Shown: in pieces, positions 1 to 64,000 of the stretch
Layout of the letters: every line of letters begins with the position of its first letter
Position numbering within the stretch: position 1 is the first letter of the stretch
Source of the DNA: Stappia stellulata DSM 5886
Lineage (GTDB): Bacteria; Pseudomonadota; Alphaproteobacteria; Rhizobiales; Stappiaceae
Assembly (NCBI RefSeq): GCF_000423705.1
Contig: NZ_AUIM01000012.1
Span: 186,001 to 250,000, forward strand
DNA length: 64,000 nucleotides
Reading direction: 5' to 3'
The notes under the pieces: model-generated
Told to the model about the DNA's origin: nothing
Database searches by the model: none
The model's input: the letters and a program-made list of their open reading frames with translations, nothing else
Program-made: the position numbers and the translations under genes

Positions 1-39
1 GAGGTCATCGAAATGGCCGAGGAGCACTCGCGGGTGTAG
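1..39 (+). CDS. 3' end of an unidentified gene (partial)
   Basis: The first twelve codons of the window read E-V-I-E-M-A-E-E-H-S-R-V followed by a TAG stop, in a frame open to the left edge. This looks like the C-terminus of a gene entering from outside. Nothing in twelve residues identifies a family. It would converge on the PleD-like gene on the other strand, with a 15-bp gap. A chance open frame cannot be excluded. Confidence 0.35.
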   Translation, partial: EVIEMAEEHSRV

Positions 40-54
40 CGGACGCCGTGGCGC

Positions 55-1308
55 CTATGAGGCGACGACGCGGTCCCGGCCGGCGGATTTGGCCGCATAA
101 AGCTGGATATCGGCGGCATGAAGGGCATCTTCCAGTGTCTCCGCGCCGCCGTCGTCGAGGCCGATGCTCAAGGTGACGGTTCCGATCCTGCACAGCGATC
201 CGTCGGAGCTTGTCAGGGCGCGCATGCGCAGGCGCAGATCGTCCAGGAAGCGGGCGCAGGCGTCAGGAGCCAGGTCGGGCAGGATGACGCAGAATTCGTC
301 TCCTCCCAGACGGGCGGGGAATGCTTGCGGCGGGCAGCAGTCGGCAAGCGCGCGCCCGAAGGCCTTGATCAGGGCGTCGCCGGCCTCGTGGCCATGGGTG
401 TCGTTCACACTCTTGAAGCGGTCGATATCGATGGAGGCCACCCGCGCGCCAGCGCCCCTGTGGCGGGCCGCGTCGAAGATCCCGCGCCCCTGGGAAAACA
501 GGTGACGCCGGTTGGAGAGGCCGGTGAGCGCATCGCGGTGGGCCATGTCGGCCAGCGCCTGGATCCGGTCGAGCGTGTCGAGGTTTTGCGAGATCCGGAG
601 CATGAATTCTTCCGGAGTGCATGACTTCGGCAGAAAGTCGTTGGCTCCGGACTTGAGGAAGCGGGCGATGATCTCCGGTCCCGCCTGTCCCGACAGGCCG
701 ATCACGGCAAGTTCATGCATGCCGTAACGGGCCCGCAGGTTGCGCAGCAGGTCAAAACCGTCGGTGCTCGGCATGAGGTAGTCGAGCACCACCAGCCGGA
801 GATTGGGAAGCGTGTCGATCAGTGCGAGCGCGGCCGTGTGATCGACCGCCGTGTGGACGTTGAGCTGGTAGAGCCTGAGCCGCCGCGCCACGATCTCCAG
901 GTCGACGCGGCTGTCGTCCACCACCAGCGCATCGATCCTGCGGTTGGCGTAGACGCGCTGCACCAGTGTGGTGACATAGGCAAGGCTGGAGGCATTGTCC
1001 TTCAGGATATAGTCGACCACGCCCTTGGCGAGCAGGGTGTCGCGCAGCCGCTCGTCGAACCGGCCGGAGAACACGATGGTCGGCAGACAGGCCGCCATGG
1101 TGACGTCGACGATTTCGCCGTCTGGCGCATCGGGAAGCGTCAGGTCGACAAGGGCGACATCCAGGGTGATCGCCGGATCCGCGATCACCCGTTCCGCGTC
1201 GGCGCGCGTTGGCACCGAGATCACGTCGAGCCCTGCGGACGTGCTGAGCTGGCGCTTGATCACCCGTTCGAAGAACGGCGTGTCTTCAACAAGGAGAACC
1301 TGTCCCAT
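55..1308 (-). CDS. PleD-like response regulator with GGDEF (diguanylate cyclase) domain
   Basis: This 417-residue protein has two tandem receiver domains (about 4-120 and 130-245) and a C-terminal GGDEF domain (about 255-415), the layout of PleD. Both receivers carry a plausible phospho-acceptor aspartate (VDLTLPD in the first, LDYLMP in the second). The active-site GGDEF motif is intact at residues 335-339, so c-di-GMP synthesis is expected. The RxxD allosteric inhibition site that normally lies five residues before GGDEF is absent; the equivalent residues are PPQA. That suggests an enzyme lacking product inhibition through its own primary I-site. The gene is monocistronic, separated from scoB by a terminator. 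It is a cytoplasmic regulator of motility, development or surface attachment; the specific role is unknown. Confidence 0.9.
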   Translation of the reverse strand: MGQVLLVEDTPFFERVIKRQLSTSAGLDVISVPTRADAERVIADPAITLDVALVDLTLPDAPDGEIVDVTMAACLPTIVFSGRFDERLRDTLLAKGVVDYILKDNASSLAYVTTLVQRVYANRRIDALVVDDSRVDLEIVARRLRLYQLNVHTAVDHTAALALIDTLPNLRLVVLDYLMPSTDGFDLLRNLRARYGMHELAVIGLSGQAGPEIIARFLKSGANDFLPKSCTPEEFMLRISQNLDTLDRIQALADMAHRDALTGLSNRRHLFSQGRGIFDAARHRGAGARVASIDIDRFKSVNDTHGHEAGDALIKAFGRALADCCPPQAFPARLGGDEFCVILPDLAPDACARFLDDLRLRMRALTSSDGSLCRIGTVTLSIGLDDGGAETLEDALHAADIQLYAAKSAGRDRVVAS

Positions 1309-1427
1309 GGCGCATTCTTTCGGTCCTGTGCCGCTCCCGCGACAATGGGAACAATCGTCCTCGAGCGGTTAAGGAAACGTGCATCGGCGGCGGAAGGTTT
1401 CACGACGTGATCGCCGTACAACAGAAA

Positions 1428-1456
1428 ACGGCCGGGCACGCGTTGCGCCCGGCCGT
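1428..1456 (-). terminator. Rho-independent terminator after scoAB
   Basis: A perfect 10-bp inverted repeat (ACGGCCGGGC at 1428-1437 and its complement at 1447-1456) encloses a 9-nt loop. Read on the minus strand it is followed by TTTTC. It lies just downstream of scoB and separates the CoA-transferase operon from the PleD-like gene. Confidence 0.75.
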
Positions 1457-1488
1457 CTGTCGTCGATACAAGACTGTCGGGTGCCGCC

Positions 1489-2124
1489 TCAGGCGGGAAC
1501 CTTGACCTTCGCCTTGGTGTTGGCGAGCACGTCCTCGATGGTGACGTCGGGAGCCAGTTCAACCACGTCCAGGCCGTCGTCGGTGACGTCGAAGACACCG
1601 AAGTTGGTGATGATGCGGTTGACGCATTTCACGCCGGTCAGCGGCAGGGTGCATTCCGGCAGCAGCTTGGGATCGCCGGCCTTGGAGGTGTGATCCATGA
1701 TCACCACAACGCGCTTGACGCCGGCGACCAGATCCATCGCGCCGCCCATGCCCTTGACCATCTTGCCCGGGATCATCCAGTTCGCCAGATCGCCGGTCTC
1801 CGACACTTCCATGGCGCCGAGAATGGCCATGTCGATGTGGCCGCCCCGGATCATCGCGAAGCTGTCGGCGGACGAGAAGAAGCTCGTCTGGGGCAGCTCG
1901 GTGATCGTCTGCTTGCCGGCGTTGATCAGGTCGGGGTCGATCTCGTCCTCGGTCGGGAACGGGCCCATGCCGAGCATGCCGTTTTCCGACTGGAGCGTCA
2001 CGTGGACGCCCTCGGGAATATAGTTGGACACCAGCGTCGGAATGCCGATGCCGAGGTTCACGTAGAAGCCGTCTTCCAGCTCCTGCGCCGCGCGCCGAGC
2101 CATGTCATCGCGAGTCCAGGCCAT
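1489..2124 (-). CDS. scoB: 3-oxoacid CoA-transferase subunit B
   Basis: This 211-residue protein is the beta subunit of a family I CoA-transferase. It moves CoA from succinyl-CoA (or acetyl-CoA) to a 3-oxoacid such as acetoacetate. The catalytic glutamate motif [10 protein letters not shown] is present near residue 47, after the conserved NLGIGIPT segment. Length is normal for a separate beta subunit. It lies 20 bp downstream of the alpha subunit on the same strand, so the two are one operon. In an organism with phasins, acetoacetate activation fits ketone-body or polyhydroxybutyrate breakdown. The substrate could instead be 3-oxoadipate (PcaJ-like), but no protocatechuate genes are nearby. 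Confidence 0.9.
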
Positions 2125-2144
2125 GTCTGTTCTCCTTCGTTTTC

Positions 2145-2840
2145 TCAGGCTGAGCGCACGGTGCGCTTTTCGATGCGCTTCTCGTGGGTGCCCACGATGA
2201 TGCGGTCAACGAAAATGCCCGGCGTGTCGATGTGGTCGGGGTTGAGTTCGCCGATCTCGACGACTTCCTCGACCTCCACGACCGTGATCTTGCCGGCGGT
2301 GGCCATCTCGGGATTGAAGTTGCGGGCGGTCTTGCGGAAGACGAGGTTGCCTTCCTTGTCCGCCTTCCAGGCCTTGATCAGCGAGAGGTCGGCAACCAGG
2401 CCGGTCTCAAGGATGTAGGTCTCGCCGTTGAAGTCCTTGTGTTCCTTGCCTTCGGCAATCAGCGTGCCGACACCGGTCTTGGTGTAGAAACCGGGGATGC
2501 CGGCGCCGCCGGCGCGGCAACGCTCCGCCAGAGTGCCCTGCGGGTTGAACTCCAGCTCGAGCTCTCCGTTCAGGTACTGGCGCTCGAATGTTGCATTCTC
2601 GCCGACGTAGGAGGAGATCATCTTCTTGATCTGACGGGTCTGCAGGAGAAGCCCGAGGCCGAAGTCGTCGACGCCGGCGTTGTTGGAGATCGCGGTGATT
2701 TCCTTCGCGCCATTGTCCCGCAGCGCGACAATCAGGTTCTCGGGAATGCCGCACAGGCCGAAACCGCCGGCCATGATCGTCATTCCGTCGAAAGTTACGC
2801 CCTCAAGCGCGGAAGCCGCGTCGGGGTAGATCTTATTCAT
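2145..2840 (-). CDS. scoA: 3-oxoacid CoA-transferase subunit A
   Basis: This is the alpha subunit of the family I CoA-transferase, 231 residues. The glycine-rich CoA-binding segment [12 protein letters not shown] sits near residue 25, and the typical NPQGTLAER motif follows in the middle. The start is placed at the ATG at 2840 because GGAGAT precedes it at good spacing and the protein then begins MNKIYPDAA as in homologues. A longer open frame to 2942 lacks family similarity. It is the first gene of the scoAB operon. Confidence 0.9.
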
Positions 2841-3077
2841 AGGGATCTCCTTGCATCGGATGAATGCCGGGCGTTCGTCCCAACATGAACCGCTCGTCAG
2901 GGGCTTGTGATAACGCCAGAGGCCGCGCACCTCAAGCGCCAAGCGCAGACCGTCCGGTTCCGGACGCCGTCGACGCGGCTTTCGCCTTGAATCATCGCAC
3001 GATAGAGCCTATTCCCGCACCAGGGGTCGTGCAGCGCGCTCGACGCTCGCCCCCCGCCGGCACAATCGGATCAGGAC

Positions 3078-4829
3078 ATGAAACGTCTTCTCGCGTCACT
3101 CGCTGCGGTGCTTGTGCTGGGTGCGGTCCTGGTCAGCGCCCCGGCGTTTCTGATTTCCACAGACGCTGCGCGTGCGCGTATAGAAGCGGAGCTTTCCGCC
3201 TGGTTCGGCGCGCAGGTGCGTGTCGGCGCACCGCCGCGGGTGGCTGTTTTGCCGCGTCTCAGTCTTGCGCTCGACGACGTCAGCCTGCGGGGAGAGGGCT
3301 GGAGCCTGACGGATGCGAGCCTGAGGGCGCGCCTCGATCTGTCCGCGCTTCTGGGCGGAACCACCCGTCTTGCCTCGCTCGTCATTGAAAACCCGCAAAT
3401 CCGCATCGCTGTGCCGTCGGAAGCGCGCCCCCAGGCGGCGATGGCGGCCGGTCGCGCGTTGCAACGTATCTTGCGTCATCCGCTCACCGTTTCGAATGGC
3501 GTTTTGCGAATCGGCGAGGCAAGCGACCCGCTCTTGCGCGAGATCGCGCTGCGGCTTGCCTCGGACGGAGACGGCGCGAGTGTTCGTGGCGCCTTCCTGT
3601 TCGCCGACCAGCGGGTCGAGGCCTCCCTGGCGCTGGCAGACACCGCGGTGCTTGCCGGGCAGGGTGCCGGCAGCGTGGTCGCAAGTCTTGCCTCGTCGCT
3701 GGCCACGCTGCGCGTCGATGCCATGGCGGGCAAGGGCGGCGCGTCGCACCTCTCGGGAAGTTTCGACCTGTCCACAAGCGATCTGCGCGGCCTGCTGGAG
3801 CGGTTCGGTCATGCGCCGGTCGGTGACGCCGCCCTCGGGGTCGCGCGCGTGTCGGGAACCGGATCCGCCTCGCTCTCCGCGCTCGAACTCGATACGGCGC
3901 GGGTCGAGCTCGACGGCAATTCCGGCGAGGGGCGCCTGGCGTTGTACGACGGCCACGAGCACCCCCGGCTCGAAGGCACGCTGGCCTTCGAGCGGCTCGA
4001 TCTGTCCGCCTATCTGCCGGAAGTCCAGGGCGTCGCGCCGGACCCGGACGCGCCGGGGCCGGACTGGCACCGCGTGCCGCTCTATCGGCTGTTGTCGCGC
4101 ATGGATATCGATTTGCGTCTCTCGACCGCGCGTCTGGTCGCGGGAGAGCTGGAAACCGGTCCGAGTGCCGTGTCGCTGTTGCTGCGCGACGGTGACCTGT
4201 CGGTCAACCTGAGCGAGACGCAAGTGGCCGGCGGAACGGGGACGCTGACCGTGCGGGCCCGGCCCGAGACGGAAAGCGGCTATGCCGCGAGCGCGATGCT
4301 CATCGGCGAGGATCTGGCCCTCGCGGAAGTCGCCCTGCCCGAAGACGGCCCGCAGTTCGCGGCCGGCAGGGTGCGCGTCCGCATGGACGTGACCGCCCGC
4401 GGCGCGACGCTGGCGCATCTTGCCCGGAGCTATCGCGCGGCCATTGCCGCGGATGCGAAAGACATCGAGATCCAAGGCGGCGATCTCGATAGGACGATGG
4501 ACAGCCTTCTCGCGGGCGAGACCGCGCAGGAGGCCGGCAGCGTGTCACGTTTCGATACGGTTGCCGCGCGGCTCGAGCTGGATGCCGAAGCCTTGCGTGT
4601 GAGCGAATTCGATGCGCGAACACCCCGTCACCGGCTGGTCCTTTCGGGCCGGATCGCACGTGCCGACAGCGGGGTTGCGCTGCGTGGATCGGTCGGCCAG
4701 CGCCGAGACGACCCGGCAGACGCGACCGCGCCGCCGGCGAAGACGATGCCGGTCCTTGTGCGCGGCACGCTCATGGCCCCGCGCCTTCTGCCCGACATGA
4801 CCGGTCTGAAGGGCCCGCCGGACCGCTAG
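3078..4829 (+). CDS. AsmA family protein
   Basis: This 583-residue protein has an N-terminal membrane anchor (about 5-25) followed by the AsmA N-terminal pattern, in which a short helix (TDAARARIEAEL) leads into 'G..V.V...P.V.VLPRLSLALDDV'. AsmA-like proteins are bitopic inner-membrane proteins with a periplasmic beta-rich groove. Larger relatives (TamB, YhdP) carry phospholipids to the outer membrane, so an envelope role is likely. The gene stands alone, divergent from scoA across a 237-bp gap. Codon use is native and high in G+C. Confidence 0.8.
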   Translation: MKRLLASLAAVLVLGAVLVSAPAFLISTDAARARIEAELSAWFGAQVRVGAPPRVAVLPRLSLALDDVSLRGEGWSLTDASLRARLDLSALLGGTTRLASLVIENPQIRIAVPSEARPQAAMAAGRALQRILRHPLTVSNGVLRIGEASDPLLREIALRLASDGDGASVRGAFLFADQRVEASLALADTAVLAGQGAGSVVASLASSLATLRVDAMAGKGGASHLSGSFDLSTSDLRGLLERFGHAPVGDAALGVARVSGTGSASLSALELDTARVELDGNSGEGRLALYDGHEHPRLEGTLAFERLDLSAYLPEVQGVAPDPDAPGPDWHRVPLYRLLSRMDIDLRLSTARLVAGELETGPSAVSLLLRDGDLSVNLSETQVAGGTGTLTVRARPETESGYAASAMLIGEDLALAEVALPEDGPQFAAGRVRVRMDVTARGATLAHLARSYRAAIAADAKDIEIQGGDLDRTMDSLLAGETAQEAGSVSRFDTVAARLELDAEALRVSEFDARTPRHRLVLSGRIARADSGVALRGSVGQRRDDPADATAPPAKTMPVLVRGTLMAPRLLPDMTGLKGPPDR

Positions 4830-4924
4830 GGAATGGCCCGTCGTCCGGTTGACGGCATGGCTTCGCGTGGCCCGCCGGCTCGTGTATGAAAGAGCTGTAA
4901 GCTCAAGGGCCGGGGGCGGATTTC

Positions 4925-5167
4925 TTGCTGCGAATGCTGTCGACACTGTTGAAGATCGGGCTTGCCTCGCTCCTGACCGGCGCGGTGCTGGCCGAATTCG
5001 ACGTGTCCGCGCAGGATCTTCTGGCGCAAGCCGGCCTCACACCGCAGGACATCGCCGATTTCGCCGTGCGGACCTACCGGTGGGCTTTGCCGAACATCAT
5101 TCTCGGTTCGCTGATCGTTGTGCCTGTCTGGCTGGTGGTCTACCTGTTCCGGCCGCCGCGCGGCTAG
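4925..5167 (+). CDS. Small two-helix membrane protein (DUF6460-like)
   Basis: This is an 80-residue protein with an N-terminal hydrophobic helix (about 5-22) and a second near the C-terminus (about 57-74), joined by an acidic linker with the motif F.V..YRW. It resembles a small conserved membrane family of Hyphomicrobiales that I recall as DUF6460; function is unknown. The start shown is TTG, preceded by a GGGGGCGG purine block. An ATG three codons downstream (4934) is an alternative. The gene converges on the polyamine permease gene. Confidence 0.6.
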   Translation: MLRMLSTLLKIGLASLLTGAVLAEFDVSAQDLLAQAGLTPQDIADFAVRTYRWALPNIILGSLIVVPVWLVVYLFRPPRG

Positions 5168-5181
5168 GCCCGGGCCGTCCC

Positions 5182-6003
5182 TCAGGCCTGTGCCTCGGCC
5201 TGGCGCATGTCGCGTTCCTTCAGCACTTCCTGGCGCTTGGTGACGATTGAGGCGGTGACGACGATCACCGTCACCAGCCCGACCAAAATGGTACAGACCG
5301 CATTGATTTCCGGTGTCACGCCAAGGCGTACCTGCGAATAGATCTTCATCGGCAGGGTGGTGGCTTCCGGCCCCGTGGTGAAACTTGCGATCACCAGATC
5401 GTCGAGCGAGAGGGTGAAGGCCAGCATCCATCCGGCGATGACGCCGGGCAGGATGATCGGCAGTGTCACGGAGAAGAAGGTGCGCAGTGGCGGGCACCCC
5501 AGATCCTGGGCCGCTTCCTCCAGCGCCCGGTCGAAGCCGGCGAGCCGCGACTGCACCACCACGGCGACGTAGCACATGGCAAAGGTCGTATGCGCGATCA
5601 TGATGGTCCAGAAGCCGCGGGCCTGGTCGACGGCGACGAAGAGCAACAGCAGCGACAGGCCGAGGATCACCTCCGGCATGACCAGCGGTGCGTAGACCAT
5701 GCCCGAAAACAGGGTTCGCCCGACAAAGCGGCCGGAGCGTGCCAGCACGATGGCGGCGAGCGTGCCGAGCGCCGTGGCAAGCGTCGCGGAGAAGAAGGCC
5801 ACACGCACCGTCACCCAGGCGGCGTCGAGGAGCTGCTGGTTGGAGAGCAGTTCTACATACCACTTGGTGGAAAAGCCGCCCCAGACCGTGACCAGTCGGG
5901 ATTCGTTGAACGAATAGATCACCAGAAGGACGATCGGCAGGTACAGGAAGGCGAATCCGAGCACCAGCGACGTCACGTTGAACCAGCTTGCCCCCTTGCG
6001 CAT
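5182..6003 (-). CDS. potI: Spermidine/putrescine ABC transporter permease (PotI/PotC-like)
   Basis: This 273-residue inner-membrane permease has six predicted helices. The EAA cytoplasmic loop is visible as 'EEAAQDLGCPPLRTFFSVTLPIILPGVIAGWML' in outline near residues 165-195. It pairs with PotH to form the channel energised by PotG. It is the last gene of the minus-strand puuA-potFGHI cluster, 31 bp after potH, with a GGAGGG ribosome binding site before the ATG at 6003. Putrescine or spermidine specificity is inferred from the neighbouring PotF-like binding protein and polyamine catabolic genes. Confidence 0.9.
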   Translation of the reverse strand: MRKGASWFNVTSLVLGFAFLYLPIVLLVIYSFNESRLVTVWGGFSTKWYVELLSNQQLLDAAWVTVRVAFFSATLATALGTLAAIVLARSGRFVGRTLFSGMVYAPLVMPEVILGLSLLLLFVAVDQARGFWTIMIAHTTFAMCYVAVVVQSRLAGFDRALEEAAQDLGCPPLRTFFSVTLPIILPGVIAGWMLAFTLSLDDLVIASFTTGPEATTLPMKIYSQVRLGVTPEINAVCTILVGLVTVIVVTASIVTKRQEVLKERDMRQAEAQA

Positions 6004-6034
6004 CAGCGCGGCCCTCCGGGTGTCGCGTTGCCGC

Positions 6035-7006
6035 TCATTGGCTCTTCTCCATGGCCTTTTGCTGCTGGTTCTGGAACAGCACGATCGGCACCACCAGAAT
6101 GAGCAGCAGGATCACGGCAACAGCGGAGGAGACCGGCCAGTCGCGATTGGTGAAGAATTCCGTCCACAGGGTCTTGCCGATCATCAGCGTGTCCGAGCCG
6201 CCGAGCAGGTCGGGAATGACGAACTCGCCGACGGCGGGAATGAAGACGAGGAAGCATCCCGCGATGATGCCGGGCATGGAGAGCGGGACGGTGATGGTCC
6301 AGAAGGTGCGCCACGGCGGACAGCCCAGGTCGCCTGCCGCTTCCAGCAGGCTGATGTCGAGTTTTTCCAGGTTGGCGTAAAGCGGCAGAACCAGGAACGG
6401 CAGGTACGAATAGACGATGCCGATGTAGACGGCGATATTGGTGTTGAGGATCGTCAGCGGTTGGTCGATCACGCCGATCCACAGCAGCGCCTGGTTCAGC
6501 AGGCCCTCGTTCTTCAGGATACCGATCCAGGCGTAGACGCGGATCAGGAAGCTCGTCCAGAACGGAAGGATCACCAGCATCAGCAGGGTCGCGCGCCATT
6601 CCCTGGGCGCGCGCGCCATGCCGTAGGCGATCGGATAGCCGATGATCAGCGTGATCAGCGTCGAGGTCGCGGCGATCTTCACGCTGGAGAGATAGGATTT
6701 CCAGTAGAGGTCGTCCTGGGTCAGCCAGATGTAGTTTTCCAGGGAAAACGCCCCGACCGCGTCCACCACGTTGGACCAGCCCTCAGCCAGGTCGATGGTC
6801 GGAAGATAGGGCGGGATCGCGACGGCGATTTCCGACAGGGAAATCTTGAAGACGATGAAGAAGGGCGCGAGGAAGAAGACGATCAGCCAGGCGTAGGGAA
6901 GGGCGATCAGGAGCCACCCGCCGGCGCTGCGCCTTCGACGGGGCGGGCGCGGAATGTCGCTGCCGGCTGCGGTGGTTGCGACTGACGTCCTGTCCACGCT
7001 TGTCAT
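6035..7006 (-). CDS. potH: Spermidine/putrescine ABC transporter permease (PotH/PotB-like)
   Basis: This permease has 323 residues. A proline- and arginine-rich cytoplasmic N-terminus (about 1-30) precedes the first membrane helix, and the EAA loop (LEAAGDLGCPPWRTFWTITVP) lies near residue 225. The family's long periplasmic stretch follows helix 1. It sits between potG and potI on the same strand at operonic spacing and should form the heterodimeric channel with PotI. Confidence 0.9.
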   Translation of the reverse strand: MTSVDRTSVATTAAGSDIPRPPRRRRSAGGWLLIALPYAWLIVFFLAPFFIVFKISLSEIAVAIPPYLPTIDLAEGWSNVVDAVGAFSLENYIWLTQDDLYWKSYLSSVKIAATSTLITLIIGYPIAYGMARAPREWRATLLMLVILPFWTSFLIRVYAWIGILKNEGLLNQALLWIGVIDQPLTILNTNIAVYIGIVYSYLPFLVLPLYANLEKLDISLLEAAGDLGCPPWRTFWTITVPLSMPGIIAGCFLVFIPAVGEFVIPDLLGGSDTLMIGKTLWTEFFTNRDWPVSSAVAVILLLILVVPIVLFQNQQQKAMEKSQ

Positions 7007-7055
7007 CTGCCGGTCCCTTCGTTCGAAAATGCGCCGGACGTCGCCATGGTGCGGG

Positions 7056-8204
7056 TCATCGGGTCAGAACGACGCCGGCGTCGCGGTCCCAGGAGAGCCA
7101 GACCTTGTCCTCCCAGCTCATCGGGCGTTCCACCACGCGCGAGCGGTTGGCGACCGTCGCGCGCACCGTTTCCTCCTCGGCGATATGCGTGTGGTAGATC
7201 GAGACATCGCCGAGATAGCCGATGTCCCAGACCTCGCCGGTGAGCCGGTTTGCAGGACCCTCCGGTTCATCGAAGGAAATCCGCACCTTTTCCGGGCGGA
7301 TCGCGAACCACACCGTCTCGCCGATGCCGGCCTCGACCGATTGCGCAACCTCGATGGCGCAATCGAACAGCGGCGCGTGCAGCTTCGTCATTTCGCCGTT
7401 GCGCGCCACGACCTTGCATTCCATGAGGTTGATATCGCCGATGAAATCCGCGACGAAACGCGAGTTCGGCACCTCGTAGATCTCCGAGGGCGTCGCGATC
7501 TGCACGATCCGGCCCTTATCCATCACCGCGATGCGGTCGGCCATGGTCATGGCCTCTTCCTGATCGTGGGTGACGATCACGAAGGTCATGCCGAGGTCCT
7601 GTTGCAGGTCGGTGAGTTCGAACTGTGTTTCCTCGCGCAGCTTGCGGTCGAGCGCGCCGAGCGGTTCGTCGAGGAGCAGCACCTTCGGTTTCTTGGCGAG
7701 CGAGCGGGCCAGCGCCACGCGCTGGCGCTGGCCGCCGGAAAGCTGGTGCGGCTTGCGTTTGGCGAAGTCCTGGAGCTTGACGAGCGAGAGCATTTCCTCG
7801 ACACGGCCGGCGATCTCGGCTCTCGGCATGCCTTCCTGCTTGAGGCCGAAGGCGACGTTCGCCTCCACGCTCATATGCGGAAACAGCGCATAGGACTGGA
7901 ACATCATGTTGACCGGGCGCCGATGCGGCGGGACGCCGGCCAGGTTCTGCCCGTCGAGAAAGATCTCGCCCGCGTTGGGGGTCTCGAAACCGGCGAGCAT
8001 GCGCATCATCGTGGTCTTGCCGCAGCCCGAGCCACCGAGAAGGGCGAAGAACTCGCGCTCGTGGATCTTCAGGCTGAGGTTGTCGACGGCGGTGAAGTCG
8101 CCGAATTTCTTGGTGACGTTGCGGAATTCGATATAGGGCCGGGCCTGGGGATCGTCCCAGGGTGCGAAGTCGCGGCGGATCGGTCCGATCGGTTTCTTGG
8201 CCAA
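7056..8204 (-). CDS. potG: Polyamine ABC transporter ATP-binding protein (PotG/PotA-like)
   Basis: This ATPase of about 382 residues carries Walker A (GGSGCGKTT), the ABC signature (LSGGQRQRVALARSL), Walker B (VLLLDEPLGALD) and the switch histidine (VTHD). A C-terminal TOBE regulatory domain begins near residue 290. The start is set at the TTG at 8204 because GGGAGGGG lies at correct spacing; a TTG at 8210 is too close to that element. The gene follows potF across a 226-bp gap filled by two large hairpins, which probably lower ATPase expression relative to the binding protein. Confidence 0.9.
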   Translation of the reverse strand: MAKKPIGPIRRDFAPWDDPQARPYIEFRNVTKKFGDFTAVDNLSLKIHEREFFALLGGSGCGKTTMMRMLAGFETPNAGEIFLDGQNLAGVPPHRRPVNMMFQSYALFPHMSVEANVAFGLKQEGMPRAEIAGRVEEMLSLVKLQDFAKRKPHQLSGGQRQRVALARSLAKKPKVLLLDEPLGALDRKLREETQFELTDLQQDLGMTFVIVTHDQEEAMTMADRIAVMDKGRIVQIATPSEIYEVPNSRFVADFIGDINLMECKVVARNGEMTKLHAPLFDCAIEVAQSVEAGIGETVWFAIRPEKVRISFDEPEGPANRLTGEVWDIGYLGDVSIYHTHIAEEETVRATVANRSRVVERPMSWEDKVWLSWDRDAGVVLTR

Positions 8205-8220
8205 GCTCAACCCCTCCCGA

Positions 8221-8293
8221 GTGGAGCGAATTTGACATTTGAACCCCGTTGGTGGCGAGGCTCCCGCTCAAATGTCAAATTCAACGGCTCCAC
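8221..8293. repeat. Large imperfect inverted repeat (hairpin 1) between potF and potG
   Basis: A 14-bp arm AATTTGACATTTGA (8229-8242) is perfectly complemented at 8268-8281. An outer 7-bp arm GTGGAGC (8221-8227) is complemented at 8287-8293, separated from the inner stem by an asymmetric bulge. The loop is 25 nt. It lies inside the potF-potG transcript just before the potG ribosome binding site. Confidence 0.85.
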
Positions 8294-8310
8294 GAAAGCC
8301 ATGTATTTAT

Positions 8311-8386
8311 CTGGTGGTTCTTTTGATCCCGACATTTGCTGCGAGGGTGCCCCAAGGGGAGGCAAATGTCGCAATAGAACCACCAG
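8311..8386. repeat. Large imperfect inverted repeat (hairpin 2) between potF and potG
   Basis: An outer 11-bp arm CTGGTGGTTCT (8311-8321, complement at 8376-8386) and an inner 10-bp arm CGACATTTGC (8330-8339, complement at 8362-8371) form a long interrupted stem. It shares the octamer GACATTTG with hairpin 1, 17 bp away. It lies 45 bp downstream of the potF stop codon, a good position to protect the potF message from 3' decay. Confidence 0.85.
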
Positions 8387-8430
8387 CGGACGTCGTCGGG
8401 AGGCCCGTGGTCCGGGCCTCCCGCACACAC

Positions 8431-9522
8431 TCACTGTCCGGTCTTGACCTTTGTCCACTCCCGGGTGCGGGCCCGCATGGCGCGCGGCGACTTGGTGGTG
8501 GTGGAGAAGAGGTTGTCGACCGTCTCCTCGCTCGGATAGATCGCCGGATCCTCGAGCACTTCCGTGTCGACGAATTCCTGGCTCGCCTTGTTGCCATTGG
8601 CGTAGAATACGTAGTTCGTCGCCTTGGCAACCACGTCGGGGCGCATGATGTAGTCGAGGAAGACATGCGCTTCCTCGGTGTGCGGCGCATCGGCGGGGAT
8701 CGCCATGTTGTCGAACCACATCATCGCCCCTTCCTTGGGGATGGCATAGTTGACGGTCACGCCGTTGTCGGCCTCCGCGGCGCGGTCGCGGGCCTGAAGC
8801 ACGTCGCCCGACCAGCCGATCGCCAGACAGATGTCGCCATTGGCGAGCGCATTGATGTACTCGGAGGAATGGAACTTCTGGATGTAGGGGCGCACCTTCA
8901 TCAGGAGTTCCGTGGCCTTCTTGAAGTCTTCCGGATTGTCGCTGTCCGGGTCGAGGCCGAGGTAATTGAGCGCGGCCGGAAAGATCTCGTCGGCCGTGTC
9001 GAGCATGTGCACGCCGCAATCGGCGAACTTCGAGACGACCTCGGGATCGAAGATCATGTCCCAGCTGTCGACCGGCGCGTCGGGCATGCGTTCCTTGATC
9101 TTCTCGACGTTGTAGCCGAGGCCGGTGGTGCCCCACATGTAGTTGATGGCATATTCGTTGCCCGGGTCGAACTTCTCGATGCGCTGCATGATCTGCGGCC
9201 AGAGATTGTCGTGGTTCTCCAGCTTCGACTTGTCGAGCTTCTGGAAGACGCCGGCCTGGATCTGGCGGCCGAGGAAGGTGCCCGTCGGCACGACGACGTC
9301 GTAGCCGGTGCCGCCGGCGAGCAGCTTCGTCTCAAGCATCTCGTTGCTGTCGAAGACGTCGTAAACAACCTTGATCCCGGTTTCCTTGGTGAAATCCTTC
9401 AGGATGGATTCGTCGATATAGTCCGACCAGTTGAACACACGCACGGTGCGCTCCTGCGCCGACGCCGTGCCGATCGCCAGGGCGCTTGCGAGCGCCACCC
9501 CCGTCAAGAAAAGCTTCTTCAT
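8431..9522 (-). CDS. potF: Periplasmic putrescine/spermidine-binding protein (PotF/PotD-like)
   Basis: This 363-residue extracytoplasmic binding protein has a signal peptide (basic start MKKLFL, hydrophobic core, cleavage near ASAQE). The mature protein opens with VRVFNWSDYIDESIL, typical of polyamine-binding proteins. Later landmarks include YAINYMWGTTGLGYN and an acidic pocket segment. The start is the ATG at 9522, with GGAGG 8 nt upstream; a GTG at 9531 would place the ribosome binding site directly against the start. The gene follows the glutamine synthetase-like gene on the same strand and precedes potGHI. Confidence 0.92.
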   Translation of the reverse strand: MKKLFLTGVALASALAIGTASAQERTVRVFNWSDYIDESILKDFTKETGIKVVYDVFDSNEMLETKLLAGGTGYDVVVPTGTFLGRQIQAGVFQKLDKSKLENHDNLWPQIMQRIEKFDPGNEYAINYMWGTTGLGYNVEKIKERMPDAPVDSWDMIFDPEVVSKFADCGVHMLDTADEIFPAALNYLGLDPDSDNPEDFKKATELLMKVRPYIQKFHSSEYINALANGDICLAIGWSGDVLQARDRAAEADNGVTVNYAIPKEGAMMWFDNMAIPADAPHTEEAHVFLDYIMRPDVVAKATNYVFYANGNKASQEFVDTEVLEDPAIYPSEETVDNLFSTTTKSPRAMRARTREWTKVKTGQ

Positions 9523-9673
9523 CCCGTTCACCTCCGTTTGGCCCGTGAGCCGGTTTCCGGCCCTGGGCGTTCCGCTCTGTTTGGTGTCCGCGCGCCGGTC
9601 TTTGCGGCCGTCTTGTTCTGCGGACCGGCCATCCGCGGGCGGACATGCCCCGCCGGCAGCCTAGAAGCATTTC

Positions 9674-9702
9674 GCCCGCCGCCTCAAGGGGTGGCGGCGG
9701 GC
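9674..9702. repeat. Stem-loop between puuA-like gene and potF
   Basis: A perfect 10-bp stem (GCCCGCCGCC at 9674-9683, complement at 9693-9702) has a 9-nt loop. On the minus strand it follows the puuA-like stop by 70 bp and has no clear T tract, so it may be a weak terminator or an mRNA processing/stability element. Confidence 0.6.
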
Positions 9703-9772
9703 ATGCCGTGGAATTCACCGTTTCGCCAACAACTTCCCCCTTGCGTTTGCCGTCGCGAAACGGCACCGCCCG

Positions 9773-11164
9773 TCAAAGATACGTCTGGCGCTCCAGCGTC
9801 GATATTTCGCGCCCGAATGCGAAGAGCTCGTGACGCTTGATGTCGGTAAGCACCTTGTGCATCTCCTCGCCCACCGCTTTCTTCATCTTCTCCGATGCCT
9901 CGAAGGCGTCGATCGCCTCGTCCATCCAGGGCGTGAGCCGGGGCGCCGTCTTCTCATAGGCGTTGCCGTCGACGGGCGGGGGCGGCGGCACTTCGCCAAG
10001 AACGCCCTCCATCATGCCGGCCAGAACGCCGGTGAGGACGAGATAGGGGTTGGCGTCGGCACCGGCGATCCGGTGCTCGACGCGCGCCGATTCCGGCGTG
10101 CCCGCGGGCACGCGGAGCGCCACCGAACGGTTGTCGTGGCCCCAGCAAATCGACGTCGGCGCATAGGATCCGGGCTGCATGCGCCGGAAGCCGTTGAAGG
10201 TGGAGACGAACAGCAGATGTGCCTCCGGCATCGTGTCGAGCAGGCCCTTGATGGCATAGCCGAGCCGCGTCTCGCCAGTGTCGGGATTGGCGAAGACGTT
10301 GCCGTTGCCGTCTTCCAGCGAGCAATGCACATGCATGCCGTTTCCGGGCCATTCCACGAAGGGCTTGGCCATGAAGGAGGCTTTCAGATTGTGCTTGCGC
10401 GCCACGCCCGCGACCAGCCGGCGCAACAGCACCGCATCATCGGCGGCGCGCAGCGGATCGCGGCGATAGTGAAGGTTGAGCTCGAACTGCCCGGGTGCGG
10501 CTTCCGACACGGCCGCGTCGGCGGGAATGTCCTGCGCGTCGGCGGATCGGCGGATCTCGTCGACCAGCGGCATGAAAGCCTCAAGGTCGGAGAGCGCATA
10601 CATGTTCTGGCGCGCCGGGCCGAGGTGGGTCGAAAACACCGGCTGCGGCGCGCCGCTCCAGTCGCCGTCGTCCTGATCCTCGAACAGGTAGAATTCCAGC
10701 TCGAAGGCGGCGGTGGCGGTCAGGCCATGGGTGCCGAGCAGGTTTGTCATGCGCGCCAATACATGGCGCGGATCGCACAGGAAGGCGCCGCCGTCGCGGT
10801 CGTGCATGGACAAAAGCACCTGCGCCGTCGGCCGCGCCGCCCAGGGCACGGAACGCAGCGTGCCGGGCACGGGCCAGCACACGCCGTCCTTGTCGCCGGT
10901 CTCGATGTGCATGCCGGTTTCCTCGACCTCGCGACCCCAGACATCCAGCCCGAAGAGCGAGAAGGGCAGCGCAACGCCGTTCTCGAACACCTTGCGCAGC
11001 GCGCTGCCAGGCAGCCACTTGCCCCTGAGCACGCCGTTGCTGTCCGGCAGGATCACTTCCAGCGTGTCCAGATCGGGATGCTCGGCCTCGAAGCGCGCAA
11101 GCTCCTCCTGCCAGGCATCGCCAGTGTCCGGACGCGCCCAGGCGGAACGGGACGTGTGAAGCAT
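9773..11164 (-). CDS. puuA: Glutamine synthetase family, gamma-glutamylpolyamine synthetase-like
   Basis: This 463-residue protein contains the glutamine synthetase catalytic fold. Metal-binding glutamates lie in AAFELEFYLF, the ATP/glutamate motif is GMHVHCSLED, and HRIAGADANPYL lies near residue 355. Relatives beside Pot transporters ligate glutamate to putrescine or other amines. The start is the ATG at 11164, where GGAGG lies 5 nt upstream; an upstream ATG at 11230 has no support. It is the first gene of the leftward cluster leading to potFGHI, with a palindromic operator about 60 bp upstream. A second divergent family member lies at 12122. The exact amine substrate is unknown. Confidence 0.85.
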   Translation of the reverse strand: MLHTSRSAWARPDTGDAWQEELARFEAEHPDLDTLEVILPDSNGVLRGKWLPGSALRKVFENGVALPFSLFGLDVWGREVEETGMHIETGDKDGVCWPVPGTLRSVPWAARPTAQVLLSMHDRDGGAFLCDPRHVLARMTNLLGTHGLTATAAFELEFYLFEDQDDGDWSGAPQPVFSTHLGPARQNMYALSDLEAFMPLVDEIRRSADAQDIPADAAVSEAAPGQFELNLHYRRDPLRAADDAVLLRRLVAGVARKHNLKASFMAKPFVEWPGNGMHVHCSLEDGNGNVFANPDTGETRLGYAIKGLLDTMPEAHLLFVSTFNGFRRMQPGSYAPTSICWGHDNRSVALRVPAGTPESARVEHRIAGADANPYLVLTGVLAGMMEGVLGEVPPPPPVDGNAYEKTAPRLTPWMDEAIDAFEASEKMKKAVGEEMHKVLTDIKRHELFAFGREISTLERQTYL

Positions 11165-11218
11165 GAAATCCTCCAGGAGGTCGGGCCGTCGCGGCCACGA
11201 CAATTGCCGATTGGGTAA

Positions 11219-11231
11219 AAATGTGATCACG
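11219..11231. promoter_or_regulatory. Putative operator of the GntR regulator, site 1
   Basis: The palindrome GTGATCAC (11223-11230) lies in the divergent region between the puuA-like gene and the GntR gene. The 12-mer AAATGTGATCAC (11219-11230) recurs exactly at 12020-12031 before the second synthetase. The position suits repression of the leftward operon and autoregulation of the regulator. Confidence 0.7.
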
Positions 11232-11278
11232 TAGAGACGACCCTGTCAAGCAAGCCCGTTCGGAGGACCGCGACCGCG

Positions 11279-11992
11279 ATGCCCGTTTCCCCTTCCCAGC
11301 ATGCCGCACCGTCGAGCGATGTGGTGGCGCCGGCGCCGGCGCCGCGCCGGTCCGTTCGCGACGAAGTGGAGCAAAGCCTGCGCGCCGGTCTCCTGTCCGG
11401 GCGTTTCGTGCCGGGCCATTCGGTCACCTTGCGCGGGCTGGCGCAGGAGCTGGGGGTCAGCCCCATGCCGGTGCGCGAGGCGGTGCGGGCGCTTTCGGCC
11501 GGAAACGCACTGGAAATCCGCAGCAACGGCCGCATCCAGGTGCCGCAAATGACACCGCAACGCTTGTCGGAGATCCTGACCGCACGGCTTCTGCTGGAAC
11601 CCGAACTGGCGCTGGTCGCGGCTGAAAACCTTGATGCATCCGACGCCGTGGAGCTGCGCAAAATCGACGACCGGGTCGACGAAAGTCTCTCCGGCGGCGA
11701 CGCGGAAACCTACATGCAGGAGAATTTCGCCTTTCATTTCCATATCTACCGGGCGGCCGGATCGCAGGTTCTGATGCCGCTTGTGGAAAGTCTCTGGTTG
11801 CAGTTCGCCCCCTTCATGCGCACGGTCTACGGGCGGGTCGGCACGGCGGCGCTCGACGATCACCACAAGGAGGCGATCGACGCGGTGCGCGGCCGCGACG
11901 CGAGGGGGCTGCGCGATGCCGTCGCCGCCGACATCCGCTGCGGCATGGAGCTGCTCGACCGCAGTTCAGGCGAGGGGCTGCAGGACGCGTAG
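11279..11992 (+). CDS. GntR-family transcriptional regulator, FadR/FCD subfamily
   Basis: This 237-residue protein has an N-terminal winged helix (about 20-85; LAQELGVSPMPVREAVRALSA is the recognition region) and a C-terminal helical FCD effector domain (about 95-230). The domain carries metal-site histidines, for example in FAFHFHIYRAAG. It sits exactly between two divergently transcribed polyamine gene sets. Identical palindromes lie in both flanking promoter regions, so it probably represses both and responds to a polyamine or its breakdown product. A 20-residue alanine/proline-rich N-terminal extension is unusual and may reflect a later true start. Confidence 0.88.
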   Translation: MPVSPSQHAAPSSDVVAPAPAPRRSVRDEVEQSLRAGLLSGRFVPGHSVTLRGLAQELGVSPMPVREAVRALSAGNALEIRSNGRIQVPQMTPQRLSEILTARLLLEPELALVAAENLDASDAVELRKIDDRVDESLSGGDAETYMQENFAFHFHIYRAAGSQVLMPLVESLWLQFAPFMRTVYGRVGTAALDDHHKEAIDAVRGRDARGLRDAVAADIRCGMELLDRSSGEGLQDA

Positions 11993-12019
11993 CGGGGAGC
12001 TCCGGATTGACATTCGGGC

Positions 12020-12032
12020 AAATGTGATCACA
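12020..12032. promoter_or_regulatory. Putative operator of the GntR regulator, site 2
   Basis: The perfect 10-bp palindrome TGTGATCACA (12023-12032) lies 90 bp before the second synthetase start and just after the regulator's stop codon. Twelve bases are identical to site 1 at 11219-11230. Confidence 0.72.
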
Positions 12033-12121
12033 AATTGGAGGGCCCTGGCTTGCCGCGCAGTCGGCGCCGGGGCGTGCGGCGCGGGACACCCGGCCGCCGT
12101 GCGAGGAAAGCAGGTGAAACC

Positions 12122-13519
12122 GTGAGCAAGAAAAAGAAACCTCAGCCGAAGATCGAGAGCCTGCGCGGCGTTGCCTCTCTGGAGGAGGCGAACACCTGGC
12201 TCATCGAGCGGGGCATCGAGGACATCGAGTGTATCGTGCCCGATCTCGCCGGGGTCGCGCGGGGCAAGATGATGCCGACGGAGAAGTTCTTCTCCGGTCC
12301 GGTGATGACCATGCCCTCCTCGATCTTCGCGCAGACGATTTCCGGCGACTATCCCCCGGATGACGACCGCTTCCAGCACAATCCGACGGACGGGGACCTG
12401 TTCTTCCGGGCCGATTATTCGACGCTGACCACCGTGCCGTGGGAAACCGACCCGACGGCGCAGCTCATTCACGACGCCTACACCCGCGACGGCATTCCGG
12501 TGGAAACCGCGCCGCGCAACGTGCTGAAGCGCGTGCTGCAGCTCTATGAAGACGAGGGCTGGGCGCCGATGGTCGCGCCGGAAATGGAATTTTATCTGGT
12601 CAAGCCGAACACCGATCCGGACTATCCGCTGGAACCGCCGACGGGCCGCTCCGGGCGTCCGGAAGTGGGGCGGCAGTCCTATTCGATCTCCGCCCTCAAC
12701 GAGTTCGACGACCTGATCGACGACATCTACGACCTGTCGGAGGCCCAGGGGCTGGAGATCGACACGCTGATCCACGAGGAGGGCGCCGCGCAGATGGAGA
12801 TCAACCTGCGCCACGGCCATCCGCTGGAGCTGGCCGACCAGGTGTTCCTGTTCAAGCGCACCATTCGCGAGTCGGCGCTGCGTCACAACATGTATGCCAC
12901 CTTCATGGCCAAGCCGATGTCGAACCAGCCCGGCTCGTCGATGCATATCCATCAGTCGGTGGTGGATGCGAAGACCGGCAAGAACATCTTCTCGATGGAC
13001 AACGGCGAGGCGAGCCGGGAATTCCTGTCCTTCATCGCCGGCCATCAGGCCTATCTGCCGGCGGTGACGTGCATCATGGCGCCCTATGTGAATTCCTATC
13101 GCCGTTACACGCGCGATTCCACGGCACCCGTGAACGTCTTCTGGGGCTACGACAACCGCACGGTCGGCCTGCGGGTTCCCAATTCCAAACCGGAAGCCCG
13201 GCGGCTGGAAAACCGCGTGCCGTCGTCGGATGCCAACCCCTATCTGGCGATTGCCGCCTCTCTTGCCTGCGGCTATCTCGGCATCAAGCAGAAGCTGACG
13301 CCGGACGAGCCGCGCACCGGCGATTCCAGCGACACGATGCACGCGCTGCCGCGCGGCCTGCTGGAGGCGGTGGCGAAGTTCGGCGAATGCGAGGAATTGC
13401 AGGATCTGTTCGGCGAGAAATTCGTCGCGACCTACCGGGCGATCAAGCAGGAGGAGTTCGAGACCTTCATGTCGGTGATCAGCCCCTGGGAACGCGAGTA
13501 CCTGCTGCTCAACGTCTGA
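12122..13519 (+). CDS. Glutamine synthetase family, second gamma-glutamylpolyamine synthetase-like
   Basis: This 465-residue protein is homologous to, but clearly diverged from, the product at 9773-11164. Visible motifs are APEMEFYLVKPN (metal glutamates), GSSMHIHQSV (ATP/glutamate binding) and RLENRVPSSDANPYLAIA (catalytic region). The GTG start at 12122 is preferred because AGGTGA precedes it and the protein then begins MSKKKKPQPK. It heads the rightward set, followed by an aminotransferase and a PuuB-like oxidase. That order matches gamma-glutamylation, oxidation and transamination steps of polyamine catabolism. Two paralogues may handle different amines. Confidence 0.85.
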   Translation: MSKKKKPQPKIESLRGVASLEEANTWLIERGIEDIECIVPDLAGVARGKMMPTEKFFSGPVMTMPSSIFAQTISGDYPPDDDRFQHNPTDGDLFFRADYSTLTTVPWETDPTAQLIHDAYTRDGIPVETAPRNVLKRVLQLYEDEGWAPMVAPEMEFYLVKPNTDPDYPLEPPTGRSGRPEVGRQSYSISALNEFDDLIDDIYDLSEAQGLEIDTLIHEEGAAQMEINLRHGHPLELADQVFLFKRTIRESALRHNMYATFMAKPMSNQPGSSMHIHQSVVDAKTGKNIFSMDNGEASREFLSFIAGHQAYLPAVTCIMAPYVNSYRRYTRDSTAPVNVFWGYDNRTVGLRVPNSKPEARRLENRVPSSDANPYLAIAASLACGYLGIKQKLTPDEPRTGDSSDTMHALPRGLLEAVAKFGECEELQDLFGEKFVATYRAIKQEEFETFMSVISPWEREYLLLNV

Positions 13520-13553
13520 GCGGACGGGACGCGTTCCCCACACACCCCCATAC

Positions 13554-13579
13554 GCGCCTGTTTCGCCACGGGCAGGCGC
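13554..13579. repeat. Small hairpin between synthetase 2 and the aminotransferase
   Basis: A 7-bp stem GCGCCTG/CAGGCGC with a 12-nt loop lies within the 120-bp gap between the second synthetase and the aminotransferase. No T tract follows, so it is more likely a processing element than a terminator. Confidence 0.4.
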
Positions 13580-13639
13580 ATAGATACTCACTCGCAGCGC
13601 GTCCGCGAGAGGCGCGCCACATTCGGGAGACATCACGCC

Positions 13640-15037
13640 ATGACCGGGGCCTCCAACCTTTATCCGACCCGCGAGCTGCAGGCGCGCGATGCCGCGCATC
13701 ACATCCACCCCTTCAGCGACACCAAGTCGCTGAATGCGGAAGGGGTGCGCATCGTCACCGGGGCCAAGGGGGTCTGGCTGACGGACAGCGACGGCAACCG
13801 TTATCTCGACGGCATGGCGGGCCTTTGGTGCTGCCAGGTGGGCCACGGGCGCGACGAGATCGCCGATGCGGTCAGCCAGCAGATGCGCGAGCTCGATTAT
13901 TACAACACCTTCTTCAAGACCAGCCATCCGCCCGTGATTGCGTTGTCGGAAAAGCTCGCAGAGCTGTCGCCGCCGCAGTTCAACCGTGTGTTCTTCACCT
14001 CTTCGGGATCGGAGGCGAACGACACGGTGTTTCGCATGGTGCGCACCTATTGGGACCGGATGGGCAAGCCGGAGAAGAAGATCATCATCGGGCGCTGGAA
14101 CGGCTACCACGGCTCGACGCTCGCGGGCACCAGCCTCGGCGGCATGAAGGGCATGCACGAGCAGGGCGACCTGCCCGTGCCCGGCGTGCGCCACATCGCG
14201 CAGCCCTACTGGTTCGGCGAAGGCGGCGACATGTCGGCGGACGAATTCGGCCTGTGGGCCGCGCGCGAGCTGGAGCGCGAGATCGATGCCGCCGGCGCCG
14301 ACAAGATTGCCGCCTTCATCGCGGAGCCGATCCAGGGCGCGGGCGGTGTCATCATCCCGCCGGACACCTATTGGCCGGAAGTGGCGCGCATCTGCAAGGA
14401 ACGCGACATCCTGCTGGTCGCCGACGAGGTGATCTGCGGCTTCGGGCGTCTCGGCACCTGGTTCGGCTCGCAGTATTACGGCTTCGAGCCGGATCTCATG
14501 TCGATCGCCAAGGGCCTGTCGTCCGGTTATCTTCCGATCGGCGGTGTGATGGTCTCCGACCGTGTCGGCGATGCCTTCGTCAACACCGCCGGCGATTTCA
14601 ACCACGGCTACACCTACTCCGGCCATCCCGCCTGCTGCGCGGCAGCGCTTGCGAATCTCGAGATCATGCAGCGCGAAAAGCTGGTGGAGCGGGTCGCCGA
14701 CGACATCGGCCCCTATCTGCAGGCGCGCTGGAAGACGCTCGGAGACCATCCGCTGGTCGGCGATGCGCGCATGGTCGGTCTGATCGGCGCCCTGGAACTG
14801 GTGCCGGCGAAGGGCGACCGCAGCCGCGCGTTCCCGGATGTCGGTGCCGTCGGCAACCTGTGCCGCGACCTGTCGTTCGACAACGGCCTCGTCATGCGCG
14901 CGACCCGCGACAGCATGATCATCTCGCCGCCGCTGGTGCTCACCCATGAAGAGGCCGACGATCTGGTCGCCCGCGCGCACAAGACGCTGGACGAGACCTA
15001 TGCCGCGCTGAAGCGCGACGGCCGCATCGCCGCCTGA
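13640..15037 (+). CDS. Class III PLP aminotransferase (putrescine/polyamine or omega-amino acid:pyruvate)
   Basis: This 465-residue enzyme is of the class III (subgroup II) aminotransferase fold. The PLP-binding lysine is K291 in SIAKGLSSGY, preceded by the DEVICGFGRLG motif, and the phosphate-binding SSGSEAND lies near residue 119. Close relatives (SpuC, putrescine:pyruvate aminotransferase) occur beside polyamine genes, and this context fits conversion of putrescine or a gamma-glutamyl intermediate to an aldehyde. It is cytoplasmic and lies 14 bp before the PuuB-like oxidase gene, in one operon with it. Confidence 0.88.
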   Translation: MTGASNLYPTRELQARDAAHHIHPFSDTKSLNAEGVRIVTGAKGVWLTDSDGNRYLDGMAGLWCCQVGHGRDEIADAVSQQMRELDYYNTFFKTSHPPVIALSEKLAELSPPQFNRVFFTSSGSEANDTVFRMVRTYWDRMGKPEKKIIIGRWNGYHGSTLAGTSLGGMKGMHEQGDLPVPGVRHIAQPYWFGEGGDMSADEFGLWAARELEREIDAAGADKIAAFIAEPIQGAGGVIIPPDTYWPEVARICKERDILLVADEVICGFGRLGTWFGSQYYGFEPDLMSIAKGLSSGYLPIGGVMVSDRVGDAFVNTAGDFNHGYTYSGHPACCAAALANLEIMQREKLVERVADDIGPYLQARWKTLGDHPLVGDARMVGLIGALELVPAKGDRSRAFPDVGAVGNLCRDLSFDNGLVMRATRDSMIISPPLVLTHEEADDLVARAHKTLDETYAALKRDGRIAA

Positions 15038-15051
15038 AAGACCCGCGCACC

Positions 15052-16341
15052 ATGACCGACATCACCGAGGCTCATGCGCCGTCCTACTATGCCGCGACCG
15101 CGCCGGAACGTTCGGCTCGTCCGGCATTGGCGGACCCCGTTCAGGCCGATGTCGCCGTCATCGGGGCCGGCTTCACCGGCCTCAATGCGGCGCTGACGCT
15201 GGCGGAGGCCGGGCGTTCGGTCGTCCTCCTGGAGCAGAACCGGGTCGGCTGGGGGGCGAGCGGGCGCAACGGCGGCCAGCTTCACAGCGGCCAGCGGCAA
15301 GATCAGGACCATCTGGAAAGCGCCTACGGCCTGTCGACCGCGCGGCGTCTCTGGGAGATGGCGGAAGAGGCCAAGGCGCTGCTGCACGCGCGTGCCGGAC
15401 GGTACTCAATCGACTGCGAATGGATGCCCGGGCTGATCGAGGCGGCCCACAAGAAGGGGTTTGTCGACGACGAGCGCGCCTATGCCGAGAAGCTTGCAAG
15501 AGACTATGGCTACGACAAGCTCTCGGTGCTGTCGCGCGACGAGCTTGCCGCCGCCATCGGCACGTCGTCCTATTTCGGCGGCGTGCGCGACGCGGGCGCT
15601 GGACACCTGCACACACTGAAGCTGGCGCAGGGGCTGGCCGATGCGGTGGAAACCGCAGGCGGCGTTGTCCACGAGGCGACGAAGGTCACGCGCGTCACAC
15701 CGCGCGGCGGCCGGGTTCTGGTGGAAACCACCCACGGATCGGTCGATGCCGGCTCGGTGCTCCTCGCCGGCAACGGTTATGTGTCGGGGCTCGACCGCGA
15801 CAGCGACGCCCGCATCATGCCGATCAACAATTACATTCTCACCACCGAGCCCCTGTCGCAGGCCGCGGCCGATGCCCTGATCCCCGGACGCGAGGCCGTT
15901 TCCGACAGCCGCTTCGTCGTCTACTACTGGCGGCTGACCCAGGACCGGCGCCTGCTCTTCGGCGGCGGCGAGACCTACCGGCGCGGCTTTCCGCCGGATG
16001 TCCGCGCCTTCGTGCGCAATCACCTGAAGAACGTCTATCCGCAGCTTGCCGATGCGCCGGTGTCGCACGCCTGGGGCGGGACGCTCGGCGTCACCCAGAC
16101 GCGCATGCCCTGCCTGCAACGCACACAGCCCGGGGTCTATGTCGCGGCCGGCTTTTCCGGCCACGGCGTCGCCATGGCGGGGTTCTGCGGCCATGTCACG
16201 GCGCAGGCGATCCTCGGCGATACCGGGCGCTTCGACGTGTTTTCAGGCCTTCCAACGCCCCGGTTTCCGGGTGGGCGGGCCTTCCGCTGGCCGATCCTGG
16301 TGCTGGCGATGAGCTGGTTCGCGCTGCGCGACCGGCTCTAG
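15052..16341 (+). CDS. puuB: FAD-dependent oxidoreductase, gamma-glutamylputrescine oxidase-like
   Basis: This 429-residue DAO-family flavoprotein has the dinucleotide-binding motif VIGAGFTGLNAALTLAEAG at about residues 29-47 and the ASGRNGGQ segment typical of PuuB/OrdL proteins. The C-terminal GFSGHGVAMAG completes the FAD site. In the Puu pathway this enzyme oxidises gamma-glutamylputrescine to the aldehyde with release of H2O2 and ammonia. PuuC dehydrogenase and PuuD hydrolase are not in this window, so they must be elsewhere or bypassed by the aminotransferase. The gene converges on the iron permease gene 38 bp later. Confidence 0.85.
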   Translation: MTDITEAHAPSYYAATAPERSARPALADPVQADVAVIGAGFTGLNAALTLAEAGRSVVLLEQNRVGWGASGRNGGQLHSGQRQDQDHLESAYGLSTARRLWEMAEEAKALLHARAGRYSIDCEWMPGLIEAAHKKGFVDDERAYAEKLARDYGYDKLSVLSRDELAAAIGTSSYFGGVRDAGAGHLHTLKLAQGLADAVETAGGVVHEATKVTRVTPRGGRVLVETTHGSVDAGSVLLAGNGYVSGLDRDSDARIMPINNYILTTEPLSQAAADALIPGREAVSDSRFVVYYWRLTQDRRLLFGGGETYRRGFPPDVRAFVRNHLKNVYPQLADAPVSHAWGGTLGVTQTRMPCLQRTQPGVYVAAGFSGHGVAMAGFCGHVTAQAILGDTGRFDVFSGLPTPRFPGGRAFRWPILVLAMSWFALRDRL

Positions 16342-16379
16342 GACGCGGGTGCGTTGCACGGTCGCGCGCCGACGTCTTG

Positions 16380-18089
16380 TCATGTGCGCGCGGTGCTGTG
16401 GTCGCGGAAGCTCCTCGCGGAGGTGCGCGCCAGCAGGATCGACGGGAGCAGGCCGACCAGCACGATGGCGAGCGCGGCCAATGCGCCTTCGCCCACCGCC
16501 TCGCGCGAGGCGGCGTTGTAGACCGTGGTCGCCAGCGTCTCGAAATTGAACGGCCTGAGCAGGATCGTTGCCGGCAGCTCCTTCATGCAGTCGACAAAGG
16601 CGAGCAGCAGCGCGGTCAGCAGCACCGGGCGGATCATCGGCAGATGCACTTCGAACAGGATGCGCCCCGAGCTGCGTCCGAGCGTGCGAGCCGCCATGTC
16701 GAGATGCGGCGTGACCTTGCCGAACCCGCCTTCCACCTGCCCGTAGGCCACTGCGAGGAAGCGGACCATATAGGCGTAGACCAGCGCTGCGCCCGATCCG
16801 ACAAGCAGCAATCCGGTCGAAAAGCCGAAGGTGGAGCGGGCGATGCCGTCGAGGAAATTGTCGAAACTGGCGAGCGGGATCAGGATGCCGACGGCGAGCA
16901 CCGTGCCGGGAATGGCATAGCCGATCGAGGCAATGCGCCCGAACAGTTGCGTGGCCGCGTTTGGCCGCACGCGCTGCGAATAGGTCAGTACCACGCCGAT
17001 GACGACCGTGAGCAGGGCGGCTGCGACGGAGAGCGTCAGACTGTTGCCGACGGCGGAAAGCAGACGCGGGTCGGAAAGCTCGTCCAGTCGGCGGCTGGCG
17101 TAATCGACGAGCAGGCTTGCGGGAAAGAGGAAGCCGAGCGCAATCGGGGTGGCGCAGGCCGCGATTGCAAGCCCGGCGCGCCACCCGGTCAGCCGGTAAC
17201 TCGGCAGGGCGAGATAGCGCGATGTGGTGATATGGAAGCGCTGCTTGCGCCGGGCGTGGCGTTCCACCCACAGCAGCGCGAAGACGAGCGCCAGCATGGC
17301 CACCGCAAGCTGGGCCGCGCCGCCCAGGCTCGAGCGGTTGATCCAGGTGTCATAGATCGAGAATGTCATCGTCTGCACGCCGAAGAAGGTCACCGCGCCG
17401 ATGTCGTTGAGGCATTCCATCAGCGCGAGCGACAGGCCGACGACGATGGCGGGACGCGCCAGCGGCAGGGCGACGCGGAAGAACAGCCGCAGCGGGCCGG
17501 CACCCAGCGTGCGCGACACGTCGAGCGCGCAGGCCGATTGCAGCAGGAAAGACGCGCGCGTCGTCAGATAGACGTAAGGGTAGAGCACGAAGCTCATCAC
17601 GAAGATCGCTCCGCCGAGCGAGCGGATTTCGGGAAACCAGTAATCGCGCGAGGTCTGGAAACCGAAGACCGCTCTCAGGGCCGACTGCACGGGGCCGGTG
17701 TAGTCCAGGATCTCCACATAGGTGTAGGCGATGATGTAGGTCGGCACGGCGAGCGGCACGAGGAGCGCCCAGTCGAAGAGGGCGCGGCCGGGAAAACGGC
17801 ACATGGTGACAAGCCAGGCCGTGCCGACGCCCAGAACCAGCGTGATCGACCCGACTCCGGCCATGAGAAGGACCGTCGTCCACAAGGAGCGGGGCAGGAC
17901 CGTCGAGATCAGGTGGCCCCAGATATCGCCGGTGGACTGGAAGGCAAGAACCACCAGCGCGATCACAGGCATAAGCGTGAGCGCGGCCGCGACGAAGCCG
18001 ATGCCGATCCAGATACGGTCCGGGACGGTCGCCGCCGATTTCGGCGGACGTGCCGCCGACAGCGCTTCGGAATGGGTTGCGTCGGTCAT
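16380..18089 (-). CDS. fbpB: Ferric iron ABC transporter permease (FbpB/SfuB-like, fused double permease)
   Basis: This 569-residue inner-membrane protein has two tandem permease modules of about six helices each, the internally duplicated form typical of iron(III) transporters. EAA-type loops appear near residue 170 (SRTLGAGPLRLFFRVALPLARPA) and near residue 460 (ARTLGRSSGRILFEVHLPMIRP). It follows the binding-protein gene on the same strand. No ATPase gene is adjacent, so FbpC must be encoded elsewhere or borrowed. A thiamine-type transporter is the main alternative. Confidence 0.85.
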   Translation of the reverse strand: MTDATHSEALSAARPPKSAATVPDRIWIGIGFVAAALTLMPVIALVVLAFQSTGDIWGHLISTVLPRSLWTTVLLMAGVGSITLVLGVGTAWLVTMCRFPGRALFDWALLVPLAVPTYIIAYTYVEILDYTGPVQSALRAVFGFQTSRDYWFPEIRSLGGAIFVMSFVLYPYVYLTTRASFLLQSACALDVSRTLGAGPLRLFFRVALPLARPAIVVGLSLALMECLNDIGAVTFFGVQTMTFSIYDTWINRSSLGGAAQLAVAMLALVFALLWVERHARRKQRFHITTSRYLALPSYRLTGWRAGLAIAACATPIALGFLFPASLLVDYASRRLDELSDPRLLSAVGNSLTLSVAAALLTVVIGVVLTYSQRVRPNAATQLFGRIASIGYAIPGTVLAVGILIPLASFDNFLDGIARSTFGFSTGLLLVGSGAALVYAYMVRFLAVAYGQVEGGFGKVTPHLDMAARTLGRSSGRILFEVHLPMIRPVLLTALLLAFVDCMKELPATILLRPFNFETLATTVYNAASREAVGEGALAALAIVLVGLLPSILLARTSARSFRDHSTART

Positions 18090-18141
18090 GCCGGAGGCCC
18101 CTGACGGCTCGGCGCGGTGCGCGGCAAGCGGAAATGGGAAA

Positions 18142-18170
18142 CGGCGCCCGGGTGAACGTGCCGGGCGCCG
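18142..18170. repeat. Strong hairpin between fbpA and fbpB
   Basis: A perfect 10-bp GC stem (CGGCGCCCGG at 18142-18151, complement at 18161-18170) has a 9-nt loop. On the minus strand it is followed by TTTCCC. It lies between the binding-protein and permease genes and may partially terminate transcription or stabilise the upstream message. Confidence 0.7.
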
Positions 18171-18195
18171 CGTGTCTTGAACGGAGCGGTCTCGA

Positions 18196-19248
18196 TCAGC
18201 TTGACGGTCCGTCGTTGAAGCCGACCTTGTCGACCAGTTCGCTGGCGGTCTTGCGGTTCTTGGCGACTTCGGCGAGCGGCAGGCTGTCCGGCGTCAGCTC
18301 GCCCCAGGAGGCGACGAGGTCGGAAACGGGCACGCCCGGCTTGACGGGATATTCGTAATTGGAGTCCGCATAGATGCGCTGGGCTTCCTCGGAGGTGAGG
18401 AACTCGATCAGCTTCTTCGCGGCATCGGGGTGCGGCGCATGCCTGGCCATCATCACGCCGGCGATGTTGACATGGGTGCCGCGGCCTTCCGCGTTCGGGA
18501 ACAGGATCTTGACCGAATTGGCCCAGTCCTTCTGCTCCGGCTCCTTCTCGTTGGTCAGCATCTTGCCCATGTAATAGGTGTTGCCCAGCGAGATGTCGCA
18601 TTCCCCGGCGTAGATCGACTTGACCTGCGCCCGGTCGTTGCCCGACGGTTTGGACGCGAGATTGTCGCGCACGCCGGCAAGCCATTCCTCTGTCGCCTCA
18701 GCGCCCTCATGCGCCACGACGGAGGCGAACAGGCCGATGGAATAGACATGCTGTCCGGAGCGGGTGCAGATACGGCCGCGCCACTTTTCGTCGGCCAGTT
18801 CCTCGTAGGTGATCGTGTCCTGTTCGACCCGGTCCTTCGACGCGTAAATGACGCGCGCGCGGGTCGTGAGGCCGATCCAGTGGCCGTCCGGATCGCGGTA
18901 TTCCGCGGGAATGTTGGCCTCGATCACGTCCGAGGTCACCGGCTGGGTGATGCCCATTTCCTTGGCGCCGTCCAGACGGCCGATGTCGACGGTCAGCAGC
19001 ACGTCGGCGGGTGAATTCGCGCCTTCCGCCTTGATGCGTTCGCCAAGCCCCTTGTCGGCGAAAATCACATTGGTCTCGATGCCGGTTTCCTTGGTGAACG
19101 CGTTGAGAAGCGGCTCGATCAGAAACGGCTGACGGTAGGAATAGATGTTCACTTCCCCCTCGGCGGCCGCCGGAGCGGCAAAGCTGGCGGAGGTCAGGAA
19201 GAGTGCGGCAAGCGTGCAGGCGCGCACGCCCTTGGTCTTGTTGATCAT
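18196..19248 (-). CDS. fbpA: Periplasmic Fe(3+)-binding protein of an ABC transporter
   Basis: This 350-residue binding protein has a signal peptide (MINKTKGVRACTLAALFL..., cleavage near AAAEG) and a mature start VNIYSYRQPFLIEPL, the FutA/FbpA pattern in which early tyrosines help bind ferric iron. The segment SNYEYPVKPG near residue 305 is also family-typical. The start is the ATG at 19248, with GGAG 6 nt upstream. Transcription probably begins in the 240-bp region that contains an Irr/ICE-like palindrome, so expression should respond to iron or heme status. Confidence 0.88.
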   Translation of the reverse strand: MINKTKGVRACTLAALFLTSASFAAPAAAEGEVNIYSYRQPFLIEPLLNAFTKETGIETNVIFADKGLGERIKAEGANSPADVLLTVDIGRLDGAKEMGITQPVTSDVIEANIPAEYRDPDGHWIGLTTRARVIYASKDRVEQDTITYEELADEKWRGRICTRSGQHVYSIGLFASVVAHEGAEATEEWLAGVRDNLASKPSGNDRAQVKSIYAGECDISLGNTYYMGKMLTNEKEPEQKDWANSVKILFPNAEGRGTHVNIAGVMMARHAPHPDAAKKLIEFLTSEEAQRIYADSNYEYPVKPGVPVSDLVASWGELTPDSLPLAEVAKNRKTASELVDKVGFNDGPSS

Positions 19249-19394
19249 GTAAAACTCCAGACGATCAGGGGGCAAGGCCCTGCCGAAGAGGCGGATGTCA
19301 CTGCCGTGCCATGACCCGACGGGCCGGCACGACTGGAGGCATCATAAAAACAGGAGTTTCTGTGTCAACAATAAAAGCGTGCAAAATCAATACC

Positions 19395-19409
19395 TTGGAA
19401 TTATTCCAA
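19395..19409. promoter_or_regulatory. Irr/ICE-like palindrome upstream of fbpA
   Basis: TTGGAA-TTA-TTCCAA is a perfect 15-bp interrupted palindrome in an A+T-rich stretch 147 bp upstream of fbpA. It resembles the rhizobial iron control element (TTTAGAA-N3-TTCTAAA) bound by Irr, matching its GAA-N3-TTC core and outer TT/AA. The iron transporter context supports a metal-responsive operator. A Fur/Mur site is an alternative. Confidence 0.55.
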
Positions 19410-19491
19410 AGTAACATGAGTGGGCGCGTCCGGTTTCGCGGATGCGGGACCCATGCGCGTCTTGCAAGGCGTTTGCAAAAGCGAAGCCGGG

Positions 19492-20454
19492 TCAGGGAGT
19501 TGGCGTTCCGCCGCCGAGCACCTCGGCCATCCAGCGCGTGTCGATGTTCTGTCCGCAGAGGATAACGCCGGGCGTTTTGCCGCGCTCGGTGTCGGCCATC
19601 AGCGCGGCGAGCGGTGCCGCACCGGCGCCTTCCGCCACATTGTGGGTGGCACGGTAATAGAGGCGGATGGCATCGGCGACCTGGTCGTCGCTGACGCGCA
19701 CGATGTCTTCCGCGCCGGCGCGGATCATCGCGAGCGCCTGTTCGTCGGGGCAGCGCACGGCCATGCCGTCCGCGAAAGTTGCGGCGCTCGCGGTTTCCGT
19801 CAGCTTGCCGCTTTCCAGCGAGCGGGCATAGGCATCCGCCTTGTCGGAGACGACGCCGACGATCTTCGTCTTGAGGCCGAGCGCGTCGCGTGCCGAGATC
19901 AGTCCGCAAATGCCGGATCCAAGCCCGATCGGCACATAGACCACGTCGAGCTCCGGCACCGCGCGGAAGAACTCCAGCCCGTAGGTGGCGACGCCGCGCA
20001 CGAGATCGGCGTGAAAGCTCGGGATCATCGTAAGGCCCTGTTCCTCCGCAAGGCGCGCCGCCTCCGCCTTGGCGGCGTCGAAGTCGGGTCCGTGTTCGAT
20101 CAGGTTCGCGCCGAACGCGCGCATTGCGGCGTTCTTTTCCGTGGCGTTTCCCTCCGGAACGACGATATGGCAGGCAAGTCCCAGCCGGCTGGCGGCAAAG
20201 GCAAGGCTCTGGCCGTGATTGCCGCGGGTGGCGGAGATGATGCCGGTGCCGCTCGGTGCCTTCTCTGCCAATCCTTGCAGCAGAACCAGCCCGCCGCGCA
20301 CCTTGAAGGCGCCGGTCGGCGTGTGGTTCTCGTGCTTGACCCAGACCGTGCGGCCGAGCGCCTCGCTGAGCACGGGCCAGGCATATTGCGGCGTGGGACG
20401 CATCGCGCGATAGACGATCTCGGCAGCGTCCTCGATGGCGGCGAGGGTCAGCAT
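19492..20454 (-). CDS. Threonine/serine dehydratase-like PLP enzyme
   Basis: This 320-residue fold-type II PLP enzyme has the cofactor lysine in PTGAFKVRGG near residue 52, the substrate loop ATRGNHGQ near residue 76 and the phosphate-binding glycine cluster GLGSGICG near residue 175. It lacks the C-terminal regulatory domain of biosynthetic IlvA, so it resembles catabolic dehydratases. Substrate (threonine, serine or a hydroxy amino acid) is not decidable from sequence. The start is the ATG at 20454, with GGAG 6 nt before it; the longer frame to 20562 is proline- and alanine-rich with no family match. Confidence 0.85.
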   Translation of the reverse strand: MLTLAAIEDAAEIVYRAMRPTPQYAWPVLSEALGRTVWVKHENHTPTGAFKVRGGLVLLQGLAEKAPSGTGIISATRGNHGQSLAFAASRLGLACHIVVPEGNATEKNAAMRAFGANLIEHGPDFDAAKAEAARLAEEQGLTMIPSFHADLVRGVATYGLEFFRAVPELDVVYVPIGLGSGICGLISARDALGLKTKIVGVVSDKADAYARSLESGKLTETASAATFADGMAVRCPDEQALAMIRAGAEDIVRVSDDQVADAIRLYYRATHNVAEGAGAAPLAALMADTERGKTPGVILCGQNIDTRWMAEVLGGGTPTP

Positions 20455-20593
20455 GGCAAACTCCGGAAGTGGCGCGGGCTGCGCGGACGGGCGGGGTGCC
20501 GGGCCGGCCGCGCGGCCGGTCCCGATCACAAAAGTGTCGCGCGTCGGCAAGGTCCCGGTCAATCCCGGACTGCGGCCGGCCGCTGTCCGGGCC

Positions 20594-23500
20594 CTATTCG
20601 GCGAGGACGCGCTGCGGCGGGAAGGTGATTTCGATCAAGGTGCCCTGATTGACCTCCGAATCGATGCGGAAACTTGCCCGGTTCGCCTCGACGAGCGCCT
20701 TGGTCAACGGCAGGCCGAGGCCGGTGCCGCCGCCGTGGCGGGCGGTGTGAAGCTGGCGGAACGGCTCCATCGCCGCCTCCAGGTCCTTGTGGCTCATGCC
20801 GGTTCCGGTGTCGCGCACCCTGAGGATCACCTCGCCGCTGTCCTCCAGCGCCGAAGAGACGATCACCTGGCCGCCCGGCTGGTTGAACTTGATGGCGTTC
20901 GACAGGAGGTTGAGGATCACCTGTCTGACAGAGCGCCCGTCGGCAACGATATTGGGGACGGATCCGGGCAGGCTGGCACGGATGATCACCCGTTCGCGGT
21001 TCGCCTGCGGCTGCATCAGCGCGACGCATTCGCGGATGATGTCATTGGCCGACACCGCCTCGAAGGTCAGCTCCAGCTTGCCCGCCTCGATCTTCGACAG
21101 GTCGAGCAGGTCGTTGATCAGGCTCATGATATGCGAGCCGGAATTGTGGATGTCGCGCAGATAGCCCTTGTAGCGGTCGTTGCCGACGGGCCCGAAGCGC
21201 TCTTCCATCATCACTTCCGAAAAGCCGATGATCGCGTTCAGCGGCGTGCGGATCTCGTGGCTGATCTTGGCGAGGAAGTCGGACTTCTGCGACGAGGCGT
21301 TTTCCGCCTGGCGCTTGGCGTCGGTCAGTTCCTCTTCGGCCGTCTTCCACTGGGTGATGTCGCGCAGCACCGTGCAGAAATGCGGGCCGCTGTCGCCCTG
21401 GCCGACCCGGCCGATGGTCATGAACAGCGGGATGAGGCCGCCCGAGCTTATCTGGCCGATGACCTCACGCCCGTCGTTCAGCACGCTCGCGACGCCGTTG
21501 CGCGCCAGTCCGTCGAGATAATCCGTGGCATCGCGGCGGCTTTCCGGCGCCAGATAATCGATGAGCGCCACCCCCACCATTTCGTCGCGCGAGGCGTTGA
21601 ACAGCGCTTCCGCCGAGCGGTTGACCTTCACGATCAGCCCGTCTTCGTCGAGGATCAGCACCCCGTCGGTCGCCGTTTCCAGAACCGCGTCCATTTCCGA
21701 CACGCGCGCCTCGGAAAGCGCCAGCGCGCTTTGCACCTCGTGCAGCCGGTCGAGGGCCGCTTCCTGTCCGGGGTCGTGCCGGTCGAGCAGCGACATCATC
21801 AACGCGTTGCCGCCCTTCCAGGGAACCGTGTGCAGCCGCGCCTTGACCGGCCGAGCGCCGCCGTCTGCAAGCTGCAGGCGCATGGTGCGCTCCGACATCT
21901 TGCCCGGAACGGTGGCCGGCCAGTCTTCCGGTTCGGCGAAGAGCGCTTCCAGACCGCCGGCAGCGCTCAGCGTTTCGGTGTCGGGATAGCCGAGCAGGTT
22001 GAGAAGCGTCGCATTGGCATAGTCGACATCCGTGCCGTCGATGATCGCGACACCGACCGGCAGCCGGTCGAGCAGGCTGGTGCGCTGCGCGCGCGTCGGC
22101 GGTGCTGGAGCCGCATCCGCGGGGAGCGTGTCGTGGCTGCTGTCCGTGCCGTCGTCATCGCCGCCATCGGCGACCGGGTCATCGCGGCGCGTCGGATCGT
22201 CCTTGTTGCTGGCAAGCGTCAGGTAAGGCCGGGGCGAGACGGGGTGCGCCTGAACGGGCACGTCCGCGCCGTCCTCCGCTTCGGCCTCGCCATCCTCCGC
22301 TTCGGCGCCGTCGCTGTCCTGATCCGGCTCCCCGTCCGTGTGCGCGCCGTCGTCGTCTCGCGTGTCGTCCCCGGATCCGGTGGGGTCTCCGGCGAAATCG
22401 TCGTTTGCACCGACGTCGATGATGTCATCGATGTCGTCGTCGTCGTCGTCGTTGTGAAGGCTGGCGACTGCGTCCTCGGGCGTCGTCGCGGCATCTGTCG
22501 TGCTTTCGACATCCGTCGCGTCGTCGAGCGCGGCCAGCAGCTCGCTTGCCTCGTGTTCCTCGGTCGCGGCCGAGGGCGGCGCATCGGGCTCATTGCGTCC
22601 GCCCAGAGCCTCGGCGATCTTGCGGAACGCCTCGCGCTCGGGCTTTGACAGCCGCGAGGCGGCGAGTGCGGCGTCTTCCGCCGCAGCCCGTTCGCTGGAC
22701 GCGCCGGCCGCCAGCGTGGCGGCAGCCGCGGCACTTGCCAGGCCTTCGACGCTCAGCGTGTCGTCTTCGTCCGCATCCGGTGTATCGCCGCCCTCGTCTT
22801 CGGGATCGTCGGTCTCCACCACGGTCCCGTCCTCGGGCCGGTCGCCGGTGTCCTCTGCAAGGGCGGGGTCTTCCGCAAGAGACGGGCCCTCGTCTTCTTC
22901 AAACATGTCGCCGGGCGGATCGACGGGAAAACTCGCTGCCTCAAGCGCGTCGTCAGACCCGAACACGGGATCCTCGGGGACCGCCTCTTCCGACAGGGGC
23001 GTTCCGGATGCCGGTTCTTCGAATGCGGCTTCCGCGCGCGCGCTTTCGACGCTGGCGGTGTCGCTCGTGACCGCATCGCTCTCAAGCGTCTCGGCCGGCG
23101 CCTCCGCGCCGTCGTCTTCGCCAAGGCTGTCGGTGAGCGCGTCAAGCGACGGGCGCATGCGCAAATGCGTTCCGGTGGCATCCGGGTCGTCCTTGGCGTC
23201 GCCCGTGCGGCACACGCCGAACCCCCGGAATCCCTCGAAGATGCGGTTGCGGTCGAAAGCGGGCAGGGCGGCCATGTCGACCGGAACGCGCAAGGCCGCG
23301 CCACTGACCGGCCAGTCGACCGAACGACCGCTCCAGGTGTCGCGGCGTTGCAGCGCGGCCGCAACCCGCCCGTCGCCGTCGATGCCGAAGCGTTCGCACA
23401 CCTCGTCCCAGGTCAGGCCGACAACATCGGCCGCTTCCGGGCCGAGCGCCTCTTCGAATTCCGCCGACAGGAAGGTGAACCGGCGGTCGATGTCCATTTT

Positions 23501-24868
23501 CCAGGCAAAGCGCACCGGTCGCTCGCGTGCCTCGAAGACGAAGCCGGACGGAGCCGGACCATCCGCCTCGGCAGGCATATCGCCGTCCGCGCCCGTGTCG
23601 TCGTCAAGATGCAATTCCGCCGACGTCTCGCCGGTGGCGTCATGCAGATCCGCATCCGCCGCATCGGCGGACGCGTCGTCGGCCGCGTGCGGTTCGGTGG
23701 TTTCGTCGGACGCTTCGGTGGGGATCTCCCCAGCGGCTTCGTCCGGTGCAAAGCGGTCGAGCGACAGCCCTTCGTCGACTGCGCGCTCATCCACTGCGGA
23801 CGCATCCGGCTGGTCCGCTTCGGTGGCCGGCGCGTCCATCGAGGTGTCGAGGGCTTCGTTCGGCATTGCGTCGGCGACGGCCTGCGCGCGCTCCGCGTCG
23901 ATCCGGGCCTCGGCAGCCGCGCGGTCGGCGCGGGATGTGGACAGGAAGCGTGTCGCACTTGCAAAGCCGAAGAGGCCGCCGGTGGCCATGCCCCACTTTC
24001 GGTGCTGCGGCATTTCTTCGGTTTCGGCTGCCGTGCTGTCCCCGTCCGTGACCGCCCGCCCGTCAATGTCACCGGCCTGGATATCGGTGGCCTGCGGGTC
24101 GGACGGATCGCTCTCATCCGTGTCGACGGATGTCGCCGCGACCTCGGAGCGGTCGTCTGCGCGATGCGTGTCGTCGATCGCGGTCGGCGCAACGGCGGGA
24201 GCCACGGGATCGGAGGCGGGCTCGGCGGCAACAGGCGTGGCCGCGATCACGGCAAGCGTGTGCCCGGTGTCCAGCATCAGCAGCAGGGCGGCATGTTCGC
24301 CGTCGCCGAAGGGAAGATGGGTGCGCACCGGAGCATGCTTGGCACTGCGCAGTCGCGCGGAAACGGCGTCGAAGGCGGGCGCCTCGAGATCGCCGGCCGT
24401 GTCGACGAGCGCGCCGGTGCGGTCGTAGAGGACGGCCGTGCTGTCATCGGCATCCGCCACCAGGGGCAGGAGCGCGGCGGGGTCCACGTGAGGGGCGGGC
24501 GGGGCGTCGTTGGCAACGATCAGCGCCGCGTTGCTGCCGTCTGCAAGCGCCAGGCGGCGGCAGGTGCAGGTCAGCAGCATCACGCGCAGTCCGCGATAGA
24601 ACCGCAGGCGATCGGTCGTGTCCCGGTCGTCGGGACCGGATGCGGCGATGCGGATGATGTGCGGTCGAGCAGGCGCGCGCGCCAGACCGCTCAGGTCGGC
24701 AAGCTCGCGCAGGGAGCGCACGCCGAAGAACGCCGCGCCGGCGGGGTTCGCCCACAGGATGGTCTTGCCGTCCTCCGCCCAGATCCAGGCCGGACGCGGG
24801 TCGGTCAGATGAGAGTTGGCGGTCGCAAGACCGCTCAACGCCATGAAGGTGCTCAAATGGCTGTTCAT
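20594..24868 (-). CDS. Very large PAS-domain sensor histidine kinase, PdhS/DivJ/PleC type
   Basis: This protein of about 1424 residues has no clear membrane segment. An N-terminal PAS-like region (IWAEDGKTILWANPAG near 30) precedes a roughly 650-residue D/E/A/S/T-rich, low-complexity region (about 235-900). Two PAS domains follow, near 930-1030 and 1045-1170, then the HisKA domain with H1204 in SHEIRTPLNAIIGFSEVM and an HATPase ending in GGTGLGLPLTKALVE. The PAS and kinase core resembles PdhS, the Brucella/Agrobacterium kinase acting on the cell-fate regulator DivK. The acidic spacer is unusually long. The start at 24868 has GGAG 11 nt upstream. Confidence 0.85.
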   Translation of the reverse strand: MNSHLSTFMALSGLATANSHLTDPRPAWIWAEDGKTILWANPAGAAFFGVRSLRELADLSGLARAPARPHIIRIAASGPDDRDTTDRLRFYRGLRVMLLTCTCRRLALADGSNAALIVANDAPPAPHVDPAALLPLVADADDSTAVLYDRTGALVDTAGDLEAPAFDAVSARLRSAKHAPVRTHLPFGDGEHAALLLMLDTGHTLAVIAATPVAAEPASDPVAPAVAPTAIDDTHRADDRSEVAATSVDTDESDPSDPQATDIQAGDIDGRAVTDGDSTAAETEEMPQHRKWGMATGGLFGFASATRFLSTSRADRAAAEARIDAERAQAVADAMPNEALDTSMDAPATEADQPDASAVDERAVDEGLSLDRFAPDEAAGEIPTEASDETTEPHAADDASADAADADLHDATGETSAELHLDDDTGADGDMPAEADGPAPSGFVFEARERPVRFAWKMDIDRRFTFLSAEFEEALGPEAADVVGLTWDEVCERFGIDGDGRVAAALQRRDTWSGRSVDWPVSGAALRVPVDMAALPAFDRNRIFEGFRGFGVCRTGDAKDDPDATGTHLRMRPSLDALTDSLGEDDGAEAPAETLESDAVTSDTASVESARAEAAFEEPASGTPLSEEAVPEDPVFGSDDALEAASFPVDPPGDMFEEDEGPSLAEDPALAEDTGDRPEDGTVVETDDPEDEGGDTPDADEDDTLSVEGLASAAAAATLAAGASSERAAAEDAALAASRLSKPEREAFRKIAEALGGRNEPDAPPSAATEEHEASELLAALDDATDVESTTDAATTPEDAVASLHNDDDDDDIDDIIDVGANDDFAGDPTGSGDDTRDDDGAHTDGEPDQDSDGAEAEDGEAEAEDGADVPVQAHPVSPRPYLTLASNKDDPTRRDDPVADGGDDDGTDSSHDTLPADAAPAPPTRAQRTSLLDRLPVGVAIIDGTDVDYANATLLNLLGYPDTETLSAAGGLEALFAEPEDWPATVPGKMSERTMRLQLADGGARPVKARLHTVPWKGGNALMMSLLDRHDPGQEAALDRLHEVQSALALSEARVSEMDAVLETATDGVLILDEDGLIVKVNRSAEALFNASRDEMVGVALIDYLAPESRRDATDYLDGLARNGVASVLNDGREVIGQISSGGLIPLFMTIGRVGQGDSGPHFCTVLRDITQWKTAEEELTDAKRQAENASSQKSDFLAKISHEIRTPLNAIIGFSEVMMEERFGPVGNDRYKGYLRDIHNSGSHIMSLINDLLDLSKIEAGKLELTFEAVSANDIIRECVALMQPQANRERVIIRASLPGSVPNIVADGRSVRQVILNLLSNAIKFNQPGGQVIVSSALEDSGEVILRVRDTGTGMSHKDLEAAMEPFRQLHTARHGGGTGLGLPLTKALVEANRASFRIDSEVNQGTLIEITFPPQRVLAE

Positions 24869-25453
24869 GGGCACGCTTTCTCCGCCGTTGCAGCCCGTCT
24901 CAAGCCTGTCCGCCAAGGCCTGGAGCCATGTTTGGTAGACGCGTTTGCGGTAAACAAAGTGTAAATATCGTCTTCCCGCCCTTTCGTCCACGTTGGCAAG
25001 CTGATTCTGGGCGATTGTCTCGCAGGCTGGTTAACAACCGGATGCTCGTCATCACGATTTCATCCGGAGGGGACCCGACAAGCGGGAGCGCCATGGCCCG
25101 GGGTGGACAGCGTCTCGTCAAGGAGCGGAAAGTCGGGAAACAAGGGTGTTTCCCGACTTTCGCAGCGACAAGGCCCTGCAACCGGTGTCAAATCCGAAAG
25201 CCATGGAAATCCTGTCGTGTCGCGGGGCCCCGCCCTTGACCGGGCAACCGGCCCGTGCGCCGCGCTCGTTCTTGCGACGCATCGCCCCTTCAAGGAGATG
25301 TCGGCCGTGTTTGCAAGGCGCGCGCCCCGGGATTGCCAAGCGGTTCTTGCGATGTGGGGCAGGTATGCCATCCTGCGGGCGCGGCCGCGCCAGACGTTGC
25401 GGCAGCGCCAGCCAACTCAGGCAAGGCGGAAACGCCAGGCAAAGGAGAACGAC
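24869..25453. other. 585-bp intergenic region between the PdhS-like kinase and phasin 1
   Basis: No convincing coding frame is visible. The left part (24950-25060) is A+T-richer and contains GGTTAAC at 25028-25034, a possible CtrA half-site and promoter for the leftward kinase gene. The middle holds a perfect hairpin at 25129-25160. The right part is GC-rich and ends in the AAAGGAG ribosome binding site of phasin 1. A small RNA ending at the hairpin is possible but unsupported. Confidence 0.5.
25129..25160. repeat. Perfect 13-bp hairpin in the kinase-phasin gap
   Basis: AAAGTCGGGAAAC (25129-25141) is followed by a 6-nt loop and its exact complement (25148-25160). There is no T tract on the plus strand. 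On the minus strand the A/T ends of the arms make it terminator-like. It stands more than 250 bp from either neighbouring start codon. Confidence 0.7.
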
Positions 25454-25834
25454 GTGACGAAGAGCGACAAGACCGGTTTCGAGATCCCCGATCACATGCG
25501 CGATATGGCGGATCAGAGCGTCGATCAGGCACGCAAGGCGTTCGACGACTACATGAGCGCCACCCGCAAGGCGGTCGGCAATGTCGAGACGACGGCCAGC
25601 ACCGTCAAGGCGGGCGCCGATGACCTCGGGCGCACCGCTCTGGAATACACCGAGGAACACATCTCCGCAGCCTTCGACCTGGCGCAGAAGATGGTGCGGG
25701 CCTCCACGCCGCAGGAGATGATCCAGCTGCAGAGCGACTACCTGCGCAAGCAGATGGAATCGCTTGGCGAACAGGTCCGCGATCTGGGCGACAAGGCGTC
25801 CAGGACCGCCAAGGACGTGTCCTCGCGCAAGTAG
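25454..25834 (+). CDS. Phasin family protein 1 (PHA granule-associated)
   Basis: This 126-residue helical protein is rich in A, K, D and E, with amphipathic heptads. The family-typical segment TPQEMIQLQSDYLRKQMESLGEQ lies near residues 82-105. Phasins coat polyhydroxyalkanoate granules and control their number and size. The GTG start at 25454 is chosen because AAAGGAG precedes it at ideal spacing; the much longer open frame to 25103 has no matching similarity. A second phasin gene follows 287 bp downstream on the same strand. Confidence 0.85.
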   Translation: MTKSDKTGFEIPDHMRDMADQSVDQARKAFDDYMSATRKAVGNVETTASTVKAGADDLGRTALEYTEEHISAAFDLAQKMVRASTPQEMIQLQSDYLRKQMESLGEQVRDLGDKASRTAKDVSSRK

Positions 25835-25961
25835 GGCCGACATGGCCGCGTCGCCGGGGCGTGGCCGGTTTTCGGAGGGCGCGGGCGGCCGGTCCGCCTG
25901 CGCCGCCGGTCGTACGAAGTGAGCGGAACGGCGGAAATTCGTGCGTGGAACGCGACGGCAT

Positions 25962-25995
25962 TTGTGCGTCGCAATATTTATGTTGCATCGCACAA
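25962..25995. promoter_or_regulatory. Inverted repeat upstream of phasin 2, possible PhaR/AniA operator
   Basis: TTGTGCGTCGCAA (25962-25974) and TTGCATCGCACAA (25983-25995) form an imperfect inverted repeat (11 of 13 positions) around an A+T-rich centre. The TTGC/GCAA halves recall TGC-rich sites bound by the PHA-responsive repressor PhaR. The site lies about 130 bp before phasin 2, next to an A+T-rich promoter-like stretch. Confidence 0.45.
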
Positions 25996-26121
25996 TAACC
26001 CTCCCTATATTCCTGTTTGTAATCGGCGAGCACTGGCCCCGTTGGTCTGGTGGTCGCAAGGATCGCTATCGGGCGTCAGCGGAAGGTTCCGCAAGCGCTG
26101 CCCGTCCAAAGGAGCATAACC

Positions 26122-26637
26122 ATGACCGAGACCAAGTCCGCAGCCGCGGCCCCCAAGGCCGCCCGCGCGAAAACCGCCAAGTCCACCGATTCCACGGTGA
26201 CCCCGTTCCCGAACTTCGAGGCTTTCTCCATGCCCAATATGGAAATTCCGACCGCGACCCGCGAAATGGCCGAGAAGGGCATCGAGCAGGTGCGTGAATC
26301 CTACGCCAAGATCAAGACCGCCGCCGAAGACGCGACGGATCTGATGGAAGACGGCTTCGAGACGACCCGTCGCGGCGTTCTCGACTTCAACCACAAGGCC
26401 GTCGATGCGGCCAAGGCGAACACCGACGCGACCTTCAAGTTCGTGAAGGACATGTTCGAGGTGAAGACGCTGGCCGAGATGATCGAGCTGCAGAGCTCTT
26501 TCGCCCGCACCCAGTTCGAAGCCTTCACCGGCCAGGCCAAGGACATGCAGGAACTCTCGACCAAGCTCTCCGGCGAGATGACCGAGACGGTCAAGGGCGC
26601 CTACGAGAAGGCCAGCAAGGACTTCAAGGCAGCCTGA
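26122..26637 (+). CDS. Phasin family protein 2 (PHA granule-associated)
   Basis: This 171-residue protein has an Ala/Lys-rich N-terminus (about 1-25) followed by a long amphipathic helical phasin domain. It contains the diagnostic stretch KTLAEMIELQSSFARTQFEAF near residues 115-135, which phasin 1 shares in diverged form. It binds the surface of polyhydroxybutyrate granules. The ATG at 26122 is preceded by AAAGGAG. A strong terminator follows the gene, and the PhaR-like inverted repeat upstream suggests induction during polymer accumulation. Confidence 0.9.
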   Translation: MTETKSAAAAPKAARAKTAKSTDSTVTPFPNFEAFSMPNMEIPTATREMAEKGIEQVRESYAKIKTAAEDATDLMEDGFETTRRGVLDFNHKAVDAAKANTDATFKFVKDMFEVKTLAEMIELQSSFARTQFEAFTGQAKDMQELSTKLSGEMTETVKGAYEKASKDFKAA

Positions 26638-26692
26638 TTGCCTGGATGTCCGGCTGTTCTCAGCCAGAGTTGACGTCCCGTCGAGCGGGGCG

Positions 26693-26725
26693 AAAAGGCC
26701 CGGCGTCCATGGCGCCGGGCCTTTT
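26693..26725 (+). terminator. Rho-independent terminator after phasin 2
   Basis: A perfect 13-bp stem (AAAAGGCCCGGCG and its complement) has a 7-nt loop and ends in TTTT. It lies 56 bp after the phasin 2 stop codon and can act in both directions. Confidence 0.9.
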
Positions 26726-26799
26726 GCATTTGCCGCGGGCGGCGGTGCGGGGCAGGGCCGTGTTCCGGGTCGCGCGCACGCCTTGCGGCGAACCTGTGG

Positions 26800-26831
26800 A
26801 AGAGGGCGGGCGAAGCATCATTCGCCCTCTT
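26800..26831. terminator. Second hairpin before tRNA-His
   Basis: A 9-bp stem AAGAGGGCG/CGCCCTCTT has a 14-nt loop and lies between the phasin terminator and tRNA-His. It may be a back-up terminator. Evidence is weaker because the stem is short and the loop long. Confidence 0.45.
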
Positions 26832-26876
26832 GCATTCGCGGCAGTTTCAAACTAGCTTCCGCCTCCGAATTGACGT

Positions 26877-26953
26877 GCAGACGTAGCTCAGTTGGTTAGA
26901 GCGTCGGATTGTGGCTCCGAAGGTCGTTGGTTCAACTCCAACCGTCTGTACCA
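26877..26953 (+). tRNA. tRNA-His (anticodon GTG)
   Basis: This 77-nt gene has an encoded CCA. The acceptor stem GCAGACG pairs with CGTCTGT (one G-U at the end), the D loop contains GTTGGTTAG, the anticodon loop reads TT-GTG-GC and the T loop is TTCAACT. The discriminator is A73, and the base before G1 is T, not G. This matches the alphaproteobacterial clade whose tRNA-His lacks the otherwise universal G-1 and uses A73. Its 3' end is the integration site of the downstream island. Confidence 0.95.
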
Positions 26954-26969
26954 TTCGCCTTTTTCTCCC
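26937..26969 (+). repeat. attL: 33-bp direct repeat at the tRNA-His 3' end
   Basis: These 33 bases begin in the T arm of tRNA-His, run through its CCA and 16 bp beyond, and recur exactly at 41317-41349. The left copy keeps the tRNA intact. This is the classic signature of tyrosine-integrase insertion into a tRNA gene and fixes the left end of the island. Confidence 0.95.
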
Positions 26970-27014
26970 TTATCCATCAGTAACTTATTGAAATGCAAGA
27001 CACACTTGCGGCCG

Positions 27015-27036
27015 CTGCTACAGGGAACTGCTACAG
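27015..27036 (+). repeat. Left-end paired CTGCTACAG repeats (candidate integrase arm sites)
   Basis: CTGCTACAG occurs at 27015-27023 and 27028-27036, 13 bp apart. A matching pair with the same spacing occurs near the right end (41231 and 41244). Placement just inside both att cores suggests arm-type binding sites for the integrase or its directionality factor. Confidence 0.65.
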
Positions 27037-27052
27037 TGGGGGCCTCAGGAAG

Positions 27053-28798
27053 GTGTCCGGACATACGCGTCTTTATCGCCGTGGAGCGGTCTATTATCAC
27101 CGCGCCGTGGTTCCTGCCGACATCGTTGAATCGTATGGCAAGCGCGAAGAGCTGATCTCGTTGCGCACAAAGGATCGTGCCGAGGCGCTGCGCCGTGTGC
27201 GCATCAAGGCCGTGGAAGTCGACAACCGCTTCGAACTGCATCGACGGCAGCTTAGCGACCGGGCCTCGGCTCCGGTGCTTGACGATCTCACGCCGGAGCA
27301 GATGCGAGCGATCCAGGCCGTCTATCATGCGCATCTTCTCGAGGAGGACGAGCAGGTCCGGATCGAGGGCCTTTTTGAGGAAGGCGATCCGCTGCCAGAG
27401 ATGCCGGTGCCGAGCTTCGACGAGTGGGGCGAGCTTGCGACTGAATTCTCCGAGGACGCCAAGCGGCTGAGAGCGAGGTTCAAGAGCGACGTCTTCTTCG
27501 ATGACGAAGCCGAAGAGGTCCTCTCGTGGTCGGACGTGAATCTCAAGGTGCGACCCGGCAGCACGGGCTTCAAGAAGGTGGTCGCCGCTATCCAGGCCGC
27601 GATCATCCAGGCTGCCAACGATGTCCTGCGGCGCCATGATGGCGACTATGTCCCGACGCCCGAGCCTGATCCGACCAAAAAGATGCTTGCGACGCCGCTC
27701 ATGTCGGTGGCGGTCGAGGCATGGGTTCGCGAGAAGACGCGCGAGAGCTGGTCGCCGACCACGGAGCAAGAGCACCGCACATGGACTTCTGCCTTCATGG
27801 AAACCTGTGGCGACCGTCAGATCCATGAGTACACAAAGGAAGATGCCCGGCGCTTCAAAGCGGTGATGCTACAGCTCCCTGCGAACTGGAAAAAGAAGGC
27901 AGCCATCAGGGGACTGAAGATCACTGATGCGGCGGCCAAGGCCACGGAACTGGGATTGCCACCCATGTCCGCGACCAACATCAACAAGGTCTTGCGGTTC
28001 GTTGGATCGTTCTGGCGCTGGGCCGAAGGCAACTATGACGATGCGCCAAAAGGCCTCTTCGCCGGACTGTCGCTCTCAATGCGGCGTCACCGGGCGCGTG
28101 ACGAGCGCAATCCCTTCACCCTTGACGACCTGCAGCGCATTTTTCGTGCGCCGCTTTTCACCGGGTGCCAGTCGCTCCGGTTCAGGTCGACACCCGGCAG
28201 CCTCATTCCCCGCGACAGCGGGTTGTTCTGGACCCCTCTGATAGGTCTCTACACGGGCGCCCGGTCGAACGAGATCCTGCAGCTCCATGTGGACGATGTT
28301 CGCAAGGTGCACGGGGTTCTATGTCTCTCGATCAACGACGAGGGTGAGGACAAGTCGCTCAAGACCAAGAATGCCTATCGCGACATCCCGATTCATCAGG
28401 ATCTCATCCGGCTGGGTTTCCTCGATCACGTGGAGATGCGGCGCAGGGCAGGGAGCCTGCGGTTGTTTTCTGATATGAAGAAGGGTTCGAAGGGGAATTA
28501 TTCGAACCCTTTCTCAAAGCAGTTCTCGCGTGTTCTCGACGAAGTCGGGATCACCACGCCCAAGACGGCCTTCCACAGCCTCCGCCACAACTTCGAGGAC
28601 TTCTGTCGGGCGAGCCGCATCTCATCGGATGTCATCCAGATCCTTCAGGGTCGCGCCCAAGCGGGTGAGCGGGACCGATACGGCTATGGCGAGGCCTTCA
28701 TGAAGGCGATGAACGAGGCCGTGCAGTCCATCGAGTTCGCAGGGATCGATCTGACGCATCTGCATGTGACGTCCGAGGCGACAAAAAACGTGCTATGA
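27053..28798 (+). CDS. int: Tyrosine site-specific integrase of the island
   Basis: This 581-residue integrase has an N-terminal DUF6538-like segment (HTRLYRRGAVYYHRAVVPADI, about 4-24), a SAM-like core-binding region (about 220-335) and a C-terminal catalytic domain. The catalytic arginine lies in GLYTGARSNEILQL, the H-x-x-R box is HSLRHNF, and the nucleophile is probably a tyrosine in DRYGYGEA. The GTG at 27053 is the preferred start because AGGAAG precedes it and the domain begins there. An ATG at 26993 would run through the paired CTGCTACAG repeats. Lying next to tRNA-His, it should insert and excise the island. Confidence 0.9.
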   Translation: MSGHTRLYRRGAVYYHRAVVPADIVESYGKREELISLRTKDRAEALRRVRIKAVEVDNRFELHRRQLSDRASAPVLDDLTPEQMRAIQAVYHAHLLEEDEQVRIEGLFEEGDPLPEMPVPSFDEWGELATEFSEDAKRLRARFKSDVFFDDEAEEVLSWSDVNLKVRPGSTGFKKVVAAIQAAIIQAANDVLRRHDGDYVPTPEPDPTKKMLATPLMSVAVEAWVREKTRESWSPTTEQEHRTWTSAFMETCGDRQIHEYTKEDARRFKAVMLQLPANWKKKAAIRGLKITDAAAKATELGLPPMSATNINKVLRFVGSFWRWAEGNYDDAPKGLFAGLSLSMRRHRARDERNPFTLDDLQRIFRAPLFTGCQSLRFRSTPGSLIPRDSGLFWTPLIGLYTGARSNEILQLHVDDVRKVHGVLCLSINDEGEDKSLKTKNAYRDIPIHQDLIRLGFLDHVEMRRRAGSLRLFSDMKKGSKGNYSNPFSKQFSRVLDEVGITTPKTAFHSLRHNFEDFCRASRISSDVIQILQGRAQAGERDRYGYGEAFMKAMNEAVQSIEFAGIDLTHLHVTSEATKNVL

Positions 28799-28813
28799 CA
28801 CAGAAACAAGCAA

Positions 28814-29443
28814 CTATTCCCAAGCCTGCAGGATCGCTTCGGCTGCTGCCGGGTCGTCTTTGATCCGGTAAACCGTCTGGCGTGACAGGCCCGTGGTCTT
28901 CGCGATCTCGCTGATGCCCTTGCCGAGGCCGAGAAGATCGCGCACGCGGTCGAACTGGTCGCGGGTGTAGGAGGGCTTGCGCCCCAGATAGCGCCCCGGC
29001 CTCGCCTTGGCTGCTTCGATCCCGGCACGCTGGGCCTGCTTGCGCACCTCCGCTTCCGCCTGTGCCATAGCCGCCATGAAGGCGATCAGGGAGTCGCGCA
29101 CGGCTGCTTGCATTGGATCTCTGGTCGACCCGTCGAAGGTCATGCCGTTGATCACCGTGCGGATCACCACGCCCCGGCGCATAAACTCCCGGATGGTGTC
29201 GGTCACGTCCTGATAGTTCCGCCCGAGCCGGTCGACCCAGCGCACCACCAGCGTGTCGCCGCTGCGGAGCATGTCGAACAGCCGCCTGCCCTCCGGTCGT
29301 TCGGCAAGACGCGTCGAGACACCGGAGACGCCATGATCCGCCACCACCTCGTCGATGGTAAAGCCTGCAGCCTCCGCCTGGGTCTTCTGGTGGTCAAGCG
29401 TCTGGTCTGCGGTCGACACCCGCGCATAAAGGACGGTCTTCAT
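28814..29443 (-). CDS. Serine recombinase (resolvase/DNA invertase family)
   Basis: This 209-residue protein has the resolvase catalytic domain (about 1-140), with the nucleophilic serine in YARVSTADQ (S10) and conserved arginines in RWVDRLGR. A C-terminal helix-turn-helix follows (about 165-200, KGISEIAKTTGLSRQTVYRI), as in Tn3/Gin-type enzymes. The ATG at 29443 has GGAG upstream. It converges on the integrase gene with a 15-bp gap. The upstream region holds six copies of a TGTCCGTA-like motif, probably its res/operator site. It may resolve element dimers. Confidence 0.9.
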   Translation of the reverse strand: MKTVLYARVSTADQTLDHQKTQAEAAGFTIDEVVADHGVSGVSTRLAERPEGRRLFDMLRSGDTLVVRWVDRLGRNYQDVTDTIREFMRRGVVIRTVINGMTFDGSTRDPMQAAVRDSLIAFMAAMAQAEAEVRKQAQRAGIEAAKARPGRYLGRKPSYTRDQFDRVRDLLGLGKGISEIAKTTGLSRQTVYRIKDDPAAAEAILQAWE

Positions 29444-29456
29444 GGGATCTCCGATA

Positions 29457-29579
29457 TGTCCGTATGGCTCATGTCCGCATGAGTACATGTCCGTAGACTG
29501 ATTGCAAGCCTTACGGACACGCTTGGGCGAAGCAACGGACATGACCGCTAAGCCATACCCTTGCGGACAAAAGACCCCT
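29457..29579. promoter_or_regulatory. Six-copy TGTCCGYA array upstream of the serine recombinase (candidate res site)
   Basis: TGTCCGTA (29457), TGTCCGCA (29472) and TGTCCGTA (29488) are followed in inverted orientation by TACGGACA (29512), AACGGACA (29534) and TGCGGACA (29572). Three direct copies facing three inverted copies directly before a resolvase gene is the expected layout of a multi-subsite res/operator. Confidence 0.65.
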
Positions 29580-29907
29580 CCCCGTTACGGAGCTAACGGC
29601 GGGACTATCGCGCGGGATTACCTGATCGGCATGACCGGGGCATGCGGCACCCGGCACCGGGTTGCCTTCGCATCGCTTGCCCTGCCGGTCTGTTGCGGGG
29701 TGGGTATGGGGAGACGGGGGGATGCTGACAAAGGTATATACATGAACCCCGTCAGAGATTTTTTGCGAAATCATCCGGGGTCAGAGGTTGCCAACTGCCC
29801 AATATGGGCATCTTAGGCATTGGGCACTTGGGGATCCCGATGGCATCGCAGGCCGCCCCCGAGAATCCCATCGGGGCACCTCAAGAGCGGCATGCGCGCC
29901 ATCAAGA
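29580..29907. other. Non-coding stretch with palindromes between the res-like array and the ParB-like gene
   Basis: No convincing gene is visible. A 15-bp interrupted palindrome TGCCCA-ATA-TGGGCA lies at 29796-29810, with a further ATTGGGCA at 29819. CCCGATGG (29836-29843) is complemented at 29868-29875. These lie immediately downstream of the ParB-like stop codon and may form a terminator or a binding site for that protein. Confidence 0.45.
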
Positions 29908-30816
29908 TCAGTAGTCGTCGTTCTCGTCGTCCGGCACATCCCAGCCTTCTGGCATCACACTTGGATCCTGCATGCACAGATGCGCCAGTTCCTGACTGGT
30001 TTCATAGGCGTGGCGACCAAGGAGTTCCTTGAGAGCGAAGGCCAGGATCTCTGGGTTCTGCCGGATATGGCTGGGCGTGATCTTGCACCAGCGGTCGGCG
30101 ATTTCCTTTCCGCGTTCCTCGATGATTGTCATGCGGTCTTGTATTTCCTTTTCCTCCAGTTCCTTGCCATCGCGCTTCGCTTGCCATGCTTCGCGTGCTC
30201 GCCACCACTCGGCGTAGCACTCGGCCTCCTCGCCAAGCAGCCGCAGCGCCGAGCGCATGTTGTCGACCTGGCCCTTGCTTATCCCGGCTGCCTGCTGGAC
30301 CTCACTCTTGGTGAAGGCCGCCGACAACACCAGCCGCCACCCGTGGTTCTGCCGGTCCCTGTTGTTCATGGCGAGCTTCGGGCGGCTGTTCCGCTTTCCC
30401 GCTTCCAGAACCGCCTCTCTGGCGGTCCCCTCGAAGAACACCACCGGGATCACGCATCGCTCTTCGAGGCGATAGGTATCGAGCCTGTGGTGCCCGTCGA
30501 TCAGCATCACGCGATTGCCGCATGGCATGACCAGAATGGGCTCCAGGTCACCGGAAACCTTCAGGGCACTCCGCAAATCCGAGATGTGCCGTTCGTCAAG
30601 CTCGCCGGTTCGGGGTTGGAAAGCCTCCGGGTCCCGGTCGACAAGCTCAAGCGGCATCTCCTGCGACGACCGATCTACAAGAGTGGACCGGGTTCGCAGG
30701 CGCTCCAGCATATCGATACGAGCGGCGAGACGGCTCCTGGCTCTGTCGGTTGCCGCCACAGGAGGTGTTTCGGATAACGTCGGAACGGGTTCAAGTCCTT
30801 CGGTCTGCAGCGTCAT
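29908..30816 (-). CDS. ParB-like nuclease-domain protein
   Basis: This 302-residue protein has a ParB N-terminal domain at about residues 40-130, including the motif LIDGHHRLDTYRLEE (the G-H-H-R type box of ParB/sulfiredoxin-like folds). A helix-turn-helix follows (AFTKSEVQQAAGISKGQVDNM, about 165-185), then a charged, probably coiled-coil C-terminus. It could be a partition/CTPase switch or a DNA-binding regulator of the element. The ATG at 30816 overlaps the RNase HI stop codon as ATGA, so the two are translationally coupled. No ParA gene is present, which argues against classical partitioning. Confidence 0.75.
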   Translation of the reverse strand: MTLQTEGLEPVPTLSETPPVAATDRARSRLAARIDMLERLRTRSTLVDRSSQEMPLELVDRDPEAFQPRTGELDERHISDLRSALKVSGDLEPILVMPCGNRVMLIDGHHRLDTYRLEERCVIPVVFFEGTAREAVLEAGKRNSRPKLAMNNRDRQNHGWRLVLSAAFTKSEVQQAAGISKGQVDNMRSALRLLGEEAECYAEWWRAREAWQAKRDGKELEEKEIQDRMTIIEERGKEIADRWCKITPSHIRQNPEILAFALKELLGRHAYETSQELAHLCMQDPSVMPEGWDVPDDENDDY

Positions 30817-31283
30817 GCCGACACCCCTTGTCTTGCGATTGTCTGCAAAAGGCGGGTCTGACGTCGCAACGCCTCCCGTGCCAGTCTGTCGGCGCGTTCG
30901 TTCAAAGGATCGCCAGAGTGACGGCTCACCCACTCCCAGCGGACAACATGACGGGGGCATACATCCAGGAGTTCTTCCCAGAGATCACGGTTCTTGATGC
31001 CCTTCCAACCCCGATCCCGCCATTCAGGCCACCAGATCGATGCGCCTTTGACGACATACTGGCTGTCCGAAATCATGGTCACCTGGGATGGTCTTGAGAG
31101 CGCTTTGAGCCCTTCAAGGGCACCGGCGAGCTCCATACGGTTGTTTGTGGTGTGCGGTTCGCCGCCGGATAACAGTTTCGGTGTTCTGCGGCCTGTGAGA
31201 ATGGCTGCCCAGCCGCCGGGGCCTGGGTTTCCCGAGCATGCGCCATCTGTGTAGATCGTGACGGGACGGGTATCTTCAACCAT
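30813..31283 (-). CDS. rnhA: Ribonuclease HI
   Basis: This 156-residue protein matches RNase HI in length and in all four acidic catalytic residues: D in YTDGACSGNPGPGGW, E in NRMELAGA, D in SDSQYV and D in NERADRLA. It cleaves the RNA strand of RNA-DNA hybrids. The ATG at 31283 has AAAGGA upstream. This is an island-borne copy; the chromosome probably has its own. Coupling to the ParB-like gene suggests a role in element replication, R-loop handling or defence. Confidence 0.92.
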   Translation of the reverse strand: MVEDTRPVTIYTDGACSGNPGPGGWAAILTGRRTPKLLSGGEPHTTNNRMELAGALEGLKALSRPSQVTMISDSQYVVKGASIWWPEWRDRGWKGIKNRDLWEELLDVCPRHVVRWEWVSRHSGDPLNERADRLAREALRRQTRLLQTIARQGVSA

Positions 31284-31651
31284 GAAGATCCTTTCGAGAG
31301 AGATGATTGGATGGAACCCCGCATACCACCATCGCCGACATACCCTTCCCTTTAAGGGCAAGGGCTTCAAAGCGATGGAAATGCTAGGCTTTTGGGGTGC
31401 CGCATGGAGGTTTTTCCGTGTGGAAACTCCATGGGCTTGAGATCCGGCACCGAAGACCGCGCCGGAGAGAGGCAGACACACGCGAGCGGTCGGTGTACGT
31501 ATGTGTTCTAGCGGCCGTAAACTGCTGGATATCCGATATAATCTTTATAAATCAGATACTTGAGCGAAAATTTCAAGGATTTCTCGAAAAGAATATCGTG
31601 TGGAATTTATTTGAAGTTTCCAAATTTTTCTAGAAGTGGACAGAATAGGAA
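31284..31651. other. 368-bp divergent intergenic region, A+T-rich on the right
   Basis: No gene is visible. From about 31500 the sequence becomes strongly A+T-rich (GATATAATCTTTATAAATC around 31540-31558) and contains plausible -10 elements. It probably provides promoters for the rightward small membrane-protein gene and, further left, for rnhA. The compositional break suggests a junction between parts of the island with different origins. Confidence 0.5.
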
Positions 31652-32047
31652 ATGGCTCACACAAAAAAATTCAAGATCAGACGCATGTTTAAAGAACACG
31701 TGGGATTGGGTCGCACTGCAATCAATTACAAGTTCCGCAACGGGACAAATCGTTTTGAGATTGTCCGTATCTCGAAATGCGATGGATGCAAAATTCTAGC
31801 CTCGGTCATCGGGCACGACCTCGCTGAGAACGTGATCTGTCTTGATATCGACTTGCGTCGCGCTCTCAAGGTTGAACCAGGAGACGAGCTGGAACTCACC
31901 GTGAAAAAGGCGGACCTGTTCGATACGATCTGGTGGTATTTGACGGTCCGGGACCCTCGCGTCCGTATAAGTGCCGTATTGGCGCTCATATCAGTCGTTT
32001 TCGGGGGTCTCGGCCTGCTGCTCGGCCTGTGCAGTCTTCTCCGCTAG
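31652..32047 (+). CDS. Small protein with a possible double-psi beta-barrel segment and C-terminal membrane helix
   Basis: This 131-residue protein is not assigned to a family. The middle (about 45-85) reads CKILASVIGHDLAENV followed by LDIDLRRALKVEPGDELELTV, which has the '.R..L.V.PGD.LEL.V' rhythm of CDC48-N/AbrB-like beta-barrels. Residues about 103-129 form one hydrophobic helix, so the protein is probably tail-anchored with the barrel in the cytoplasm. Base composition is lower in G+C than the chromosome. It lies 211 bp upstream of the methyltransferase operon and could be part of that system or an independent cargo gene. Confidence 0.6.
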   Translation: MAHTKKFKIRRMFKEHVGLGRTAINYKFRNGTNRFEIVRISKCDGCKILASVIGHDLAENVICLDIDLRRALKVEPGDELELTVKKADLFDTIWWYLTVRDPRVRISAVLALISVVFGGLGLLLGLCSLLR

Positions 32048-32258
32048 AGCGCTCTTCACCATCTCCGGCCTTGGCGCTATGGTCGTGCCAGCAAAACGTC
32101 CGTTACTCGGGAAATGAACGTCGAAAGAATGGTTTGGGCGGTTGCGCGCAGTTCGTCGGCATCTTTCTGTATGGACGGCTGGGTGAGCAACCACCACGAT
32201 ACGATGCGGGCCCGATGAACACGCCTTGCATCCATTTTCTTGACTTGAGGGGCTGATC

Positions 32259-35018
32259 TTGAACGCTGTTGAAATCGAAGAAGCCATTTCGGCCCTGGCA
32301 GCGGAACCGTTCGACGCGGAGGAATTCCCTTACGCCTTCCTGCAGGCCTTCGGGCGCAAGGAGACCGAACTCAAGCGGCTGCGCAGCGGCCATTCCAACA
32401 AGTCCGACATCGGCGGTGTCCTGCAGCGCAACCACATCCACATCAAGACCTGCGCGCAAGGCGAGGTGAAAGCGACGCTCGATGCCCTGCGCGCAAGCCC
32501 GGCGACGACAAAGGCCAAGGCGCGCTTCATCCTGGCGAGCGACGGCGTCACGCTGGAGGCGGAGGAACTGGGTTCGGAGGTGCCGCCGATCGCCTGCGCC
32601 CATGCCGACTTCGCCGAGCATTTCGGCTTCTTCCTGCCGCTCGCCGGGATCTCGACCGTCAAGCAGATCCGCGAGAGCGCCTTCGACATTCGCGCCACCG
32701 GACGGCTCAACCGGCTCTATGTCGAGCTTTTGAAGGAGAACCCGGACTGGGGCGCCGCGGAGCGCCGCCACGACATGAACCACTTCATGGCGCGTCTGAT
32801 CTTCCTGTTCTTCGCCGAGGACACCGACATCCTCAACGGCTCGGACCTGTTCACCGCGACCATCGAACAGATGACCGCCCGCGATTCCTCCAACACCCAT
32901 GAGGTGATCTCGGAGATCTTCCGCGCAATGGACGTGAAGCCTGAAGCGCGCGCGAAAGCCAGCCTGCCGCGCTGGGCCGATACCTTTCCTTATGTGAACG
33001 GTCATCTGTTCTCGGGCTCCGTCGAGGTCCCGCGCTTCAGCCGCATCGCGCGCTCCTATCTGCTTCATATCGGCAATCTCGACTGGCGACAGATCAACCC
33101 GGACATCTTCGGCTCGATGATCCAGGCGGTCGCCGATGACGAGGAGCGCGGCGCCCTCGGCATGCATTACACCTCGGTGCCCAACATCCTGAAGGTGCTG
33201 AACCCGCTGTTCCTCGATGATCTTCGCGAGACGCTGGAGGAGGCGGGCGACAACGCGCGCAAGCTCCTCAACCTGCGCAATCGGATGGCGAAGATCCGCG
33301 TCTTCGACCCGGCCTGCGGATCGGGCAATTTCCTCGTCATTGCCTACAAGCAGATGCGCGAGATCGAGGCGGAGATCAACCGCCGCCGGGGCGAGGCGGA
33401 GCGCAAGTCCGCAATCCCGCTGACCAATTTTCGCGGCATCGAGCTGCGCGACTTCCCGGCCGAAATTGCACGCCTCGCGCTGATCATCGCCGAGTACCAA
33501 TGCGACGTGCTCTACCGGGGACAGAAGGAGGCGCTCGCCGCGTTCCTGCCGCTGGACGCAAAGAACTGGATCACCTGCGGCAACGCGCTGCGGCTCGACT
33601 GGCTCTCCATCTGCCCGCCGACGGGCACAGGCGTGAAACACCACGCCGACGACCTGTTCCACTCCCCACTCGATCAGGCGCAGATCGACTTCGAGAACGA
33701 GGGCGGCGAGACGTATATCTGCGGGAACCCGCCATATTTGGGGTCGACGTGGCAGAGCAAGGAGCAGAAGTCGGATCTGGAATCCACCTTTGCGCACCGG
33801 ACAAAGAGCTGGAAGTCGCTCGACTACGTTGCGGGCTGGTTCATGAAGGCGACGGACTTTGGGATGCATACGAAGAGCAGCGCGGCTTTCGTCTCCACCA
33901 ATTCCATCTGCCAGGGGCAACAGGTGCCGATCCTCTGGCCGCTGATCTTTCAGACAGGGCATGAAATCCACTTTGCCCACACAAATTTGAAATGGGCGAA
34001 TCTAGCCAGCCACAATGCAGGCGTCACGGTTGTCATCGTTGGTATCTCCAATCACGCCAATGCTACTCGAAGACTGTATTCTTTGAGCGACTGCGGCGAA
34101 ACTGTTTTGAAGGAAGCGGACAACTTGAATGGCTACCTCGTTGCTGCGCCGAATATCCTGCTTCAGAAATCCTCCAAGCCAATAAACGGGGTGACTCCGA
34201 TGGATCGAGGTGACAGTGCGGTTGATGGAGGAGGCCTTCTGCTCAGTAGCGATGAGGCTTCTGCCATCCATGCCGAATCAACAGAGGCTTTCCAATCGTA
34301 CGTTCGCCCATATCTGGGTTCCGAAGAGTTGATTAACGGCAAGCTTCGTTTTGCTCTTTGGATCAAAGACGAAAAATCAAAGCACGCCAGGCAATTTTTG
34401 ACCATTTCGCAGCGCTTAGGCGCAGTCGAGAAAATGCGCATTGAAAGCTCGAAAGCGCAAACGAAAGAAGCGGCGGCATGGCCGCATCGATTTGGTGAAA
34501 TTCGACACAAAGATTCGAAATACGTCATCGCCGTCCCTCGCGTCAGTTCAGAGAACCGCGACTACCTCCCAGTGGGTTTGATAAAGGGCGGAACGATCAT
34601 CGGTGACCGTAATTTCGCTCTCTATGACGCTCCGCTCTGGAACATGGCGCTGATTGCCTCCCGCCTTCATTGGGTGTGGATCGGGACCGTATGCGTGCGG
34701 ATGCGCACGGATTTCAGCTATTCCAACACCCTCGGTTGGAACACCTTCCCCGTGCCGACGCTGACGGAGAAGAACAAGATCGATCTGACGGCTTGCGCCG
34801 AGGACATTCTTCTGACGCGCGAGGCGCATTTCCCGGCGACCATCGCCGATCTCTACGATCCGGAGAAAATGCCCGACGACCTGCGCGCCGCCCATGAGCG
34901 CAACGACGAGACGCTGGAGCGCATCTACATCGGCCGCCGCTTCCGCAACGACACGGAACGGCTCGAGCACCTCTTCAAGCTCTACACCGAGATGACCAAG
35001 GCAAAGGGCGCGGCATGA
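32259..35018 (+). CDS. MmeI-like (type IIL-related) adenine-type DNA methyltransferase with degenerate nuclease motif
   Basis: This 919-residue protein has an N-terminal region matching the MmeI nuclease position, a helical connector (about 140-330), an N6-adenine-type methyltransferase core with motif I FDPACGSGNF at 349-358 and motif IV NPPY at 490-493, and a target-recognition region (about 565-830). The PD-(D/E)XK site appears lost: D50 is followed by H61-I62-K63 where E/D-x-K is expected. It starts at TTG 32259, with GAGGGG upstream. The stop overlaps the next start (ATGA). The target-recognition part is visibly lower in G+C. It likely methylates DNA but cannot cut it alone. Confidence 0.88.
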   Translation: MNAVEIEEAISALAAEPFDAEEFPYAFLQAFGRKETELKRLRSGHSNKSDIGGVLQRNHIHIKTCAQGEVKATLDALRASPATTKAKARFILASDGVTLEAEELGSEVPPIACAHADFAEHFGFFLPLAGISTVKQIRESAFDIRATGRLNRLYVELLKENPDWGAAERRHDMNHFMARLIFLFFAEDTDILNGSDLFTATIEQMTARDSSNTHEVISEIFRAMDVKPEARAKASLPRWADTFPYVNGHLFSGSVEVPRFSRIARSYLLHIGNLDWRQINPDIFGSMIQAVADDEERGALGMHYTSVPNILKVLNPLFLDDLRETLEEAGDNARKLLNLRNRMAKIRVFDPACGSGNFLVIAYKQMREIEAEINRRRGEAERKSAIPLTNFRGIELRDFPAEIARLALIIAEYQCDVLYRGQKEALAAFLPLDAKNWITCGNALRLDWLSICPPTGTGVKHHADDLFHSPLDQAQIDFENEGGETYICGNPPYLGSTWQSKEQKSDLESTFAHRTKSWKSLDYVAGWFMKATDFGMHTKSSAAFVSTNSICQGQQVPILWPLIFQTGHEIHFAHTNLKWANLASHNAGVTVVIVGISNHANATRRLYSLSDCGETVLKEADNLNGYLVAAPNILLQKSSKPINGVTPMDRGDSAVDGGGLLLSSDEASAIHAESTEAFQSYVRPYLGSEELINGKLRFALWIKDEKSKHARQFLTISQRLGAVEKMRIESSKAQTKEAAAWPHRFGEIRHKDSKYVIAVPRVSSENRDYLPVGLIKGGTIIGDRNFALYDAPLWNMALIASRLHWVWIGTVCVRMRTDFSYSNTLGWNTFPVPTLTEKNKIDLTACAEDILLTREAHFPATIADLYDPEKMPDDLRAAHERNDETLERIYIGRRFRNDTERLEHLFKLYTEMTKAKGAA

Positions 35019-36196
35019 TGGATATGAGGGAGATCGAGCGGATCGCGGTCGACACCTACGATGGCCTCCCCGAGATGGCGCGCGCTCACGGTTGGTCGCC
35101 TGAAATTGCACAGTCGGCGGAGGCCGCGCAGAGAGCCATCGTGGATACTTATGGATCACTCGACGTCTTTCGTCGCGCTCATGCGGGGGACGCCTATCCC
35201 GATCCCGAGACCCTCATCAACGTCGATCCACCGAGGGTCTGGCTGACCTCGACCTGGGGGTTCCAGCCGGAAGACTACGGTTCGTTCGGCTTCTCCGACT
35301 TCGACAAGCGACGAAGCTTTCTCGAAGAGATACGGCCAGGTGACCTCCTGGTGATCTACTGCACCAAGGTCAAAGGACCACCAGCGCAGCGGGGAAGGGT
35401 TCCCGGTCTCCTGCAACTGTCTGGCCGAGCAGGCATCGCACAGAGGTTTATTTCGCCCGTTGAGTGGAAAAAACGACCTGTTGATCCTCTATTGAGAGAT
35501 AGGTGGCAACACGCGGTGGAGGCTGTGCGTGCCTGGATAATCTCCCCCGACAGCGCCTGGCCGACGATCGAGCAATTCGCGCCAACCACCTATAGGACCA
35601 GTCGTGCGCGGCATATCGCAAAATGCCCGGTGCGGGTGACGACGGACGAAGCGCGCAGACTGTTCGATTTCAACCTTCGTGAGGTCTCCGTTTACCCGAA
35701 CTCCGGTCTACCCTCCGACGACGCGGATGGCGAGGCTTGCCCGGCCCGAGAGGCCCTTCGACCCAGTAAGCCCGGTCCCGTTTCCCAGCACCCGACAGAG
35801 CATAAGGAAGCCGAGGGACCGAAGCACCTCTATGTGATGCGTTTGACTGGCAGCCCGTTCGACTTTCTGGATCCCTCCTCGCTGCCGGAGCGAGATGATT
35901 CGGCGGAGCTTCAGATTTTCAAGGTCGGCTTCTCTCACAGCCCCAAAACGAGGTGCGACGCGATCAATGCCGGGTTGCCTAGAGACGCGCTCTTCAGATG
36001 GGAGATTTTTGTCTCCGGCTCTGGGGTCTATGGAGCGCCGTTGCCGAGTTCCAAAGAGGCCAGGATCGGCGAGGACGCGATGAAGAACTATCTTGAGAAG
36101 CGCGGGATGAGTCTTGGGAATGAGTTCTTTCTGTGTACACAGCGAGCCGCGCGCAAGGCGTTGAAAAGAGGGTACGCTGCTGCAGGCTTTGATTGA
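35015..36196 (+). CDS. EVE/PUA-like domain fused to a GIY-YIG (T5orf172-like) domain
   Basis: This 393-residue protein has an N-terminal helical segment (about 1-60). An EVE-like domain follows (about 73-140; RVWLTSTWG, then RPGDLLVIYCT and GRVPGLLQLSG), a fold that reads modified bases. After a charged linker (about 225-265) comes a GIY-YIG-like domain beginning at LYVMRL (272-277), with IFKVGF at 301-306, R312 and a candidate catalytic glutamate in ARIGEDAM. It overlaps the methyltransferase stop by four bases. Composition is less GC-rich than its neighbours. Domain calls rest on motif pattern only; it could cut DNA carrying foreign modifications. Confidence 0.7.
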   Translation: MMDMREIERIAVDTYDGLPEMARAHGWSPEIAQSAEAAQRAIVDTYGSLDVFRRAHAGDAYPDPETLINVDPPRVWLTSTWGFQPEDYGSFGFSDFDKRRSFLEEIRPGDLLVIYCTKVKGPPAQRGRVPGLLQLSGRAGIAQRFISPVEWKKRPVDPLLRDRWQHAVEAVRAWIISPDSAWPTIEQFAPTTYRTSRARHIAKCPVRVTTDEARRLFDFNLREVSVYPNSGLPSDDADGEACPAREALRPSKPGPVSQHPTEHKEAEGPKHLYVMRLTGSPFDFLDPSSLPERDDSAELQIFKVGFSHSPKTRCDAINAGLPRDALFRWEIFVSGSGVYGAPLPSSKEARIGEDAMKNYLEKRGMSLGNEFFLCTQRAARKALKRGYAAAGFD

Positions 36197-36284
36197 GGGG
36201 CGTTGCGCCGTATTGCTTTAAGGTTGTTGATCTTTGTCTTGGGCCTTGTGGGACGGCCATTCTGATTGTTGCCTGGGAGAAATC

Positions 36285-37343
36285 ATGAGCGACCTGTTTC
36301 GGATCGAGAATGGCGCGTTGGTGCGTGCCGCGCGCTCCAAGCTTGCCAACGAACTGATGATTCAGGAGTGGGTGCGAGACAACCTTGCCCTCGTCGGTGT
36401 TCAAGGCGTTCTCATCGGCCGGGAGGTCTCGATCGCCAACCGGGGCCGCATCGACCTTCTGGCGATGGACAAGGAGGGTTCGCTCATCATCATCGAGTTG
36501 AAGCGGGACCGGACGCCACGCGAGATTGTCGCGCAGGTGCTCGACTATGCCTCATGGGTGGCAACGCTCTCGACCCGCGACGTGCATGCGCTCTGCCTTG
36601 AAAAGACCGGGCGCACGCTGGACGAGGTCTATCGGGAGCGCTTCTCGGCGCCGCCGCCCGACACGCTCAATGCCTCGCACCAGATGATGATCGTCGCAAG
36701 CAGCATGGACGAGACGACCACGCGCATCATCGAATACCTGTCGGAGGAGCACGGCGTCGGCATCAACGTCTCCTTCTTCAACGTTTTTGAGGACCAGGGT
36801 GTGCAGTGGCTGTCGACCGACACACTGCTTGAGCAGGAGGAGGTTGCCGAGCGCGCCACCCGCAAGACCCGCGCCCCATGGAGCGGCTACTGGTATCTGA
36901 CGGCAGGCGCCGAAAGCGACGTTCCCTGGGAGGACTTGCGCCGCCACGGCTATGTCGTCGCGTCCGGCGGCAAATGGTACTCGGACGGGCTGGCACGGCT
37001 TTCGGTCGGCGACCGGGTGTTCTTTTACCAGAAGAACACCGGCTATCTGGGGCATGGCGTCGTGCGCTCCGAAATGCAGCCTGCCGATGACTTCATGCTT
37101 GGCGACGGGCGTCGTCTGGTGGACGCCGTATCACGCGCATACTTCACGGAGTTCGGCGACGATCCCGAAAAGCGAGCCTATGTGATAGGTGTCGACTGGA
37201 AGAAAACGGTCGACCGGGCACATGCAAAAACCTTTGCCGGGATCTTCGCCAATCAGAACATCGCCTGCAAAATCTATGACGAGAAGACGGTCGAGTTCCT
37301 GGTTCGCGAGTTCGGGCTTGATCGGGAGGAAGGGAACTTCTGA
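36285..37343 (+). CDS. NucS-like PD-(D/E)XK nuclease with C-terminal PUA/EVE-like domain
   Basis: This 352-residue protein has a clear PD-(D/E)XK core in its N-terminal third: D57 in GRIDLLAM and E71-L-K73 in IIIELKRD, followed by REIVAQVLDYASW. This is the signature of the NucS C-terminal/DUF91 nuclease family. The C-terminal part (about 200-265; GYWYLTAG, then LSVGDRVFFYQKNTGYLGHG) resembles a PUA/EVE-like barrel. The ATG at 36285 has GGGAGA upstream, 88 bp after the previous gene; the stop overlaps the helicase start (TGATG). It is probably one of the cutting or sensing subunits of the operon. Confidence 0.78.
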   Translation: MSDLFRIENGALVRAARSKLANELMIQEWVRDNLALVGVQGVLIGREVSIANRGRIDLLAMDKEGSLIIIELKRDRTPREIVAQVLDYASWVATLSTRDVHALCLEKTGRTLDEVYRERFSAPPPDTLNASHQMMIVASSMDETTTRIIEYLSEEHGVGINVSFFNVFEDQGVQWLSTDTLLEQEEVAERATRKTRAPWSGYWYLTAGAESDVPWEDLRRHGYVVASGGKWYSDGLARLSVGDRVFFYQKNTGYLGHGVVRSEMQPADDFMLGDGRRLVDAVSRAYFTEFGDDPEKRAYVIGVDWKKTVDRAHAKTFAGIFANQNIACKIYDEKTVEFLVREFGLDREEGNF

Positions 37344-39400
37344 TGAGCGATGAAACACGGTCGGTCCCCTCCGTCTCCGTCACCTATTCCCGCAATGGCA
37401 GCTCGACGAAGTCGAACGAGCTCGGCATGCGTCCGATGCAGGAGCGCGCCTATGAACGGCGCGGCGAGCAGTATCTGCTCATCAAGTCGCCTCCCGCTTC
37501 GGGGAAAAGCCGCGCGCTGATGTTCATCGCACTCGACAAGCTGCACCGTCAGGGGCTGCGCAAGGCCATCATCACCGTGCCGGAAAAATCGATTGGCTCA
37601 AGTTTCGCCGACGAGCCGCTGACGCAATTCGGCTTCTGGGCAGATTGGCATGTCGAACCGAAGTGGAACCTGTGCAATGCGCCGGGCGGTGACGAGGGCA
37701 AGGTCGCGGCCGTCGGCAAGTTTCTCGACAGCGAAGACCGGGTTCTGGTCGCCACCCATGCCACCTTTCGCTTCGCGGTCGAAAAGTTCGGGATCGAGGC
37801 CTTCGACGATTGCCTGATCGCGGTGGACGAGTTCCATCACGTTTCATCAAACCCGGACAACAAGCTGGGTGCTCAGCTTGCCGAACTTATCGCACGTGAC
37901 AAGGTGCACGTGGTCGCAATGACAGGATCATATTTCCGTGGCGATGCCGAGCCTGTGCTGATGCCGCATGACGAGGCGCGGTTCGACACGGTTACCTATA
38001 CCTATTATGAGCAGCTCAATGGATACAAGTATCTGAAATCGCTTGATATAGGCTATTTTTTTTACTCCGGCGCCTATACCGACGACATCCTCAAGGTTCT
38101 CGACACCAACGAGAAGACGATCATCCATATCCCGAATGTGAATTCACGCGAGAGCACCAAGGACAAGATCCGTGAGGTCGAGCACATCTTGCATGAGCTT
38201 GGTGACTGGGAAGGCACTGATCCACAAACTGGATTTCAACTTGTCAGGCGAGCGGACGGGCGCTTGCTGCGCATTGCGGATCTCGTCGACGACGATGTTA
38301 AGCGAGAGGTCGTATCGGCTGCCCTTAAGGATCCCGCGCAGAAGAACAATCGGGACTATGTCGACATCATTATCGCGCTTGGCATGGCAAAGGAGGGCTT
38401 CGACTGGATCTGGTGCGAGCATGCGCTGACGGTCGGGTACCGGGCGAGCCTCACGGAGATCGTGCAGATCATCGGGCGCGCCACCCGGGATGCCAAAGGC
38501 AAGACGCGTGCACGCTTCACCAACCTGATCGCGGAGCCCGATGCCTCCGAAGAGGCTGTTACCGAGGCAGTCAACGATACCTTGAAGGCGATCGCGGCGA
38601 GCCTTTTGATGGAGCAGGTGCTCGCCCCGCGGTTCAACTTCACGCCCAAGACGGCGACCAGCGGACCGGCGGACGGGTTCGACTATGGCGAGGGTGGATA
38701 TGACCCGCAGGCCTGCAACGTCGGTTTCAACGAGGACAGCGGCCAGTTCCAGATCGAAATCAAGGGCCTCGTGCCGCCAAAGAGCAAGGAAGCCGAGCGA
38801 ATCTGCCAAGAAGATCTCAATGAAGTGATCGCCTCTTTCGCCCAGGACAAGACCTCCGTGGAACGGGGGCTTTTCGACGAGGAACTGGTGCCGGAGGAAC
38901 TGACCCAGGTGCGGATGGGCAAGATTGTCCGTGATCGATATCCAGAGCTTGACGAGGAGGATCAGGAGGCGGTGCGCCAGCATGCCATCGCGGCCCTGAA
39001 TTTGACGCAAAAGGCAAAGGAGATCGCGGTAGCGGTCGACGACCAAGACGACAGGACTGTCGGCAATACCGCCCTGATCCAGGGTGTTCGCAAGTTCGCC
39101 ATGGATGTACGCGAGCTCGACATCGACCTGATCGACCGGATAAACCCTTTCAGCGAAGCCTATGCCATCCTGGCGAAGGAGATGAGCGAGGAGAGCCTCA
39201 GGCAAGTGGCGGCCGTGATCTCTGCGAAGAAGGTGAAACTGACGCCGGAAGAGGCGCGGGACCTGGCGCGGCGGGCGTTGCGCTTCAAACAGGAGCGTGG
39301 ACGACTGCCCACCCTCACCTCCGCCGATGCCTGGGAGCGAAAGATGGCCGAGGGTGTCGCCTTTCTGGCACGCATGAAGGCGGAGGCCGCGCGTGGCTAA
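37343..39400 (+). CDS. SF2 DEAD/DEAH-type helicase
   Basis: This 685-residue helicase has Walker A PPASGKS (K55), a DEFH motif II (D162-H165), motif III MTGSYF near residue 194 and motif VI QIIGRATRD near residue 375. The DEFH box, rather than DEAD or DEAH, recalls restriction- and defence-associated translocases. The C-terminal 270 residues are helical and charged and unlike standard helicases, so they probably mediate partner binding. It overlaps the upstream gene by one base and the next gene by eight, implying co-translation and a complex. Confidence 0.88.
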   Translation: MSDETRSVPSVSVTYSRNGSSTKSNELGMRPMQERAYERRGEQYLLIKSPPASGKSRALMFIALDKLHRQGLRKAIITVPEKSIGSSFADEPLTQFGFWADWHVEPKWNLCNAPGGDEGKVAAVGKFLDSEDRVLVATHATFRFAVEKFGIEAFDDCLIAVDEFHHVSSNPDNKLGAQLAELIARDKVHVVAMTGSYFRGDAEPVLMPHDEARFDTVTYTYYEQLNGYKYLKSLDIGYFFYSGAYTDDILKVLDTNEKTIIHIPNVNSRESTKDKIREVEHILHELGDWEGTDPQTGFQLVRRADGRLLRIADLVDDDVKREVVSAALKDPAQKNNRDYVDIIIALGMAKEGFDWIWCEHALTVGYRASLTEIVQIIGRATRDAKGKTRARFTNLIAEPDASEEAVTEAVNDTLKAIAASLLMEQVLAPRFNFTPKTATSGPADGFDYGEGGYDPQACNVGFNEDSGQFQIEIKGLVPPKSKEAERICQEDLNEVIASFAQDKTSVERGLFDEELVPEELTQVRMGKIVRDRYPELDEEDQEAVRQHAIAALNLTQKAKEIAVAVDDQDDRTVGNTALIQGVRKFAMDVRELDIDLIDRINPFSEAYAILAKEMSEESLRQVAAVISAKKVKLTPEEARDLARRALRFKQERGRLPTLTSADAWERKMAEGVAFLARMKAEAARG

Positions 39401-40613
39401 GCAGTTCACCGAGGAAGACGACGCGCTTCTTGCCGAACTCGGGATCGAGGTCGAGGAGAAGCCCGCCGCCGCGCGTACGCCGCGTGAGGAGCGCATAATC
39501 GCCGGGTTTGAGGAGATCCAGCGCTTCTTCGACGAACACGGGCGAGCGCCCCGGCATGGTGAAGATCTGGATATCTTCGAACGGCTTTATGCCGTCCGGC
39601 TCGACCGCATCCGCGCGCAAGCGGAGTGCCGGGATCTCGTCGAGCCACTCGATCATCAGGACCTCTTGACCGGCGGGAACCCGGACCCGCAGTCCGAAGA
39701 GGATCTGGACGACGATGCGCTGCTTGCGGAGTTGGGTATCGAGGCCGCCGCCCCCGCAATCACCGAGCTGAAACATGTGAGGTCGAGCGCCGAGAAGAAG
39801 GCCGCCGAGGAAGTGGCGACCCGCGAGAAATGTGCGGACTTCGAGACCTTCAGGCCGCTTTTCGAAAAGGTTCAGCGTGAACTCGACAATGGCATCCGCG
39901 AAACACGACCGTTCGAGATGAAGGCTGAAATCCAGCCAGGAAGATTTTTTATCGTCGGGGGCCAGAAAGCCTATGTGGCTGAAATGGGCGACCTGACGAC
40001 AACCGATCAAGGGCGCACCGATGCAAGGTTGCGCGTCATCTTCGACAACGGCACCGAGAGCGACATGCTCATGCGCTCACTTCAACGTGCACTCAACAAG
40101 GACGAAGCTGGCAGGCGCATCACCGACCCGACAGCGGGGCCTCTTTTTGCGGATGCGTCCGCGGAAGGCGACGAGGCGAGCGGAACGATCTACGTGCTGC
40201 GGAGCAAGTCCGACCTGCCGCTGGTGGCTGAGCATCGCAATCTAGTCCATAAGATTGGCGTGACCAATATGCCGGTCGAGAAGCGTGTGGCAGGCGCCAG
40301 GCTGCAGCCGACCTTCCTTATGGCCGATGTCGAGATCGCCGCGACCTACGAACTCTTCAACATCAACCGCACGAAACTCGAGAACCTGATCCACCGTGTG
40401 TTCGACGCGGCGCGGCTGGACATCGACGTGATAGATCGCTTTGGCAATCCGGTGGTGCCCCGTGAGTGGTTTCTCGTCCCTCTGTCCGTGATCGATGAGG
40501 CCGTCGAACGGATCAAGGATGGAACGATCAAGGACTACGCTTACGACCCCGAACAAGCGCGCCTTGTCGAGAACCAGACAGTGAAGGGCTTGGCGATAGG
40601 CCCGAAACGTTGA
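39393..40613 (+). CDS. GIY-YIG (T5orf172/MUG113-like) nuclease with repeated N-terminal motif
   Basis: In this 406-residue protein the N-terminal half is acidic and contains the peptide DDALLAELGIE twice (about 9-19 and 107-117), encoded by different codons. The C-terminal third is a GIY-YIG-like domain: TIYVLRS at 265-271, then HKIGVTN, then a KRVAG segment and a glutamate in KLENLIHRVF. The GTG start at 39393 has GGAGG 6 nt upstream and overlaps the helicase stop by eight bases. It is the last gene of the operon and a probable effector nuclease loaded by the helicase. Confidence 0.82.
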   Translation: MAKQFTEEDDALLAELGIEVEEKPAAARTPREERIIAGFEEIQRFFDEHGRAPRHGEDLDIFERLYAVRLDRIRAQAECRDLVEPLDHQDLLTGGNPDPQSEEDLDDDALLAELGIEAAAPAITELKHVRSSAEKKAAEEVATREKCADFETFRPLFEKVQRELDNGIRETRPFEMKAEIQPGRFFIVGGQKAYVAEMGDLTTTDQGRTDARLRVIFDNGTESDMLMRSLQRALNKDEAGRRITDPTAGPLFADASAEGDEASGTIYVLRSKSDLPLVAEHRNLVHKIGVTNMPVEKRVAGARLQPTFLMADVEIAATYELFNINRTKLENLIHRVFDAARLDIDVIDRFGNPVVPREWFLVPLSVIDEAVERIKDGTIKDYAYDPEQARLVENQTVKGLAIGPKR

Positions 40614-41145
40614 TGCTCTGAGAACAGCGGTTTCTCAGATACGGGGAAGCGTGATTGCCCACCGGTCTACAAGGCGTCGACCGTTCACCCACCAGGGCAT
40701 CAGGTAGCATCCGCTGCGTCTCCTGCACCAGTGCAGCGTTCTTCTCGGCAAGATCGGCTGCGAGACGGAGAGCCTCGGGGAGCGACTGGGGCACCTGCGA
40801 GGCGTGTTTTGCCTCCAGCTCCTGCCAGCGGTCGACGACACGAGCGGTGAACTCGGGCGAGAGCTGGGCCACGACGATGTAGCTGGTGCGCTTGTTGAGG
40901 AGGTAGACAGACGTCCACTACTTCTTACCTGCGCTGTCGATAAACGACGTTTCCTCCATTGGAGGAAGCGTGAACAGTCCGCGACCCGCAAGGCGTTCGA
41001 CGGTGCGCTTCACATTGTCGTGACGACAAATCAGAAGGACCGAGATCTCCAAGGACGACATCGTGAGGGGCTGGTCGTGGCCATCGATGACCATCAGGGT
41101 CGGGTGGGTGCCGGTCAGGGCATTGGTGGAAACGTGTGCGTTCAT
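40614..41145 (-). pseudogene. Phage antirepressor (Rha-like) gene interrupted by an amber stop
   Basis: From the ATG at 41145 the frame reads MNAHVSTN... then TMSSLEISVLLICRHDNV and EETSFIDSAGKK, hits TAG at 40918-40920, and continues in the same frame as TSVYLLNKRTSYIVVAQLSPE and FTARVVDRWQELEAKHA. Both pieces match one phage antirepressor N-terminal domain, so a single nonsense codon splits it. Similarity fades after about 40640, where the frame reaches the end of the converging GIY-YIG gene, so the C-terminal part is also missing. It is a remnant showing that phage-derived DNA contributed to the island. Confidence 0.78.
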
Positions 41146-41230
41146 GTTGGCGCTTCCGTGAAAGTTGCCGATTGCGCTATCGGCTAGAGCGCCGGATGGG
41201 GAGCGCCACGCGCATGTGCATCCTTGAAAA

Positions 41231-41252
41231 CTGCTACAGTGACCTGCTACAT
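41231..41252 (+). repeat. Right-end paired CTGCTACAG repeats (candidate integrase arm sites)
   Basis: CTGCTACAG (41231-41239) and CTGCTACAT (41244-41252) are spaced 13 bp apart, exactly as the pair at the left end. A TAAGTTATTGAAA block (41274-41286) also matches TAACTTATTGAAA at 26981-26993 in all but one base. These shared blocks probably bind the integrase. Confidence 0.62.
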
Positions 41253-41316
41253 CAAGAAGACCTGAGGTGGTACTAAGTTATTGAAAAATATGGATCTAGG
41301 TGTTTGAAAAGACGTT

Positions 41317-41349
41317 TCCAACCGTCTGTACCATTCGCCTTTTTCTCCC
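41317..41349 (+). repeat. attR: 33-bp direct repeat, right end of the island
   Basis: This is an exact copy of 26937-26969. It contains the last 17 nt of tRNA-His plus 16 bp of downstream sequence, without the rest of the tRNA. It marks the right boundary of the island. Confidence 0.95.
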
Positions 41350-41468
41350 CCGCCTCCTGAAAACTTCTCTTGCGAACGGCGCTGCAGGCAATTGCCGTAG
41401 CGGGGCTTGCGGGATATGTGCGACCTCTCGGCGGGGACGGGCATGCGGCCCGGGCCGCCTTTGCGCGA

Positions 41469-41819
41469 TCAGGCGAAAAACCGCTCCCAGAGCGCAACGC
41501 CCCAGACCATGGTCGCGAGAAGGATCGCGATCAGGACCGCGGCCGACCCGCAGTCCTTTGCGGCCTTGATCAGGTCGTCGTCCTCGCGTGTCACCCGGTC
41601 GGCCAGTTTTTCGATCCCGGTGTTGAGGAGCTCGATGCTCAAGAGAAGCAGGAGAGAGCCCCACAAGGCGACCAGCGTCCAGGGGTCGCGCGTGAGCATG
41701 GGTGCGAGCGGCACGGACAGGACGATGAAAAACACCTCCTCGCGCAGGGCGGGTTCCCGCATGACACCGAATTTCAATCCGGCAAGCGAATTCCGAAACG
41801 CAAAGACCTGACGCAGCAT
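41469..41819 (-). CDS. dgkA: Diacylglycerol kinase
   Basis: This 116-residue integral membrane protein has three predicted helices and the family motif LLSIELLNTGIEKLADRV, which holds catalytic and metal-binding glutamates, followed by KAAKDCGSAAV. DgkA phosphorylates diacylglycerol to phosphatidic acid in the inner membrane, recycling the lipid left when headgroups are transferred to glucans or other periplasmic acceptors. It is divergent from an LtaS/OpgB-like transferase gene, which would generate such diacylglycerol. The ATG at 41819 has GGAGGG upstream. Confidence 0.93.
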   Translation of the reverse strand: MLRQVFAFRNSLAGLKFGVMREPALREEVFFIVLSVPLAPMLTRDPWTLVALWGSLLLLLSIELLNTGIEKLADRVTREDDDLIKAAKDCGSAAVLIAILLATMVWGVALWERFFA

Positions 41820-42116
41820 GGACCCTCCGGAGGGATTTCAACAGACCAGCCTTACCTAAGGCCTTGGGCTGCGCGCGTCGCCACTTAATTTCCACGGGCC
41901 GCGCTCAAGGCGAACCGGCGCGGGGCCGTGTTTTTTCGCGGTGGTCGCACGGAGATCCGCACCTGGGCGGTTGTCCCGGCCGTGTTCTCGGGTCGCTCCT
42001 GGGCGGGCTTGCAGACTGTGTCCGGTCTGCTGTTAACATTAACGCCCGCGATTGCGTTACTTTTATTATCTTTCTTGCTATTTCGGTAAAGCTTTTTAGT
42101 GATTCAGGATTTTACC

Positions 42117-43934
42117 ATGCGGAAATTGATAGATTTGGCGGGCCGTTTCCTGGCCCGGAAGGGTGTCGTCGGCGCGGTTTTTCTGGTCGCGCTCGCCGGA
42201 ATTGCGGTGGCCGAGCGTCATGTCGACACCCTGCCGATGGCGCTTTCGATCGCGCTCGCCATCGGATGTTTCATGGCGCTTCTTTCCGGCCGCCTCCTGA
42301 CATCGGTGTATGCCTCGGTCGGCTTGATCGCGGTTATTGCGTTCGTGTCCTATGCAAAGATGAAATGGATGTCCGTCGCGCCGAACGTGGTCGACCTCTA
42401 TTTCCTTGCCTTCGACCCCGGGACCTTGCAGTTCCTGTCCGGATCGTTTCTGCCGTATCTGCTCGTTTTCGGCACCCTCGTGGTCTCCACACTGGCCGCG
42501 GTCCTGATCCTGCGCCGGCGGGAAACGGGGTCCAGCCGCATCCGCCTGCGCGCCTGTGCCCTGCTGCCGCTGGCGATCGCCGCGGCGATCCTCACGCAGC
42601 CGCGCGACTTCAAGGGCGTGGAAGACCTGATGCGCTATCGCTACGTGACCGCCTTCTTTTCCTCGCTCCGCAATCTGGGTCATATGACCGAAGAGGTGCC
42701 GCTGCTGGCGCATCTGGAGGCCGAAACGGCTGGCGCCACGCCGTCGTCCGGCCCCTGCGAGGCGAGCGGAAGGGCACCGGATCTCATGGTGATCCAGTCC
42801 GAATCCGTTGTCCTGCCGACCCAGATCCTGGGCGAGGGCGCGCCGGAGGAGCTGGCCCGCGGGTTCGGCGGCATGGATGGACGGTCGCGCGCGCTCAGGG
42901 TGGAGACCTTTGCCGGCTACACTTGGGTGACGACGGCCGGCTTCAACACGAGCCTTCCGATTTCCGATCTGGGCTGGCTGAAGAACTATTCGAATTTCGT
43001 TCTGGAGGGGCGGGTCGAAAACGCCCTGGCGCAGAACCTCAAGCGCTGCGGCTACCGGACGGTCTATGTCACGCCGCTGCCCTATTCCTTCGTGAACGAG
43101 GGCGCTTTCGGCCGGTCGATCGGCTTTGACACCGTGATCGACCAGGCTATGCTTCAGGCGCCCAGCGCGCACCAGACAGACGCCTTCTACTACGACAAGG
43201 TGCTGGAGACGGTCAGCCGCTTGCGCGAGGAGGACGATGGTCCGCTTTTTGTCTTCGTCCTGACGATGTCGGCGCATTCACCCTGGGACTATCCGCTTCA
43301 TCCCGATGCGGCCTGGTCGGGAGAGCCCTATTCCGACGACGCTTCGGTTGCGGAATACTTCCGGCGCGTGGCGAAGAGCCGGGATGACCTGTCCGTCTTC
43401 TGGGAGCGGTTGAAGGACCGGGCGACAAAGCGGCCCGTCGCGCTTCTGGAGTACGGCGACCACCAGCCGAGCCTGCTTCGCGCCCACTGGGAGGATCGCC
43501 ACGGGGTGGACGCTGTCGCCTCGCCCGCGTCGCCGGCCTATCTCACCTATTACCAGATCCTGACCGAGGGGGTGGCGGCGGCGCCGCCGGTGCCGACCTT
43601 CGAGGCCATGGATTTGCAGTATCTGGCCCCCACCTTCCTGGAGGCGGCCGGGCTGAACCTGTCCCCCGTCTACGACTATCTTCTCGGCATGCGGGATGCT
43701 TGCGCCGGCCGATTTGCCGACTGCGCGATTGCGGAGATGAAGGCCGGCTACTACGCCTGCCGTCAGGACCCCGGCACGTGTGCCGCGACGCGGCAAGCGA
43801 CGGTTGGCCAAACGGTCGGCCCGAGGCGCGCGCATCACCGGCAGGCACGTGTGTTCGAACCCGCCACGCTGACTGACCGGCGCGCCGCGAAGGGCGGCCA
43901 CGCGCCCTCCGGAAACGATATGGGGCGTCCGTGA
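42117..43934 (+). CDS. LtaS/OpgB-like sulfatase-fold phosphoglycerol or phosphoethanolamine transferase
   Basis: This 605-residue inner-membrane protein has about four to five N-terminal helices (about 20-160) and a large periplasmic sulfatase-fold domain. Catalytic landmarks are LMVIQSES (metal aspartate/glutamate region), the threonine-containing AGYTWVTTAGFNTSL, MSAHSPWDYP and EYGDHQPS (metal D/H). Family members transfer glycerol phosphate or ethanolamine phosphate from phospholipids to glucans or lipids and release diacylglycerol. The ATG at 42117 is preferred over an upstream start because CAGGA precedes it. The stop overlaps the next gene's GTG. Confidence 0.85.
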   Translation: MRKLIDLAGRFLARKGVVGAVFLVALAGIAVAERHVDTLPMALSIALAIGCFMALLSGRLLTSVYASVGLIAVIAFVSYAKMKWMSVAPNVVDLYFLAFDPGTLQFLSGSFLPYLLVFGTLVVSTLAAVLILRRRETGSSRIRLRACALLPLAIAAAILTQPRDFKGVEDLMRYRYVTAFFSSLRNLGHMTEEVPLLAHLEAETAGATPSSGPCEASGRAPDLMVIQSESVVLPTQILGEGAPEELARGFGGMDGRSRALRVETFAGYTWVTTAGFNTSLPISDLGWLKNYSNFVLEGRVENALAQNLKRCGYRTVYVTPLPYSFVNEGAFGRSIGFDTVIDQAMLQAPSAHQTDAFYYDKVLETVSRLREEDDGPLFVFVLTMSAHSPWDYPLHPDAAWSGEPYSDDASVAEYFRRVAKSRDDLSVFWERLKDRATKRPVALLEYGDHQPSLLRAHWEDRHGVDAVASPASPAYLTYYQILTEGVAAAPPVPTFEAMDLQYLAPTFLEAAGLNLSPVYDYLLGMRDACAGRFADCAIAEMKAGYYACRQDPGTCAATRQATVGQTVGPRRAHHRQARVFEPATLTDRRAAKGGHAPSGNDMGRP

Positions 43935-44767
43935 CCGACCCGGACATCGATGCGCTCGCATTGCGGTGCATGCCCCGGCGCGCGGCTTTGCGACGGGGCC
44001 TTTTCGCCGGCGTTGCCCTCGCGGGCGTGGCACTCGGCCTCGTGCTGGTGCTGCATGCGCCGATCACCCGGCTGCGTCTTCCCCTGGCCGATGCGGTCCA
44101 GGCGCCGCGCCCGTTCATCTGGGGGCACAGGGGCAACGGCGGGCGCGGAGCGCCGGAAAACACGCCCGAGGCTGTCGAGATCGCGGCCCGCGAACGGTTT
44201 GACGGGGTCGAACTCGACGTTTTCTATCTCCCCGATGGCGCGGGGCTGGTCGTTGCCCATGACGATCCGCGCGTGGAAGGTGCCGTGCGGGGCATTCCGA
44301 TCGACCGGTTTGCCTTCCCCCCCGCCATGCGGCTGTGGATCGACGCCAAGAACCTTGGCGAGCTGAGCGATGCCGACCTTCATGCTTTCGCCAACGCTTT
44401 GAAAGAACATGGGCTTTTGGAGCGCAGCTTCGTGGAAGGCATGGACATGCGCGCTTTGCAGCGTTTGTCGAAGGACGGGGTGCAGACGATCCACTGGCTG
44501 GCGGGTTGGAGGCTTGAGCTTCTGCCGGTTCTCAAGTTCTACTACGCGGTCTCCGGCATCGACGGCGTGAGTGTCGATTACCGCTTTGCCCACAAGGTGA
44601 CACCTCACTTCGATGGCCGCGGGGTCTTTCTGTTCACGGTGAACGCCCTTGGCGATATCGCCCGGCTTTGTGCCGTCGACGCCGTTGCAGTGATCCTCAC
44701 CGACCTTCCGAACGCGCATGCCGATTGCGCTGAACAGGCGCGTCGCGCGGTCGCCCGGCTGCGGTGA
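43931..44767 (+). CDS. Membrane-anchored glycerophosphodiester phosphodiesterase family protein
   Basis: This 278-residue protein has one N-terminal membrane helix (about 21-43) and a GDPD TIM-barrel domain. The catalytic HRG motif is GHRGNGGRGAPENTPEA near residue 66, with the metal residues ELDV and VAHDDPR following. The downstream barrel is shorter than usual. It probably hydrolyses glycerophosphodiesters or trims glycerol-phosphate substituents in the periplasm. The GTG start overlaps the transferase stop as GTGA, so the two are coupled and likely work on the same lipid-derived headgroup. Confidence 0.82.
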   Translation: MTDPDIDALALRCMPRRAALRRGLFAGVALAGVALGLVLVLHAPITRLRLPLADAVQAPRPFIWGHRGNGGRGAPENTPEAVEIAARERFDGVELDVFYLPDGAGLVVAHDDPRVEGAVRGIPIDRFAFPPAMRLWIDAKNLGELSDADLHAFANALKEHGLLERSFVEGMDMRALQRLSKDGVQTIHWLAGWRLELLPVLKFYYAVSGIDGVSVDYRFAHKVTPHFDGRGVFLFTVNALGDIARLCAVDAVAVILTDLPNAHADCAEQARRAVARLR

Positions 44768-44998
44768 CGCCGTTCGCAGGGCGATCGCAGTCCTTGCTCT
44801 TGCTGTCGGCGGGAGAGAAGCGCGCCTGTCGAGGATCGCTCGGGGGCCCGACGGACGCCGCCGCTGCGGCGTCATTTGCGACCGGATTGATATAAATCTA
44901 GAATTGTCGTCATCGTTAATTTGCACCAATAAGTTATTATATTCGGAGGGCAACACCGCGCCTTTGGGGGCGGGCACCCGGGCTCAAGGAGACTGCCG

Positions 44999-45901
44999 AT
45001 GTCATCCAGAAATTCCTTGCAGATGCAGCACGCCGCCAAGGCGTTCGACGATCTGCTCGTCGCGGCGATTTTTCGCAAGTGGGCAGCCGTTGCCGCCGAT
45101 ACGGTGCGCCCCGCCCGGGATGCACGCCTGCTCGATATTGCCTGCGGAACGGGGGTGCTTGCGCGGGAGCTGGCTGCGCGCGTCGGCGATCCGGCCCGGG
45201 TGACCGGAGTCGATTCCAACGACGCGATGCTGGATGTCGCCGCGCAGATCGCGCCGGGGATCGACTGGAAACGGGCCGACGCAAAAGCCTTGCCCTTCGA
45301 AGACGGGCTCTTTGACCACGTCTTCTGCCAGTTCGGGCTGATGTTGTTCGACGATCCCGAGGCCGCACTCGGCGAAATGTGGCGTGTCCTTCGTCCGGGC
45401 GGCCAGATGACGGTGCTGGTTTTCGACGAGCTGGACCGAAACCCGATCTACAAGGCGATTGCCAACGTCTACGAGGAGTGGATCGGACCGGTATTGTCGG
45501 ACTCCCTGCGCGCTGCATTCTCGCTCGGTCGTCGTCAGGATCTGACATCGTTGTTCGACCGCGCCGGCACCCAGCCGGCGCGCATCGAGGGGCGCCATGT
45601 CCTGGCGGAGTTTGACTCCGTCGAGGCGCTGGTCAATTCCGACGTCAGGGGCTGGTTTCCCTTCTCCGGGGTCGTTTTGAAACAGGAGGTCGTCGACGCG
45701 ATCACGGCCGACATGAAGCGCCACCTTGCGTCGCATGTGCAACCCGATGGCCGGATTGTCTTCCGCGTCGATGCGCATCTGGCCACTGTCGACAGGCCGC
45801 TCACGGCAACCGGGCGCGGCCGCGCCCGCACGCGTCGCGACGCGATTGCCCCGGGGGCCCTTTCCCCTGGCGATGGCGCATCCGCGACCCGCCCCGTCTG
45901 A
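44999..45901 (+). CDS. Class I SAM-dependent methyltransferase
   Basis: In this 300-residue protein motif I LLDIACGTGVLAREL lies near residue 44, the acidic post-I residue is in GVDSN, and the post-II segment is DHVFCQFGLMLFDD, the pattern of UbiE/Methyltransf_11 enzymes. The substrate is unknown. The last 35 residues are arginine-, alanine- and proline-rich and may be a non-conserved extension. AAGGAG precedes the ATG at 44999, and an A+T-rich promoter-like stretch lies at 44885-44945. No functional partner is obvious. Confidence 0.8.
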   Translation: MSSRNSLQMQHAAKAFDDLLVAAIFRKWAAVAADTVRPARDARLLDIACGTGVLARELAARVGDPARVTGVDSNDAMLDVAAQIAPGIDWKRADAKALPFEDGLFDHVFCQFGLMLFDDPEAALGEMWRVLRPGGQMTVLVFDELDRNPIYKAIANVYEEWIGPVLSDSLRAAFSLGRRQDLTSLFDRAGTQPARIEGRHVLAEFDSVEALVNSDVRGWFPFSGVVLKQEVVDAITADMKRHLASHVQPDGRIVFRVDAHLATVDRPLTATGRGRARTRRDAIAPGALSPGDGASATRPV

Positions 45902-46073
45902 ACTGACGCGGCGGGTCGGGACAGCGACAGGCCGCCGCCACGTCCTGATCCGGCACGGGCCGGCCGGCCTGTCGGGGGTTTCGCCACGCGGTTGGTTGCA
46001 TCGCTGACCCGCTCGACGTCATTCTGGAGCCGGGCGCGGCGGGCGCGCCCGGAAGCGGAAAGGCGGCAGGGAC

Positions 46074-46496
46074 ATGAGCGAAGCGTATGAACGCGGCGGA
46101 GCCCCGACCGACTACAGGCTGAGGCGTCTTCTTGAGGTTTATTACGACCTGACCTTGCAAATGCAGGAGCGGCTCGGGGCCGTGGATGCAAACGATGTCT
46201 TGCTGCTGGTGCTTGTCGCGATCGGTGATCTGCGCGGTGCGCCGATGGATGCGGAGTTGCTGGCCGAAAAGCTGGAAAGCTCGCGCTCCACGATCGAACG
46301 GCGCCTGAAGCCCTATCTTGCCGCCGGCACGGTTCACAAGGGCCGGCGCGGAAAATCGGTCGTCTATCTGTTTGATTCGGACGCGGGGGAGCTCGGCGAA
46401 GGCACAACGGAAGGGGGCGCGCGGGCAGACGCCGACATGACCGTTGGCATGGTTCGGGCCCTGATGACCACCGTCTTCGACATTGCGACGGATTGA
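46074..46496 (+). CDS. Winged-helix regulator A (140 aa)
   Basis: This 140-residue protein has a winged helix-turn-helix core (about 45-100). MDAELLAEKLESSRSTIERRLKPYL forms the recognition helix, and a beta-wing around GRRGKSVVYLF follows. The preceding helix DYRLRRLLEVYYDLTLQMQERL probably dimerises. It matches no named family that I recognise, though the pattern is MarR/IclR-like. It shares length and layout with the protein at 46667-47089, a likely divergent paralogue. Composition is native high-G+C. Confidence 0.65.
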   Translation: MSEAYERGGAPTDYRLRRLLEVYYDLTLQMQERLGAVDANDVLLLVLVAIGDLRGAPMDAELLAEKLESSRSTIERRLKPYLAAGTVHKGRRGKSVVYLFDSDAGELGEGTTEGGARADADMTVGMVRALMTTVFDIATD

Positions 46497-46666
46497 GCGT
46501 TGCAAGCGTATTCATGTCAAAACATGTGGAAAACCATGATTGCCCACTGTTTTATGGGATGTAACCTGGCGGCAAGGATACGTCCGCGCGTTGCAAGAGG
46601 TTGAAACACACCGAAAACGACGCAAACTTCGTCAAATTGACGAAACAACCGGGGAGGGGGACGGGC

Positions 46667-47089
46667 GTGCCGACTCAGAACGAAGGGTTGCCGACTCAGG
46701 CGCACCGTATCCTGCGCCTCTACGAAATGTTTTTCAGCCTGATGTTTCGTTTCATGGAAGAGTACGAGGTCGATGATCTTGGCCAGCTGATGATTTTGAC
46801 GACAATCGCTATTGCCAACGCAAACAAAGTTGATCCTGACTTAGAGACAATATCTGAGGAAACTAATATTCCTTACTCAACGGCACGTCGAAAGATCGAT
46901 AAAATGTGTACAGACGGCGTCCTTGATGTGCGGCGTGAAAATCAAAAGCTTCTCTTTTCGATATCGAGTTCAATGAACTTTGCGCACCCCGATCAAATTG
47001 AAGAAAATATTAATAAAAAATTTCAGAATGAAGTAATGGATATTGTTGTTGGCTCAATTGGTTCAATAATACTGGAAAGAAAGAAGTAA
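46667..47089 (+). CDS. Winged-helix regulator B (140 aa), low-G+C paralogue
   Basis: This 140-residue protein aligns along its whole core with regulator A. HRILRLYEMFFSLMFRFMEE matches A's dimer helix, and LETISEETNIPYSTARRKIDKM matches its recognition helix. The final third (from about 46800) is clearly A+T-rich, unlike all neighbours. The GTG start at 46667 is chosen because GGAGGGGG precedes it and it gives the same length as regulator A; a TTG at 46601 has poor spacing. Function is unknown; it may be a horizontally acquired partner or antagonist of A. Confidence 0.62.
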   Translation: MPTQNEGLPTQAHRILRLYEMFFSLMFRFMEEYEVDDLGQLMILTTIAIANANKVDPDLETISEETNIPYSTARRKIDKMCTDGVLDVRRENQKLLFSISSSMNFAHPDQIEENINKKFQNEVMDIVVGSIGSIILERKK

Positions 47090-47122
47090 AATTCAAAATG
47101 AAAACGCATATTGATTGACCTG

Positions 47123-47138
47123 TTAAGGATTTGTTCAC
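47123..47138 (+). promoter_or_regulatory. CtrA-box-like site upstream of gcrA
   Basis: TTAA-GGATTTG-TTCAC matches the CtrA full site TTAA-N7-TTAAC at 8 of 9 conserved positions. It lies 215 bp upstream of gcrA in an A+T-rich promoter-like region. In Caulobacter CtrA represses gcrA, so conserved control is plausible. Confidence 0.5.
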
Positions 47139-47352
47139 TATAAATTAGGCATAGTCGATGGCGAGTTCATCGAAGGTTACGTAGTGATGCGGACAAAGTC
47201 CGCGCAACGTCGATCACCGCGATCTCGATCGTGAAATGGGCACAAATCAAAAGTCGGCACCCGTCGATGGCGCTTCAAGGCGGCTCGGCGAAACGGGATC
47301 CTTTGTATCTGCGTTCCGGGATCTTCCGACCAAAAAAGACCAGGGGCTAGAC

Positions 47353-47898
47353 ATGGCTTGGACAACCGAACGCGAAGATCTCTTGAGGAAACTGTGGCTG
47401 CAGGGCCTGAGTGCCAGCCAGATCGCCTACGTCATGGCGGGCGTTACCCGCAATGCGGTGATCGGCAAGGCGCACCGCATGGGACTTCCGAAACGATCTC
47501 CGGCGACAAGCCATCGCCCCAAGCAGCGCATCCAGCGCGGCAAGCCGTCGCTTGCATGTGTCGGCGGAAAGCCGGCGGCGCGCGAAAACGCCGCGGAGCT
47601 TCGTCCGCGCAGTCGCTTTGACCTCGATCTCGAGGCATCCGCCTTCGAGACGGAGCACTCCTGCGTGTCTTCGGAAGACCGCGTCACGTTGATGACGCTG
47701 ACCAGCAAGACCTGCAAGTGGCCGATCGGCGATCCGGCGGATGCCGATTTCCACTTCTGCAGCCGCGATGCGGACAACGGGCGCTCCTATTGCGAGTTCC
47801 ATCACCGCCTTGCCTATCAGGGCATTCGCCGCCGCCGCGGCTCCGCAACGCAGTCCGACGTCAAGCGGGTCGCAACGGTGCGGGCCATCGCGGTCTGA
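47353..47898 (+). CDS. gcrA: GcrA cell-cycle regulator
   Basis: This 181-residue protein has the GcrA N-terminal DNA-binding domain (about 1-45; WTTEREDLLRKLWLQGLSAS, then VTRNAVIGKAHRMGL). A basic linker and the C-terminal sigma-70-binding domain follow, with CKWPIGDP and conserved cysteines/histidines in FCSR and YCEFHH. GcrA binds methylated GANTC promoters and RNA polymerase sigma-70 to time cell-cycle genes with CcrM methylation. The ATG at 47353 follows AGGGG; a longer frame to 47236 lacks similarity. A CtrA-like box lies upstream and tandem terminators follow. Confidence 0.93.
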   Translation: MAWTTEREDLLRKLWLQGLSASQIAYVMAGVTRNAVIGKAHRMGLPKRSPATSHRPKQRIQRGKPSLACVGGKPAARENAAELRPRSRFDLDLEASAFETEHSCVSSEDRVTLMTLTSKTCKWPIGDPADADFHFCSRDADNGRSYCEFHHRLAYQGIRRRRGSATQSDVKRVATVRAIAV

Positions 47899-47966
47899 CC
47901 GGGCGCGGGTACAGGGTACGGGTATTCGTCGTCTGATCTCCCTCCCAAGCAGTCGATGTTTGCCCC

Positions 47967-48090
47967 GGCGGGGCCGGTGTTCCGGCCCCGCCATTTTTCT
48001 GCCCGGCCGGGCGGGGCCGGTGTTCCGGCCCCGCCATTTTTCTGCCCGGCCGGGCGTGGGCCGGTGTTCCGGTCACTCCGTTTTCCGGGC
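47967..48090 (+). repeat. Tandem 43-bp repeat of intrinsic terminators after gcrA
   Basis: Two copies of a perfect 11-bp GC stem (GGCGGGGCCGG/CCGGCCCCGCC) with a TGTT loop and ATTTTTCTG tail lie at 47967-48000 and 48010-48043. A decayed third copy starts near 48053. The period is 43 bp. Each full copy is a complete Rho-independent terminator. Confidence 0.9.
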
Positions 48091-48189
48091 ATCTGTGTCG
48101 CGATCAGGTTTGATTTCGCTCATTGTCTTCTTTGCCGCGACGCGCGAGGTTGGCGGTTCACCAATTGCGAAAGAAGGAGCCGTGCGTTC

Positions 48190-48570
48190 ATGACCGCACA
48201 CCTTGGCCTGAAGAAAATACGCCTCAACCTCGCGCGCACCAAGGAATTCCCGAACGGCTCCGCCCGTCACGGCTACGAGTTCATCGCGCCGCTCGACGCG
48301 GAGGATCATATCGATCCGGCCGGCTGGAAGCAGCACAAGGAGCATTGCCGCGTGCGCCGATTCTGGGCGGACGAGGAAGAGGACATCGGCCACCTGCGCC
48401 ACCGTCCGGGCGGCTCCTGGGCCTTCCATTACGATATCGAGGGCGATGAGGACGACGAGGCTGGCTACCGCTTCAACACGCATCCGTTCCGCCCCGGCGA
48501 ATACGTCTCCATCAAGGACGACGATGGAGATCTCCATACGTTTCAGGTCGTGACCGTCCAGGATCTCTGA
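48190..48570 (+). CDS. Conserved hypothetical protein (126 aa)
   Basis: This 126-residue soluble, acidic protein has no named domain that I can recognise. Alternating short hydrophobic and charged segments (HGYEFIAPLD, RVRRFWADEEEDIGHL, GEYVSIKDDDGDLHTFQV) suggest a small all-beta fold. It resembles short uncharacterised proteins I have seen across Hyphomicrobiales. AAGGAG lies 10 nt before the ATG at 48190. It stands alone after the gcrA terminator array, so it has its own promoter. Confidence 0.65.
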   Translation: MTAHLGLKKIRLNLARTKEFPNGSARHGYEFIAPLDAEDHIDPAGWKQHKEHCRVRRFWADEEEDIGHLRHRPGGSWAFHYDIEGDEDDEAGYRFNTHPFRPGEYVSIKDDDGDLHTFQVVTVQDL

Positions 48571-48753
48571 CGGTCCCGCCTTGCGGTGCGCGACCTGCGC
48601 CCGCACAAAAAGAAGCGTGCGATTGCGCGCCCCCGCAGCGGTATTCCGAATTGGAATAGGGTGCGGAGGGTCGCGCTTTTGCCTGTGCCCCCGTCTGAGG
48701 TGTATATCGGCGTCAGAGCAATGATATCGCGACAGATCGGGGATCAGGACATC

Positions 48754-50436
48754 ATGACGGCGACGGCGGAAACGGAAGCATCTGCGACGCAGGCGAGCGG
48801 CGGCGTCTTGCTGGTGCGCGCGCTTGAAGCGCTTGGCGCGGAACGCGTGTTCTGCGTGCCGGGCGAGAGCTATCTGCCGGTGCTCGACGCCCTGCATGAC
48901 GCCAGCATTCCCGTCACGGTGTGCCGTCAGGAAGGCGGGGCGGCGATGATGGCCGACGCCTGGGGCAAGATGACGGGTCGTCCGGGCATCTGCATGGTGA
49001 CCCGCGGTCCCGGCGCGACCAATGCGGCGGCCGGCGTGCATGTGGCGCAGCAGGATTCCACGCCGATGATCCTTTTCGTCGGCCAGATCGAGACCGGAAT
49101 GCGCGGGCGCGACGCCTTCCAGGAAGTCGATTACCGCCAGATGTTCGGCGGCATCGCCAAATGGGTGGCGGAGATCGAGGACCCGGCGCGCATTCCCGAA
49201 ATGCTGTCCAGGGCCTATCACACCGCCACCTCCGGACGTCCCGGTCCGGTGGTGCTGGCGCTGCCGGAGGACATGCTGGCGAAATCCGCCGCGCCGCAAG
49301 ACCTCGCGCCCTTCACGCCGATCGAGACCCATCCGGGTCTGACCCAGATGGCCGATCTGCAAAAGCGGCTGTGGGCGGCAAAGCGTCCGCTCGCCATCCT
49401 GGGCGGCAGCCGATGGAGCGCGGCGGCACGTGCTTCGTTTCAGCGCTTTGCCGAACGCTTCGAGATGCCCGTTGCCTGCTCCTTCCGCCGGCAGATGCTG
49501 TTCGACAACCTGCACCCCAATTATGCCGGAGATGTCGGCATCGGCGTCAATCCGGCCCTTGCCAAGCGCGTGCGCGAGGCGGACCTGCTAATGATCGTTG
49601 GCGGGCGCCTGTCGGAAATGCCGAGCCAGTCCTACGGGCTGCTGGAGATCCCGCAGCCGGCCCAGGATCTGGTGCATGTCCATGCCGGCGCGGAGGAACT
49701 GGGCCGGGTCTACCGCCCGGCACTTGCCGTCAACGCTTCGCCCAACGGCTTTTGCGCAGCGCTGGAAGGGCTGCAACCGCCCAACGAAACGCCCTGGGCA
49801 GGGCTCGCCACATCCGCCCATGACGACTATCTCGCCTGGTCTTCGGCGCGTCCGAAGGTTCCCGGCGCGCTGCAGATGGCGGAGGTGATGGACTACCTGG
49901 AGGAAAACCTCCCCTCAGATGCCATTCTCACCAACGGTGCGGGCAATTACGCCACCTGGGTGCACCGCTTCCATCGCTTCCGCGAGATGAACACGCAGCT
50001 TGCGCCGACGAGCGGCTCGATGGGCTACGGCCTGCCGGCCTCGGTCGCGGCCAAGCTGAAGTATCCCGAGCGCACCGTCGTGTGTTTTGCCGGCGACGGC
50101 TGCCTGCAGATGACGATGCAGGAGTTCGGCACGGCGGCCCAGGAGGGGGCGGCCATCGTCGTTGTCGCCGTCGACAACGGCATGTACGGCACGATCCGCA
50201 TGCATCAGGAGCGCGATTTCCCGGGTCGCGTCTCGGCGACCACGCTGGTCAATCCGGATTTCGCGGCCTTTGCCCGCGCCTATGGCGCGCATGCCGAAAC
50301 GGTGGAGACGGCGGATGAGTTCGGCCCGGCGTTTAAGCGCGCGACAGCCTCCGGCAAGCCGGCGCTTTTGCATCTGAAGCTCGACCCGGAAGCGATCACG
50401 CCGGTGAAGTCGCTGAGCGAGATCCGCGCCGGCTGA
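48754..50436 (+). CDS. Thiamine diphosphate-binding enzyme, acetolactate synthase-like
   Basis: This 560-residue protein has the three-domain layout of the IlvB/benzoylformate decarboxylase family. The PYR domain has the activating glutamate in VPGESYLPVL near residue 35, a central domain follows (about 190-320), and the PP domain carries the ThDP/Mg motif GDGCLQMTMQE...DNGMYG near residues 448-475. The reaction (decarboxylase, carboligase or sulfoacetaldehyde acetyltransferase-like) cannot be fixed from sequence. No small regulatory subunit is adjacent, so it is unlikely to be biosynthetic acetolactate synthase. It converges on the Pat-like gene across a shared hairpin. Confidence 0.85.
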   Translation: MTATAETEASATQASGGVLLVRALEALGAERVFCVPGESYLPVLDALHDASIPVTVCRQEGGAAMMADAWGKMTGRPGICMVTRGPGATNAAAGVHVAQQDSTPMILFVGQIETGMRGRDAFQEVDYRQMFGGIAKWVAEIEDPARIPEMLSRAYHTATSGRPGPVVLALPEDMLAKSAAPQDLAPFTPIETHPGLTQMADLQKRLWAAKRPLAILGGSRWSAAARASFQRFAERFEMPVACSFRRQMLFDNLHPNYAGDVGIGVNPALAKRVREADLLMIVGGRLSEMPSQSYGLLEIPQPAQDLVHVHAGAEELGRVYRPALAVNASPNGFCAALEGLQPPNETPWAGLATSAHDDYLAWSSARPKVPGALQMAEVMDYLEENLPSDAILTNGAGNYATWVHRFHRFREMNTQLAPTSGSMGYGLPASVAAKLKYPERTVVCFAGDGCLQMTMQEFGTAAQEGAAIVVVAVDNGMYGTIRMHQERDFPGRVSATTLVNPDFAAFARAYGAHAETVETADEFGPAFKRATASGKPALLHLKLDPEAITPVKSLSEIRAG

Positions 50437-50446
50437 GGCGGCGCCC

Positions 50447-50472
50447 GCCGGCACAGTCCATGGTGTGCCGGC
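50447..50472. terminator. Hairpin between the convergent ThDP-enzyme and Pat-like genes
   Basis: A perfect 9-bp stem GCCGGCACA/TGTGCCGGC with an 8-nt loop fills the 35-bp gap between the two converging genes. It has no T tract. It probably acts as a bidirectional terminator or mRNA end. Confidence 0.6.
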
Positions 50473-53189
50473 TATGACCTGCCGGCGCCGGCCGCAACCG
50501 GCAGGGTGACCTCGGCGATGGCGTCGTCGTCGGGCGCGGAGCGGACGGAAAAGCCGAGTGCCTGGCACATGGCCAGCATCGTGGTGTTTTCCTTCAGCAC
50601 CTCGCCCTTGATCGTCTCGATGCCGTCGGCGGCGGCATAATCGATGATCAGCTGCATCAGGGCCCAGCCGAGACCGATCCCCTTGAGGCTCGACTGCACG
50701 AGGATCGCGTATTCGCCGCTGCGGTGATCGGGGTCCGCGTGCAGCCGCACCACGCCGAGGATCTCGCCGGTCTCGGGATCGGTCGCGGCGAAGGCCATGG
50801 CGCGCGAGTAATCGAGCTGAACGAGCCGCGCCATGAACGCGTGGTTGAACTCCTTGACCGGTGCGAAGAACCTGAGACGCAGGTCTTCCGGCGACACGGT
50901 CTGGAAAAAGGCGCGGTAGCGGTCCTCGTCCTCCGGACGCACCGGCGCGACGCGCACCGTGGCGCCGTCCTTCAGCTCCAGCGTCCGCTCCCATTCCTTG
51001 GGGTAGGGCGCGATGGCAAGCCGCGAGGTGCCGCGCCGACCGGCCCGCATTGCCGGTTCGGCAACCGCGATCCTTGCGTCGAGTGCGCAAACCCCGAAGC
51101 GGTCCGCCACCAGCGGATTGATGTCGAGTTCGAGGATTTCCGGCAGGTCGATCGCGATTTGCGCGAGCTTTACCAGCGTCAGCGCGATGGCGTCCATATC
51201 GGCGGCGGGAAGGTTGCGGAACCCGGAGAGCAGACGGTTGACCCGTGTCTGGCGGATCAGCGCATGCGCAAGATTGAGATCGAGCGGGGGAAGCGCGAGC
51301 GCGACGTCGCCGATGACCTCCACGCCCGTGCCGCCCCGGCCGAAGGCGACCACGGTGCCGAAGGTCGGATCGTCGGCAAGGCCGGCAAAGAGTTCGTGGC
51401 CCTGCGCCCGGGTGAGCATCGGTTGCAGCGCGAAGCCCGTGATTTCGGCTTGCGGATGGTCGCGGCGCACGCGGTCGCCAAGCGCCCGGGCGGCGTCTTC
51501 GACCGCCTCGGGCGTGGCAAGGTCGAGGAGCACGCCGCCGAAATCCGATTTGAAGGGAAGGTCCGGCGACACGAGCTTGAGCGCCACCCGCGTTCCGCCG
51601 CGCAGGATCGTCTCCGCGATCTCGCCGGCCTCCACGGCATCGACCGCGAGGCGCGTCGGCACCTGGCGAATGTCGTAGGCGTCGAGAACCGTGGAGATCT
51701 CTTCCGGCGTAAGCCAGCTGCGGGACTGGTCGAGCGCGGCGCGCACCACGGTGCGGGCGGTGTCCACATCGGGCGAGAAATCCGACGGCAGGCTCGGCGG
51801 CGCGGCCATCAGCATGTCGCGCCCTTCCGCGTAACGCACCAGATGCATGAAGGCGCGCACCGCATCGAAGGCGCTGGCATGGGTGGGAACGCGGGCGGCA
51901 TCCAGCGCCTGGCGCGGAAGCGGCGCGCCGGCGGCAAGCGCGACCAGCAACGGCTTCTTGCGCCCGTATCCATGGCTGTGTCCGCGCGCTCCATGCGCAT
52001 GGGCCAAGGCCTCGGCAATGACGGAAACCGGCGAAAAGGCGGACGGAGCGACCACCGCGAGGACCGCATCGACGCTCTTGTCGTCAAGCAACGTCGAAAC
52101 CGCGCGCGCATAGGCCTCGGCGGGCGCCGTCTCATGCAGAGTGAGCGGATTGACATGCGCCACGCCCGGCCGCTGCAGGCCTTCCAGCGCCGCCCGGGTT
52201 TCGGGTTCGGGACATGCCAGCGTGCCGCCCTGGCGCTGCAGCTGGTCGGCCGCGATCATCGACAGGCTGCCGCCGGTCGCGACAATCGCCAGCCGGCGCC
52301 CGTTCACCGGCTTGACCCTTGTGACGGTTTCCGCCGCCTCGAACATTTCGTCGATATCGTCGATGCGCAGAACGCCGGCGCGTGCGAGCGCCGCATCGAA
52401 CACGGCATCGGGCGCCGCGATCCGTCCGGCATGGGTTCGCCCTTCGCCGCGGACCTCGCGACTTGCGCCCGAGCGCAGCACGATCACCGGTTTGGAACGG
52501 GCCGCGGCGCGTGCGGCGGAGAGGAACTTGCGCGGATTTGCGATGGTTTCCAGATGCACGAGGATCGCGCGGGTCTTGTAGTCGAGCGCGAACCAGTCGA
52601 GCAGGTCGGAGACGTCGATATCCGTGCGCTGACCGAGCGACACCGCGCCGGAGAACCCGATGCGGTTGGAGGCCGCCCAGGACAGCGTGGCATTCACGAT
52701 GGTGCCGGAGCGCGCGATGAAGGCAAGGTCGCCGCCCTGCGCGTCGGTGGCGCCGAGATGAGCAGCGACATTCGCGCCGGGGGCGGCGATGCCGAGGCTG
52801 CCCGGACCGAGCAGACGCAAGGTGTTGGGCCGGGAGGCGGCAAGGGCCGCGCGCACCTGGTCGTCGCTCCAGCGGTCGTAGCCGCCGGCAAGTGCGACGG
52901 CAGCGCGTGTGCCTGCGGCACCGGCGGTGCGCAGGATCGCGGCCGCATCGTCGGCTTCCCCGACGTAGAGCAGCAGGTCTGGGGCGTGGTCGAGGTCCTC
53001 GATGCGGCGCTTGGTGCGAAAACCGTCGGGCGCGTCCTTGCCGCATCCCACCAGCGTCATCGGTCCCTTGAAGGCGCTGTCGGCCAGGCGGTTGAGCAGG
53101 AGGTCGAGCGCCTCGTCGCCAAACCGGTTCGGTCCGACGACCGCGAGCGAGCGGGGGCGAAACAGGCCTTCGAGATTGCGAATGGTCAC
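50472..53189 (-). CDS. Acyl-CoA synthetase (NDP-forming)/GNAT fusion, Pat-like protein acetyltransferase
   Basis: This 905-residue protein has a CoA-binding domain (about 1-130; RSLAVVGPNRFGDEALDLL), succinyl-CoA-ligase-like domains (about 140-460), an ATP-grasp domain (about 480-700; RGGTRVALKLVSPDLPFKSDFGGVLLDL) and a C-terminal GNAT domain (about 735-900; ILVQSSLKGIGLGWALMQLII). This is the architecture of Pat/YfiQ, which acetylates lysines of acetyl-CoA synthetase and other enzymes. The expected phospho-histidine region is not obvious, as in non-catalytic Pat paralogues. GTG start at 53189. It probably senses acyl-CoA status. Confidence 0.88.
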   Translation of the reverse strand: MTIRNLEGLFRPRSLAVVGPNRFGDEALDLLLNRLADSAFKGPMTLVGCGKDAPDGFRTKRRIEDLDHAPDLLLYVGEADDAAAILRTAGAAGTRAAVALAGGYDRWSDDQVRAALAASRPNTLRLLGPGSLGIAAPGANVAAHLGATDAQGGDLAFIARSGTIVNATLSWAASNRIGFSGAVSLGQRTDIDVSDLLDWFALDYKTRAILVHLETIANPRKFLSAARAAARSKPVIVLRSGASREVRGEGRTHAGRIAAPDAVFDAALARAGVLRIDDIDEMFEAAETVTRVKPVNGRRLAIVATGGSLSMIAADQLQRQGGTLACPEPETRAALEGLQRPGVAHVNPLTLHETAPAEAYARAVSTLLDDKSVDAVLAVVAPSAFSPVSVIAEALAHAHGARGHSHGYGRKKPLLVALAAGAPLPRQALDAARVPTHASAFDAVRAFMHLVRYAEGRDMLMAAPPSLPSDFSPDVDTARTVVRAALDQSRSWLTPEEISTVLDAYDIRQVPTRLAVDAVEAGEIAETILRGGTRVALKLVSPDLPFKSDFGGVLLDLATPEAVEDAARALGDRVRRDHPQAEITGFALQPMLTRAQGHELFAGLADDPTFGTVVAFGRGGTGVEVIGDVALALPPLDLNLAHALIRQTRVNRLLSGFRNLPAADMDAIALTLVKLAQIAIDLPEILELDINPLVADRFGVCALDARIAVAEPAMRAGRRGTSRLAIAPYPKEWERTLELKDGATVRVAPVRPEDEDRYRAFFQTVSPEDLRLRFFAPVKEFNHAFMARLVQLDYSRAMAFAATDPETGEILGVVRLHADPDHRSGEYAILVQSSLKGIGLGWALMQLIIDYAAADGIETIKGEVLKENTTMLAMCQALGFSVRSAPDDDAIAEVTLPVAAGAGRS

Positions 53190-53303
53190 GGGAACGGTCC
53201 TTCACCCGTCAATGCATGATGCAGTGACGTTGCGCTGACGATCTGCTGCCGGTTTCCCGGCAACGCCTCCCGACCGATAACTGGTTCAGTTCGGCAAAAC
53301 GTC

Positions 53304-53345
53304 CATGGCACCGCCGCATCGCGAAGTCGCGGCGGCGGTGCCATG
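53304..53345 (-). terminator. Large hairpin terminator after the universal stress gene
   Basis: A perfect 14-bp stem (CATGGCACCGCCGC at 53304-53317, complement at 53332-53345) continues after a 2-nt bulge as a 4-bp CGCG stem with an AAGT loop. On the minus strand it is followed by TTTT. It separates the universal stress gene from the Pat-like gene. Confidence 0.85.
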
Positions 53346-53394
53346 CAGGCCTGCAAAGGCTCCCCCCGCTACAGGCCCGATCTGGAGTTCGGGC

Positions 53395-54222
53395 TCAGTG
53401 CGCCATCATTACCGGAACGGTCATCGACGCGAGAATGTCGCGCGTCGCGCCGCCGAACAGGAACTCGCGCATGCGGGAGTGCCCGTAGCCGCCCATCGCC
53501 ACCATGTCGATGTTGTTGTCCGACACGTAGTTCAGGATCGCATCCGCAACCCCGGACGTGGGCCGCGGCACCACATCGATGGTGACATTGAGACCGTGGC
53601 GGGCGAGATAGGTGGCGATGTCCGCGCCGGGCTCCCCGGACGTGCGGCGTCCGGTCTCGACGATCATCACCGTGACCTTTTCCGCCATCTGCAGCAACGG
53701 CAGGGCGGCGTGCACCGCGCGCGACGCCGTCGGGCTGCCGTCCCAGGCGACCATCACGTTCTTCAGCGGCAGCGTGCTGCCGATATAGGGCACCACGAGC
53801 ACCGGAACGCCTGCCTCGAACAGGACGGATTCGATCAGCATCTCGCGCATCGGCTCCGGATCGTCCGCGTTTTCCTGCCCGATCATGACGAGATCGGTCA
53901 GCCGGCAATGCGCCAGGATCGATTCCGTCGATCCGCCGGTGATGATTTCCGCCGTGCGGATCTCGCCGGTGACGCCGGCCTTGCGGGCGAGTTCGTTAAA
54001 GGCGTCGCCGGCTTCCTTCGCCGCCTTGAGCGCCTGGTTGCGGGCGATTTCCACATAGTCGGGCGGCATCGGTGCGGCGATGAACCCCGGCACGACCGGT
54101 TCGAAAGCAACCGTCAATCCCGTCACATGCGCGCCCGTGCGCGCGGCGAGATCCAGGGCGACCTGCGCGGTCTTCTGCTTGCCGTTGAGATCGACAAGCG
54201 TTGTGATGTCTTTGATTGCCAT
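53395..54222 (-). CDS. Universal stress protein (UspA family, tandem)
   Basis: In this 275-residue cytoplasmic protein the C-terminal half (about 150-275) has the ATP-binding UspA signature (MGGYGHSRMREFLFGGATRDIL), while the N-terminal half is a diverged UspA fold lacking that loop. Tandem Usp proteins with one functional nucleotide site are common. The ATG at 54222 has GGAGGG upstream. A FixK/FNR-type box lies about 95 bp upstream, so induction under low oxygen is likely. A 14-bp hairpin terminates the gene. Confidence 0.9.
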   Translation of the reverse strand: MAIKDITTLVDLNGKQKTAQVALDLAARTGAHVTGLTVAFEPVVPGFIAAPMPPDYVEIARNQALKAAKEAGDAFNELARKAGVTGEIRTAEIITGGSTESILAHCRLTDLVMIGQENADDPEPMREMLIESVLFEAGVPVLVVPYIGSTLPLKNVMVAWDGSPTASRAVHAALPLLQMAEKVTVMIVETGRRTSGEPGADIATYLARHGLNVTIDVVPRPTSGVADAILNYVSDNNIDMVAMGGYGHSRMREFLFGGATRDILASMTVPVMMAH

Positions 54223-54541
54223 GTGGAATTCCCTCCGTTCCGTGGCCAGGTCAGCACGTTAGCCAGTAGCCGCCGCATTCGCAACAGACCCTAGGCTTGC
54301 GGATGCAGCCTATCCTTGACCGGGATCAATTGCCGATGATTTACGAATGAATATCCATCGATTTTCATTTTAAGACGCAAGCGCGCGATTACGCAAATTT
54401 CAGGGATGTGGATCAAGTGTAAATTGCCTGCCATTTTAGTAAGAATAAATAAAATCCAGAAGGACTGCCAGGCGTAAACCATTGCGACGGCGGCTCTCGA
54501 TTGTAAGTCGTCGAATATCGAAAGTTATAATGGAGGCAAGT
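54223..54541. other. 319-bp divergent regulatory region between the Usp and fasciclin genes
   Basis: No gene is visible. The region contains one strong and one weak FNR/FixK-like site (54316-54329 and 54403-54416), a small inverted repeat TAGGCT/AGCCTA (54292-54312) and an A+T-rich leader from 54340 to 54470, suitable for divergent promoters. Confidence 0.55.
54316..54329 (-). promoter_or_regulatory. FixK/FNR box upstream of the universal stress gene
   Basis: On the minus strand the site reads TTGAT-CCCG-GTCAA, an exact match to the FixK/FnrN consensus TTGAT-N4-GTCAA. It is centred about 100 bp before the Usp start codon. A weaker relative (GGGAT-GTGG-ATCAA, 54403-54416) faces the fasciclin gene. 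Confidence 0.68.
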
Positions 54542-55030
54542 ATGCGTAAACTGACAATCGGAATCGCGACAGCGGCACTCTTTGCACTTGGCGGCGTGGC
54601 AAACGCGGCGAATATCGTCGAAACGGCAAAGAACGCCGGCTCGTTCAACACGCTTCTCGCCGCGGCCGAAGCGGCGGGCCTTGCCGAGGCGTTGAGCGCT
54701 CCGGGTCCGCTCACGGTCTTCGCACCGACCGACGAGGCCTTCGCGGCGCTGCCCGACGGCACGGTCGAGAATTTGCTGAAGCCGGAGAACAAGGACCAGT
54801 TGGTCGCCATTCTCACCTACCATGTCGTCGGTCAGAAGATCATGGCGGACGACATTCCTGACGACACCACGGAAGTCGAGACGCTCAAGTCGGACGGCGA
54901 TACCACCGTCACGGTGGTAAAGACCTCCACCGGCGTGACCGTCGATGGCGCCAATGTCGTTACCGCCGACGTGGCGGCCGACAACGGCGTGATCCATGTG
55001 ATCGACAAGGTGATCATGCCGTCGGATTGA
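54542..55030 (+). CDS. Secreted fasciclin-domain protein
   Basis: This 162-residue protein has an N-terminal signal peptide (about 1-22, [22 protein letters not shown]) followed by one FAS1 domain. The H1 box is [15 protein letters not shown], and the H2-like region is [20 protein letters not shown] at the C-terminus. Single-FAS1 secreted proteins act in adhesion or matrix contact, and some are secreted redox-associated factors. GGAGG precedes the ATG at 54542. A terminator follows. Expression may share low-oxygen control with the divergent universal stress gene. Confidence 0.9.
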
Positions 55031-55074
55031 GTGTGATGCAGGTCGCCGCGCGGCAACCGGCGCGCGACGAAAAG

Positions 55075-55098
55075 AGGGGTCGGGCCGTCCCGGCCCCT
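55075..55098 (+). terminator. Terminator after the fasciclin gene
   Basis: AGGGGTCGGG and CCCGGCCCCT form a 10-bp stem (one G-U) with a CCGT loop, followed by TTAT. It lies 45 bp after the fasciclin stop and can also serve the converging acyl-CoA dehydrogenase gene. Confidence 0.75.
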
Positions 55099-55130
55099 TT
55101 ATCGTTCGCGTGTCGCATGGGGCGGCCGGA

Positions 55131-56285
55131 TCAGACGGCCTTCATGGCCTCGCGCGCGATGATCAGCCGCTGGATCTCCGAGGTTCCCTCGTAGATCGTC
55201 GTGATCCGCGCGTCGCGGGCGAAACGTTCCAGCGGATAGTCCTGGATGTAGCCGGCCCCGCCATGAAGCTGCAGCGCCGAGTAGGTCGCGCGCTGGGCGG
55301 CTTCGGAGGAGAAGAGCTTCGCCATCGAGGCCTCCCGTGCAAACGGCTTGCCGGCATCCTTGAGCGCTGCCGCCTGCAGGATCAGGAGGCGCGCGGCTTC
55401 CAGCTCGGTTTCGCGATCCGCGATCATCCATTGCACGCCCTGCATGTCGGCGATGGCGCGGCCGAACTGGCGGCGCTCCGCGACATAGGCCCTTGCGCGC
55501 TCCATCGCGGCACGCGCGATGCCAAGCGCAAGGGAGGCGATGCCGATGCGCCCGCCGGCCAACTCGCCGACGGCGATGCGAAAGCCGTCGTTCTCCTTGC
55601 CCATCACGGCACTTGCCGGGACGCGGCAATCCTGGAAGACGACCTCATTTGTGGCCGAGCCGGTCTGCCCCATCTTCTTTTCCGCCTTGCCGATGACGAG
55701 ACCGGGCGTGCCGGCCTCCACCAGAAAGCAGGTGATGCCCTTGCCCTTGGGGGCTTCCGGGTCGGTGACGGCCCACACGACGAAGACGCCGGCGTATTCG
55801 GCCGAGGTGATGTAGAGCTTGGTGCCGTTCAGGACATAGTGATCGCCGTCGAGGACGGCGCGGGTCTTCATCGCCGAAGGGTCCGAGCCTGCGCCGGCTT
55901 CCGTCAGGCAGAAGGCGCCGGCGGAATAGGTGCCGTCGGTCAGCTTCGGCAAATAGGCTTCGCGCTGCTCGCTTGAGCCGACCGCCTGGATCACTTCCGC
56001 CACCATGTTGGAGACCGAGACGGTGACGCCGGTCGCGGCGCAGGCGCGCCCGATTTCCTCCACCGCCAGCGCGAAGGCCACGGTTCCCGCTTCCGTTCCG
56101 CCATGATCCGCCGCAACGTTCAGGCCCATGTAGCCGTTTTCCGCGAGCATCTTCAGGTTGGCCAGAAACGCTTCGCGCCCCTCGCCCCGGTCGAGCGCTT
56201 CGGCCAGCGGTGCGATTTTGTCCTCGGCCAGTTTCCGTGCGGTGTCCTGGATGAGATACTCTTCTTCGCTCAATGAAAACTGCAT
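55131..56285 (-). CDS. Acyl-CoA dehydrogenase
   Basis: This 384-residue FAD enzyme has the family's normal length. The substrate-contacting segment AFCLTEAGAGSD lies near residue 123, the flavin region near residue 155 (YVLNGTKLYITSAEYA) and the C-terminal catalytic glutamate in IYEGTSEIQRL near residue 366. It oxidises short- or branched-chain acyl-CoA to the 2-enoyl form, passing electrons to ETF. The ATG at 56285 has GGAAAGGA upstream; a much longer open frame extending to 57209 is antisense to dctB and not used. Chain-length specificity is not determined. Confidence 0.9.
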   Translation of the reverse strand: MQFSLSEEEYLIQDTARKLAEDKIAPLAEALDRGEGREAFLANLKMLAENGYMGLNVAADHGGTEAGTVAFALAVEEIGRACAATGVTVSVSNMVAEVIQAVGSSEQREAYLPKLTDGTYSAGAFCLTEAGAGSDPSAMKTRAVLDGDHYVLNGTKLYITSAEYAGVFVVWAVTDPEAPKGKGITCFLVEAGTPGLVIGKAEKKMGQTGSATNEVVFQDCRVPASAVMGKENDGFRIAVGELAGGRIGIASLALGIARAAMERARAYVAERRQFGRAIADMQGVQWMIADRETELEAARLLILQAAALKDAGKPFAREASMAKLFSSEAAQRATYSALQLHGGAGYIQDYPLERFARDARITTIYEGTSEIQRLIIAREAMKAV

Positions 56286-56339
56286 CGGCGTCCTTTCCGG
56301 TCTTCGACGGCCCTGGGGCGCGGTGCCGCGGGAAGCACC

Positions 56340-58211
56340 ATGACGAGAGCAAAGACATATGATCTGGCGCCGCGCAAGTCCACGCCGGACCGCGATGCGC
56401 CGCAGGGTTTTCTGCGGTTTGCCCTGTTGCTTCTTCCCGTAGTGGGCGTGCTTGCGGCCGCGGTTTTCGCCGCCGACTGGGTCGAGCGTCGGTCCGAGGC
56501 CAGCAGCGATGCGCGCGCCCGCGAGCGGCTGACGCTCTACCGCGAAACCCTGCTGCGGGAGCTGGAGAAGTTCCGCTATCTTCCCTATCTCGTTGCCCGC
56601 GATCCCCGCGCGACGGCGGTTCTGGAGGATCCGGCGCAGACGGAGGCGGCCAATCTCTTTCTCAAGGATCTGACGGCGGCGACCGGCGCGGAAGCGCTTT
56701 ACGTCATGAACGCGAAAGGGCGCACGGTTGCTGCCAGCAACTTCGACAAGGCCAGCTCCTTCATGGGTCGCAACTATGCCTTTCGTCCCTACTTCCAGAC
56801 CGCGATTTCCGGGGGCGAGGGACAATTTTTCGCCGTTGGCGCCACAACCGGAAAGCCGGGGTTCTTCTTTGCCCGCGCCACGCCGGAGGATGCGTCCGGC
56901 CGCGGCGTCGTCGTCGTCAAGGTGGATATGGACGGGCTGGAGCGCAGCTGGCGCGACGGCGGCGAGACGGTGATCGTCTCCGACGTCCATGGCGTCGTTT
57001 TCCTCGGGACGCAGGATGCCTGGCGCTATGCCTCCATTGCGCCGCTCACCGACATGGTGGTGGCCGCGATCCGCGAAAACCGGCAATACGGCGGGGTTCG
57101 CCTGTCGAGCCTGCAGGAGGGCGCTGCCGACGCGCAGGAGATCGCGATTGCCGGAACGCCGTATCGGCAGGCACGGCTGAAGGTCGGCCTGCTGGACTGG
57201 ACCGTTCACTATTTCACGCCGCGAACCGAGATCGAGGCCGTCAGGGGGATCGTCTGGGCCGGCGCGCTGACGCTCATCCTTTTGTATGTCGTTGCGATGC
57301 TTGTGGTGCGCGGTCGTCGTCTCGGACGGCTCACCGCCGGCCTGAAGCGCGACGCGGCCGGGCTGCGCGACCTCAACCGCCGTCTTGTCGAGGAGGTGGA
57401 GGAACGTCGCCGGGTCGAAACGGAATTGCGCGAGGCGCAGTCAGGCCTTGCCCGCGCCAGCCGCCTTGCCGCGGTCGGCGAAATGTCGGCAGCGGTTGCC
57501 CACGAACTCAACCAGCCGCTGGCGGCGCTCGGCATGTTCGTCTCCGGCGCAAGGCTCTACCAGGCACGCGGCGAGACGGGAGCGGTTTCGGAAAATCTCG
57601 ACGAGATCGATGCGCTCAGGCTGCGCATGGCGAGCCTCACCCAGGAATTGAAACGCCTCGCCCGTCCCGGAGAATCGCGCATCGAGACGGTCGACCTGCG
57701 CGAGTGCCTCAAGACCAGCGCCAAGCTGGTGCGCCCGCGCATCGAGGAAACCGGGGTGGCGCTGCGCCTCGGCTTGCCGGAGGAGGCCCTGCTTGCCTCC
57801 ACCGCGCCGCTTCGGGTCGAGCAGGTTCTGGTCAATCTCCTGCGCAATGCCATCGACGCCTGTCTCGCCACGCCCGATCCGCGTGTCGAGGCGCGGGCCT
57901 GGCGGCAGGACGATCAGGTCCTGATCGAGATCGCCGACAATGGCGCAGGCATTCCGGAAGATCTGCGTGAGCGGATCTTCGAGCCGTTCTTTTCCACCAA
58001 ACCCGCCGCCAGCGGGCTGGGCCTCGGGCTTGCGATTTCGGCGCGGATCGTCGATGACCTTGGTGGAACGCTGGCCATTCACGACAGCGACAGCGGTGGC
58101 GCGGCCTTCGTGTTGTCGCTGCCGCAGGCGCGGCACGCGGCGCGCCAGCCGGGAGACGAAAAACGCGAAAAGGCCGTCCTGCCTGCCGAGCGAGAGATCG
58201 AGGCGACGTGA
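56340..58211 (+). CDS. dctB: C4-dicarboxylate sensor histidine kinase DctB
   Basis: This 623-residue kinase has two membrane helices (about 20-42 and 300-322) flanking a periplasmic double-PDC sensor domain. That domain contains [17 protein letters not shown], the motif that binds C4-dicarboxylates in DctB. A coiled-coil linker leads to the H box [19 protein letters not shown] near residue 387 and an HATPase with GLGLGLAIS. It phosphorylates DctD when succinate, fumarate or malate is present. The stop overlaps the dctD GTG (GTGA). The neighbouring TRAP operon is the expected target. Confidence 0.92.
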
Positions 58212-59674
58212 GCGACACTTCAAGAGACCTGGACGCCGTGCCGGCGAAAGCCGCGGACCGCGAGGCCGCCCGCCCGCCAGAACATCCCCTGGAACGCCCG
58301 CCCGTGTTGATCGTCGACGACGACCCGGCGATGCGGGCCGGCCTCAGGCAATGGATGCGGCTTGCCGGCTTCGAGCCGGTCGAGGCGGTCGATGCCGAAC
58401 AGGCGCTGACGCTGTTGACCCCGGATTTTCCCGGCTGCCTCGTCACCGATGTGCTGTTGCCGGGCGCGAGCGGCGTCGATCTCCTGCGCAAGGTCAAGGC
58501 CATCGACGCGGAGCTGCCGGTCGTGCTTCTGACCGGACATGGCGATGTCTCGATGGCGGTCGAGGCCATGCATCACGGCGCCGCCGATTTCATCGAAAAG
58601 CCGTTCGATCCGGATGTGGTCGCCGCCGTCGTCCGCCGCTCGGTGGAGCACCGCCGCCTCGTTCTGGAAAACCGTGCGCTCACCCGCCGGCTCGACGACC
58701 TGCAAGGGCTGGAGGCGCGGCTCATCGGCGAATGCGCCGAGATGCGCCGGCTGCGTCAGCAGATCTCGCATTTCGCCCGCACCGATGCCTCGGTGATGAT
58801 CGTCGGCGAGACCGGGACAGGCAAGGAGGTGGTTGCGCGGGCGCTTTTCGATCTTTCCGGCCGCGCCGGCGGTCCCTTCGTCGCCGTGAACTGCGCGGCG
58901 CTGCCGGAGACGATGGTGGAGGCGGAGCTTTTCGGCCATGAGGCCGGCGCCTTCACCGGGGCCGAGCGATCGCGCGCCGGGCGGATGGAACAGGCCGACG
59001 GCGGGGTGCTCTTTCTCGACGAAATCTCGGCCATGCCCTTGTCGCTGCAACCGAAACTCCTGCGCGTCCTGCAGGAGCGCGAGGTCGACCGGCTGGGCGG
59101 GACGCGGCCGGTGCCCATCGATATCCGGGTGGTGAGCGCCGTCAACGTGGATCCGCAGGCAAGCGTAGCAGAGGGGCGCTTGCGCCAGGATCTGCTCTAC
59201 CGGCTGAACGCGGTCGAGATCCGCATTCCCCCGCTTCGCGAGCGGGCCGGAGATGCGCGGCTCCTGTTCGACAGTTTCGCCAACCGTTTTGCCGCCGATT
59301 ACGATTGCGAGCGGCCGCAACTGACGGGCGATGACGTCACATTCCTGGCGACGCACGACTGGCCCGGCAATGTCCGCGAGCTGCGCAACGCCGCCGAGCG
59401 CTTCGTGCTCAACGCGGCAATGGGCGCGCCGTCGCTGCGTTCCCTGGTTGTTCGCGACGAGGCGCGGCAGGGGGCAGCGCACGGGCGGCTGAAGGACATG
59501 ATGGAAGCGCATGAGCGGCGGGTGATCGCCGATGCCCTGGCTCGCCACGGCGGCCGGATCGCGCCGGTGCTGATCGAACTCGATCTGCCGCGCCGCACGC
59601 TCAACGAAAAGATGACGCGGCTTGGATTGAGCCGGGGCACCGTCGCGGATGACGACAAACCTGCGTCGAAATAA
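58208..59674 (+). CDS. dctD: C4-dicarboxylate sigma-54 response regulator DctD
   Basis: This 488-residue regulator has a receiver domain (about 30-145, phosphorylated aspartate in LVTDVLLPG). The AAA+ activator domain (about 175-410) has Walker A GETGTGKE, the sigma-54-contacting loop GAFTGA and Walker B GGVLFLDE. A C-terminal Fis-type helix-turn-helix follows (about 445-480). The intact GAFTGA motif shows that it activates sigma-54 RNA polymerase. A canonical -24/-12 promoter 170 bp downstream, before dctP, is its obvious target. Translationally coupled to dctB. Confidence 0.93.
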   Translation: MSDTSRDLDAVPAKAADREAARPPEHPLERPPVLIVDDDPAMRAGLRQWMRLAGFEPVEAVDAEQALTLLTPDFPGCLVTDVLLPGASGVDLLRKVKAIDAELPVVLLTGHGDVSMAVEAMHHGAADFIEKPFDPDVVAAVVRRSVEHRRLVLENRALTRRLDDLQGLEARLIGECAEMRRLRQQISHFARTDASVMIVGETGTGKEVVARALFDLSGRAGGPFVAVNCAALPETMVEAELFGHEAGAFTGAERSRAGRMEQADGGVLFLDEISAMPLSLQPKLLRVLQEREVDRLGGTRPVPIDIRVVSAVNVDPQASVAEGRLRQDLLYRLNAVEIRIPPLRERAGDARLLFDSFANRFAADYDCERPQLTGDDVTFLATHDWPGNVRELRNAAERFVLNAAMGAPSLRSLVVRDEARQGAAHGRLKDMMEAHERRVIADALARHGGRIAPVLIELDLPRRTLNEKMTRLGLSRGTVADDDKPASK

Positions 59675-59718
59675 GCAATATTTTGCCGATATTGACCGAG
59701 AGTTGGCGAAATATTGCC
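59675..59718. promoter_or_regulatory. Inverted repeat upstream of dctP, candidate DctD enhancer sites
   Basis: GCAATATTTTGCC (59675-59687) and GGCGAAATATTGCC (59705-59718) are inverted relative to each other. They lie about 125-170 bp before the -24 element, the usual distance for sigma-54 activator sites. They begin immediately after the dctD stop codon. Confidence 0.6.
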
Positions 59719-59843
59719 GAAGTTGATCTGAATTTCATCTGAAAGGAAGGCGGTCGCGCGGCGGTCTGCCCAAGCGGAAACACGGGGATATCGCGTGGTT
59801 GACGCGGTGTTCGTGGCGTTGCTTGCGTGCGCGGCGAAATTGC

Positions 59844-59859
59844 TGGCATGGTGTTTGCG
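59844..59859 (+). promoter_or_regulatory. Sigma-54 (-24/-12) promoter of dctPQM
   Basis: TGGCATGGTGTTTGCG matches TGGCACG-N4-TTGCW, with the invariant GG (59845-59846) and GC (59857-59858) at the required spacing. It lies 68 bp upstream of the dctP start and downstream of candidate DctD sites. Confidence 0.88.
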
Positions 59860-59926
59860 TGAACAAGCTCGGATGCCGGCCTGGGAGGGCCGGTGCAAAC
59901 CGAACGAAATCCTTGGGAGGACTGAT

Positions 59927-60937
59927 ATGACCGCAGGCCGCAAGCTGGCCGTGCTGGGCACGGCTGCCGTTCTTGGCTTTACCTTCGCCAGCGAAACGAT
60001 CGCGCTTGAGTGGAACGTCTCGCTCTGGGGCAAGCGCCGCGCTTTCACCGAACATGTCGAAAAGCTCGCCGAGCTTGTCAGCGAGAAGACCAACGGCGAA
60101 TTCACGCTGAACCTTGCCTATGGCGAAGCTCTGTCGAAGTCGCGCGAGAACCTCGACGGCATCTCCATCGGTGCCTTCGAGATGGCGCAGTTTTGCGCCT
60201 CCTACCATGCCGACAAGAACCCGACGCTGACGGTTCTGGAACTGCCGTTCCTGGGCGTTCCCGATCTTGAGACGCAGGTCGAGCTGGACCGCGCGCTTTA
60301 TGCCCATCCGGCGGTCGAAAAGGATCTGGCGCGCTGGAACGCGAAGCTGATCATGTCCTCGCCGATGCCGCAGTACAATTTTGTCGGCAAGGGCGAGGCC
60401 CCGTCCGAGGTCGCGGACTTCGAGGGCATGCGCGTGCGCGCGCTCGGCGGCATCGGCAAGGCGATGGAGACCATCGGCGCGGTTCCGACCACGGTGACCG
60501 CTTCCGAAACCTTCCAGGCGATCGATTCCGGCACGGTGCGTGCCGCCTCCTTCGCGCCGCATGCGCATCTGTCGTTCAAGACGGTCGAGGCCGGCAGCTG
60601 GTGGACCACCAACCTGAACCCGGGCACGGTGAACTGCCCGGTCGTGGTCAACATGGATGCCTATGCAGCGCTTCCCGACAACTATCGCGAAGCGCTGGAT
60701 TCCTCCATCGAGGGCGCGATCGACCATTACCTGGCGACCTACGCCAAGGTCTACGACAAGTGGTATCCGACGCTTGAGGAAATGGACATCGAGCAGGTCT
60801 CCTTCCCGAAGGATCAGCTCGACGCGTTCAAGGCCAAGGCCGGCCAGCCGCTGTGGGATGCCTGGGTCGCCGAAATGGATGCCAAGGGCATTCCGGGACA
60901 GGAACTCCTCGACATGGTTCAGTCCAAGCTGAACTGA
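59927..60937 (+). CDS. dctP: TRAP dicarboxylate transporter, periplasmic solute-binding subunit
   Basis: This 336-residue protein has a signal peptide (about 1-27, cleaved near TIALE) and a DctP fold. The conserved arginine region FEGMRVRALGG near residue 165 contacts the substrate carboxylate. It captures an organic acid and delivers it to DctQM. The ATG at 59927 has GGGAGG upstream. Adjacent DctBD and the sigma-54 promoter suggest a C4-dicarboxylate substrate. The sequence belongs to a DctP branch used for varied carboxylates, so the ligand is inferred from context. Confidence 0.9.
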   Translation: MTAGRKLAVLGTAAVLGFTFASETIALEWNVSLWGKRRAFTEHVEKLAELVSEKTNGEFTLNLAYGEALSKSRENLDGISIGAFEMAQFCASYHADKNPTLTVLELPFLGVPDLETQVELDRALYAHPAVEKDLARWNAKLIMSSPMPQYNFVGKGEAPSEVADFEGMRVRALGGIGKAMETIGAVPTTVTASETFQAIDSGTVRAASFAPHAHLSFKTVEAGSWWTTNLNPGTVNCPVVVNMDAYAALPDNYREALDSSIEGAIDHYLATYAKVYDKWYPTLEEMDIEQVSFPKDQLDAFKAKAGQPLWDAWVAEMDAKGIPGQELLDMVQSKLN

Positions 60938-60963
60938 TCGAATGCGCTGACGGCCAGCGCGAG

Positions 60964-60988
60964 GGGCCGGCGCATCGCGTGCCGGCCC
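60964..60988 (+). repeat. Hairpin between dctP and dctQ
   Basis: An 8-bp stem GGGCCGGC/GCCGGCCC with a 9-nt loop, followed by GTTTCG, lies 26 bp after the dctP stop in a 260-bp gap. It may cause partial termination or protect the dctP message, raising binding-protein yield over the membrane subunits. Confidence 0.6.
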
Positions 60989-61197
60989 GTTTCGTCGCGC
61001 AGCCGGCGCGTGAGGTGACGCAAGCGCTCGAGCCGCGCGTCGAAGCCGGTGCCGTGGTCGGTGCTTCATCCGGATCGCGGTGCCTGCCGGTGGCTCGTGC
61101 CGGATTTGTTGCGGCAGCGCCTGCCCCCTCGTCCCCGCGTCCGGATCCTTTGTTTCCCCGACCCGGCTCCGCTTGAGCGGGCTGGCTGGAGTTCGCC

Positions 61198-61875
61198 ATG
61201 ACATCTTCCTCCGCGACGCATGGGCGACCCGAGACCTACATCCGTTTCGACGGATGGCTCGGCAAGCTCGAGAATGCGTTCAACATGATTGCCGCCGCCA
61301 GCATTCTGGTTCTGATGCTGCTTGCCGTCGTGCAGATCATCGGCCGCAACGGCTTCAACCTGCCGGTGCCCGGTTTCATCGACATCACCGAACAGGCGAT
61401 GGCCGTCTTCGCCTTCATGGGCGTGGCCTATTGCCAGCGGCTCGGCGGCCATATCCGCATGGAACTCTTCCTCGGCAAGCTCTCCGGCCGCCCCTTGTGG
61501 ATCGCGGAATGCGTCGGCGTCATCTTGATCTGGCTGGTTGTCGCCGCGCTGATCTACGGGTCCTGGTTCCACTTCAACCGCTCCTGGACCATTGGCGACA
61601 GCTCGATCGACATCGGCCTGCCGACCTGGCCGTCGAAGCTGGTGATCCCGGTGGCGCTCTCCGTGCTGCTGCTCCGGCTCACGCTGCAGATCTACGGCTA
61701 CTGGCGGCTGGTGCGCGATCCGCAGGCCGAGCCGATCGCGGTTCCTGTGCTCGCCGACATCGAGACCCAGGCGCGCCACGAGATCGAGGAGACCTTCGAC
61801 GGTCCGGCCGACGGCTCCGGCGATACCGACACCGACGGCTCCAATGCCGGCTCCACGAAAGGACCGCGCCGATGA
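61198..61875 (+). CDS. dctQ: TRAP transporter small permease subunit
   Basis: This 225-residue membrane protein has four predicted helices and the DctQ motif around GRNGFNLPVPGFIDITEQAM near residue 52. The C-terminal tail (about 185-225) is polar and rich in D, G, S and T. It forms the inner-membrane translocator with DctM. GGAG lies 6 nt before the ATG at 61198. The stop overlaps the dctM start as ATGA. Confidence 0.9.
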   Translation: MTSSSATHGRPETYIRFDGWLGKLENAFNMIAAASILVLMLLAVVQIIGRNGFNLPVPGFIDITEQAMAVFAFMGVAYCQRLGGHIRMELFLGKLSGRPLWIAECVGVILIWLVVAALIYGSWFHFNRSWTIGDSSIDIGLPTWPSKLVIPVALSVLLLRLTLQIYGYWRLVRDPQAEPIAVPVLADIETQARHEIEETFDGPADGSGDTDTDGSNAGSTKGPRR

Positions 61876-63239
61876 CCCCCTTCGATATCGGCCTGATCAT
61901 GACCGGCGTGCTGCTGATCCTCGTCGTGATCGGCATGCGCGTCGCCTTTGCCGCCGCCCTTGTCGGCGTGGTCGGCCTGATCGCGATCTTCACCCAGAAG
62001 CTCGGCTTCGAGCGCGGCTTCATCGTGGCGCTGAAGATGGCGGGCACGATCCCGCATTCCAAATCCGTCACCTATTCGCTGTCGGTGCTGCCGACCTTCA
62101 TCCTGATCGGCTTTCTGGCGTTTTACGCCGGCTTCACCCGTCAGCTCTTCGAGGCCTCCAAGCGCTGGCTCGGCTGGCTGCCGGGCGGCATGGCGGTGGG
62201 CACGGTCTTTGCCACCGCCGGGTTCGCCGCCGTTTCCGGTGCCTCGGTCGCGACCGCTGCCGTCTTCGCCCGCGTCGCGATCCCCGAGATGCTGGCGGTC
62301 GGCTATTCCAAGCGCCTGTCCTCGGCGGTCGTCGCCGCCGGCGGCACGCTGGCCTCGCTGATCCCGCCTTCGGCGATCCTCGTCATCTACGCCATTCTCG
62401 TCGAACAGTCGGTGGCGAAACTCCTGATCGCCGGCTTCCTTCCGGGGATCTTCTCCGCCTTCGTCTATGTCGCGATCATCGTCGGCATGGCGATTTGGAA
62501 GGGCGATGCGCCGCCGGTGCGCGGTTTCACCTGGGGCCAGCGCTTTGCCTCGGTGCCCGGCACGCTGCCGATCATCGCGGTGGTGGTGATCATTTTCGGC
62601 TCGCTCTACTTCGGCTACGCGACGCCGACGGAGGCCGGTGCGCTCGGTGCCTTCGTCGTGCTCGTCTCCGCCTTCGTCAACGGCATGCGCGGCAAGCAGC
62701 TCTGGCAGGCACTGCACGAGACGGCGAAGCTGACGGTGATGATCTTCACGCTGATCTGGGGCGTGCTGGTCTATGTCCGCTTCCTCGGCTTCGCGCAATT
62801 GCCGGACGCCTTCCGCGACTTCATCGTCTCGCTGGAGTTCTCGCCCTGGCTGGTGCTGGTGCTGATCCTCTGCGCCTATGCGGTGCTCGGCATGTTCATG
62901 GATGCCATCGGCATGCTGATCCTCACCCTGCCGGTCGTCTATCCGGCGGTGATGGCCCTCAACGGCGGCGACACGGTTTCGGCCGCCGACAGCACCTTCG
63001 GCCTGTCGGGCGAAATGTGCGCGATCTGGTTCGGCATTCTGGTGGTGAAAATGGCGGAGCTCTGTCTGATCACGCCACCCATCGGACTGAACTGCTTCGT
63101 GGTGGCCGGCGTGCGCGACGACATCCCCGTGCAGGAAGTCTTCCGAGGCTGCACGCCGTTCTTCATCGCCGACATCCTGACCATCGGCGGGCTGGTCGCC
63201 TTCCCGGCAATCGTCACCTTCCTGCCGTCGATCATGTGA
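61872..63239 (+). CDS. dctM: TRAP transporter large permease subunit
   Basis: This 455-residue protein has about 12 hydrophobic segments and is the sodium-coupled transport subunit. Family landmarks are SGASVATAAVFARVAIPEM near residue 125 and PPSAILVIYAILVEQSV near residue 170, which lie in the sodium and substrate sites. The ATG at 61872 overlaps the dctQ stop. A strong terminator follows 50 bp after the gene, ending the dctPQM operon. Confidence 0.92.
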   Translation: MTPFDIGLIMTGVLLILVVIGMRVAFAAALVGVVGLIAIFTQKLGFERGFIVALKMAGTIPHSKSVTYSLSVLPTFILIGFLAFYAGFTRQLFEASKRWLGWLPGGMAVGTVFATAGFAAVSGASVATAAVFARVAIPEMLAVGYSKRLSSAVVAAGGTLASLIPPSAILVIYAILVEQSVAKLLIAGFLPGIFSAFVYVAIIVGMAIWKGDAPPVRGFTWGQRFASVPGTLPIIAVVVIIFGSLYFGYATPTEAGALGAFVVLVSAFVNGMRGKQLWQALHETAKLTVMIFTLIWGVLVYVRFLGFAQLPDAFRDFIVSLEFSPWLVLVLILCAYAVLGMFMDAIGMLILTLPVVYPAVMALNGGDTVSAADSTFGLSGEMCAIWFGILVVKMAELCLITPPIGLNCFVVAGVRDDIPVQEVFRGCTPFFIADILTIGGLVAFPAIVTFLPSIM

Positions 63240-63289
63240 GGTTGGGGCCGGTCCGTCGGGCCGGCTACCCTCTCGGGAACCTGAAACGG

Positions 63290-63316
63290 GCGCCCGTCGC
63301 ATCATGCGGCGGGCGC
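63290..63316 (+). terminator. Rho-independent terminator after dctM
   Basis: GCGCCCGTCGCA and TGCGGCGGGCGC form a 12-bp stem with one G-U pair and a TCA loop, followed within a few bases by TTTT. Confidence 0.85.
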
Positions 63317-63394
63317 GCGTTTTGGTATCGGTACGTGTTTCGGTTCTCTCGGCGATCCAGGGTCATGCCCTAGACCGAGCGAGTGCCTCAGGCC

Positions 63395-63550
63395 GTCATC
63401 CCGGCCTTGAGCCGGGACCCAATCCACGTTTCCTGTTGCCGAGCGCCTGCGATGAAGGCGGTGCGGTTGCCTCGGTCGCCGCGCGCTTCTGCTCCGGCTG
63501 AGGGCGCCAATGGACCCCGGATCTGCGCTTGCGCTCCGTCCGGGGTGACG
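63395..63550. repeat. Dispersed intergenic palindromic repeat element
   Basis: One hairpin (CCCGGC-cttga-GCCGGG, 63400-63416) lies near the left end and another (ACCCCGGA/TCCGGGGT, 63514-63546) near the right. The outer sequences GTCATCC and GGGGTGAC are mutually related. This 'GTCATCCCGGCCTTGAGCC' type sequence is familiar as a multicopy intergenic repeat in Hyphomicrobiales. No gene is visible here. The element fills the gap between dctM and xseA. Confidence 0.65.
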
Positions 63551-63611
63551 CGGAGTGTGAGGGGAAGAGGAGTGTCTCGACCGAAGTCCGATCCAGCCCG
63601 GCTACGCATCC

Positions 63612-64000
63612 CTAAAACAGCGAGCCCTGATCCTTCGGCGCGGCGGTGGCTTTCGGCTTGGTCTTGCGCGGCTTTTTGACCGCTGGCGCGGCGGCCCCCT
63701 CGGAGACGGCCATCGCGTCGAGCCGGGTGTCGTCGCCGAATTCGATGGAGAGCCGGCCGCCGGGCTGGATCTGGCCGGCGGAGCGCACCGGTGTGCCGGT
63801 CTCGTCGCGCACCAGCGCATAGCCGCGCGCCAGAACATTTCGATACGACAGGCTGTCGAGCAGCTTGGCCGAGGCGGTGAGCCGGGCGCGCTCTGTGGCG
63901 AGACGCTGGCGATGGGCGCGCGCCATGCGGCCCTCGAGGCCGACGAGCCGCTCGCGGGCAAGCGACACCGCCCGCGACAGCGTGTGCGGCGACAGCCGTG
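63612..64000 (-). CDS. xseA: Exodeoxyribonuclease VII large subunit, C-terminal part (partial)
   Basis: The frame is open from the right edge of the window to the stop at 63612. The visible 129 residues include the helical coiled region SLARERLVGLEGRMARAHRQ and the conserved C-terminal LSYRNVLARGYALVRDETG, followed by G.L.I.F.D, which is diagnostic of XseA. A lysine/proline/alanine-rich tail of about 25 residues ends in QGSLF. With XseB it degrades single-stranded DNA in both directions. The N-terminal OB-fold and nuclease domain lie outside the window. Confidence 0.9.
   Translation of the reverse strand, partial: RLSPHTLSRAVSLARERLVGLEGRMARAHRQRLATERARLTASAKLLDSLSYRNVLARGYALVRDETGTPVRSAGQIQPGGRLSIEFGDDTRLDAMAVSEGAAAPAVKKPRKTKPKATAAPKDQGSLF

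Follow-up and report, generated by a model that had tools for sequence, protein, structure and literature searches.

The closest described relatives of the system treated here are the single-chain type IIL enzymes, MmeI among them, and the DnmA (YeeA)-YeeB-YeeC genes of Bacillus subtilis. The nuclease site of MmeI has been mapped to V69-D70...E80-M81-K82, where replacing any one of D70, E80 and K82 by alanine abolishes endonuclease activity (excerpts of PMC4833311). DnmA is 38% identical to MmeI, methylates GACGAG and does not carry the endonuclease motif; according to the available portion of its description, it had no endonuclease activity under the conditions tried (PMC7261158). The same excerpts, citing Morgan et al. 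(2009), mention a set of motif-less MmeI homologues flanked by yeeB/yeeC-like genes, for which a type I-like split system has already been suggested (PMC7261158). In B. subtilis, deletion of dnmA was reported to leave transformation unchanged (excerpts of PMC7261158), and deletion of dnmA, yeeB or yeeC to leave infection by three phages unchanged (excerpts of PMC9973331). The authors of the latter study, in the portion available, call the B. subtilis cluster a non-functional relic and report that its site is not depleted in phage genomes; they also relate that Vibrio crassostreae becomes more sensitive to some phage subclades upon deletion of its dnmA and yeeB homologues (PMC9973331).

The locus analysed here lies in a stretch of 64,000 nucleotides from Stappia stellulata DSM 5886 (contig NZ_AUIM01000012.1, positions 186,001 to 250,000), hereafter the window, numbered from its first letter. 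As in DnmA-YeeB-YeeC, a motif-less MmeI homologue is followed on the same strand by an SF2 helicase gene and a T5orf172 GIY-YIG gene, a likeness drawn from domains, gene order and published descriptions. The window differs in having two extra nuclease genes between the methyltransferase and the helicase, and in carrying its operon on an integrative island at a tRNA-His gene. The split arrangement is already known in outline, and the core idea of an earlier sequence-only reading of this DNA, that a nuclease-dead methyltransferase works with partner nucleases, is right and was published before. What is added here are clade-wide numbers, the placement of the two classes on either side of a single branch, a correction concerning the lysine and the partners, and a slot in the middle of the operon.

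The MmeI-like protein

The gene at 32259..35018 on the forward strand starts with TTG and encodes a 919-aa MmeI-like DNA adenine methyltransferase/specificity protein. It shares the five-domain layout of the type IIL enzymes MmeI and DrdV, the latter of which we take to be a member of the MmeI family, with all five Pfam domains above cut-off (MmeI_N at E 1.9e-33, MmeI_hel, MmeI_Mtase, MmeI_TRD and MmeI_C) and a profile alignment with MmeI that spans almost its full length. The methyltransferase motifs D350, A352-F358 and N490-P492 are invariant in a 17-sequence alignment, and the protein is the single MmeI_Mtase match in the whole genome. All five operon genes in the window are uninterrupted frames. 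A promoter and terminator scan gave no useful excess over shuffles (4 vs 2.8; 10 vs 10.0). The stretch that had attracted attention, D50 ... H61-I62-K63 (32406..32447, forward strand), is present where the sequence-only reading put it, with D50 encoded at 32406-32408, H61 at 32439-32441 and K63 at 32445-32447 in the frame 32259-35018.

Absence of the nuclease motif across the clade

MmeI_Mtase profile matches were collected from 398 genomes of the phylum, and a further 80 named loci came from a scan seeded with the clade of the 919-aa protein, which biases them towards that clade. The resulting clade set of 102 rows was reduced to 98, window included, by leaving out four loci without the N-terminal region (L047, L050, L119 and L128). 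The motif D-x9-E-x-K occurs in none of these 98 members with a readable N-terminal domain (1.8 expected in shuffles) vs nine of the nine type IIL proteins of the first sample described below (0.4 expected), which bears out the suspicion that the N-terminal D...E-x-K of MmeI-family enzymes is missing. A looser pattern, D...(D/E)-x-K, was detected in 16 of the 98, the window among them, vs 33.9 expected, at scattered positions.

The earlier reading had also assumed a fixed point equivalent to the MmeI site, at which the aspartate and lysine were kept and a histidine had replaced the acidic residue. No such fixed point was found, as three alignments gave three different registers. By eye, MmeI E80 corresponds to H61; in the profile alignment with MmeI (5hr4), read by eye from its printed form, E80 falls at K63 and D70 at G53; and in a MAFFT alignment with the nine type IIL proteins, the glutamate falls at N58 and the lysine at I60, with the column of the catalytic aspartate a gap in 98 of 98 clade members. 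A triad of D/E, D/E and K was absent from all 98 members under any of the three registers, and alignment with MmeI and other type IIL enzymes thus leaves the 919-aa protein with no intact catalytic triad. The histidine at H61 is a clade character (H in 92 of 98, Y in 5), and D50, the putative counterpart of D70, is an aspartate in 91 of 98. The lysine is not a clade feature, since the K63 column holds K in only 23 of 98 members and A in 57, so that the claim of a retained lysine does not hold. Residues F23, F27, F31, G32, L55, D95 and F125 are mostly common to the clade and the type IIL proteins; within the clade D95 is conserved in 97 of 98 members and E102 in 91, and D95 also occurs in eight of the nine type IIL proteins. 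Judged from its sequence, the 919-aa protein is without a PD-(D/E)XK site in its own N-terminal domain. Local decay of this one gene was considered and ruled out, because the motif-less state is common to the whole clade, which forms one side of a branch with the type IIL proteins on the other.

A fold of the PD-(D/E)XK type seems to be present in the N-terminal domain despite the absence of the catalytic residues. The AF2 model of residues 1-167, built from 64 sequences, has a mean pLDDT of 86.4, with ten-residue means of at least 90 from residue 11 to 120. Its nearest structure in VIA-align 2 is the N-terminal part of DrdV (7lvv_B; Z 7.1, rmsd 3.2 over 106 residues), model residues 6-128 aligning on residues 2-142, followed by 3ijm (Z 5.5), titled restriction endonuclease-like, and 1wdj (Z 5.3), all at Z scores below 8, which may reflect merely a common arrangement. 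A Foldseek search with the same model returned no match below E 0.001, and for these reasons the assignment of the fold leans also on the Pfam MmeI_N match.

Partner genes

Three candidate nuclease genes follow the methyltransferase in the same direction, at 35015-36196, 36234-37343 and 39393-40613, as had been noted from the sequence. The split-function model built on them stands in part: with the N-terminal site missing and nuclease genes following, it is the best reading, but among the downstream genes it is the helicase and the last GIY-YIG gene that are conserved as partners. All three nucleases as obligate partners were rejected, as relatives of the 393-aa and 369-aa proteins encoded by the first two genes were each found in only 3 loci out of 101, the window being one of them.

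The helicase gene (37343..39400, forward strand) encodes a 685-aa YeeB-like SF2 helicase/translocase with a DEAD match above the Pfam cut-off. Positions P50-S56, which include the presumed Walker lysine K55, D162-H165 and QIIGRxTR at 375-382 reach 95% conservation or more among 87 full-length relatives and are presumably the catalytic motifs of the family. The protein also weakly matches two PADLOC PbeA models (E 2.5e-5 and 1.4e-4). The adjoining gene (39393..40613, forward strand) encodes a 406-aa YeeC-like T5orf172 GIY-YIG protein, with T5orf172 and MUG113 above cut-off; G264, Y267, K287, G289, R298 and E330, which we take to be the catalytic motifs of this family, show conservation of at least 95% across 84 full-length relatives. 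Gene order is fixed, with the helicase and GIY-YIG genes abutting without an insert in all 88 loci that hold both. Among 101 clade-type loci with context (window, L031-L130), the helicase is present in 90 and the GIY-YIG gene in 87. Nine of the 11 helicase-less loci end at or near a contig edge, and L092 and L126 have shortened methyltransferase genes and no helicase in the DNA examined. The core partners are therefore limited to the helicase and the GIY-YIG protein. In the tree sample, both genes occur in five phyla or more, namely Pseudomonadota, Bacteroidota, Bacillota, Acidobacteriota and Cyanobacteriota. Bacillota is represented there by two loci from Cohnella (L076 and L105).

The association between motif loss and partner genes was followed in two samples. 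The first, phylum-wide, comprised 22 clade loci (window, L031-L050 and L140), with the N-terminal domain readable in 20, and nine motif-bearing loci (L131-L139). The helicase accompanies 22 of the 22 clade loci and the GIY-YIG gene 21, the sequence examined for L041 ending inside the helicase, vs none of the nine motif-bearing loci for either gene. The second sample was drawn from 385 genomes of the class by an MmeI_N profile search, in which 39 of 65 listed places were analysed; left out were six already included and 20 others, mostly short or weak, although G487:C55 and G087:C1:768878 among these 20 were neither. Twelve loci were motif-less, 11 of them with both partners, the contig of the remaining one (L201) ending about 100 bases past the gene, and 27 were motif-bearing, none with a helicase or GIY-YIG partner; in L192, L196 and L217 the motif was placed only on a second look.

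Over both samples, the helicase adjoins 31 of 32 motif-less genes vs none of 36 motif-bearing ones, the latter including 16 longer, more distant relatives (methyltransferase HMM 56 to 194 bits); the Fisher value is 1.5e-18. A control for missing DNA kept the 26 of the 36 motif-bearing genes that have at least 5 kb downstream, and gave 31/31 vs 0/26 (Fisher p 8e-17). Such values overstate independence, since the motif state and the presence of partners both change on a single branch. Ten motif-bearing loci have less than 5 kb, eight of these less than 2.5 kb, where absence is uninformative. In these samples, the genes with the D...E-x-K motif stand without these partners, unlike the 919-aa protein and its clade. 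A quickly built 49-row tree, based on methyltransferase-domain columns with those of the N-terminal domain excluded, places the motif-less and motif-bearing classes on two sides of one branch (SH-aLRT 100), which therefore indicates one evolutionary change rather than many. The direction of this change would be loss of the motif rather than gain.

Two other described systems were considered for the operon and set aside. DISARM class 1 comprises DrmMI plus further Drm genes; no Drm model besides DrmMI was matched among the seven proteins scanned, and the DrmMI models match the methyltransferase at 2.7e-30, weaker than REase_MTase_IIG at 1.1e-285. The core of BREX includes PglZ, BrxC and further genes beside PglX, and only PglX models, at E 6.2e-7 or weaker, were matched among the same seven proteins.

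The slot between methyltransferase and helicase

In the 91 loci that hold both genes, the distance between methyltransferase and helicase is at most 60 bp in 42, 61-350 bp in 3 and more than 350 bp in 46, with inserts of up to 7.3 kb. Occupancy of this slot requires at least 29 changes on a tree of 90 of the 91 rows, vs 30.5 in shuffles, although support for parts of this tree is weak and the well-supported branches alone force only 12 changes. Slot occupancy does not follow the tree, which is read as fast turnover. Ten recognised, mostly defence-type families are found in 30 of the 46 filled slots: RhuM/PDC-S05, PDC-S67, Schlafen AlbA_2, PLD (matches below the Pfam cut-off), PDDEXK_4/PDC-S26, Mrr, PDC-S11, Abi_2, an HTH plus M78 protein, and the window's own 393-aa family; assignments were made through cluster representatives, and some of the families may be distantly related. 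Representatives of several further cargo clusters gave no family match.

The first cargo gene of the window (35015..36196, forward strand) encodes a 393-aa protein with a C-terminal GIY-YIG-like (MUG113/T5orf172) domain, the MUG113 match of the C-terminal fragment (E 0.005) lying below the Pfam cut-off. Its family was matched in 7 of 398 phylum genomes, with context examined for the window and G087. The family is not confined to the slot, as two plasmid relatives lie outside such operons: L148 has toxin-antitoxin genes, hypothetical genes and an IS30 transposase as neighbours, and L149, at 27% identity, is located close to a gene for a type I specificity subunit. For the 393-aa protein, the AF2 model from two sequences has a mean pLDDT of 46.4, with the middle region mostly below 40. 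The second cargo gene (36234..37343, forward strand) encodes a 369-aa PD-(D/E)XK-like protein of the PDC-S11 family (PADLOC, E 9.4e-120) with NucS_C above the Pfam cut-off. Its D74 ... E88-L-K90 is invariant in three sequences, the window's included, so that a motif of the PD-(D/E)XK type is present in the operon after all, though not in the methyltransferase gene.

Sequence matches suggest that the 369-aa protein possibly has an EVE-like C-terminus (EVE at E 0.15, below cut-off) and the 393-aa protein an EVE-like middle (family match to UPF0310 protein PH1033, 1wmm, at E 0.24, ranked under three designed-protein chains). EVE-PD(D/E)XK and EVE-GIY-YIG fusions have been described as putative modification-dependent nucleases (excerpts of PMC7641849), and with matches this weak the architecture of the two cargo proteins bears a possible likeness to them. 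The two are read as exchangeable cargo, and their targets might perhaps be DNA with other modifications. No relatives of the cargo proteins were confirmed in viral contigs in three scans.

Defence genes lodged within another system have been described elsewhere: DarTG2 is embedded between hsdS and hsdR of type I RM systems (excerpts of PMC12255303), and auxiliary nucleases are embedded in BREX (excerpts of PMC12839542). The position between the modification and restriction genes of the host is the same, whereas the host system is different, the window having modification and specificity in one protein and motor and nuclease in two. The exchangeable defence-type genes in the middle of the operon are less well known than the split arrangement. 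No description of the slot was found in the literature searched, which is no proof of its absence, and the available portion of PMC9973331 mentions no more than an "Uncharacterized protein family" in the dnmA neighbourhood. Tentatively, and at rather less than even odds in our judgement, the slot may serve specifically for the exchange of small defence effectors (RhuM, Schlafen/AlbA, Mrr, PLD, PD-(D/E)XK, Abi, PDC families and GIY-YIG) that would cooperate with the split restriction complex or protect it. The pair in the window would then be directed at modified DNA, and the operon as a whole would hit both unmethylated and differently modified phage DNA.

Integration at tRNA-His

The operon lies downstream of a tRNA-His gene (26877..26953, forward strand; ARAGORN and Rfam tRNA), the integration target of the island. 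A 33-bp repeat at the 3' end of the tRNA (26937..26969) has an exact copy at 41317..41349, the two forming the left and right att sites, and an integrase-like protein is encoded within the island at 26993..28798 on the forward strand (DUF6538 above cut-off, Phage_integrase just below). In a locus of the same genus (L160), the left flank, one 33-bp copy and the right flank are contiguous and constitute an empty site; the flanks are also adjacent in L159, and about 2.7 kb separates them in L158. The repeat and the adjoining flanks in relatives therefore indicate that the operon most likely arrived on a 14.4-kb element. The exactness of the repeat and the empty site in a relative make the island look recent.

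Proposed function and alternatives

The 919-aa protein is likely the modification and recognition subunit of a type I-like, multi-gene RM operon of the DnmA-YeeB-YeeC kind, in which the helicase and the GIY-YIG protein would join it to cut. It would recognise an asymmetric site and methylate one adenine, and its N-terminal domain, without catalytic residues, has probably taken on a docking or regulatory role. By the specificity rules for MmeI (excerpts of PMC4833311) and an alignment with it, the residue pairs R761/D783 (MmeI 751/773), S820/R784 (810/774) and R816/D818 (806/808) suggest 5'-NNGC(m6A)G-3' as the site; the published rules concern R/D, S/K and K/D pairs, and positions 4 and 6 accordingly depend on substitutions by similar residues. 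On unmethylated incoming DNA, the SF2 helicase would join the 919-aa protein and supply energy and translocation, and the GIY-YIG protein would join for cutting. Formation of such a complex, cleavage by the GIY-YIG partner and a role in phage defence are what we infer; observed are the missing motif in the clade members examined, the conserved methyltransferase, helicase and GIY-YIG signatures, the strong co-occurrence in a fixed gene order and the location on a mobile island.

A continuing nuclease function of the N-terminal domain, through an unusual site to which D50, H61 and further conserved positions (D95 or E102, for example) would contribute, is highly improbable. The conservation of these four residues in the clade and the apparent retention of the fold, with DrdV nearest, are consistent with it, yet D95 is kept in type IIL proteins too, K63 is not conserved and the column of the type IIL catalytic aspartate is a gap throughout the clade. 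The loss of cleavage in each of the MmeI alanine mutants (excerpts of PMC4833311) and the lack of nuclease activity in DnmA when tried (excerpts of PMC7261158) argue against it as well. An unlikely alternative, proposed in the case of B. subtilis, is that only the methyltransferase works, as an orphan epigenetic regulator, and that the helicase and nuclease are leftovers. This agrees with the B. subtilis experiments, in which neither transformation nor infection by three phages was affected (excerpts of PMC7261158 and PMC9973331); in the window, however, the five genes are uninterrupted frames with their signatures kept, the island looks recent, and the spread of helicase and GIY-YIG genes over at least five phyla also counts against a relic.

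The plan of BREX is exclusion without cutting, and a comparable mode, in which helicase and methyltransferase stall the DNA and the GIY-YIG protein binds rather than cuts, is quite unlikely here. The conservation of the GIY-YIG positions in 84 relatives argues against it, as does PglX being the sole BREX model matched among the seven proteins scanned, even though T5orf172 is largely uncharacterized and has predicted DNA-binding roles (excerpts of PMC9973331).

A type I-like restriction operon remains the preferred reading. What tempted description as a degenerate motif in one gene is a nuclease site missing throughout the clade, and in several phyla separate genes for a motor and a nuclease go with its absence. 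The step from a single-chain type IIL enzyme to a multi-subunit type I-like system is thereby made testable. The cargo slot, if functional, would be a source of candidate phage-defence genes that can be found by position alone.

Genomic setting of the operon

The operon lies on an integrative island inserted in tRNA-His (window 26937-41349), which is delimited by exact 33-bp repeats and has a corresponding empty site in a genome of the same genus. Besides the operon, the island carries an integrase, a resolvase (28814-29542), a protein with a ParB_N match below the cut-off (29908-30960) and an RNase H-type gene (30813-31481, minus strand; Pfam RNase_H, E 2.3e-38), the last of these preceding the operon on the opposite strand. 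A 131-aa ORF on the plus strand (31652-32047) ends approximately 210 bp before the methyltransferase gene and is a possible regulator, with a match to MazE that falls below the cut-off (E 0.023). As for the methyltransferase itself, alignment of its TRD residues 761-820, interpreted with published rules linking MmeI TRD positions to specificity (PMC4833311), suggests 5'-NNGC(m6A)G-3' as the predicted recognition site.

Phage and plasmid relatives, and recurrent slot cargo

Relatives of the methyltransferase have been detected on a phage, Leptospira phage LE1 (BX571876.1 / NC_048892.1, 40695-43019; 33.4% identical, with 87% of the query covered), and, at E 1e-100 or better, in 234 of the 72,556 records of the plasmids collection, 39 of the 234 being plasmids typed as conjugative. 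In clade-type operons of other genomes, the slot between methyltransferase and helicase houses recurrent proteins, among them those represented by L079:6816-7571 (cluster of 7), L117:12772-13602 (cluster of 4) and L051:12748-13629 (cluster of 3); for all three, the representative sequence matches no Pfam family above the cut-off and no PADLOC model. The two largest slots, L034:3747-10794 and L041:1720-8826, each span about 7 kb and come from different genera within a single family. Four of the cargo clusters are represented in both, which looks as if a larger module were moving into the slot.
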